Positions 1 to 30,754 of a stretch of DNA of 30,754 nucleotides are shown here, piece by piece (position 1 is the first letter of the stretch; the number at the start of each line of letters is the position of its first letter). The notes under the pieces were generated by a model, which saw only the letters and a program-made list of their open reading frames with translations, ran no database searches and had not been told where the DNA came from. Made by a program: the position numbers and the translations under genes. The stretch is from a virus: positions 1-30,754 of IMG/VR virus record IMGVR_UViG_3300046810_000094; one strand, 5' to 3'.

Positions 1-1
1 G

Positions 2-937
2 AGAAAGGAGAAAAGGGTTCAGGCCCTTGAGGAGAGCGGCTACACATTCCGCCGCGTGTATGAGGAGTGGTTCGCCTTCCGCAAAGGAAAGCTGACGCCG
101 GGCACCTTGCGGGTGATAAGCAACGCCATGGAACTGGACTGGCTGCCGGTCTTCGGTAGCCGGCAGATCAACTCGATAACCCGTTCGGACATCGTGAGCA
201 TCGTCCGCCGGATAGAGAAGCGCGGATCAGTCGCGACCGCAGTGAAGACACGGCAGCTGATGGGGCAGGTTTTCCGGTACGCGATCGCTACCGGAGTTAT
301 CACAGTCAACCCCACGGCAGAAATGCACGCAGTCACGGAGAAGATCGGACAGCATCAGCCGCACCCGTTTCTGCCCATCAGCGAGTTGCCGAAGACGCTG
401 GCGACGATTAACGCCGCGAATGTTGGCCAGCAGATCAAGTCGGCCTTCATGCTCATGCTTTATTCAGCAGCACGCCCGGGCGAGGTTCGGCACGCCGAAT
501 GGTCGGAAATCGATCTGGACTCGGCCACCTGGACCATACCGGCAAGCAAAATGAAGATGCGCCGTAACCATGCCGTGCCCCTCCCGACGCAGGCGGTTGA
601 GCTACTGAAGACCATGCTTCCCCTAACCGGGCATCTGCAGTACGTGTTTGTGAACCGGACCGACAACAAGCGGCCGATCGGCACCAATTATGCGAACGGG
701 GTGATCGAGCAGTGCGGGTTGACCGGCATACAGTCCCCGCACGGATTCAGGCATCTGTTCTCAACCGAGATGAACCACAAGGGTTACAACCGAGACTGGA
801 TCGAGCGACAACTGGCGCACGCGGACACCAGCATCATCCGCGACGTCTACAACCATGCCACGTACCTTGAGCAGCGCCGGGACATGATGCAGGAATGGGC
901 GGACATCATCACGAAGGCCGCCAAGGGTAAGGTGTGA
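2..937 (+). CDS. int: Tyrosine-recombinase integrase, P4 type, 5'-truncated by the window edge
   Basis: This is a site-specific recombinase that would integrate and excise the prophage. The frame is open to the first bases of the window, so the N-terminal arm-binding part is missing; the GTG at 56 is only the first in-frame start inside the window. The core-binding domain is followed by the catalytic domain: the first Arg lies in ARPGEVRHAEW, the H-x-x-R box in HGFRHLF, then HA in QLAHAD, and the nucleophile Tyr in DVYNHATYLEQRR. The tail LEQRRDMMQEWADII is typical of P4-like integrases. Full-length relatives are about 400 residues, so roughly 80-100 residues are probably absent. It converges with the S24 peptidase gene, with only 34 nt between stops. 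No attachment core can be recognised inside the window; it probably lies just to the left. Confidence 0.95.
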   Translation, partial: RKEKRVQALEESGYTFRRVYEEWFAFRKGKLTPGTLRVISNAMELDWLPVFGSRQINSITRSDIVSIVRRIEKRGSVATAVKTRQLMGQVFRYAIATGVITVNPTAEMHAVTEKIGQHQPHPFLPISELPKTLATINAANVGQQIKSAFMLMLYSAARPGEVRHAEWSEIDLDSATWTIPASKMKMRRNHAVPLPTQAVELLKTMLPLTGHLQYVFVNRTDNKRPIGTNYANGVIEQCGLTGIQSPHGFRHLFSTEMNHKGYNRDWIERQLAHADTSIIRDVYNHATYLEQRRDMMQEWADIITKAAKGKV

Positions 938-971
938 GCTTGCGTAATGCAGACCACCTTCACCTTCATGC

Positions 972-1310
972 TCAATTCCTGTCGTGGTCCCGGATACTGT
1001 AGGTGACCACGCCCCATACCTCGAATTCATCGTTCTCAAGGATGTAGCGCGCCGGGTATTTGGGATTCGCCGACGTCAGCACTGGCATTCCGTCGACGAA
1101 CGACAGGTATTTCACCAGCGGATCGCGGTTGACCAGGGCAATCACGACTCTGCCGGCGGCAGGCTCCATGCCTTTATCCACGATCAGGATGTCACCGGAA
1201 AAGATTCCGGCACCCTGCATGCTGTCGCCTTCCACCTTTATTAGGTAGGTGCCAGGGGCTCGGATGTTGAGTAGCTGGTCGAGGGAGATTTTCTGCTGAT
1301 CGAAAAGCAT
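972..1310 (-). CDS. S24 peptidase-fold protein, UmuD'-like (HumD-like)
   Basis: This 112-residue protein matches the processed UmuD' form of UmuD, the accessory subunit of error-prone DNA polymerase V. Ser30 in VEGDSMQGAGI and Lys67 in DPLVKYL form the Ser/Lys dyad, and their 37-residue spacing equals that in UmuD (Ser60/Lys97). The roughly 24-residue N-terminal arm with the self-cleavage site is absent: the ATG at 1310 starts directly with MLFDQQKISLDQLL, aligning just after the UmuD cleavage point. Phage P1 HumD is a known UmuD'-type phage protein. No umuC-like gene follows; the next gene is the convergent integrase. A canonical LexA box lies 15-30 nt upstream of the start. A shortened S24 repressor is the less likely alternative, because there is no helix-turn-helix. 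Confidence 0.85.
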   Translation of the reverse strand: MLFDQQKISLDQLLNIRAPGTYLIKVEGDSMQGAGIFSGDILIVDKGMEPAAGRVVIALVNRDPLVKYLSFVDGMPVLTSANPKYPARYILENDEFEVWGVVTYSIRDHDRN

Positions 1311-1324
1311 GGCTAAGCTCGTAA

Positions 1325-1340
1325 CTGTATATTCGTACAG
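1325..1340 (-). promoter_or_regulatory. LexA (SOS) box of the UmuD'-like gene
   Basis: The sequence CTGTATATTCGTACAG fits CTGT-N8-ACAG exactly. It lies just upstream of the start codon at 1310. On the minus strand a possible promoter has a -35 TTGACC and, after 17 bp, a weak -10 TTAACT that abuts the box, so LexA binding would block transcription until DNA damage. Confidence 0.85.
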
Positions 1341-1369
1341 TTAACGAGACTCGCAGGGGTGGGTCAATA

Positions 1370-1385
1370 CTGTATAGGATGACCG
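1370..1385 (-). promoter_or_regulatory. Degenerate second LexA-like box
   Basis: CTGT-ATAGGATG-ACCG has one intact half-site and one mismatch in the other. It sits 45 bp from the canonical box, upstream of the predicted -35. Tandem LexA sites usually tighten repression. The second half overlaps the hairpin at 1382-1406, so the match may be chance. Confidence 0.35.
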
Positions 1386-1406
1386 CTGACAGATGACGTC
1401 AGCGGT
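1382..1406. other. 9-bp inverted repeat between the zinc-ribbon and UmuD'-like genes
   Basis: ACCGCTGAC and GTCAGCGGT form a perfect 9-bp stem around a 7-nt loop, and TGACGTCA at 1394-1401 is a palindrome within it. There is no run of T on the minus strand and only a short TTT on the plus strand, so it is at best a weak terminator for the zinc-ribbon transcript; a protein-binding site is equally possible. Confidence 0.45.
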
Positions 1407-1471
1407 TTCGCTTGTTGAGCGCGGTGCTCAAGCTGAGCGGTGGGGCTATTGCGGGGTGTTGCGCAACCGGA

Positions 1472-1663
1472 TTAGTCGCGTAGGTACCAAACCGCAGACG
1501 CTGGAAGCGCAGCGATGACTGACTGGCAAGTCACCGATCCGCACAAGATCATAGCGATTGGCTTTTCAGAGTTTCTCACCTCTTCATGGCTGAAGGCCAC
1601 AAAGTCAGTGCTGCCGCATTTTGGGCATTTTGGGGTGTATTCACTAGCAGGCTTGCGGTCCAA
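1472..1663 (-). CDS. Small zinc-ribbon protein
   Basis: This 63-residue protein of unknown function has two cysteine pairs: CPKC near residues 13-16 and C-x4-C in LCGSVTC near residues 41-46. They can form a single zinc ribbon, as in many short phage proteins that touch DNA or RNA polymerase. The start is a TTG codon at 1663, chosen because AAGGAGA lies 8 nt upstream of it; no ATG gives this arrangement. It shares orientation with the UmuD'-like gene but is separated from it by about 160 nt with an inverted repeat. The specific role cannot be read from the sequence. Confidence 0.7.
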   Translation of the reverse strand: MDRKPASEYTPKCPKCGSTDFVAFSHEEVRNSEKPIAMILCGSVTCQSVIAALPASAVWYLRD

Positions 1664-1940
1664 TTTCGTATCTCCTTATCCAGCCGTCGCGCCGGACCGA
1701 CTTCATACCTCAAATATCCTTCGCTTTCCACCTATTCTGACCAACCTTCGCGGCATCGTTTAGATGGTCGGTCGTGCATATCGGCGGCGATTTTTGCGCG
1801 AAGGCTTGCCAGGCTGTATTCTGCGCACCTGCCAAACACCAGACGATTACGCCGAAACGAGCCATACAACGGCCATTGGCGAGCCGTGCGAGCAATGAAA
1901 GCTTTCACGGCCGGATGCACATGCGATTTAGGAGCGACAA
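1664..1940. promoter_or_regulatory. 277-nt intergenic region between the zinc-ribbon gene and the glycosyltransferase genes
   Basis: I see no convincing gene here. The minus strand holds the AAGGAGA ribosome site of the zinc-ribbon gene. On the plus strand a weak promoter candidate for the glycosyltransferase operon is TTGCGC (1794-1799), 17 bp, TATTCT (1817-1822). AGGAG at about 1930-1934 is the ribosome site of the gene starting at 1941. The short ORFs here overlap one another in several frames and lack ribosome sites. Confidence 0.4.
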
Positions 1941-3227
1941 ATGCTTAAGGAAGTACCGAAGCCGGAAGCCCCTGCGGCCAAACTCAGCCTTCAGGAAACG
2001 CTTCATAAGATTAGGCCCGATATTGATCTTGAAACCGTTATCGGCCTGATCATTGATGAGGCAAGCTACTACAGGGATAACAAGGATGTGCAGCGGGCCG
2101 GTGCTCGGGCTGTCAATCATTACTATAAGTTTGGCGAGAAAGAGAAGCGCAAGTTCACCTTGCCTCGCCTGGGGTTCACCCGAACCCTGACGCCAAGCGT
2201 CGTCACGCGCGGTCGGACGCTGTATTACACAACCGCAACCAGCGACAACGCATCGTGGCTGTATCGCTGCGTCTTCCCCTTCAAAACCGATGGGGTCCAG
2301 AGCAATGACATTTTCATGTCAGGCACAAACCTGCTGAGCACCATTCTTATTGCGGTCTTCTCTTCGAAGAAGATTGTCATGATGCGGCCAATTTACACGC
2401 CAACAACGGTGTATCTGATCCAGCTGTGCCGGCGGATAGGCGTTCACGTCCAGTTCGATTACGACGACCTGCTGCTGCCTGAGTTTGCAAGGCAGAGAGG
2501 AGCTTGCCGCTCTGGCCTGCGCGGGCACAAAGAGGATTTCAGCGAATCGCTGAAGCAATCTTCACTCGCTTCGCATGCCGAATCCTTCACATGCTCCACA
2601 GAGGCTATTGCCGCCGAGCTCAGGAAAATAAACCCGAATGTGGAAGTGCGGAAAAACAAACTTCCGGTTTCCATGTTCGAGGATCAGATTGAGATGCTCG
2701 CCAGGGTGAAGTCAAAAACCCCTGAGCATCGGAAGCTGAGAATCCTCTATTTGTCTGGCAGCAACACCCACAAGCGCGACTTCTCGACCATCATGGGTCC
2801 GCTGGTCAGGATCGCTCAGGAATATCCTGACCGGTTCTCCCTGACATTCATGGGTAGCCTGTCGGATTACTCCGGCCTGTTTCGCACGTTAGGTGTCCAG
2901 TCCGACGTCAAGCCTTCGGTGGATTTTTCGGAAATGCTCAAGATAATTCGAGAGCACGATGTTGTTCTCGTGCCTCTGGAGTTCAGTGTTTTCAACCACT
3001 GCAAGTCAAACATCAAGTACGTAGAGAGTGCATGCCAGGGCGTTCCGGTGATTGCAAGCTCGGTGGCCGAGTTCGCTTCCTCCATAAAAAACGGAGTGAA
3101 CGGCTGGCTTTGTGATGATGAGCATCAGTGGTATGACACCCTGAAAAAGGTAGTCCTAAAGCCGAGGTTGACGGTTGACTGTGGTGTCAGGGCGTTCGCG
3201 CACGCAAAAGCGGAGTACAGCGTATGA
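1941..3227 (+). CDS. GT-B glycosyltransferase (family 4-like), probable surface polysaccharide modification
   Basis: A 428-residue protein of the GT-B glycosyltransferase type. Near residues 20-70, YYRDNKDV...HYYKFGEKEKR resembles the short D-x-YY...DV...HY...G-x-E-x-R segment found ahead of many bacterial glycosyltransferase domains. The C-terminal half carries the nucleotide-sugar site: VVLVPLEFS, then SNIKYVESACQGVPVIASS, a standard E-x-x-x-G-x-P-V-I-A block, then NGVNGWL. The start at 1941 is supported by AGGAG about 7 nt upstream. It overlaps the next gene by ATGA, so the two are co-translated. It runs opposite to the late operon and appears lower in GC than the tail genes, which suggests an acquired cargo gene. 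Donor sugar and acceptor are unknown. No GtrA/GtrB flippase partner is present, so it is not a classic gtr cassette. Confidence 0.75.
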   Translation: MLKEVPKPEAPAAKLSLQETLHKIRPDIDLETVIGLIIDEASYYRDNKDVQRAGARAVNHYYKFGEKEKRKFTLPRLGFTRTLTPSVVTRGRTLYYTTATSDNASWLYRCVFPFKTDGVQSNDIFMSGTNLLSTILIAVFSSKKIVMMRPIYTPTTVYLIQLCRRIGVHVQFDYDDLLLPEFARQRGACRSGLRGHKEDFSESLKQSSLASHAESFTCSTEAIAAELRKINPNVEVRKNKLPVSMFEDQIEMLARVKSKTPEHRKLRILYLSGSNTHKRDFSTIMGPLVRIAQEYPDRFSLTFMGSLSDYSGLFRTLGVQSDVKPSVDFSEMLKIIREHDVVLVPLEFSVFNHCKSNIKYVESACQGVPVIASSVAEFASSIKNGVNGWLCDDEHQWYDTLKKVVLKPRLTVDCGVRAFAHAKAEYSV

Positions 3228-4414
3228 GCCGGAAGAACCGTCCAGTGAACAAGGGCGCAGCCCAAAGCCCTGCGATCACCAAAACCGACAGCGTCCTGGC
3301 CGACGTGTACAGCAAGAAAACGGTCGCACAGCAGAAGGAATACAAAGCCGGCGCTGTCACGGGCTCAATTCACCCTTTGGATCGAGTATTGGAGGGAGAA
3401 TTTATTCTCTATGTCGCTGCCAACCCGTCACAGGTGGAGATGGCTTGCGCGATGTCGGAGAGCAGCAGGTTCAACTCCTACATCTATAGCGAAGGGTTTG
3501 ACTTCTACGACCTGTCGCTCGACTACAAGCGCGCTGAGTTCCTGGGCTCATTGAAGAACGTTGCTGCAATCCTCAAGAGGATCACTCGCATCGTCACCTA
3601 TATTGGCCAGGTGAATTCCAACATTCGCAAGGAGTACCGGAATCTCCTGTCTGCAGCTCTGAAGCTGGAAATCCCGATTATCGAGCTGCCTCACGGCCTG
3701 ATCCAGTCTGGCTATAACCTCGACGATGACTCGCGCTTCATTGACCTGTCGTCCTACTATGAAGGCATCGGAAAGAGTCTGCCTTCAATCGCTTCCATGC
3801 GGTTGACCTGGTATGGCGAGAACAGCGTTGGGTACCCACGCCATAACGCGTTCAAGAACTTCAAGGACAAGATCGTCCCTCGCTACACAGTGATCACCAC
3901 AAACACGAACTGGTTCCTGTACTCCGTCGAGGACAAGCGCCACTTCTTCAACGTGGTGTTCAAGTTCGCCGAGAGGCACCCTAACCGGATCTTCATCTGG
4001 TCGCCTCATCCTGCTGAGTCGAATGAACAGACCTACTCCAACCATGTGATCCCGCTGCGCCCGGCGAACGTGCTTACGTACGGACTGACAAAAGACATCT
4101 TTTTCGATGGCATCGAAGGATCAAACGACCTCATCGCCTACTGTGAAGACGGGATCTCGACTCTCAGCACTTGCATCCTCGAGTACGAAATCCACAAGAA
4201 GAACGTTCAAGTGTTCTCTACTGTTGGAGTCGAGAACATATTGAGCGCCTTCACAAGCTGCAAAACGTTCGAATCCATTGACGAACTGAGCGAAAGCTCG
4301 GAGCCAGTAATCACTGGCATGCTTGAGGACTACAACAACGAACGGTTCGACGAGCTGGTGGCGATGGCGCCGAAGAGTGATCCTCGGAACAGTATTTACT
4401 TGGACCTTGCCTGA
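3224..4414 (+). CDS. Putative polysaccharide biosynthesis transferase (GT-B/CDP-glycerol transferase-like fold)
   Basis: A 396-residue protein coupled to the preceding glycosyltransferase by an ATGA overlap. I do not recognise a precise family. Features seen are IIELPHGLIQSGYNL near residue 150, IFIWSPHPAESN near residue 265, and a late DLIAYCEDGISTLSTCILE block near residue 310 followed by KKNVQVFS. The order PHG..., HP..., D-[LI]-I-x-Y-x-D-x-[IS]-S-T matches the layout of CDP-glycerol glycerophosphotransferase and capsule-transferase folds. The first 50 residues are basic and low-complexity. It converges on Rz with a 19-nt overlap of the 3' ends and no terminator between. Probably acts with its neighbour on lipopolysaccharide or another surface glycan; glycosylation of a phage protein is an alternative. 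Confidence 0.55.
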   Translation: MSRKNRPVNKGAAQSPAITKTDSVLADVYSKKTVAQQKEYKAGAVTGSIHPLDRVLEGEFILYVAANPSQVEMACAMSESSRFNSYIYSEGFDFYDLSLDYKRAEFLGSLKNVAAILKRITRIVTYIGQVNSNIRKEYRNLLSAALKLEIPIIELPHGLIQSGYNLDDDSRFIDLSSYYEGIGKSLPSIASMRLTWYGENSVGYPRHNAFKNFKDKIVPRYTVITTNTNWFLYSVEDKRHFFNVVFKFAERHPNRIFIWSPHPAESNEQTYSNHVIPLRPANVLTYGLTKDIFFDGIEGSNDLIAYCEDGISTLSTCILEYEIHKKNVQVFSTVGVENILSAFTSCKTFESIDELSESSEPVITGMLEDYNNERFDELVAMAPKSDPRNSIYLDLA

Positions 4415-4920
4415 TTGCCCGCGCTTTTCAGCGAGTCGTAGGATCTTTGGCAGGCCAGTCCGGCCCGACGACTTGCTGTAAGCGCTGCCGCCAGTTCGCC
4501 CGCATATCCATCAGCTTCTGATCGCAGGTCGGCGAGCAAATCGGCAAGGTCTGCGATTGTCTTGCCTCGCTCGGCAAGTCGGGTATTGAGGGCGGCTCGA
4601 TCGGCAAGCAGCTTTGTGGTTTGCTCACGCAGGCTGTCAACGTCAGCGCGCTGCTCAGCAGCAAGAGCATCATCTTCTTGTTTCTGGTCGGCTGCATCTT
4701 GGCGCACCTGGTCAATGTCGCGTTGGCGTTGCTGTTCAGTTTCGCGGGCTTTCTCGCTGGCCTTGGCTGCCTTCGTGGCGATTTCTGCCTTGTAGTCGGA
4801 AAGCTCGGTGCGCGCATCGCTGAGCCGCAGCGTCTGGTAACCCAGTCCTATAGCCAGCACCGCCATCACGGCACCGACCACCCAAACCCAGGCCGGGACG
4901 AGCTTTATCGCGGCGATCAC
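4396..4920 (-). CDS. Rz: Rz-like inner-membrane spanin
   Basis: A 174-residue i-spanin that disrupts the outer membrane at the end of lysis together with Rz1. It has one N-terminal transmembrane segment (VWVVGAVMAVLAIGLGY, residues 12-28) and then a long Ala/Gln/Glu-rich coiled coil over most of the periplasmic part, ending near residue 140. It lies directly after the endolysin with a 4-nt overlap, and Rz1 is embedded in another frame. The two features together make the call firm. The C-terminal end overlaps the convergent transferase gene. Confidence 0.88.
   Translation of the reverse strand: MIAAIKLVPAWVWVVGAVMAVLAIGLGYQTLRLSDARTELSDYKAEIATKAAKASEKARETEQQRQRDIDQVRQDAADQKQEDDALAAEQRADVDSLREQTTKLLADRAALNTRLAERGKTIADLADLLADLRSEADGYAGELAAALTASRRAGLACQRSYDSLKSAGNQARSK
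4428..4697 (-). CDS. Rz1: Rz1-like outer-membrane spanin lipoprotein, embedded in Rz
   Basis: This 89-residue ORF lies wholly inside Rz in another frame. It starts MQPTRNKKMMLLLLSSALTL and runs into the lipobox LTAC, with the lipidated Cys at residue 22. The mature part is Pro- and Cys-containing (PIEPPSIPDLP) and ends in a short helical stretch that would bind the Rz coiled coil. The start at 4697 is preferred because AGGTG lies about 7 nt upstream; ATG codons at 4676 or 4673 are alternatives. The frame stays open further upstream to 4817, but that part lacks a signal sequence and is only the Rz shadow. Confidence 0.87.
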   Translation of the reverse strand: MQPTRNKKMMLLLLSSALTLTACVSKPQSCLPIEPPSIPDLPSEARQSQTLPICSPTCDQKLMDMRANWRQRLQQVVGPDWPAKDPTTR

Positions 4921-5426
4921 GCCAGCACCCCGCCAGCCGCCACGTAGCGGTCAAGTAGGTCCTGCGTTCCGTGCTCGCGCTGACCGTACCCGGCCCCGGG
5001 CAGGCTCGCCCATATATTCCGGCACTTGGCGATGGCCGACTCAATGCGCCCAGCCTTGATGTCGCCCAAAGCGCTGCGCTCCTTAATAAGCTGCAGGGCC
5101 CAACGGTCCTGGCTGATCGGTCCGAAGTCGGGCAGCTTCAGTTGGTCACGGTAATGGGCGTAGTCCTTCAGCATGAACTGGTACCGGCCCGAGGCGTTCG
5201 ATGTCTGGCCGCTCCGACTGAACACTTTCGACTTGCGCCCGCCGGCGAACGGATGCGCGCTGTAGTCGCTGAACAGTTCCAGCACGCCATCAGTGCCGGT
5301 GACGATCACGTTGTAACCGTCATCGCTGCGGCGCAGGTTGTCGGAGCCCAATTCGGACCAGGCCAGCATGTCGAGGAAGGCCAACACATTCTGGCCGCCG
5401 GCCACATCAGGTGTAATTCGCGGCAT
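4917..5426 (-). CDS. Endolysin, lambda R-type lytic transglycosylase (GH104)
   Basis: A 169-residue murein-degrading enzyme. FLDMLAWSE at residues 17-25 matches lambda R, with Glu25 at the place of the catalytic Glu19. DGYNVIVTG, FSDYSAHP, ASGRYQFM, and NIWASLPGAGYGQREH are all shared with lambda R in the same order. There is no signal peptide or transmembrane segment, so release needs a holin; the only holin candidate is far upstream at 27537-27758. GGAGAAAAG just ahead of the ATG supports the start. A hairpin with a run of T precedes the gene at 5444-5467. Confidence 0.95.
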   Translation of the reverse strand: MPRITPDVAGGQNVLAFLDMLAWSELGSDNLRRSDDGYNVIVTGTDGVLELFSDYSAHPFAGGRKSKVFSRSGQTSNASGRYQFMLKDYAHYRDQLKLPDFGPISQDRWALQLIKERSALGDIKAGRIESAIAKCRNIWASLPGAGYGQREHGTQDLLDRYVAAGGVLA

Positions 5427-5443
5427 TCACTTTTCTCCAGACG

Positions 5444-5467
5444 AAAAAAAGCCCCCATTTGGCGGGC
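5444..5467 (-). terminator. Terminator-like hairpin between tailspike and endolysin
   Basis: On the minus strand GCCCGCC-AAAT-GGGGGC is followed by seven T. The stem is GC-rich but imperfect. It would reduce, not stop, transcription into the lysis genes unless the polymerase is antiterminated. Confidence 0.6.
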
Positions 5468-5484
5468 AATGGTTCATGTGTGTG

Positions 5485-7776
5485 TTAGGTCAGGCTGGCA
5501 GTATCGTCCGGAATTTCCCATGCTGTTCCATTGAAGTAGCAGTGGAAAACACGGAAGTTGTTCGCTCCAGCTGCACCTGCTGGCAGCGTCTTGATCTGCG
5601 TTGGCGAACCGGTGGAGGCGCCGCTATAAATGTTGAAGGTCGAGTTCGAACCACCAATCTGCCGCAGGATAATCGTGCACTTGTCACCCAGAACTGCCGA
5701 GACCGTATCCAGATAGTGCGCACCTACATAGGCACCAGCGCCCGCAACAAGGCTTTCTTTGATGATTGGCGCATCAACCCGAGGCTTGATGTTCCGCGTG
5801 AACGCAGCGTTCCTGTTGGCAACCACGCTGAACTCTGGAACAGCTGTTGATGTTGCCGGAAGCTTGATGCTTGATTTTTCCGCACCAGAGCCCGTGAACA
5901 CGATAGGGTTGATGCTTGGTGTTCCTCGCTCGTTGACGTTGTCTGCAAGCTTGAAGCGACTCACGGGGCCGACAAACTCAACCCAAGTACCAACCGTGTC
6001 ACCGCTAATACCCTTGAGAGTAACGCCTGCTGCAAGTCCTGCCGCAGAAGCCGAAACCTGTAGTGCCTTGGTGAGTGTCCCTATCTCTCCGCCACTGATT
6101 TCTTCTATCACAACATCGGGTGTATCCAGCAAAATTACGCCAACGCCAGCATCCGTGAAACCAGTACCTATCCGAGTTTGGACCTGGCCGATCGTAAGTC
6201 CAGCGCAGGAAGACGCCTCAATGGCGCCATAGCCTAGCCCGTGGGCCGCAAAGCTTGAGTCTCTGTAAAACTGGTTGGTACCGATGCTGATGTGCCGCCT
6301 ACGCTCCATTCGAATGCCACGATATGCGCAGTTGAGGTGATTGCCGTAAATGAATCCTCCTGGCTTCGATGGGTTCGAGTCGCAGATGATGCCTTCCCAC
6401 GACCCAACGATCTCTCCATCGTGTATGGAAAAGCCCTCGGCGTAGTCGGAGACTCGCAGGCCCGATCGGAGTCCGCGCATTTTGTAGGCTTCGACATTGA
6501 CGTTGACCACGCCTCGAAGACCTTTCAGCAAGATGCCGTTGTCTTGAACCTGTCCAGCATCCGCGTTTTGCGCAACGTAAAAGCCCTGAATGAAAAGCGT
6601 GGCGATATTAGCGCTCGCGCAATCACCGATGACAATGTTGTCGGCACAACCTGCCGCTCCCCGTACCGCGATGTTTTGGAATGCCCACCGTTGGCTTTTA
6701 TTGAAAGCCTCGATGTTCGCCGCAGTCTTGATAGCGGAAGCGGCAAAAGATCCAGTGTTGTACAGGGTAAGATGAGCTGCACCGCCGAGATTGTATGAGG
6801 TGGCCTTGTACGTAAACTCAATGCCAGTCGCCCCTGGCTCACCTGCGTAACTGAGCAGTGTTGCGCTTTCGCCAGCGCCAACTGGAAAAACGTTCCCGGG
6901 GAACTTGCTACCCGTGATGTTGAAGTTGCCGCGGGGAAAGTAAATTAGCCCGCCGCCAGTGTTTGATACTTCGTCAATAAGCGGCTGGAGGTGTGGGGTG
7001 GTGAGCGTTCCTCCGGGGACCACACCGTAATCGAGCACATTCACGCTCAGACTTTTGATCGAATCGATCAGCGCCTGAAGGTCTGATTGACGAGCAATCG
7101 TCGCCGGAAGCCAGTCTTCAATGATCAGACCATTGCTATCGGCCTGCGGGGTCTTGCCTGGTGCTGGGTCAAGGGTGAAGCGAGCATTGATCTCAGCTAC
7201 GGCAGCCAGGCTGTCGTTCGCGGTCCAGCCTTCAGCCTTATAGAGGTACTCGGCCTGATCCTCAGTGTTGAAATATCGATCACCCTCATGCAGCGGGAGT
7301 CCGTCATCCCGGGTGACCGGTGGGACAGCCGCTGGCTGGAGAAAGCCCGCTGTACGCGAGGTAGCAACATCAGCAGCGTCCTCTGCTGCCTGGGCGGCCT
7401 CGTTTGATGCAGTCAGGGCATCCTCGATTGCCTGAGATGACATGGCGGTCTTGCCAGTGTTGACGGCGGCGCCTGCCTGATTCTGCCAGACCGTATAGAT
7501 GGTGTTCGCGTCAGCGGACTGCACAAGGAAAATCCCGCCATCAGCGGTAGCGGCCAGACCGGCAGCCGGGGTCTGATAGATGGTGGTAGCGATGCTGATT
7601 TTTTCGGCGGCATCCGACTGAATTTCCAGGATGACTTGTTTCAGGTTCTGAATATTCCCTGAATCGGTAGGGATCGTTCCCGCTGCTACAGCATCGTTGG
7701 CAAACCGGAACAGGATGTTGCTACCGACTTCTGCTCTTACGGTGGCGATCTCGAGCCGCTGAGTCTGGTCAGCCAT
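5485..7776 (-). CDS. Tailspike with pectate-lyase-type beta-helix (putative depolymerase)
   Basis: A 763-residue receptor-binding spike. Residues 1-190 form a head-binding part: an Ala-rich linker (residues 117-140) and a short DGLPLHEGDRYFNTEDQ motif seen in phage tail appendages. At residues 246-290, NVLDYGVVPGG...LQPLIDEV...GGLIYFPRGNF is the signature opening of the Pectate_lyase_3 beta-helix, and repeats rich in Gly, Ile and Asn follow to about residue 620. A small C-terminal domain ends the protein and may be a trimerisation or carbohydrate-binding module. AAGGA 6-7 nt upstream supports the start. Spikes of this type often cleave O-antigen or exopolysaccharide; the enzymatic activity here is inference. 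Confidence 0.85.
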   Translation of the reverse strand: MADQTQRLEIATVRAEVGSNILFRFANDAVAAGTIPTDSGNIQNLKQVILEIQSDAAEKISIATTIYQTPAAGLAATADGGIFLVQSADANTIYTVWQNQAGAAVNTGKTAMSSQAIEDALTASNEAAQAAEDAADVATSRTAGFLQPAAVPPVTRDDGLPLHEGDRYFNTEDQAEYLYKAEGWTANDSLAAVAEINARFTLDPAPGKTPQADSNGLIIEDWLPATIARQSDLQALIDSIKSLSVNVLDYGVVPGGTLTTPHLQPLIDEVSNTGGGLIYFPRGNFNITGSKFPGNVFPVGAGESATLLSYAGEPGATGIEFTYKATSYNLGGAAHLTLYNTGSFAASAIKTAANIEAFNKSQRWAFQNIAVRGAAGCADNIVIGDCASANIATLFIQGFYVAQNADAGQVQDNGILLKGLRGVVNVNVEAYKMRGLRSGLRVSDYAEGFSIHDGEIVGSWEGIICDSNPSKPGGFIYGNHLNCAYRGIRMERRRHISIGTNQFYRDSSFAAHGLGYGAIEASSCAGLTIGQVQTRIGTGFTDAGVGVILLDTPDVVIEEISGGEIGTLTKALQVSASAAGLAAGVTLKGISGDTVGTWVEFVGPVSRFKLADNVNERGTPSINPIVFTGSGAEKSSIKLPATSTAVPEFSVVANRNAAFTRNIKPRVDAPIIKESLVAGAGAYVGAHYLDTVSAVLGDKCTIILRQIGGSNSTFNIYSGASTGSPTQIKTLPAGAAGANNFRVFHCYFNGTAWEIPDDTASLT

Positions 7777-7832
7777 GTGATTTCCTTGGGGCGAATTTGA
7801 TGAGCGCGACCAGGAGCGGTCGACGTATTGAG

Positions 7833-9446
7833 TTATGAAAGCCAGTTGCTGGAGAAGAAGTCGCCGCCACCAGAAATGAGCATGTCGGCTACGGCGTCGA
7901 AGATCGTGTCGATCTGATCATCGTGGTCGTGGGTGTCGTCGGCGGTGAACGCGGATGCTTCGGTGAGGAACGTCGGAACCCAGTCCGTGGGGGCAATGGC
8001 CACGCCCCGGTGATCCTTCACCTGGTCGATCTTGTTGCCGTGCTCGTCGTAGATGGCGGGCACGAAGACCCGACCAGACTTAAACCACGGCACGGCATCC
8101 ATGCAGCGCACTACTTTGTTGCTGGCGGGGCCGCGCGGCTGGGGTTGAATCTGGATCGATCCCTTTTTGCTGATCGTCTGAATCAGGCCGGTGCCGCTCG
8201 ACTTGTCCTCGACTCGCATGTAGCGAAGGGTTGCTGGTCGGAAGTTGTCCCAAGGCTGCCAGCGCTGCCAGACCTTGAGCGCTTCGGTCTCCAGATCACC
8301 CGCATCCCATTTGCCGCGAACAATCTCGATGATGTAAAGGTTGCCATCTATGCCCAGGCCGCAGTGACTGAACACCGAGAAGTCGTGCTGCTCGTCGGTC
8401 TTTTGAGCGGTGTCGACATACACGCCGCGCCAAACAAGAAATGGCAACTGCTCGTAGGTCGGGAACCAGTCGGCATCGATCATGCCGCCAGTCAAGGCGA
8501 TGGGTGACTGCTGGTACTGGCTGACCAGTGTGTAGGCATCACGGTCCCACAGCGCCATCAAGTCAAATACCGATTCCTTTGCAGGCCAGTACGACCAGTA
8601 TTCAACGCCGCCTCGGACTACTGAGGGCCCGCTGAATACGTCGCGCTCGGCGTGCTCACGGATCTCGCGCGGTAAGCCTTCGATGTACTCGCGCGTCACC
8701 AAGGCTGGAACCTTGATGTGCGAGAAATCGAGGCCCATGCCGCCGGCGAGCAGGAAGCCAGATACGTCATCGGTGTGCAGCCGCTGCTGAGTGCATATAA
8801 CCGGGGTGTCAGGTGACGCACGCCGACTGCGTAGCGTGTTGACCACGATCCGCTGAGCTTTGGCGCGCATGGTCGCGCTGAATGCGCTGTCGGCTTTTTC
8901 CGGATCATCGAGGTTGATGAATCCGCTGAAGCCTTCCGAGATGTACCCGCCCCGGACGCCAGTGATCTGTCCGCCAGTTGAGCGGCTGAAGATCTGATGC
9001 TTGTTGCGCCCGTTGTCGTCGGTGACGATCCAATTCGCGACGTCAGCTTTCCCCAGAGCGCAGGGCCAGAGCTCCTGATATTCAGCGCTGGTGATGATCG
9101 ACTTGATGCGGTTGGAGTTTTCTTCGACCAGCGATTTCGAGTAGGAAACGCTCAGATTGCGCGTCCGGTCGAACTTCGTCATCACGTATGCAGGCAGGTG
9201 AATTGACCAGTATTCGGTCTTGGTGCCACCTGGTGGCATGTTGAAGACGACGTTCTTGAGCTTGCCCTGCAGGACCTGCTGGGCGGTGTAATCCATGTAG
9301 CGGTGATGCCAGTTGCACAGAAACTTCATCCCCTGATTGATCTGGAAAAAGACGCGCATGAACGCGAGCGGGGAATGCTCGCTGATCATTTTGGATGCTT
9401 CTTTTTCCTCCCGACTCATTGTTTCCCAGTCGAGAAGCGCGGTCAT
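7833..9446 (-). CDS. terL: Terminase large subunit
   Basis: A 537-residue packaging motor that cuts and pumps phage DNA into the prohead. The ATPase has a variant Walker A, MPPGGTKTE (residues 70-78), a Walker B, GFINLDDP (residues 175-182), and a coupling motif in VICTQQRLH (residues 217-224). The RNase H-like nuclease half begins at VYVDTAQK (first acidic residue near 348). The gene overlaps TerS by ATGA. Its place after the tail fibre genes and before the tailspike, about 16 kb from the portal gene, is unusual, since terminase normally adjoins the portal. Confidence 0.93.
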   Translation of the reverse strand: MTALLDWETMSREEKEASKMISEHSPLAFMRVFFQINQGMKFLCNWHHRYMDYTAQQVLQGKLKNVVFNMPPGGTKTEYWSIHLPAYVMTKFDRTRNLSVSYSKSLVEENSNRIKSIITSAEYQELWPCALGKADVANWIVTDDNGRNKHQIFSRSTGGQITGVRGGYISEGFSGFINLDDPEKADSAFSATMRAKAQRIVVNTLRSRRASPDTPVICTQQRLHTDDVSGFLLAGGMGLDFSHIKVPALVTREYIEGLPREIREHAERDVFSGPSVVRGGVEYWSYWPAKESVFDLMALWDRDAYTLVSQYQQSPIALTGGMIDADWFPTYEQLPFLVWRGVYVDTAQKTDEQHDFSVFSHCGLGIDGNLYIIEIVRGKWDAGDLETEALKVWQRWQPWDNFRPATLRYMRVEDKSSGTGLIQTISKKGSIQIQPQPRGPASNKVVRCMDAVPWFKSGRVFVPAIYDEHGNKIDQVKDHRGVAIAPTDWVPTFLTEASAFTADDTHDHDDQIDTIFDAVADMLISGGGDFFSSNWLS

Positions 9447-9892
9447 AGGCGATCGAGAACAGATTCGAGGGTTTTCTTGTCCACCGTAACCTGCGACTTC
9501 GTTTCGATAGCGCCGCCATTCTTGCCGGTCAGCTCAACGATTTTCTTGTCCAGGCCCAGCAGCTTGGCTTTACCCATGGTCGCTCCTACGGCGGCGGCAG
9601 CTTGTGGCGTCTCCGCCGATAAAGCTGCCTTGCGGGCCTCTTCCAGCTCAAGCAGGAGAGTGTCTACGGTGATCTGGTGACGATCCATCACGCGCTCGCG
9701 CAACTCTGCCAGCCGCTCCTGAACCTGAGGCAGTTGAAGGACGTTGTACCCTTCGCGGCCAATCGTGGCCGTGGCCATGTTGGCGGTGCTGTAGGCGATG
9801 CGGTATGACTCGGCAGCATTCGCGGTTTCAACGTAGGCAAGACAGAACTTTTCCATCTTTTCGCTGAATTTACGCTTGCGCTTCACTTCCAT
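9443..9892 (-). CDS. terS: Terminase small subunit
   Basis: A 149-residue DNA-recognition subunit of the packaging enzyme. It begins with a basic stretch and the Terminase_2-type opening SEKMEKFCLAYVETANAAESYRIAY is readable at residues 9-33, the usual helix-turn-helix region; LPQVQERLAELRERV follows as the oligomerisation helix. The ATGA overlap with TerL and the size agree. The start at 9892 lies 1 nt after the stop of the preceding gene. Confidence 0.88.
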   Translation of the reverse strand: MEVKRKRKFSEKMEKFCLAYVETANAAESYRIAYSTANMATATIGREGYNVLQLPQVQERLAELRERVMDRHQITVDTLLLELEEARKAALSAETPQAAAAVGATMGKAKLLGLDKKIVELTGKNGGAIETKSQVTVDKKTLESVLDRL

Positions 9893-9893
9893 A

Positions 9894-10091
9894 TCACACC
9901 TGCGGACTTACCAGTTTCCACTTGTACCCGACCCACTTCGGGATCTTGTTCGCTGTGAAAATTGGAGGTTTGGTTTCGGTCGTTCCGGCTGGCAGCAGCC
10001 AGTTCCCGGGAACCATTGGATCGGCGTCGGCCAGCGTCTCACCCATGTACCAGCCATCAGCGTCGTATTGATAAACAGTCTTCTGGCTCAT
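9894..10091 (-). CDS. Tail-fibre assembly-like small protein
   Basis: A 65-residue protein starting MSQKTVYQYDADGWYMGET. The ATG at 10091 overlaps the stop of the collar fibre by ATGA, which is why it is preferred over the ATG at 10106. DADGWYMGETLADADP...PGNWLLPAGTT...PP has the layout of the start of caudoviral tail-fibre assembly proteins and of fibre-tip modules, while the C-terminal chaperone part is missing. It may be a short chaperone or a structural cap. Confidence 0.65.
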   Translation of the reverse strand: MSQKTVYQYDADGWYMGETLADADPMVPGNWLLPAGTTETKPPIFTANKIPKWVGYKWKLVSPQV

Positions 10092-10969
10092 AGGTATCTG
10101 ATCCACCGCACTTGAACGAGGTTGACTGGGCGGGCTTCAGGGCCACCGTTCGTGCCAATGCTGACGACGTGCGTGTGGTTACCTGCCGCAGTCGTTGAAA
10201 TGGTCTGATAGCCATCCGTGGATAGGTCCCCAAGCACCGCGTTTCCCCCAACAGATGTCGAATCAGCCAAGATTTTTTCACGCTGAAACGTCGTCGAGTG
10301 CTGGTGCTCACCGGCATTACTGGTAGAGGCAGAGTGACCGTGCTGAAGGTTCTGGCTCGGCTGTGGCGTATTGCCTAATCCGCGACCGGTATCTACGCCT
10401 CTACCGTCATCAAGCATGCGTGGGAACATGCCGCGCCAATCGGGAAGCCTGAACTGGGTGCTGAGCTCGCCGCCGGTGTTGTAGTCGGTGGTGATTTTGG
10501 CGAATAGCTTCGGGTATGCCGATCGGAGCAGTAACGCGCCGTTGCATTTCAGCCAGCCCGAGTCAGGCGAGCCGTTATGGGCGACGTCCTTATATTCACC
10601 AACGGTGAAACTGGAATACAGGCTCGCGCCGATGAGACGCCAGTAAGCAGCGCTGCTGGGAGGTGAATTACCGACATTGCCGTCTGCGATCGACTCGTAA
10701 TAGAGGCCGTCTTCTGCAAGGCAAGGCGCCCCGTTTGAGTAAACCGCCTCGTTATGCCAGGTCATCGCGCCATGGCGCTCGATGTCCTGCAGCGCTGAGT
10801 CGACCCGGTTATGCCAATAATTCTCCTGGCCGGCAGGAGGTGCGTCCTTGTCCTGGCCGCCTTCCCAGCCGGTGCCGATCCTGAGGTCACCGGGGTTCTG
10901 AAAAACCGTCGAAACATTCTGCGTCTCGACGTCTTCTGCCCAGCGCTTGTTAAAGGCTTGTCTTGCCAT
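10088..10969 (-). CDS. Tail fibre with phage tail-collar domain
   Basis: A 293-residue fibre. The N-terminal 110 residues attach to the baseplate. In the centre, SGWLKCNGALLLRSAYPKLF and FRLPDWRGMFPRM form the tail-collar domain. The His-rich HGHSASTSNAGEHQHS and the later NHTHVV provide H-x-H pairs that in related fibres bind iron along the shaft. It starts 1 nt over the stop of the DUF2612-like gene. With the separate beta-helix spike, the particle seems to carry two receptor-binding proteins. Confidence 0.85.
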   Translation of the reverse strand: MARQAFNKRWAEDVETQNVSTVFQNPGDLRIGTGWEGGQDKDAPPAGQENYWHNRVDSALQDIERHGAMTWHNEAVYSNGAPCLAEDGLYYESIADGNVGNSPPSSAAYWRLIGASLYSSFTVGEYKDVAHNGSPDSGWLKCNGALLLRSAYPKLFAKITTDYNTGGELSTQFRLPDWRGMFPRMLDDGRGVDTGRGLGNTPQPSQNLQHGHSASTSNAGEHQHSTTFQREKILADSTSVGGNAVLGDLSTDGYQTISTTAAGNHTHVVSIGTNGGPEARPVNLVQVRWIRYL

Positions 10970-11628
10970 CAGGACACATCTCCGGGCAGTGTGAAGTTTG
11001 CAAAGTTGTAGATGCGGTCAGAGGCCTGCTCGATCGCGGCGATGTTTGTCGGCAGGATGAATATCTGGCCGATGCGCGTACCTTGCGGGCGAGGGATGAT
11101 GTCGAAGTTGTCGAGCAGGTACTGCGTGGTGTTGTCCAGTTCTGAGGCGATTCCGATGTCGAATGACTTGTCGCCGTTGCTTGCGAGCGCGGTCACCTTG
11201 ACGCCGATCACGATTTCCAGAAGCTGAATGATGCTGTCGCTGGTGCCGTCGCTGACATTACGTGCGATCTTGGCCTTGATCAGTTTCCGGTACAGGTCAT
11301 TGTTGAGCGGCGCGTCGACCGCGGCACCATCACCGATGTAAGGAGCGACGTTGTAGTTGGTGTAGCTGTCGTTCCCTGCGTAGCCGAAGACGTCATATGC
11401 TGCCCCGCGAAGGATCGGCCGAGGGATTCCCACGATACGACCGATCACGTCCAGCTGTTCGCCGGTTACCGTGTCAACGTCATAACTGCCGTAGATCTGG
11501 TCGATAGCGGGTTCCAGGCTATCGTTGGCGACCTGAGGCAGATGCGTCAGCCACTTCAGCATGAGTGGCTTGCCGCGATACTGGTTGATGATCCGCTTCT
11601 TCGCCCGCTCGACGTGGTCCATGTTCAT
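10969..11628 (-). CDS. DUF2612-type baseplate protein (gpI-like)
   Basis: A 219-residue baseplate component linking the J-like wedge to the fibre. LTHLPQVANDSLEPAI...YDVDTVTGEQLDVIGRIVGIPRP at residues 27-75 is the hallmark segment of DUF2612. The second half carries a wedge-type helical part with IQLLEIVIGVKV. ATGA overlap with the J-like gene and the position between gpJ-like and fibre genes agree. Confidence 0.82.
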   Translation of the reverse strand: MNMDHVERAKKRIINQYRGKPLMLKWLTHLPQVANDSLEPAIDQIYGSYDVDTVTGEQLDVIGRIVGIPRPILRGAAYDVFGYAGNDSYTNYNVAPYIGDGAAVDAPLNNDLYRKLIKAKIARNVSDGTSDSIIQLLEIVIGVKVTALASNGDKSFDIGIASELDNTTQYLLDNFDIIPRPQGTRIGQIFILPTNIAAIEQASDRIYNFANFTLPGDVS

Positions 11629-12884
11629 AGCGTCACCGTAACGTCGATGTTGTCAGGATCGAAGGTGGCCATCTGCGCGATACCCGGCTGGATAGGCGTT
11701 AAGCCCTGGCTTACGGCGCTGGTCCCGATCGTCAGGCTGATGATGTAGCTGTCGCCGTACTGCCCAAGGATCTTGTTGACGGGTGTGTACAGTCGGCCTA
11801 CCGGAACAAGCTCGCCTATGTCGTAGCCGCCCTGGTTGAATCCGGACACCGATTCGCCGGCAAATAGCGACTTGGTCGAGTCCTCGATGATGGCCGTCCT
11901 TAGACGATCCTCGATGTCGAAAGGAAGGTTTCCGACCTTTTTGACATTCAAAGCAACGAACACAGGAAGCCCGACAGCGCGCTGGAAGGTCATTGTTTCC
12001 ACGTTGCCGGTGGTGGGAGACGTTACCTCGACCTTCACCCCGGTAGCTCCCGGTGGGTCAACCCATGTGTCTGTCTTGGTGCTATAGCGCGGATACATCG
12101 GGGTGCCTGGGTTGTATTTCGCATACATCGCTTTGCCGATGTCTGCATCCGATCCACCGTTCACAATTACCGCGATGGCCGTGTACGGAATCCCGTCTGG
12201 ATCCGTTGGCGAATCACTGTTGTTCTCCAGGATCTTGACGTCGGTGACCCCTGACACGTTGGCGATGCTGGCCAGCATGTTGTCTTTCATGTTGCTGCCA
12301 GCCAGCGCTACCGAGTTGTTTCGGCGCGCCCTGAACTCAACATCGGACTCTGCCGCCTCACCAGGTGTGGCCTCGCCGTTGGTAACAGACGACCAGCCTG
12401 GGTAAGGAGTGCCAATGATGCTCAGCTCGCCGGCCCCAGCCAGAACTCGGCCAGAGGTCGAACAGGTCGCGAATCCCGTCGCGCTCTGGCTGATGCCGAT
12501 AACGATGGCTGAGGTTGTCAGCCACAGCGTGTTGTCGATCTTGCTGCGAATCTGCGAAAGAGCTGGCAAGACCGTCCCGGCAGGGCCTGTGATGGTGATA
12601 GGCGCGACCGAATAGGTAGCGGCGCGAATCTGCACGCCTGAGATTTTCCCGATGTCGCGCAGTGCCTCGCCCGTCGCGCTGTCCGGATCCTTGCTGCGGT
12701 AGGCCGCAACCACACCCTCGTCCAGGTTCGCCATCAGTTCGGCCTCAATGCCGACCAGCTCCCCATCCGGCGAGTCAGGATCAAGGTTCCAATCCGGATC
12801 GATGGCCAGCAGCTTTTGTTTGAGGGCCGCCAGGTAATCGTTGAGCGATTCGCCAGTGATGCCTTGATCTGTGATTTCAGCCAT
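11625..12884 (-). CDS. Baseplate J-like wedge protein
   Basis: A 419-residue protein of the baseplate J family, the main wedge around the hub. It opens with ITDQGITGESLNDYLAALK and contains LVGIEAELMANLDEG..AYRSKDPDSATGEALRDIGKI at residues 45-85, a well-conserved segment of the family, then the E-S-D-x-E-F-R-A-R-R block near residue 180. Starts 1 nt over the stop of the gp25-like gene. Confidence 0.9.
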   Translation of the reverse strand: MAEITDQGITGESLNDYLAALKQKLLAIDPDWNLDPDSPDGELVGIEAELMANLDEGVVAAYRSKDPDSATGEALRDIGKISGVQIRAATYSVAPITITGPAGTVLPALSQIRSKIDNTLWLTTSAIVIGISQSATGFATCSTSGRVLAGAGELSIIGTPYPGWSSVTNGEATPGEAAESDVEFRARRNNSVALAGSNMKDNMLASIANVSGVTDVKILENNSDSPTDPDGIPYTAIAVIVNGGSDADIGKAMYAKYNPGTPMYPRYSTKTDTWVDPPGATGVKVEVTSPTTGNVETMTFQRAVGLPVFVALNVKKVGNLPFDIEDRLRTAIIEDSTKSLFAGESVSGFNQGGYDIGELVPVGRLYTPVNKILGQYGDSYIISLTIGTSAVSQGLTPIQPGIAQMATFDPDNIDVTVTL

Positions 12885-13249
12885 TAAACGATCGCCTGCA
12901 CGTAGTTGATGTCTGCGCTGTCGCCATTCGAGCTGACGATCGTCGCGCTCACTGTGAGTTCGCGGGTTGCAGGGTCCGAGGTAACGCTGAAGGCGGTCAT
13001 GCCGGCGCAGCCCGGGGCAAGGAGAATCCGGCGACGGATGACCGCTTCGCGTGACGCGAGCCGTGACCCCTTGCCCAAGACGCTGCCGAACCAGTCGGTA
13101 CCGTCCGAGGTATCAAGAAACCACTCTCCAAGAAAGAATTTGAGCCGCGTGCGCACGTTCTGGGCGACCTCTTCGGCGGTGTAGCCGGTCAGCAGCTTGT
13201 TTTGACCCAAGGCCAGATCGCCGTCTGCATCTAGTTTTCTGACTGTCAT
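12884..13249 (-). CDS. Baseplate wedge, gp25/gpW-like
   Basis: A 121-residue protein with the order of a short baseplate lysozyme-like wedge: DGDLALGQN, then A-E-E-V-A-Q-N-V-R-T-R-L-x-x-F-L-G-E-W-F-L-D at residues 24-46, followed by G..W and the IRRRIL helix. This is the usual gp25/gp46 pattern. It sits between the spike and the J-like gene and overlaps the spike gene by ATGA. Confidence 0.82.
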   Translation of the reverse strand: MTVRKLDADGDLALGQNKLLTGYTAEEVAQNVRTRLKFFLGEWFLDTSDGTDWFGSVLGKGSRLASREAVIRRRILLAPGCAGMTAFSVTSDPATRELTVSATIVSSNGDSADINYVQAIV

Positions 13250-13932
13250 GGGATAGGTACCAAGCTTGTTCCGTCACCCGACTCGACGCCGGAGGTCCTG
13301 TGTGTTTTCAGGCTGATTTCGCCAGCGAACACATCGTTAGGGGTTGTGACCAGGCTTGCAGGGGTTATGGTTACGCCGTTGATGTTCACAGTGCCGTCGG
13401 CAGCGATGGTGATGAAGCCAGATCCATTGCTAAGCGAGATGGATGCGTCATCTTTTAGCCACGCGTACATCGATCCGCTGTTATTTCTCAGCCGGATGCC
13501 GTTGTTAGCGAAACCAGTGATCGCGCCCGGGATCGAGCGGATTCCCGGCATGAAATAGGCGTCATTGATCGAGAATCGGCGTGGCTCCGACTTCACTGCA
13601 ACGCCGCCTTGATCGACCCAGGAGTCGATGCACTCCTGCGAGAAGAGCAGCGCGCCCTCTGTGCCAGCGTCGACGCGACACTCCAGCGTTCCGCCAGAAG
13701 CACCCCAGAACTGCACCGGCACATGGATGATCGGCCGGCGCTCAGTTTTTGCGCCTTGGCGGTCCTCCAGCATCAGCCCGATCTGGACTTCGGCCAACTG
13801 GCTCACAGGATCAAAGCTGAGGACATGGCCGGGGATGCTGGTGCGTACGTTGTCTTTCAGGTACTCGCCGAAGATCTCCCGCAGCATCTTTGAGAACTGC
13901 GCCTGCGTGCGCGACGAAAGCGGATCGTTCAT
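13246..13932 (-). CDS. Baseplate spike, Gp138/gpV-type OB-fold
   Basis: A 228-residue cell-puncturing spike. Residues 30-110 hold the OB-fold (TSIPGHVLSFDPVSQLAEVQ... with the PIIHVPVQFWG strand) typical of Gp138 N-terminal domains. The following part has short, regular strands (NNGIRLRNNSG, DDASISLSNGSGFITIAADG, TVNINGVTI) that would form the triangular beta-helix. It overlaps its neighbours by ATGA at both ends. Confidence 0.8.
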   Translation of the reverse strand: MNDPLSSRTQAQFSKMLREIFGEYLKDNVRTSIPGHVLSFDPVSQLAEVQIGLMLEDRQGAKTERRPIIHVPVQFWGASGGTLECRVDAGTEGALLFSQECIDSWVDQGGVAVKSEPRRFSINDAYFMPGIRSIPGAITGFANNGIRLRNNSGSMYAWLKDDASISLSNGSGFITIAADGTVNINGVTITPASLVTTPNDVFAGEISLKTHRTSGVESGDGTSLVPIP

Positions 13933-14864
13933 CGAGTGGCCCTATCGGATATCCCTGACTGAGCAGCCGCGCTGAGGCGCAGACAGCTGATATGTGTTTC
14001 CCATGGGTCGCCGTGGGAGTCGCCCAGGAAGGCCAGAGAGTTGACCTTGTAGAAGCCCTCGCCGATGGTGCGCGGGACCTCGTAGAAATACGCCCCGGAG
14101 AATTCGAAGTGAGGCGCCATCGACTCAAGCTTGATGGTGCTGCCGAGCTTCAGCGCAGGGTTGAGCACTGAGCGGATGCCGATCTCGGTGTCAGTCACCA
14201 CTGGCGAGCCGATCATTCCCGTCGCGGAACTGATCGTGTAAACCTGATTCGGCATGGCGAAGCCGCGTTTGATGATCTTGATGGCGCCGTTTTCAACCAT
14301 CCAATCAAACTGGAATGTCTCTGCCAGTTCATTCATGCACGCGGTGGGGCTGCCTTGGAGCACCGTACCGCGCGACCGCCGTTTGAGCCCGGAGAAGTCA
14401 CCGTAGAACCTGATTTCTGCGTTGAACGGCTCTGCGCACGCCTCGATGATCTGAACCGGGTCTGTCTCGGCCGAAAGCGTCAGGTTGATAATGTTCTGAT
14501 CGCGCTCCTTGGCGGAGGACTTGCAGAAGAACCGAACGCCACGGGTAGAGCCGCCATCCTCCAGCACGCGCTGGGCGTTGGTGATCTGCCCGGTGAAGAT
14601 GTTGCCGAAGAGGCCCGCATAACCAGCATCGAAAGAGATGAACTCGTATTTCTTGGCGATTCCGTCGCCGAGCATCTGCCGAGTGGTGTATGCCGAGACG
14701 TTATAGATCGTGATTTCAGCAACGCTGAATGCGCCGCCGGCGAAGTGGATCACCTGGAAGGTGACCCGGAGGCCATCGCCGGTGACATCCATTTCGTAAG
14801 TCAACGACCCCGTTTCGCGACCGACCTTCAGCCGGTACCGGCGCATGTAGATTTCGTCAGCCAT
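13929..14864 (-). CDS. Baseplate hub-like protein
   Basis: A 311-residue protein starting MADEIYMRRYRLKVG. The ATG at 14864 overlaps the stop of the gene before; an upstream ATG at 14894 would add ten residues and a longer overlap. GDGLRVTFQVIHFAGG..SVAEITIYNVS (residues 30-60) is the early beta domain of the gp44/hub family, and SPTACMNELAETFQFDWMVENGAIKI near residue 190 the next domain. Position between the Pam3-plug-like gene and the spike agrees with a hub. Confidence 0.65.
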   Translation of the reverse strand: MADEIYMRRYRLKVGRETGSLTYEMDVTGDGLRVTFQVIHFAGGAFSVAEITIYNVSAYTTRQMLGDGIAKKYEFISFDAGYAGLFGNIFTGQITNAQRVLEDGGSTRGVRFFCKSSAKERDQNIINLTLSAETDPVQIIEACAEPFNAEIRFYGDFSGLKRRSRGTVLQGSPTACMNELAETFQFDWMVENGAIKIIKRGFAMPNQVYTISSATGMIGSPVVTDTEIGIRSVLNPALKLGSTIKLESMAPHFEFSGAYFYEVPRTIGEGFYKVNSLAFLGDSHGDPWETHISCLRLSAAAQSGISDRATR

Positions 14865-15159
14865 CGGACCACACCAGGGTATTCGTGATGCCAAGGTTGG
14901 CGGGTGTCGGCTGCTCGCCCTCCAGCACCAAGGACCCGTACTCAGTATCCGAAGGCGGATAAAGGCCGGCGAGTAGATCGACGTCTGGTAGCAAGTAACG
15001 GCCCGCCGTGAGTGTCGCGCCCAGCGGCGTCAGGATGTTCACGCGAAACACGCTGAGCCGAACCATCCACTGGAGCTCAATGGTGAGCGTGTTGTCACCC
15101 AGCCCGGCGCTGAAGGTTTGAGCAGGAAGGGCCTGAACCTCGACCTTGTACCGACTCAT
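14857..15159 (-). CDS. Small baseplate plug protein (Pam3 gp18-like)
   Basis: A 100-residue beta-rich protein. LTIELQWMVRLSVFRVNILTPLGATLTAGRYLLPDVDLLAGLYPP, read from residues 25-69, resembles the plug protein described in the cyanophage Pam3 baseplate. It is coupled to the Dit-like gene by ATGA and overlaps the hub gene. Function is by position and this resemblance only. Confidence 0.6.
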   Translation of the reverse strand: MSRYKVEVQALPAQTFSAGLGDNTLTIELQWMVRLSVFRVNILTPLGATLTAGRYLLPDVDLLAGLYPPSDTEYGSLVLEGEQPTPANLGITNTLVWSDG

Positions 15160-15788
15160 GCGATGACCTCCACGGACGCCGAGCCGGTCGTAACCATTGG
15201 CGCACCCTGAGTGGCAATCGGATCGTTCTGCGCCAGCTGGTCAGCAGAGGTGACGCCTTGGCCGACTTGGGAGCTGATGCGCCGGATCTCCTGAAGCTCG
15301 GCGATGAATATCAGGCCGTCTTCGTCTTCCGGGCGCGTCCGCTGATCAAGTCGAATGATGACCATCTCGGGCATGGTCTCGTATTCGGTCACCAGTTCGA
15401 TGGGGGCGCGCGACTTGAGCAAGGCCGATAGCGCGCGCCAGGTGGTGGCCGAGCGTGTCTCGTCGCTGCCCGCAAGCAGGTAGGCCGACACCGCACTGAT
15501 TGCCGCGCCAGCTACGCCGCCAACAGCCGAAGCGACTGCTCCAGCCCCCATCATCCCGATATCGTCAAGGCCAATCCCCAGCGGGGTGTTGGACACGGCA
15601 CCCGTCAACAGGTAGCGATCAGGAAGCAGAATTGCATGATCGTTGACGTTTGCCCCGAACTCGACCGGGAACTGCGTCAGCTGGATCGCCTTGCTGGTGA
15701 CGCCCTCAAGCTTGGCATCGAACTCGATAAGCCCCAGAGCAGGCAGCGTTTTCGAAAAGATGCTCATAACGCCGCTCATGACGCTCAT
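15156..15788 (-). CDS. Dit-like baseplate/tail protein
   Basis: A 210-residue protein after the tape measure. The N-terminal part (LIEFDAKLEGVTSKAIQLTQFPVEFGANVNDHAILLPDRY) and a later IELVTEYETMPEMVIIRLDQRT...IFIAELQEI have the layout of a Dit-like collar domain that starts the baseplate. An Ala/Gly-rich hydrophobic stretch between residues 77 and 105 lies between the two parts. Overlaps neighbours by ATGA on both sides. Confidence 0.65.
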   Translation of the reverse strand: MSVMSGVMSIFSKTLPALGLIEFDAKLEGVTSKAIQLTQFPVEFGANVNDHAILLPDRYLLTGAVSNTPLGIGLDDIGMMGAGAVASAVGGVAGAAISAVSAYLLAGSDETRSATTWRALSALLKSRAPIELVTEYETMPEMVIIRLDQRTRPEDEDGLIFIAELQEIRRISSQVGQGVTSADQLAQNDPIATQGAPMVTTGSASVEVIA

Positions 15789-17602
15789 CGTTCTGGGCTC
15801 CTGAAATCTTCCATCGTTGACTCAGTCAGTCCGCTCATCTGCTCGTTGTAGAGCTGCTTGACCTTTTCCGTGTCGGCGCCGTGGATATGGAACTGGCGGT
15901 TATCGGTGTAGGCAGGGGCTGCCGCGGCTGGCATGGCCTGCTGACTCGGGGCTTCTGCGGCTTTGGCCGGGGGCTGCACGACCGCATCCACTGAGTATTC
16001 CCGTGGCGGTTTGCGGTAGGAGTCGAGCCACGACTTGGTCTGGTCTAGAAAGCCTTCCTGCGGCTGCTCTGGCTTTCCGTAACCGGCGCGGAGCTTCGTC
16101 AGTTGCTCGTCGGTGACTTCGGGAGCCGCCGACTTGGTGTTGCCTGACCCCGCATATGACTGGGCCAGTTCGCCGCGACGCTGCGCCTCACCTGCACGGT
16201 CGGCAGGCCGCTCGTACTCCGATGAAACGATTCCAGCAGCTTCCTGCGGGCTGGCGGCGAGACGCAGCTTGTCGCCGGCGGCGCGCTCCTTGCCCCGCGT
16301 CAATTCATGGTTGATGAACTCAAGCTGCTCAGCGGCAGAGGCTTTGCGGATATCTTTGCCTGAGTACTTCGCGAAGTTGTCCTGGCGGTCCTTATGCCAC
16401 TGCGCCAGGCCGTAAGCCTGGCCGCCGTCACCGACAGCATCCGACCGGAAGCCGCTTTCCTGCTCGATGTTCGCAGCGATACCCATGGCCTGCTCTTCGG
16501 TCCAGCCTTTCTGCCGGAAGAAGTCGATCGTCGCGCCCGCCGCTTCTGCACCGCCTTTCTTCAGGCGGTTGTTGAGCAGTTCACCGTCTTCGCCCTCATT
16601 CAGCTTGCTCGAATAGAGCACAGCGGCGGCAGTCCCGCCGGCAACTGCAAGCATGGACGCCCCGCCAGCCGCGGCACCTGCACCGGCAGCACCCGCTGCA
16701 CCTGCCGCGCCGGTAGCAGCAGCGCCAGCACCGGCTGCGCCAAGGCCGACCAACGCCCGTAGCGCGGCCAGCCCCTTGAGCGCACTCGCTCCACCCATCA
16801 GCGCAACGGCTACCGACACAAGCTCGATGTTTTTCGCCAGACCGCCGAAGAACTCCTGCAGCCCTGAATCGACCAATTCCTTGTTGTCTCGGTAGAAGGC
16901 GACAAAGTCTTCGGCCATTTCGGCGAAGGCCGGCGCCAGCTCACCCGCGATGGTGTTGCCGATGTCGGTGAACACCTGATCCAGTTCGCTGGACGCCTTC
17001 GTCAGACGGGCAGAGTCGTCGATCTGCTTCTGTGTCATAACGGCCAGCTTGCCGCGAACGTCCAACTGCCTTTCGACCTCGGCGCGACCGCGCATCAGCA
17101 GGCGGACCGTGGAATCATCAAAGCCCAGCGCGTTACCGGCCAGACGCTGATTGAGCGGCGTCATGTGTTCGAACTCGCCCGCGATGTTGGCGAGCGCTTC
17201 AGCTGTATCCTGCGCCTTGATGATCACGTCGGGATTTAGCCCGAGCTTTGCCACATCCCCGAACCATCCGGTGTTGCCTGTGATGGGGGATGCCATCAGG
17301 TCCTGAATCTTCTTCATTGCCGAAAAGGCGTCGGCAGCGTTGCCTCCCTGTGCTGCCAGAGCCTGGCCGAGAGCCTGCACGTTCTGGGTGCTGAGCCCGG
17401 TCAATTTGTTGAAGTTGTTCAGCTCGGTGCCAGCGTTCTTGAAATCGCCTACCACCTTGTCGATCGCGAGCTTGCTGGCCAGCACGGCGCCGAACTGCAG
17501 GGCGGATCTGGTGAGCCCGCCGAACGCCGCGTCGGCCTTCTGGAATGACTTCTCGTCGACCTTGAGTCCGAGCGAGATAAGGAACGATTCCAACACCTTC
17601 AC
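15785..17602 (-). CDS. Tape measure protein with tail-lysozyme domain
   Basis: A 605-residue tail-length ruler. Residues 1-270 are mostly helical with AFSAMKKIQDL type repeats, followed by an Ala/Gly-rich membrane-active part near residues 265-330. Residues 340-480 form a phage tail lysozyme domain: FFRQKGWTEEQAMGIAANIEQESGF...GQAYGLAQWHKDRQDNF, where a Glu in NIEQESGF is the likely catalytic residue. The end is Pro/Ala-rich. GTG start at 17602 with CAGGAG 8-9 nt upstream. Short for a tape measure, which implies a tail well under 100 nm by the usual residue-to-length rule. Confidence 0.88.
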   Translation of the reverse strand: MKVLESFLISLGLKVDEKSFQKADAAFGGLTRSALQFGAVLASKLAIDKVVGDFKNAGTELNNFNKLTGLSTQNVQALGQALAAQGGNAADAFSAMKKIQDLMASPITGNTGWFGDVAKLGLNPDVIIKAQDTAEALANIAGEFEHMTPLNQRLAGNALGFDDSTVRLLMRGRAEVERQLDVRGKLAVMTQKQIDDSARLTKASSELDQVFTDIGNTIAGELAPAFAEMAEDFVAFYRDNKELVDSGLQEFFGGLAKNIELVSVAVALMGGASALKGLAALRALVGLGAAGAGAAATGAAGAAGAAGAGAAAGGASMLAVAGGTAAAVLYSSKLNEGEDGELLNNRLKKGGAEAAGATIDFFRQKGWTEEQAMGIAANIEQESGFRSDAVGDGGQAYGLAQWHKDRQDNFAKYSGKDIRKASAAEQLEFINHELTRGKERAAGDKLRLAASPQEAAGIVSSEYERPADRAGEAQRRGELAQSYAGSGNTKSAAPEVTDEQLTKLRAGYGKPEQPQEGFLDQTKSWLDSYRKPPREYSVDAVVQPPAKAAEAPSQQAMPAAAAPAYTDNRQFHIHGADTEKVKQLYNEQMSGLTESTMEDFRSPER

Positions 17603-17617
17603 GGGCTGTTCTCCTGG

Positions 17618-17947
17618 CTACTTGGGGCGATTGGCTTCAGCCAGATGGCGGGCGTACAGCATTTCATCCATGGCGAGATTGGCCCGCCTCACCCACCCGA
17701 GCGAGTAGGTGCCGTCCTGCAAGTCCTTGTAGGTGCACAGCGGCGGGCAGAGACCGGGAATCCCTATGCAGGGACGCCAGAGCTCCCAGTCGATTGCGGG
17801 GTTGAGTCGTTCTCCTGACTCTGATCCACCGCCTCGGCTGAATCGGTAGATTTCTGGAAGAGGGTCAGGAGTCCGGTAAAATCCTCGAACGCATTCCCCA
17901 GCGCCAGAACGACCAGGGTGAAGTAGGTCTTCAGGCGTCCGGAGAAG
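17618..17947 (-). CDS. Second tail-assembly chaperone segment in the -1 frame (probable frameshift product)
   Basis: This open frame overlaps the chaperone gene by about 180 nt and ends with TAG at 17618-17620, 15 nt before the tape-measure start. It has no useful start: the first ATG leaves only 17 residues. Yet its translation is protein-like from about residue 23 on: FYRTPDPLPEIYRFSRGG, then NPAIDWELWRPCIGIPGLCP, CTYKDLQDGTYSLGWVRRAN and EMLYARHLAEAN. W-x-L...YKDL-x-DGT-x-S-L resembles the DUF6889 proteins coded between chaperone and tape measure. T-TTT at 17878-17881 allows a -1 slip after Phe124 of the chaperone, giving a 210-residue fusion. Coordinates show the open frame, not a mapped start. 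Confidence 0.7.
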   Translation of the reverse strand, partial: LLRTPEDLLHPGRSGAGECVRGFYRTPDPLPEIYRFSRGGGSESGERLNPAIDWELWRPCIGIPGLCPPLCTYKDLQDGTYSLGWVRRANLAMDEMLYARHLAEANRPK

Positions 17948-18249
17948 TCATTCAGCGTGAGCGGCGTGGTCTCGCCTTCCTTGAAGAGCTTGCCCAGCAT
18001 GCTGTCGCAGATGAAATTGAAGTCATCCTCCGGAACGCGCGAGAGCATGGTGCCGACGATGCTGCCAGCAATGGCGATCGAGGACGCGCCGCCAACCTCA
18101 GCCAGCGCCAGGCCGCGAATCATCGGCTCGACCCCGTACTTACCCAGCCGGAACAGCACGGCGCGCTGCTTCTCTGCGCTGGGCATGGCAAAGCGGTAGG
18201 TCACACCCTCGAACGTAATTGTCCGAACCATGGACTCAGCGGCATTCAT
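17764..18249 (-). CDS. Tail assembly chaperone
   Basis: A 161-residue protein between tail tube and tape measure, the place held by chaperones that wrap the tape measure during tail assembly. It has an early beta strand segment (VRTITFEGVTYRFAMPSAEKQ), a helical core and a polar tail (STDSAEAVDQSQENDSTPQS) that looks disordered. The tail begins where the -1 frame takes over, so the zero-frame end may be the short form of a short/long chaperone pair. ATGA overlap with the tail tube gene. Confidence 0.75.
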   Translation of the reverse strand: MNAAESMVRTITFEGVTYRFAMPSAEKQRAVLFRLGKYGVEPMIRGLALAEVGGASSIAIAGSIVGTMLSRVPEDDFNFICDSMLGKLFKEGETTPLTLNDFSGRLKTYFTLVVLALGNAFEDFTGLLTLFQKSTDSAEAVDQSQENDSTPQSTGSSGVPA

Positions 18250-18650
18250 ACAATCACGCCTTTGTTGAATTCCATGACGAAGGTGGCGTCGTTCATGCCT
18301 GGGCCGCCTCGGGCCATGGATTTGCCTTTGGTGACCACACCCTCAGAAAAGACGCCGCCTTCCAGTCCCGCGATAGACGCGTACGACCCGGACACCTCGG
18401 CCTTCGCAGTTACCTGCGATTGCATCGCCAAAGCTTGAGGACTGCCCGGCATGAAGTTGACAGTCAGTCTCAGCCCTGGGTTTTTACGGTGAAAGCGCAC
18501 TGCATTGCCGCCAAGGCCTCGGGATAGGATTGCGTTGTCATCAATCCACTCAAGGGTAAACGGTGGGTCAGTGCGGCCCCAGTCATCCAGCACACCAACG
18601 CCGGTGATCACCACAATCGTGTTTTCTACAGAAAGGTCATTCAAGGCCAT
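18246..18650 (-). CDS. Tail tube protein (DUF3277)
   Basis: A 134-residue inner tail tube protein. MALNDLSVENTIVVITGVGV, the W-x-D-x-x-P-F-T-L-E-W strand and the C-terminal SMARGGPGMNDATFVMEF are the features of DUF3277. AAGGAG 8-9 nt before the ATG supports the start. It follows the sheath gene by 13 nt, the usual sheath-tube order. Confidence 0.85.
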   Translation of the reverse strand: MALNDLSVENTIVVITGVGVLDDWGRTDPPFTLEWIDDNAILSRGLGGNAVRFHRKNPGLRLTVNFMPGSPQALAMQSQVTAKAEVSGSYASIAGLEGGVFSEGVVTKGKSMARGGPGMNDATFVMEFNKGVIV

Positions 18651-18663
18651 GCTCTATTGCTCC

Positions 18664-19794
18664 TTAATCAACTTGAACCGTGACATCGACGGTATGGATG
18701 GCACCGGCCCGGAACAGGCGCATGGTGATGGGGGCGGCGGCGCGGGCAGACCGTTCGGCATCGCTGATGTCGAGGATGTCGTTCGCCACGGTCAGAACCT
18801 CGTAACCCCGGCTCAGCACTTCCTCGCCAGTCTCATCACTGGTGTAGGTCTGCGCGCCGAGATAACCGTTGTCGATGAACTTCTCCCCGATCTGGGCAGC
18901 AGCATCGATCAGGATTTGCTGGCCTTCAGGGGTCTGCTTGGCCTTGGTCGGAATCGTTGCGAGGGCGTTGTACAGGCCGACAGTGAGGAAGTTGACGAAG
19001 GCGTCCAGGTTGAACACATCGTCGATGAACTCGCCGAACGTCGAGGTCGATTTCGAGTTGATGACGCGCCCGTTGTCGACTTCGCCGCCGGTCTCCACCT
19101 TGGTGTAGAACACGGCGCCTTTCTGCTTCATCGCTGCGTATGCAGTCTTGGTCAGGTCTTCAGCGTCGATGCCCGGCAGTTTCTTGAATTCACCGGTGAT
19201 TGTGGTGTTCGCCGCGTTGAAGTTCACGCGACTGAATACGGCGGCCAGTTCAAAGCCAGCGTAGGGCGCAGTTGCGTGGCTGAGCACGAACATGCGGCGC
19301 GAACCCTGCGTCACTGCTTTGCTGACGATGTCCGTCGACAGCGATGGATCACGCACCGCTGCCTGGCTGGTGGTGTAGGCGTAGAACTTGCCAGCTGCAT
19401 CGCCGGCGGTCGCCAAGGCAAGCACATCAGCATCGTTCGCGCGAATGGCTGTTTCGAACTCGAACCAGTAGAACCAGACGCCCTTGTTGATCGCGTCGTT
19501 CATCGACTCGACAGGCGTGTCGTCCTCGAGGCGCAGATAGATGCGCAGCGACTTCGGCTTAGGAATGGCAGAGAACCAAGCCAGCGCCGCCTTGTATGGG
19601 TCGGACGCTATGTCGAAATCCTTGGCTACTGCGGACGGGCTGCCGTAGTCGCGGTAGCTGCCCTCTGCAAAGGTCGCATCGCTGGACGAGTCGAAATCAG
19701 CGAAGACCATGCCCGCGCCGAAGTTGGCAGTGCCGAGCCCGGCCGAACTGATCAGCGTGGTGATGTTGATGATGTCTTCAGCCGGATAAGCCAT
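18664..19794 (-). CDS. Tail sheath protein (DUF3383)
   Basis: A 376-residue contractile sheath. The N-terminus (AEDIINITTLISSAGLG) and the later SAAPITMRLFRAGAIHTVDV-type ending, together with YAGFELAAVFSRVNFNAANTTITGEFKKLPGI near residue 200, mark DUF3383. AAGGGGAAGTAA directly before the ATG is the ribosome site. The presence of this gene is what makes the phage a myovirus. Overlaps the tail terminator gene by 17 nt. Confidence 0.9.
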   Translation of the reverse strand: MAYPAEDIINITTLISSAGLGTANFGAGMVFADFDSSSDATFAEGSYRDYGSPSAVAKDFDIASDPYKAALAWFSAIPKPKSLRIYLRLEDDTPVESMNDAINKGVWFYWFEFETAIRANDADVLALATAGDAAGKFYAYTTSQAAVRDPSLSTDIVSKAVTQGSRRMFVLSHATAPYAGFELAAVFSRVNFNAANTTITGEFKKLPGIDAEDLTKTAYAAMKQKGAVFYTKVETGGEVDNGRVINSKSTSTFGEFIDDVFNLDAFVNFLTVGLYNALATIPTKAKQTPEGQQILIDAAAQIGEKFIDNGYLGAQTYTSDETGEEVLSRGYEVLTVANDILDISDAERSARAAAPITMRLFRAGAIHTVDVTVQVD

Positions 19795-20335
19795 TTACTT
19801 CCCCTTGCGCGATCGCGCCAGATTTTTCGGTTTGCACGTTGAAACCGACGCGATAGATCCGCTGCACGCGGTCTTCTGCGATGGATTCGCCGTAGAGGTA
19901 GAGAGTGAGCTGGGCTCGTTCTTCCATGGCCGCCTGATACAGGCCGGTCAGGTTGTTCGCCGACGACACGCGCGACCATCCGAGCTTGTCGCGGCGCATG
20001 ATGTTCTTGATGGGCTCACGCTTGTTTGCCTCGTTGATCGAGGCTGCGTAGGCCATGGCGCCTGTGCGGTAGAAGTTCAGGCTGAACCCCAGCGTGAACT
20101 GGGTCGCAACCCGAACGATGACGTCCTCGTATTGAGGGTCGTCCAGTGCCGGCACGTTGCGCTGAGTGACGTTGGCTTGCCCGAACTGCGCAGGGTCTTG
20201 CAGGCGAACCGCGCAATACGGTCCCGCTGGAGAAGGGCCGTCAGGGTCGCCGATGATGACGTGATCAGCAGGAAGGCCGGTCGCCGCGACAACGATCCGG
20301 CAGACCGTCTTGCACAACGCTTTGGTGTCAAGCAT
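19778..20335 (-). CDS. Neck/tail terminator-like protein
   Basis: A 185-residue protein at the head-tail joint. PYCAVRLQDP, then YEDVIVRVATQFTLGFSLNFYRTGAMAYAA (residues 69-98) and GLYQAAMEERAQLTLYLYGESI have the beta-alpha-beta layout of phage neck terminator proteins found upstream of DUF3383 sheaths. Overlaps both neighbours by 8-17 nt. Confidence 0.65.
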   Translation of the reverse strand: MLDTKALCKTVCRIVVAATGLPADHVIIGDPDGPSPAGPYCAVRLQDPAQFGQANVTQRNVPALDDPQYEDVIVRVATQFTLGFSLNFYRTGAMAYAASINEANKREPIKNIMRRDKLGWSRVSSANNLTGLYQAAMEERAQLTLYLYGESIAEDRVQRIYRVGFNVQTEKSGAIAQGEVNGLSG

Positions 20336-20747
20336 TGGCCTGGCCCTCCAGCTTGGATATTTCGTCCGGATCCAGCTTGGCGATCACGGCCCGGCAGAAG
20401 TTGTGCCACGGCCTGAAATCGGTCGCGATGGACTTCCACCAGGTGGCCGGTTTATCAGGCGTCTCGGCGAACACCAGGATGTCGGCGAGCTTTCCTGCGG
20501 TTGATGGCTCGATCCCTTTGCCGTCGTTGCGATGGATCACACGCACGTCATTGATCCGCTCTGCACCGATCTGCAGGAATTCGATTTCCTTGTCACTCAC
20601 CGGCTGCACGTTCGCGTCGAAGGTGTCGAAGTAGACCAAGGTCAGCTTTTGCTCGAAGTCCACCACCGCGCTGGCGTAGCGATTGAGCTGCACGCCCTTG
20701 TGGGTGATGAAAGGGCCGCTGACGTGGCCGCGCATGTTCAGGCCCAT
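20328..20747 (-). CDS. Head-tail joining protein, family uncertain
   Basis: A 139-residue protein placed among head-tail connectors. Strands such as YASAVVDFEQKLTLVYFDTF suggest a small beta-barrel. The C-terminal WWKSIATDFRPWHNFCRAVIAKLD is aromatic-rich. I do not recognise a family. It starts 1 nt over the stop of the gene before. A stopper or adaptor role follows from position only. Confidence 0.55.
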   Translation of the reverse strand: MGLNMRGHVSGPFITHKGVQLNRYASAVVDFEQKLTLVYFDTFDANVQPVSDKEIEFLQIGAERINDVRVIHRNDGKGIEPSTAGKLADILVFAETPDKPATWWKSIATDFRPWHNFCRAVIAKLDPDEISKLEGQANA

Positions 20748-21250
20748 CAGATTCCCTCTTCGATAGGGTCGCTTCCATCGTCAAGGACGTAGCGAATCGA
20801 GCCGAGCAGTCCAGCGTTGCCGGTGTCGATAAGGGGATTGTCAGCCCCTTTTTTGGCTATGGTCGACGCAGCGTTTGCTGGGGTGCGAAGGTCGATGATT
20901 TCTTTCTTGACGTGATCCTGGGCGAGGTTGCCCATCTTGTTCAGCAGCATGAGCATGGTCATGTCACCGCTGAGCACTTTGGGGATCATGATTTGTGCGA
21001 GGCGCCGGTACTGCGGCGCGCCCTTGTCGATGGCCGGAGCGAGAAACGGTCGCGCTGGGATATGGCCATCGGCAGAGCCGAAGTTGTTCACCGCTGCGAT
21101 GGTGGCGATGTTATTGCCATCCTCGTAGGTGCCTGCGCCTTTGGGCACACCGACTAGGATTCGAGTGTCGTCTTTCAGTCGTTGTGCAAGATCCTTCAGG
21201 GCCTGCTCAACCTGCTGCTTGCCGATGAGGCTTACGGTGGGGGCGATCAT
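20747..21250 (-). CDS. HK97 gp10-like head-tail protein (putative)
   Basis: A 167-residue protein. The N-terminal helix with QVEQALKDLAQRL, then ILVGVPKGAGTYEDGNNIATIAAVNNFG and HIPARPFLAPAID, where PARPFL is a common signature of phage head-tail and tail-completion proteins, followed by a helix. The ending LIDTGNAGLLGSIRYVL is also frequent in these. Coupled by ATGA to the upstream gene. Confidence 0.65.
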   Translation of the reverse strand: MIAPTVSLIGKQQVEQALKDLAQRLKDDTRILVGVPKGAGTYEDGNNIATIAAVNNFGSADGHIPARPFLAPAIDKGAPQYRRLAQIMIPKVLSGDMTMLMLLNKMGNLAQDHVKKEIIDLRTPANAASTIAKKGADNPLIDTGNAGLLGSIRYVLDDGSDPIEEGI

Positions 21251-21681
21251 ACGCAGATGGCTCCCATGCCAGCCCGGTTGACCAGGTGCAGGTATTCAAG
21301 GCCATATGGAGTGAGCGCCAGTGCTGCCTCCCACGCCGTCAGCGAGGCGTTCGCAGCAGGAACCGCATAAGACACGGACTCGTCTCGCACGCTCTTGCTG
21401 GACACGGCGTAGGGTGTCGAGGCGCTACCGTCCGACGAGGTTGCATCGGAGGTTGCTGCCCTCCACGTCAGATAATGAGCCGTAAGGGCGAACCATCCGC
21501 GCTGCAGGAACGAATAGGGCTGGTAAAGGCCCCAGCGGCAGGCGCCGAGCTCACTTTTGGCGATGTTCAGCGCCTTGGTGATCTTGGCGTCCGACCATTT
21601 GACCGGCTCTGCGAACTCTTCGTAGAACTCGCGGAAGTCCGCGACGATCTGCGGCGTCACATCAACATTGATTTCTGCCAC
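21247..21681 (-). CDS. DUF4054 head completion protein
   Basis: A 144-residue head-completion adaptor. It begins (V)AEINVDVTPQIVADFREFY, has AKITKALNIAKSELG and FLQRGWFALTAHYLTW (residues 61-76), and ends with SLTAWEAALALTPYGLEYLHL, the DUF4054 pattern. The GTG at 21681 is chosen because GAGGTG lies about 6 nt upstream; a GTG at 21714 would put the start inside a hairpin. Hence the first 11 codons of the open frame are probably untranslated. Confidence 0.8.
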   Translation of the reverse strand: MAEINVDVTPQIVADFREFYEEFAEPVKWSDAKITKALNIAKSELGACRWGLYQPYSFLQRGWFALTAHYLTWRAATSDATSSDGSASTPYAVSSKSVRDESVSYAVPAANASLTAWEAALALTPYGLEYLHLVNRAGMGAICV

Positions 21682-21703
21682 GTCGCGCACCTCTGAAATG
21701 AAT

Positions 21704-21726
21704 AAGCCCCGCACTTGGCGGGGCTT
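21704..21726. terminator. Hairpin between the coiled-coil gene and the DUF4054 gene
   Basis: AAGCCCCGC-ACTTG-GCGGGGCTT is a perfect 9-bp stem with a 5-nt loop, in the 63-nt gap between two capsid-region genes. On the minus strand only a short T run (GGGGCTTATTC) follows, so it is an attenuator or RNA 3'-end stabiliser at best. A break here would lower expression of tail genes compared with capsid genes. Confidence 0.5.
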
Positions 21727-21744
21727 CTGTGTAGCGGGTCAGCC

Positions 21745-22137
21745 TTACTTCTTGGCGAGCGCCGCCTTCAGGTCCGTCTCCAGCTTCTGGGAACGAGCCT
21801 GCTCCTCGGTCAGCTTGTCCTGCGCAGTCTTGAGCTGGCCCGGCAGGTCCTTCAGGTCCGTCTCCAGCTTCTGACGGCTGGACTGCTCAGCAAAGAGCTT
21901 GTCCTTGTAGTGTTGATTCTCGTCCTGGAGCGTACGAATCAGTGCTGAATAGTCAGCTCCGCCTTCATCAGCCTTGTCCGGCGCACCAGTAACCAGCACG
22001 CCGTGCTGTTCCCAGAACGAGCCTTTCGCCAGTTCGTACTGAGCATCGGTGGTTTGCTCACCGACACCCACCGAGCTGCCATCCGACAGGAACACCGGAT
22101 TGGCGCTGGTATTGGTGTAAACCTTCTTCGAAGTCAT
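21745..22137 (-). CDS. Capsid-region protein with duplicated coiled-coil unit
   Basis: A 130-residue protein after the major capsid gene. The first 70 residues form a small beta part (KVYTNTSANPVFLSDGS) as in short capsid decoration proteins. Residues 80-130 are a coiled coil with a 28-residue repeat: KLFAEQSSRQKLETDLK and KLTEEQARSQKLETDLK. The repeat is also present in DNA, where 25 identical bases recur exactly 84 bp apart. Role unknown; a decoration or head-fibre role would fit. Confidence 0.65.
   Translation of the reverse strand: MTSKKVYTNTSANPVFLSDGSSVGVGEQTTDAQYELAKGSFWEQHGVLVTGAPDKADEGGADYSALIRTLQDENQHYKDKLFAEQSSRQKLETDLKDLPGQLKTAQDKLTEEQARSQKLETDLKAALAKK
21765..21873. repeat. 84-bp tandem coiled-coil duplication inside a capsid-region gene
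   Basis: The two identical 25-nt blocks at 21765-21789 and 21849-21873 are offset by 84 bp (28 codons, four heptads). The bases after each block are similar but diverged (gcctgctcctcggtcagctt versus gactgctcagcaaagagctt), which fits an old duplication kept in part. Confidence 0.8.
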
Positions 22138-22146
22138 GTGACCTCC

Positions 22147-23124
22147 TTAGATGCCGTCGACGTAGGCGTGGGACATCGGAACGCGCAGCTCTGTACCAGC
22201 AGTGCGCACCACACCGGCCGCCTCGAAGCGCAGACCGCCGTGAGACGGGATAGGCGCGTTCAGCGTGTACGGCATTGGCAGGTGGAACTTCGCGAACTGG
22301 GCGTTTTTGGTGTACGCCATCATCCGGTCAGTACCGCCGACGCCGGCACCTGCCAGCTGCAGGATTGGCTCGAAGGTGATGTTCAGCACCCGTTCCAGGT
22401 AGCTGATCAACGTTTCCGAGGTGTTCGGGATGCGGAATGTGGTCAGTTGCCCGTACTGCTTGAGCGGCAGCAGGATGTGGGTCGGACGGAAGATGCTGTT
22501 GGTTTGCACCGAGTAAACCTGAAGGATCAGGTTGTTCAGCAGGGTCAGCATGTCGCTTGCTGCGGCATCCGGCGTCTCGGCCAGGATCTGAGCGAAGGTC
22601 TTGTTCGCACCGCCCAGCAGAGTGCCGGTAGCGAGAACAGGAACGCCCGGATACTTGATCAGACCGCCAGTTGCCAGTGAGGGCCAGCGCGCATCACCCA
22701 CCATCGCAACGCGGTCAAGCCATTGCTCGGTCAGGGTGCGGGTCGCGATCGGCTTCTCAGCCAGGTAGTTGATCGCACCGCCGAAGCCCTGCGCGTTCGC
22801 CATTTCCATGGCCTTGCCGACTTCGATCTGGGTGTAGGTGTAGCCCAGGCCAGCCTGGACCACGTCAACGCCACCGATCTTCGATGCGATCTCAGCCAGC
22901 GGGAAGTCGTGGGACAGGTCGCCGATTGGAGCAGGCTCACCCTTGTAGTCGAGGACCTTGAAGCCGATCGACTCGATGTAGTCCGGTGCCGAGGTGTCGA
23001 CATTCAGCACGCGGGGATACTTGATCTCCGCGTACGGCTGACGCAGCACTTCCTGTTCGATATACGTCAGGTTGCCGATCAGAAAGCCCAGTTGCGCTTG
23101 GGCCTGTGCGTCCATTGTTCTCAT
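22147..23124 (-). CDS. Major capsid protein (DUF2184)
   Basis: A 325-residue capsid subunit. Residues 20-75 (TYIEQEVLRQPYAEIKYPRVLNVDT..D..E.IGFKVLDYKG) and IGGVDVVQAGLGYTYTQIEVGKAMEMA, then the FRPTHILLPLKQYGQL strand, are DUF2184 signatures. AAGGAG 7 nt before the ATG at 23124 supports the start. It follows the cement gene, and no cleavable N-terminal delta domain is seen, in line with a separate scaffold. Confidence 0.9.
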   Translation of the reverse strand: MRTMDAQAQAQLGFLIGNLTYIEQEVLRQPYAEIKYPRVLNVDTSAPDYIESIGFKVLDYKGEPAPIGDLSHDFPLAEIASKIGGVDVVQAGLGYTYTQIEVGKAMEMANAQGFGGAINYLAEKPIATRTLTEQWLDRVAMVGDARWPSLATGGLIKYPGVPVLATGTLLGGANKTFAQILAETPDAAASDMLTLLNNLILQVYSVQTNSIFRPTHILLPLKQYGQLTTFRIPNTSETLISYLERVLNITFEPILQLAGAGVGGTDRMMAYTKNAQFAKFHLPMPYTLNAPIPSHGGLRFEAAGVVRTAGTELRVPMSHAYVDGI

Positions 23125-23135
23125 GTGAGCGCTCC

Positions 23136-23645
23136 TTAAGCGGCAATGGTGGTTGGGTTGATGGCCTTGACTTGCATCAGTGCCAACTCACCGGCCGCAG
23201 CAGCGGTCAGGAAGGTGCAGCCCGGAAGCAGGTGATTGCCGGCGGTGCTGGCGTTGGTCAGTTCGCCAGTGGTTGGCTTGGCGTAGACCTGAGCACCGAC
23301 GGTGGCACCATCGATGGTCTTGACCCAGATGCGGCCATGGCTGACACGGCTGGTTTCTTCACCGACGCGGTAGCTGCCTGGAAGGTTCGCGCTGCCTTGA
23401 CCTTGGCCGGTCACGTAGCTGGTGCTGACGCCTACGGTCTTGGCCACGGAGATGCCGAGGAAGAAGCCCACGCCTGCGCCAGGCAGGGCATCACGCTTGG
23501 AGGCGGAGCCAGAGACCACGGCGCGGGCGAACGGGATGACAACGTCTGCCACACCGGTGGTGACGTCGGCCATAGACAGGTCATTGATCTGACCTTCGTA
23601 GGCCTTGCCAGCGTACTGGCCAAAGGTATCAATTGCGGTGGCCAT
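23136..23645 (-). CDS. Capsid cement/decoration protein
   Basis: A 169-residue Gly/Ala/Val-rich beta protein upstream of the capsid gene. FARAVVSG, then LPGAGVGFFLGISVAKTVG, the YRVGEETSRVSHGRIWVKTIDGATVGAQVYA block and a C-terminal GELALMQV strand are the layout of the phage structural cement (Gp24-like) family. Starts 1 nt over the stop of the DUF2213 gene. Expected to bind the outside of the mature head. Confidence 0.8.
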   Translation of the reverse strand: MATAIDTFGQYAGKAYEGQINDLSMADVTTGVADVVIPFARAVVSGSASKRDALPGAGVGFFLGISVAKTVGVSTSYVTGQGQGSANLPGSYRVGEETSRVSHGRIWVKTIDGATVGAQVYAKPTTGELTNASTAGNHLLPGCTFLTAAAAGELALMQVKAINPTTIAA

Positions 23646-24190
23646 TACTTTTCACCTCGCAGGAACTTGGAGTAGGTGTCGGAGCCGTCAGTGGTCAGCT
23701 TTGGAGCCTTGGCGGCGTCCTTGGCGAACTGGGTCAGGCTGTCGTTGGTTTTGGTGCCGTCGTCGTCATCGTCATCCTTCTCGTCCGCTTCATCAGCGGC
23801 AGCATCGAATGCGGCGACAACGTATGCCTCGGACTTGGTCGCCCAGTCGCGGGTCGGCTTCAGCTGCGCCATGGCGGCGCGCTTGATTTCCAGCGGGGAA
23901 ACCAGACCTTTGGCGTCGAAGGACTTCACGACTTTCGAGGCCAGGGCGATGGTGTCGAGGGTGGCTTTGACACGGAGGCCGATGGCAGAGTCAGAGGTGG
24001 CCTTTTTGGCTTCCTCCAGTTCTTCTTCGGCTGCGTCCTTGGTGGCCTCAGCCGTATCTGCGCGATCGCTCGCTTCGTCGAGTGCCTTCATGAGCCGTGC
24101 AATGCCGTCCTCGACGATCACTGCATGCTCTTCATCCAGCACGACAGAGAGGGTTTTTTTGGAGTCCAGAAAGAGCTTCCGGGTCGCCAT
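23645..24190 (-). CDS. Possible nested scaffold product of the DUF2213 gene
   Basis: An in-frame start inside the previous gene, ATG at 24190 with AAAGGTATC 6-11 nt upstream, would produce 181 residues beginning MATRKLFLDSKKTLSVVLDE. This is exactly the helical, acidic half without the protease domain. No independent evidence of translation exists; only the site and the domain boundary support it. Confidence 0.4.
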   Translation of the reverse strand: MATRKLFLDSKKTLSVVLDEEHAVIVEDGIARLMKALDEASDRADTAEATKDAAEEELEEAKKATSDSAIGLRVKATLDTIALASKVVKSFDAKGLVSPLEIKRAAMAQLKPTRDWATKSEAYVVAAFDAAADEADEKDDDDDDGTKTNDSLTQFAKDAAKAPKLTTDGSDTYSKFLRGEK

Positions 24191-24745
24191 AGTGGGGATA
24201 CCTTTCGGTTTGTGATCAAAAATACGGGCGACCTTTCCGGCCCGTGCTGCTTGTACAACCGCGATGTGGTTGATCTTGATGTCGCGCTGCTCGTACTCGT
24301 AGGGCGTGCCGTCTGGGGCAACGCCCGGCGCGCGGACGTATTCAGCCGTGTAGCCTGGAGAGAGCTCCGCTTTGCCTGACTGGATGTCATCGATGGCCGA
24401 CTGATCCTTGATGACCTTGTCGGTTACCAGGTTCTCACCGTCCCGCTCGACGCCGCGTACGTGACCGACCGAGACCTCCTTGAAGGTTTTGGAGTCGACC
24501 AGGTCTTCGGGGTGGTCGTTGGTGACGTCCTTGTCGAGGTACGTCGCCATGGACTCGGGGTCGAACACCTCTTCGGGGGAGCGGTACACGTTGACGATCC
24601 GCTCGGGGCCGTCGAGGTCCAACTCGCTGGAGAGGTACTGATAAACCCCGGTGCGCGCCGCAATGCCCTTCACGCACAGGAAACCTTCAGGCGTGAGGGT
24701 GCGAGACGTAGGCGCGAACGTCTCGTCGATGGTCATTCGTTTCAT
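23645..24745 (-). CDS. DUF2213 capsid maturation protease with scaffold-like C-terminus
   Basis: A 366-residue protein. Residues 1-180 are the DUF2213 domain: SMATYLDKDVTNDHPEDLVDS, with His78, and GKAELSPGYTAEY, with Ser129, suit the His/Ser pair of prohead proteases; KINHIAVVQAARAG closes the domain. Residues 186-366 are helical and acidic, with a coiled coil (ASDRADTAEATKDAAEEELEE), and look like a scaffold. An internal ATG at 24190 (Met186) lies after AAAGG, about 10 nt upstream, and could give a separate scaffold, as in lambda C/Nu3. The protease assignment is inference from layout and position. Confidence 0.75.
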   Translation of the reverse strand: MKRMTIDETFAPTSRTLTPEGFLCVKGIAARTGVYQYLSSELDLDGPERIVNVYRSPEEVFDPESMATYLDKDVTNDHPEDLVDSKTFKEVSVGHVRGVERDGENLVTDKVIKDQSAIDDIQSGKAELSPGYTAEYVRAPGVAPDGTPYEYEQRDIKINHIAVVQAARAGKVARIFDHKPKGIPTMATRKLFLDSKKTLSVVLDEEHAVIVEDGIARLMKALDEASDRADTAEATKDAAEEELEEAKKATSDSAIGLRVKATLDTIALASKVVKSFDAKGLVSPLEIKRAAMAQLKPTRDWATKSEAYVVAAFDAAADEADEKDDDDDDGTKTNDSLTQFAKDAAKAPKLTTDGSDTYSKFLRGEK

Positions 24746-24748
24746 GGG

Positions 24749-25705
24749 TTACCCGTTCTTGTCGGGGAAGTAGTTCACGCCGGGGATCATGGAGATGGCG
24801 ACACAGCGGCAGAGAGGGTGATGCTTGCCCGGCTTCAGCCCGGTTTGTCCGGCCCACGTTGCACCGACACCGACCTTGTAGACTCCCTCGCCAAAGCCGA
24901 TGTCCTGGCGGGCTATGCCGTAACAGCTGATCTTGGCGTTCGGGTATTTCCCCGCAGGGTTACCAGAAACACGCACGTCGCCGGCGTCTTCTGACTTGTA
25001 GTACTCGATCCCCGCTGCAGCCTGTCGCTTCTCGGTCAGGTCGGCGTTGATCTGTGACATCTGGTCTCGCGCTATCAACTTGGCACGGCGGGCGGTGATG
25101 CCTGTCTGCTCCTGAATCTGCCTGGCTATGACTGATGGGGCAGCGCCGCTCTTCATTCCGCCCAGGACGATCGTTTCCACTTTCTGGAAATACTCGGTCT
25201 TGACGGACTTGATCAGGTTGACGTTTTCAGCGATTGAGGCTTCCAGGTAATCCTGCATGCCTTTGGGCCGCGTGATCAGTTCGAAGTCGATACCGACAGC
25301 CCGGTTGATCGAGTTGCGGAAGTCCTCAGCATTATCGGCCTCGGCTCGACTGATCGTGCTCGCGGCCACCCGCTGAACCTGCGCATCAAACAGCGGCGTG
25401 ACGAATCGCTGTGACACGCTGCGAATCGCCTTCAGGATTTCTTCCGTCCAGCTGCCATCGAGCGTCATGCGGCTGTCAGCGATGTAGTCGGGCTTCAACC
25501 GCTTGAGCTCAGGCTCGACGGCCGCAACCAATTCACCCGCCATTAACCGGACCATCGCTCGAAGCTGCCCACGGTAGAACTGCTCCACATCCTTGCTCGG
25601 CAGGACCGGTTTAGGGGCTCGGGGTTTCCTTGGCCGTTTTTCCATCAGTGCTTTGTTGAGGGCGGTCAGGCTTTGAAGCGGCGTCAGCTTTTTGCGGGCT
25701 TCCAT
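24749..25705 (-). CDS. Minor head protein, Mu gpF-like (MuF)
   Basis: A 318-residue minor capsid protein bound near the portal and probably ejected or needed for head assembly. The helical first half is followed by the MuF domain: ARQIQEQTGITARRAKLIARDQMSQINADL (residues 199-228), then the C-terminal H-x-x-C-x-C in HHPLCRCVAISM. It starts inside the portal gene (22-nt overlap), and its place directly after the portal is classical. Confidence 0.9.
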   Translation of the reverse strand: MEARKKLTPLQSLTALNKALMEKRPRKPRAPKPVLPSKDVEQFYRGQLRAMVRLMAGELVAAVEPELKRLKPDYIADSRMTLDGSWTEEILKAIRSVSQRFVTPLFDAQVQRVAASTISRAEADNAEDFRNSINRAVGIDFELITRPKGMQDYLEASIAENVNLIKSVKTEYFQKVETIVLGGMKSGAAPSVIARQIQEQTGITARRAKLIARDQMSQINADLTEKRQAAAGIEYYKSEDAGDVRVSGNPAGKYPNAKISCYGIARQDIGFGEGVYKVGVGATWAGQTGLKPGKHHPLCRCVAISMIPGVNYFPDKNG

Positions 25706-27483
25706 TCTTCACCACCAAGGACGATTGATGCCAGTGGTAGAGGGTTGGCGCGGATGGCCTCCAGCTCTTCATCTGTGGGGTCGTACTTGAGGCTCAGATG
25801 AGGCAAGAAGGTCGGATAGCTGTGCACGGCGCCAGAAGCTCCGATCTCGTTGAAACGAGCTTGAAGCTCTGGAGAATCCAGCTTAACAACCAACGCACGC
25901 CACGGGGCCTGACCAATAATCTCGTACTCGGTCGTCAGATTGGCTGTGTACAGACCGATTTTCGGTGAGCCTGCTGGAATGCCGTCGCGGGCATAGAACA
26001 GGGTCACATGCAGATCATCAGCCAGAACGCCACTGCCAATACCAGCGCTCAGCACGTGCTCCGCGATAACGCTGGCAGACAGGCTGTCAGGCTTGACCGA
26101 AACGAATCCATTCGGAGCAGCGTCCGTGGTGGTCTTCCCTCCAAGGTTGAACTCAGGCAAGTCATCCCCGTCATCACCTAATCCTGCGTCCTGGTCCTTC
26201 TCTAACTTCTCTTGCGCGGCGATTTGCTCGTCGGTGATCGCGTAGGTGCCTTTGGCCTGAGCTTTGCGCATCGCATGGCTTGGCTTGATCACACCGTTCT
26301 CGATGTACAGCGCATCAGCCTGAGCCTCGGCCAGATCCTCCTGAGCCTGCTCGACACCAGAGGTCTGAGCCAGCGGATTCCATTCGAACTCGATGTCGTC
26401 CGGGTAGGTGCCCAGCGCGGAGCGGATCAGCACCTGATCCATAAGCTCGAGGTCCAGCCTCATTTGGCCGTCCTGCTTGCCCTTGATCGTTCCGTGGTAG
26501 GTCTTCAGGTCGCCTTCGCCATTGGCACTCAGTCCGGAGGCTGATTGCCCCCAAAGCTCGGTCACCGGCATCTCGGCAGCGCCTGCCGTCCACACCATGA
26601 ATTGCTCCATGATCGAGCTCAGCCCTGAGAACGCGATGCTGTTGCGCTCGTAGGTCTCGCTTTCCTTGTCCAGCAGGCCAAGGTTCACGATGGACTTGAG
26701 CATGCCGAACATTCGGTAGCGCTCGGTCACGTTGTCGCACTGGGCGCTGGCAAGTGCTGCCTTCAAACCACTGACGCTGATCGTGTCGACGTTGGCTTCC
26801 AGCACCAGAGAGGCAATGCCCCCCTTGGTCGCCACCACATCGCGCAGGTCTGACATGCAACGACGCAGACGACTGTCACCCCAACCCTGTTCGAACTGAC
26901 GCATGCGCCGCGGCAGGCGAGCACCCGTGCGGCGAATGATGTGGCTGTGATGAATCTTCTGCTGCCCATTCACCATCATGTAGAACTCTGGAAGCATCCA
27001 GTTAGGCGCCAGAGGGTTGGTGAAGTTGAACTCGGTCGGCTGAATGTCCCAGCGGTCGAACACCACCAGGTTCTTCAGCCCGCCCTTTTTGATCTTGTCG
27101 AGGTTGAGCGGTTGGCTCAGGTCCTGTCCGGTCACCATCAGGATCGCAGCACCACCGTACAAGTCAGCCCAGCAGCAGGTATCAAGGTAGGCCTGTTGCA
27201 CTCCCAAGCGGCGCTCTTCGTTCGCGATCTCTTTAGCCTGCTTGCCGCTGAATGCCCGCCACTCTCTCAGGGCGTCCTCGTTGGGCTTATCCACGATCCG
27301 GCGTGCGAGCCAGTTCGATTGATACGCCGCTTCCAGCTCATACGGAGTGACGAACTCGAAGCCGAATTGACTGTGTGAGCGCTTGTCCCGGTTGGTGCCA
27401 ATGTTAGCGACCATGTTCGAGAGACTGTCGGTTGTGATGACCGCCCCCGCAGTCACAGAAATTCGCGGTTTATTTGTGGTCAT
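25684..27483 (-). CDS. Portal protein (DUF1073) fused to an Acb1-like 2H phosphoesterase domain
   Basis: A 599-residue protein. Residues 1-430 are the DUF1073 portal: FVTPYELEAAYQSNWLARRIVDKPNEDALREWRAF, the HHSHIIRRTGARLP strand and ITELWGQSASGLSANGEGD-type P-loop around 300-330 are seen. Residues 459-599 are a second domain with HVTLFYA (His492) and HLSLKYD (His562), the two H-x-T/S-x tetrads of 2H phosphoesterases. The segment WRALVVKLDSPELQARF and the ending around HLSLKYD resemble T4 Acb1, which degrades CBASS cyclic nucleotides. The two are joined by an acidic Asp/Gly linker. Annotated DUF1073-Acb1 fusions exist in databases; activity in this protein is inference. No clear ribosome site: a palindrome at 27485-27496 sits in its place. 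Confidence 0.88.
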   Translation of the reverse strand: MTTNKPRISVTAGAVITTDSLSNMVANIGTNRDKRSHSQFGFEFVTPYELEAAYQSNWLARRIVDKPNEDALREWRAFSGKQAKEIANEERRLGVQQAYLDTCCWADLYGGAAILMVTGQDLSQPLNLDKIKKGGLKNLVVFDRWDIQPTEFNFTNPLAPNWMLPEFYMMVNGQQKIHHSHIIRRTGARLPRRMRQFEQGWGDSRLRRCMSDLRDVVATKGGIASLVLEANVDTISVSGLKAALASAQCDNVTERYRMFGMLKSIVNLGLLDKESETYERNSIAFSGLSSIMEQFMVWTAGAAEMPVTELWGQSASGLSANGEGDLKTYHGTIKGKQDGQMRLDLELMDQVLIRSALGTYPDDIEFEWNPLAQTSGVEQAQEDLAEAQADALYIENGVIKPSHAMRKAQAKGTYAITDEQIAAQEKLEKDQDAGLGDDGDDLPEFNLGGKTTTDAAPNGFVSVKPDSLSASVIAEHVLSAGIGSGVLADDLHVTLFYARDGIPAGSPKIGLYTANLTTEYEIIGQAPWRALVVKLDSPELQARFNEIGASGAVHSYPTFLPHLSLKYDPTDEELEAIRANPLPLASIVLGGEEWKPAKS

Positions 27484-27484
27484 A

Positions 27485-27534
27485 GATTGATCAATCCCGC
27501 GCCACGAAATGGACGCATCTGAATTCGTGGCGCG
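27485..27534 (-). promoter_or_regulatory. Palindrome and 11-bp inverted repeat ahead of the portal gene
   Basis: GATTGATCAATC (27485-27496) is a perfect 12-bp palindrome that starts 1 nt before the portal ATG, where the ribosome site should be. Immediately upstream CGCGCCACGAA (27498-27508) pairs with TTCGTGGCGCG (27524-27534) over a 15-nt loop, a strong hairpin without a T-run. Together they fill the 53-nt gap. A translational or transcriptional control of the head operon is likely; I see no matching known element. Confidence 0.6.
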
Positions 27535-27536
27535 AG

Positions 27537-27758
27537 TTATTCGTTAACCGGCGGTTCGCGCAGCTTCGATTGCTGGATCACCCTGGACACCGCGACCGCA
27601 ATGCTGAGCCCCATGTTCACGACCGCGAACACCAGTGGATCAACTGCCCCCTGAAACACTGACCACCCCGCCGCTGCCGCATTGAGCACTGCACCGGCCA
27701 CCGCCAATTGCACACTGGTCATTCGCCAGGCCTTACGCCATTCAGGGATGAGTGCCAT
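27537..27758 (-). CDS. Holin-like small membrane protein
   Basis: A 73-residue protein with an N-terminal IPEWRKAWRMTSVQLA segment, common in small phage holins of Pseudomonas and Burkholderia phages, and two hydrophobic segments (VQLAVAGAVLNAAAAGW and PLVFAVVNMGLSIAVAV). The ATG at 27758 is chosen over the in-frame ATG at 27815, since it fits the family and lies 17 nt inside the lipoprotein gene. It is the only good holin candidate and is far from the endolysin, in the same operon. Confidence 0.6.
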   Translation of the reverse strand: MALIPEWRKAWRMTSVQLAVAGAVLNAAAAGWSVFQGAVDPLVFAVVNMGLSIAVAVSRVIQQSKLREPPVNE

Positions 27759-27993
27759 GGTCGATATCCGGGGGCAGTAGTTTTTCAAGGTTCTGGGCGT
27801 ATCGCTTCCAGTCATCCCGGCTCGCTGTCATGCGTCGAAGGTCGGCGTCTCTGGACGCTGACGGCTTAGGGCATTCACTTGGCGCTGACGTGTACCGGTT
27901 TACTGTTGTGTGCTGCACTGGCGGATCAGTCTTAATCACTTCTCTCGGCGCGCAGCCGGCAAGCAAAAACACCACAACCAGTGCGCACCTCAC
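27742..27993 (-). CDS. Small lipoprotein with helical tail
   Basis: An 83-residue protein: RCALVVVFLLAGC gives a short signal peptide and a lipobox LLAGC with Cys at residue 14. The mature part is Pro/Ser-rich, then a helical stretch (DADLRRMTASRDDWKRYAQNLEKLL). It overlaps its membrane neighbour by ATGA. This pairing of a one-membrane-span protein and a lipoprotein is reminiscent of an i-spanin/o-spanin pair, but Rz/Rz1 also exist at 4396-4920. Confidence 0.7.
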   Translation of the reverse strand: MRCALVVVFLLAGCAPREVIKTDPPVQHTTVNRYTSAPSECPKPSASRDADLRRMTASRDDWKRYAQNLEKLLPPDIDHGTHP

Positions 27994-28307
27994 TTTGGCC
28001 GTCCGTTGAGCGTCAGCTGCTTCACGGCATCGGTGAGTGTGTCCACGCGGTATTCCTGCTTCTCTGTCGAGGTCTTCACCACGCCAAGGGTCACCCCGTA
28101 CGCGTCGAGTGTTCGCTCGATTGAGCCGATCCGCTGGATGGTCACGGCTTGGGTGGTCTGGTAGTTATTCAACGCTACCTGGAGGGACGACAATGAGGAC
28201 ACCACGTAGCTGAACGCAGCGAGCGCCCCGAGGGAGATAACGGTTTGCAGGATAGGCACGATGAGCTTGAACATCGTACTGTCAGCGATGCGCGAGACTT
28301 CAGTCAT
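27990..28307 (-). CDS. Membrane-anchored coiled-coil protein
   Basis: A 105-residue protein with one hydrophobic segment (LIVPILQTVISLGALAAFSYVV, residues 15-36), then a helical part with heptad-like spacing (LSSLQVALNNYQTTQAVTIQ... TLTDAVKQLTL). No family recognised. Single-span plus coiled coil suits an i-spanin-like, holin or antiholin role. Coupled to the lipoprotein by ATGA. Confidence 0.65.
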   Translation of the reverse strand: MTEVSRIADSTMFKLIVPILQTVISLGALAAFSYVVSSLSSLQVALNNYQTTQAVTIQRIGSIERTLDAYGVTLGVVKTSTEKQEYRVDTLTDAVKQLTLNGRPK

Positions 28308-28320
28308 GGTGACATCCAGA

Positions 28321-28346
28321 ATTAAAAGGCCCGAAGCATCCGGGCA
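28321..28346 (-). terminator. Terminator-like hairpin upstream of the membrane-protein cluster
   Basis: On the minus strand GCCCG-GATGCTT-CGGGC is followed by CTTTTAAT, a 5-bp GC stem and a short T run. Transcription from the region to the right would be reduced here before it enters the head operon. Confidence 0.55.
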
Positions 28347-28488
28347 AAGGAGCGCTGGGGAGCAGCACGATAAGATTCAGGGTCGAATGAGGCCCTCGCT
28401 GAACATGGCGATCAGAGGTTCCGAGGGGTTTGGGGAAATGCACATCCGGGAAAGCATCCACTTTGGTAGCGGCTTTCCTCGGAGGTAC
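28347..28488. other. Non-coding stretch between two terminators
   Basis: Together with the flanking hairpins, the 236 nt from 28308 to 28543 hold no gene I can support. The short minus-strand frame running 28503-28300 begins inside the hairpin and lacks a ribosome site. Confidence 0.5.
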
Positions 28489-28519
28489 AAAAAAGCCCGG
28501 CATGGCGTCCGGGCTTTTT
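28489..28519. terminator. Bidirectional intrinsic terminator
   Basis: AAAAAAGCCCGG-CATGGCGT-CCGGGCTTTTTC has a 6-bp GC core extended by A-T pairs, with A runs on one side and T runs on the other, so it works on both strands. It closes the secreted-protein gene at 28544-28834. Confidence 0.85.
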
Positions 28520-28543
28520 CACATCAGGTCACTTCAGGCGTAT

Positions 28544-28834
28544 TCAGCAGATCGGCAGCGCGAAGCTTTCGGGCTTTGGCTTGGCCGAGGTCATTTCGAA
28601 GTGATTGCTGGATGCACGCAGATTGGACTTCAACTGTTCGTCGGTGGACTGGCTGCCCGTTCGCCATGAAGCGAGGGTCATTTCCAGACGCGTGAGCGCC
28701 ACACCCTGCGGCTCGCCCATGGTGCGAACCATGTGATACGCGGAGGTTACCGGATCGGCCAGGGCGGTCAGGGAGAAACAGGACAGGCATGCGGCGAGCG
28801 CAAGACCCAGGTACATGGAGAGTCGCTTAATCAT
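28544..28834 (-). CDS. Small secreted protein, flanked by terminators
   Basis: A 96-residue protein. MIKRLSMYLGLALAACLSCF followed by SLTALA is a typical cleavable signal peptide (cut after ALA, residue 26). The mature part (about 70 residues) is unrecognised, with SAYHMVRTMGEPQGVALTRLE and two late cysteine-free helices; a single Cys is at the end. GAGGAA about 7 nt before the ATG at 28834 decides this start; the frame is open upstream but lacks such a site. A terminator on either side isolates it, like an independently expressed phage cargo gene. Confidence 0.7.
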   Translation of the reverse strand: MIKRLSMYLGLALAACLSCFSLTALADPVTSAYHMVRTMGEPQGVALTRLEMTLASWRTGSQSTDEQLKSNLRASSNHFEMTSAKPKPESFALPIC

Positions 28835-28868
28835 TCGGCATTCCTCGAGGTTATTTTCGTTCGCCCAC

Positions 28869-28897
28869 AAAAAAGCCCCGCACAATGGCGAGGCTTT
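28869..28897 (-). terminator. Intrinsic terminator after the candidate antiterminator gene
   Basis: On the minus strand AAAGCCTCGC-CATTGT-GCGGGGCTTTTTTG forms a 7-bp GC-rich stem (one G-T pair) extended by A-T pairs and followed by six T. It lies 75 nt after the stop of the gene at 28972 and before the secreted-protein gene. Confidence 0.85.
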
Positions 28898-28937
28898 GGG
28901 TTGCGTTTGCGCTGGGGGTGATTTGCGCACTGTGGGA

Positions 28938-28966
28938 AAATTACCCCAAAACCCCCACCATGGCAA
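28938..28966 (-). promoter_or_regulatory. Candidate late promoter, pR'-like
   Basis: On the minus strand TTGCCA (-35, 28961-28966), 17 bp, TAATTT (-10, 28938-28943). The -35 matches 5 of 6; the -10 only 3 of 6. Expected start near 28931, about 35 nt before the terminator at 28869-28897, as in lambda pR'-tR'. Confidence 0.35.
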
Positions 28967-28971
28967 ATAGT

Positions 28972-29649
28972 TTATGCAGCATGTTCGGAATTCTCTGCAT
29001 GAATGACCTGCCAAATCGGTTGTTGAGCCTCAATGTCTACCTCGTGGATGGCTTGGCGCAGAAAGTCCCAGATCTCCAACCAGTCACGATTCCAGTGTTT
29101 CGGCTCGATGGTGATCCCGTACAGCTTATGCATCCCCTCCGCTACCCGTGCCGGCCCCCACGCCGGCCCACCATGAACCTCCGCCTTGTACGACTGCAGG
29201 GCCACCGTGATCATGCAGTGGACCTTTGCGGACTTGGCGTCGGTCAGCGCCGAGAAATCCACCTCGCTCCAGATCAGCTTCTCGGCGTTGAGCATGTGCA
29301 CCGCCGTCATGCATGGGTGGTACAGGTAGTGCCCGAACTGCTGCACCTGGAACGGCAGTGTGTCGATGGCTCTGAGAACCTTGCCGATGGTCGCCAGGTG
29401 AGCGGCACGCGCGGTTGATCGGCCGATGGGTGTCCGGCGAGTCTCCGAAATGCTGATCCGCTGGCGAACGACCTGAATGCGTTCCTCCTTGTCGTCACCC
29501 AACGCAGCGAACACGGCTTCCCGGCGTTTTACCCGCTCAGTCCTGACCTTGGTTGCGGTCTCCGCCTTTTCAGCCGCTATCGCGCTAATGGAGGCATTTG
29601 ATTCGTGCTGTGCGTCCGACCATGCCTGACGCGCTCCGATAAGTCTCAT
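28972..29649 (-). CDS. Protein of unknown function, candidate late antiterminator
   Basis: A 225-residue protein right after NinG, with which it overlaps by ATGA. The first 80 residues are charged and helical. The second half reads LPFQVQQFGHYLYHP...AEKLIWSEVDF and PKHWNRDWLEIWDFLRQAI, a segment I associate with Pseudomonas phage proteins but cannot name. It lacks a clear zinc finger or HTH. Position (after ninG, before a terminator and the late genes) matches lambda Q, so late antitermination is a reasonable guess. GGGGAGA 8 nt before the ATG supports the start. Confidence 0.6.
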   Translation of the reverse strand: MRLIGARQAWSDAQHESNASISAIAAEKAETATKVRTERVKRREAVFAALGDDKEERIQVVRQRISISETRRTPIGRSTARAAHLATIGKVLRAIDTLPFQVQQFGHYLYHPCMTAVHMLNAEKLIWSEVDFSALTDAKSAKVHCMITVALQSYKAEVHGGPAWGPARVAEGMHKLYGITIEPKHWNRDWLEIWDFLRQAIHEVDIEAQQPIWQVIHAENSEHAA

Positions 29650-30236
29650 GCTGCTGCTCTCCCCTTCAGCTCTTTGGTCTTTGCCCGATACAGCGCCGTC
29701 AGCGCCTTCAGTTCATCAATCGTGTACTTCTTCGGCTCATGCAGCCCCTCAAGCCACTCAACCGCTTCCAATCCAATCTTCTCGATCAGCCTTGGTCGAT
29801 ACCCCAGCAGGTTGCCGGACTTGCCCATGTTGCAGTTGCGGTTGCATTGCAGATGGACGTTCAGCGGCTCGAAGCGCAGTTCTGGCGCGGCAGCGGTTGT
29901 CCGATAGTGGCCGGCGCAGTACTGGACATCCGCCGTGGTGCCGCAACTGATGCAGGGCTGGCCGGCATCACGCTCACGAATCCAGGCATTGAAAGCGTGT
30001 TGCGTGTCCTTGAGGTGATCCGCCCTGCTCTTCAGCTTTTCCTTGCGAACCTTGATCTCGCGGCGCTCGCGCTGAGCAATCGACTTGCGCTGCTTTTCCT
30101 GCGCCTGGCGGGCCAGCACTACTGCGCAGTCCGGCGAGCACCATTTCTGAAAGCTGCGGGTCGGCGTGAAGGTCGCGCCACACCCAGCGACTCGGCAGCG
30201 CTTCGGCCGCATCGGCTTTGTGGATTGCGGAATCAA
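29646..30236 (-). CDS. ninG: NinG/Rap recombination protein
   Basis: A protein of about 196 residues, homologous to lambda NinG (Rap), a nuclease for recombination intermediates. The N-terminal zinc finger has C-x4-C (CRVAGC) then WCSPDC; the central part is Arg/Lys-rich; the C-terminal half reads AFNAWIRERDAGQPCISCGT, AGHYRTTAAAPELRFEPLNV and CNRNCNMGKSGNL, the lambda NinG HNH-like block. The exact start is open: TTG at 30236 overlaps a small upstream ORF (TTGA) with GGGGGTGGG before it; ATG at 30212 and GTG at 30263 are alternatives. Confidence 0.9.
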   Translation of the reverse strand: MIPQSTKPMRPKRCRVAGCGATFTPTRSFQKWCSPDCAVVLARQAQEKQRKSIAQRERREIKVRKEKLKSRADHLKDTQHAFNAWIRERDAGQPCISCGTTADVQYCAGHYRTTAAAPELRFEPLNVHLQCNRNCNMGKSGNLLGYRPRLIEKIGLEAVEWLEGLHEPKKYTIDELKALTALYRAKTKELKGRAAA

Positions 30237-30334
30237 AGCCCACCCCCGAATTGATGCGCGCACGGGTTCGAGTGGTAGCTGTGCTCGAGCATGGCGGCGA
30301 TGGCCCGAATGAGGCCCTTTGCGAACTCAGTCAT
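30233..30334 (-). CDS. Tiny ORF between ninB and ninG
   Basis: A 33-residue ORF, MTEFAKGLIRAIAAMLEHSY followed by HSNPCAHQFGGGL. The ATG (30332-30334) overlaps the NinB stop as ATGACTGA, and its own TGA overlaps a possible TTG start of ninG. GGGGTGG lies upstream. Its first half is an amphipathic helix. Coupling on both sides is the only support; it may just be a spacer that carries ribosomes to ninG. Confidence 0.4.
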   Translation of the reverse strand: MTEFAKGLIRAIAAMLEHSYHSNPCAHQFGGGL

Positions 30335-30746
30335 AGCGACCACCCCACAGATCCTTCTGCGTCCATCGCACCTGGTGCTCGGCGCCAAACGCGGAAACCC
30401 ACTCGATCAACTCGGCGCACTTGCTCACGGTGAGCTTGCTTGTGCGCTCGTACAGGACGTCGATGCCCTTCCCGTCGATAGCCGGGATCATCTGGATCGT
30501 TTCGCCGCTCTCACGCAGCCATGCGGCGGTGCAGAGTCGTTTCCAAACGGTGACATCCCACTTTCGGCCGGCGTGCTCAACCTGACGGGAGATGTCGGCC
30601 AACATGGCGTGCAGTTTCTTGTTCTGCTCGCCGTTGCGGTCCGGCTCCTTGATCAAGATCAACTTCGGCTTGCTGAAGTCCGTACCGCGCAATGCGCCGA
30701 ATAGTCGGCTGGTGTCTTGGGCGTTTTGCATGAGGATCTCGATCAT
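30327..30746 (-). CDS. ninB: NinB recombination protein (Orf)
   Basis: A 139-residue homologue of lambda NinB (Orf), a recombination mediator that binds single-stranded DNA. Recognisable parts are RNGEQNKKLHAMLADISRQV (residues 37-56), WDVTVWKRLCTAAWL (residues 63-77) and SKCAELIEWVSAFGAEHQV near the C-terminus. The start at 30746 lies 8 nt from the window edge, so its ribosome site cannot be judged; ATG at 30731 is an alternative. Confidence 0.9.
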   Translation of the reverse strand: MIEILMQNAQDTSRLFGALRGTDFSKPKLILIKEPDRNGEQNKKLHAMLADISRQVEHAGRKWDVTVWKRLCTAAWLRESGETIQMIPAIDGKGIDVLYERTSKLTVSKCAELIEWVSAFGAEHQVRWTQKDLWGGRYD

Positions 30747-30754
30747 GACTGCGC

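Follow-up and report, generated by a model that had tools for sequence, protein, structure and literature searches.

A phage portal protein with an optional C-terminal Acb1-type 2H phosphoesterase domain

A portal gene with an appended domain in a head gene cluster

The window analyzed here is the whole 30,754-nucleotide stretch of the IMG/VR virus record IMGVR_UViG_3300046810_000094 (positions 1 to 30,754). Its minus strand encodes a portal protein whose last 141 residues had been predicted from the sequence to form an Acb1-like anti-CBASS domain. Downstream lie a MuF-like head morphogenesis gene, which overlaps the end of the portal gene by 22 bases, a gene for a DUF2213 head maturation protease and, past these two, the major capsid protein gene. 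The features of the locus, in window coordinates, are as follows.

25684 to 27483, minus strand: portal protein with a C-terminal Acb1-type domain, 599 aa (open reading frame; PF06381 and PF23474; phrog_146, portal, on residues 12-579)
26311 to 27342, minus strand: portal core (Phage_portal_3), residues 48-391 (PF06381, E = 6.6e-95)
26116 to 26184, minus strand: linker, residues 434-456, predicted to be disordered (pLDDT below 50 in the full-length model)
25670 to 26164 (approximate limits), minus strand: 495-base stretch absent from near relatives such as contig L005 (blastn)
25687 to 26109, minus strand: Acb1-type 2H phosphoesterase domain, residues 459-599 (PF23474; AlphaFold2; structural match to 7t26)
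26002 to 26010, minus strand: first catalytic motif, His492-Val-Thr494 (T4 His44, Thr46; alignment)
25792 to 25800, minus strand: second catalytic motif, His562-Leu-Ser564 (T4 His113, Thr115; alignment)
25699 to 25701, minus strand: Lys595, where T4 Acb1 has Glu141 (MAFFT alignment)
24749 to 25705, minus strand: MuF-like head morphogenesis gene (phrog_324, 1.8e-55)
23645 to 24745, minus strand: DUF2213 head maturation protease (PF09979, E = 9.2e-50; phrog_530, E = 2.4e-90)

The portal core was recognized by PF06381 at 318.2 bits (Pfam cut-off 33.8), and the MuF-like gene scored 26.7 bits against PF04233, below the cut-off of 29.6. The full-length model of the 599-residue protein (pLDDT 75.3) matched the cyanophage Pam3 portal (8hds_A) with a Z-score of 28.1 over 396 residues (rmsd 7.7). 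The coordinates of the original prediction proved accurate, since 25684-26109 comprises portal residues 459-599 and the stop codon, HVTLFYA starts at residue 492 and HLSLKYD at residue 562 (70 apart), and the KLDSPELQARF segment likened to T4 Acb1 starts at residue 534, where the T4 counterpart in the alignment is VLDSEYLRCRH.

Family, fold and active site of the domain

Pfam, AlphaFold2, structure matching and sequence alignment all support the reading of this region as a C-terminal Acb1-like domain, in its family, its fold and both catalytic motifs. PF23474 (Acb1) matched residues 460-580 (E = 9e-19; score 68.1 bits, cut-off 27) and was the sole enzyme family found for the window portal at E 0.01 or better. 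phrog_755, which carries the label 'RNA ligase' and also annotates the T4 gene, matched residues 454-597 (1.4e-20). A phmmer search from the window protein reached the solved Acb1 structure 7t26 at 8.2e-8, and a profile built from 35 domains matched 7t26 at 1.1e-21 and, more strongly, the Pam3 portal (2.7e-38).

An AlphaFold check had been proposed together with the original prediction, and it returned a 2H phosphoesterase fold with 7t26 as the top structural match. Modeled with AlphaFold2 from 35 natural domain sequences, residues 452-599 reached a pLDDT of 90.4 and a pTM of 0.84, and the model superposed on 7t26 with Z 16.0 and 2.1 A over 135 residues. The Acb1 entries 7t26, 7t27, 9q2y and 9q2g topped both structure comparisons, with Z 14.9-16.0 in one and E = 6.4e-9 for 7t26 in the other. 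Plant CPDase and LigT followed at Z 11 to 12 and the best non-Acb1 entry scored 12.3, so that the Acb1 entries exceeded the best other entry by Z 2.6 to 3.7.

To compare active sites, the T4 Acb1 sequence was taken from the T4 record and aligned with the window domain and its relatives using MAFFT. His492, Thr494, His562 and Ser564 align with T4 His44, Thr46, His113 and Thr115 (Ser in place of Thr at the last position), the four residues given as the Acb1 catalytic tetrad in the available text of Hobbs et al. 2022 (PMC9117128). Of the four base-stacking aromatics of T4 (Tyr12, Trp74, Phe107 and Trp147), sequence alignment indicates that two are kept in the window domain: Phe460 and Tyr556 align with Tyr12 and Phe107, and Ile occupies the place of Trp74. 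Lys595 stands where T4 has the adenine-contacting Glu141, and Trp147 of the lid (145-152) has no counterpart, the window chain stopping at residue 599, four residues past Lys595.

The same state at the Glu141 and Trp147 places was seen in the other window-clade rows of this alignment and in the clade A type sequences L052 and L061. Among the sphingomonad-type sequences (L041, L049, L078, L112, L113 and L121), Glu141 was present in 6/6 and Trp147 in 4/6, and in an alignment of 35 domain rows, 24 of the 34 having a residue in the Glu141 column have Glu. The first motif was invariant in 35/35 domain rows, which had been gathered partly by that motif; in the second, His was present in 35/35 and Thr or Ser in 33/35. 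Judged from these residues, catalysis by the window domain is likely, but its exact substrate is made uncertain by Lys595 and the missing Trp147 lid. Since the Glu141 contact and the lid are traits of the studied enzymes and not of the Pfam family, we classify the domain as Acb1-type and do not assign it the specificity of T4 Acb1.

An optional domain among near-identical portals

With the whole portal as query, 28 viral contigs were found. Of these relatives, 3/28 have the domain (portals of 598-599 aa), while 23/28 encode complete domainless portals of 466-473 aa; of the remaining two, L029 (partial at its start) is without the domain and contig L027 ends at residue 366. Portals sharing 95-98% identity with that of the window across residues 1-448 lack the domain, and L005 illustrates the difference at the DNA level. 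Its portal is 98% identical over those residues, and in a blastn comparison its DNA follows the window at 95% identity as far as 26165. The match resumes within the MuF gene, from 25669 at 93%, and L005 has 29 bases in between where the window has 495. PF23474 was detected in 3/21 records searched (the window, L002 and L004), and a PF23474 search for an Acb1 elsewhere in the domainless records, several of which are fragments, found it in 0/18. The domain is thus optional on this portal. A tree of the portal core in the window clade requires at least three changes for the 5 fused rows of 29; it includes L030 but not L002 and L034 (both equal to the window), the truncated L027, or the partial L029 and L035. 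Gains and losses are indistinguishable by such a count of changes.

The domain was likewise optional in two other clades, for which both core queries came from fused portals. Clade A was gathered with the core of L052 stripped of its domain, giving 491 relatives; among the best 80 of these, 11 have the domain and 69 do not, the latter usually ending in a short acidic tail. One fused portal (L136) and one domainless portal (L139) are each 100% identical to the query core. Fused portals are scattered over a quick core tree of this clade, which needs 10 changes for 12 fused of 80 rows (shuffled mean 11.4) with at least 6 forced by well-supported branches; the tree drops L198, the start of which is incomplete, and adds L061. 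Clade B, gathered with the core of L078, comprises 22 loci, of which 10 carry the Acb1 domain, 6 end in short tails and 2 in PBECR-like domains; three more (L221, L231 and L233) are cut off and L097 has a broken frame. The PBECR-like assignment is based on the C-terminal domain of L222, which is PBECR3-like at E = 3.4e-5, below the Pfam cut-off, and on the end of L235, which resembles it by eye but is not itself matched by any Pfam family in that region. In 199 genomes from the family to which Sphingobium arseniciresistens (L042) belongs, a Phage_portal_3 portal was found in 7, and the domain was present in 4/7 of these portals.

The Acb1 domain was also found behind Portal_Mu, another Pfam portal family (L079, L088 and L107), and on a DarA-like protein. 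A genome scan with the window domain as sole query found no relative, and one with the domain alignment A1 found nine. Among 5426 Escherichia coli genomes, the clade A domain had no near match and its core was present in 5/5426; in a sample of 369 Gammaproteobacteria genomes, PF23474 exceeded its cut-off in one, the centre genome itself. Plasmids held no near DNA match for window positions 22000-30000. A separate domain reading frame in Synechococcus phage Yong-M3-232, first read as a sign of independence from the portal, was rejected: its near-identical sister Ssp-JY40 has a fused 619-aa gene, and a tandem 127-base duplication distinguishes Yong-M3-232 from it; since this is a mutation or an assembly error, the case was not used.

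Where present, the domain is under purifying selection. Both catalytic motifs are intact in all fused portals found with the core queries (21/21; 11 from clade A and 10 from clade B) and in 4/4 fusions among 7 Sphingomonadaceae portals gathered by portal family. Our motif search gave 80 loci (best of 95), but these are no proof that the first motif is conserved because the query included the first catalytic His; among 77 distinct domains from 89 loci of this motif-found set, two were without the second Thr/Ser (L096, and L104 = L106), and L051 ends before the second motif. Nei-Gojobori dN/dS between the window and L004, L035, L036 and L051 was 0.11-0.18 for the domain and 0.10-0.15 for the core, rough ratios given a domain dS above 1 in those pairs (other pairs reached up to 0.32, and dS was 0 against L003; L036, which has a frame change near its end, was used unaltered). 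For the clade A domain, dN/dS was 0.07-0.11.

Possible function, delivery and relation to known systems

The near-identical relatives without the domain, the catalytic residues kept in nearly every copy and its replacement in places by another domain together make a payload the best reading, rather than a component of the portal machinery. Its family makes signal destruction its most likely job. We consider it probable that the domain is an optional counter-defense enzyme, joined to the portal terminus by a flexible linker, which cuts cyclic oligonucleotide signals and is made late in infection. With its Acb1 fold and tetrad, it would most likely cut such alarm signals during infection, inside the cell. 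Being part of the portal, it would be expressed along with the other head genes, presumably at the late stage when capsid parts accumulate, and free and assembling portals would supply the activity; the few copies built into each particle need not matter. The portal would work with or without the domain, and phages could therefore gain, lose or replace it.

Anti-CBASS action, the function originally predicted, is plausible: the tetrad is kept, but Lys595 and the missing lid residue Trp147 depart from T4 Acb1. Co-occurrence with SMODS, a CBASS synthase family, was not significant in a matched set of 396 genomes (2/8 versus 34/388, one-sided p = 0.16). In an unmatched comparison, SMODS exceeded its cut-off in 5/11 genomes with a portal-fused or domain-bearing prophage versus 21/198 of a family sample (one-sided p = 0.006), and in 0/3 genomes with a domainless portal. 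We did not use this association as support because the 11 genomes came from other searches, lay partly within the sample, and included one (G022) of another class. The window record may be incomplete, and further anti-CBASS genes are possible.

Portals are made of twelve copies that stay in the head, with the crown facing the head interior. Pam3 is the only solved portal found by the domain profile. Its sequence has 621 residues and its modeled chain 442, of which 396 align with residues 15-440 of the window model; the at most 46 residues left are too few for the domain, which is hence absent from the deposited model, being either mobile or removed. The available text of the P1 paper describes the crown as the C-terminal domain of the portal, with its C-terminus missing and probably flexible. 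The original prediction had allowed for a domain exposed on the virion or for one acting when newly made. Exposure is not borne out, as the C-terminus follows the crown and the domain would find no space in the Pam3 model. A domain acting late, in freshly synthesized portal protein, would fit better, and as it is attached to the portal and its gene lies among the head genes, this timing is also the simplest one.

To be delivered from the head, the domain would have to be released. We regard it as unlikely that the domain is packaged in the head on the portal, freed by cleavage of the linker and ejected with the DNA, destroying signals from the first minutes, although packaging and injection have been proposed for 2H and PBECR domains on MuF or portal proteins in the text seen of PMC5512222 and PMC9503650. 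Carriage of the Acb1 domain by a DarA-like protein and the PBECR-like domains in the same slot (2/22 clade B loci) are in keeping with such cargo. Cleavage would explain a Pam3 model without room for the domain, but flexibility explains the missing residues equally well, and release is required because the twelve-copy portal stays behind. The DUF2213 maturation protease is, speculatively, a candidate for processing the linker.

An improbable alternative is that the domain repairs RNA ends or tRNA as a LigT-like 2',3'-cyclic phosphodiesterase, in line with the 'RNA ligase' label of phrog_755. LigT and plant CPDase, with Z-scores of 11 to 12, do share the 2H fold, loss of Glu141 and the lid weakens the tie to CBASS signals, and the available part of PMC9503650 proposes such a role for phage 2H domains; against it stand the margin of the Acb1 entries over the best other entry and PF23474 as sole enzyme family, both described above. 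That the domain is a structural portal part or an inactive relic, as its fusion to an essential structural protein could suggest, is very improbable given 95-98% identical portals without it, a Pam3 model without room for it, kept motifs and low dN/dS.

Extending the reading of an optional counter-defense enzyme, the portal C-terminus may be a slot in which immune-signal enzymes are switched on, off or for another domain over short time scales, paying against CBASS and costing against Panoptes-type defense, which senses such enzymes, the lidless Lys595 form having a shifted substrate; we think this possible but doubtful. The available text of PMC12657230 states that expression of T4 Acb1 suffices to trigger Panoptes and that three resistant T4-like phages had loss-of-function mutations in acb1 or acb2, and that of PMC12657218 that acb1 deletion in T4 had no effect and that Acb1 expression lowered colony formation. 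By analogy, we hypothesize that the domain could carry a cost in these phages, which would explain its frequent absence.

That the fusion was already known, as the original prediction held, is correct, and a role for it had been published too. Going by the portions available of two papers, from 2017 (PMC5512222) and 2022 (PMC9503650), 2H domains fused to MuF or portal proteins were described there and proposed to be packaged and to counter nucleotide-activated immunity, and those of the former also describe extensive domain mosaicism in the polyvalent protein jhp1044 of Helicobacter prophages. Among the matches listed from the open-licence literature, as far as their text was available, we found no description of 2H presence and absence among near-identical portals, and those treating Acb1, portal protein and CBASS together did not address the portal fusion. 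Within this literature, the architecture itself is published, and what we add is that the domain is optional among near-identical portals. Reports of portal-enzyme fusions go back to 2017, with no test found in the same literature. The window and L002 versus L005, and L136 versus L139, form near-matched natural pairs which, while also differing elsewhere, allow asking whether a virion-protein domain defeats nucleotide signaling, when, and at what cost.

Among known systems, the published 2H and PBECR fusions (PMC5512222 and PMC9503650, in the text seen) have the same architecture and the same proposed purpose as the window protein. The portals of sphingomonad-type prophages (L041-L049) likewise combine a Portal_3 core with an Acb1 domain, in a single frame of 629-657 aa in 7/9 (L043 and L046 have broken frames), although beyond the window clade and clade A the domains are distant, at 22-29% identity to that of the window. 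In the Pam3 portal (PDB 8hds), the domain profile matches residues 462-619, which include HVT and HIS motifs. By eye, this portal retains Glu where T4 has Glu141 and has a Trp close to its end, and the window protein lacks both. The Acb1 enzymes of T4 and FBB1, as described in the accessible text of PMC9117128, share with the window domain the 2H fold, the HxT...HxT/S tetrad and aromatics at the Tyr12 and Phe107 places. T4 Acb1, however, is a free protein of 152 aa, whereas the window domain is fused to a portal, with Ile in place of Trp74, Lys595 in place of Glu141 and no Trp147 lid.

Window genes outside the portal

The terminase genes of the window are located about 16 kb from the portal gene, past the tail genes, rather than immediately ahead of it, and a holin-like gene lies upstream of the portal. 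Flanked by integrase and lysis genes is a further pair, comprising a glycosyltransferase gene and a neighbouring 396-aa ORF for which Pfam, PHROGs and PADLOC each gave no hit under the thresholds applied; possibly, these two genes constitute a lysogenic conversion pair.

1941-4414: glycosyltransferase gene (phrog_7162) and neighbouring 396-aa ORF
7833-9446: large terminase gene (phrog_38, 2e-100)
9443-9892: small terminase gene (phrog_51, 1.6e-18)

Acb1 domains on other proteins

Acb1 was also found fused behind portals of a different family, Portal_Mu (PF06074), at three loci recovered by searches (L079, L088 and L107), all with an additional C-terminal stretch beyond the domain. Another portal (L121:625-3897, 1090 aa) carries Acb1 at residues 506-662, followed by more than 400 residues without any Pfam match. 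On a Pantoea sp. plasmid (NZ_CP034366.1), Acb1 occupies residues 689-828 of a 1038-aa DarA_N protein (L237:1943-5059), whose gene is adjoined by odaE- and ddrA-annotated genes; this is a DarA-like, anti-restriction-type protein bearing Acb1.

Variation at the portal C-terminal end

Two portals of clade B (the 22 loci found with the L078 core) have a different C-terminal domain in the Acb1 slot (L222:4300-4938 and L235:3001-4230). That of L222 is PBECR3-like, scoring under the Pfam cut-off, and the end of L235 appears similar to it by eye. In Synechococcus phage Yong-M3-232 (L040:1464-1720), the fused gene is split into a portal and a separate Acb1 ORF because of a 127-base tandem duplication, whereas in its sister phage Ssp-JY40 the fused portal gene is unsplit.
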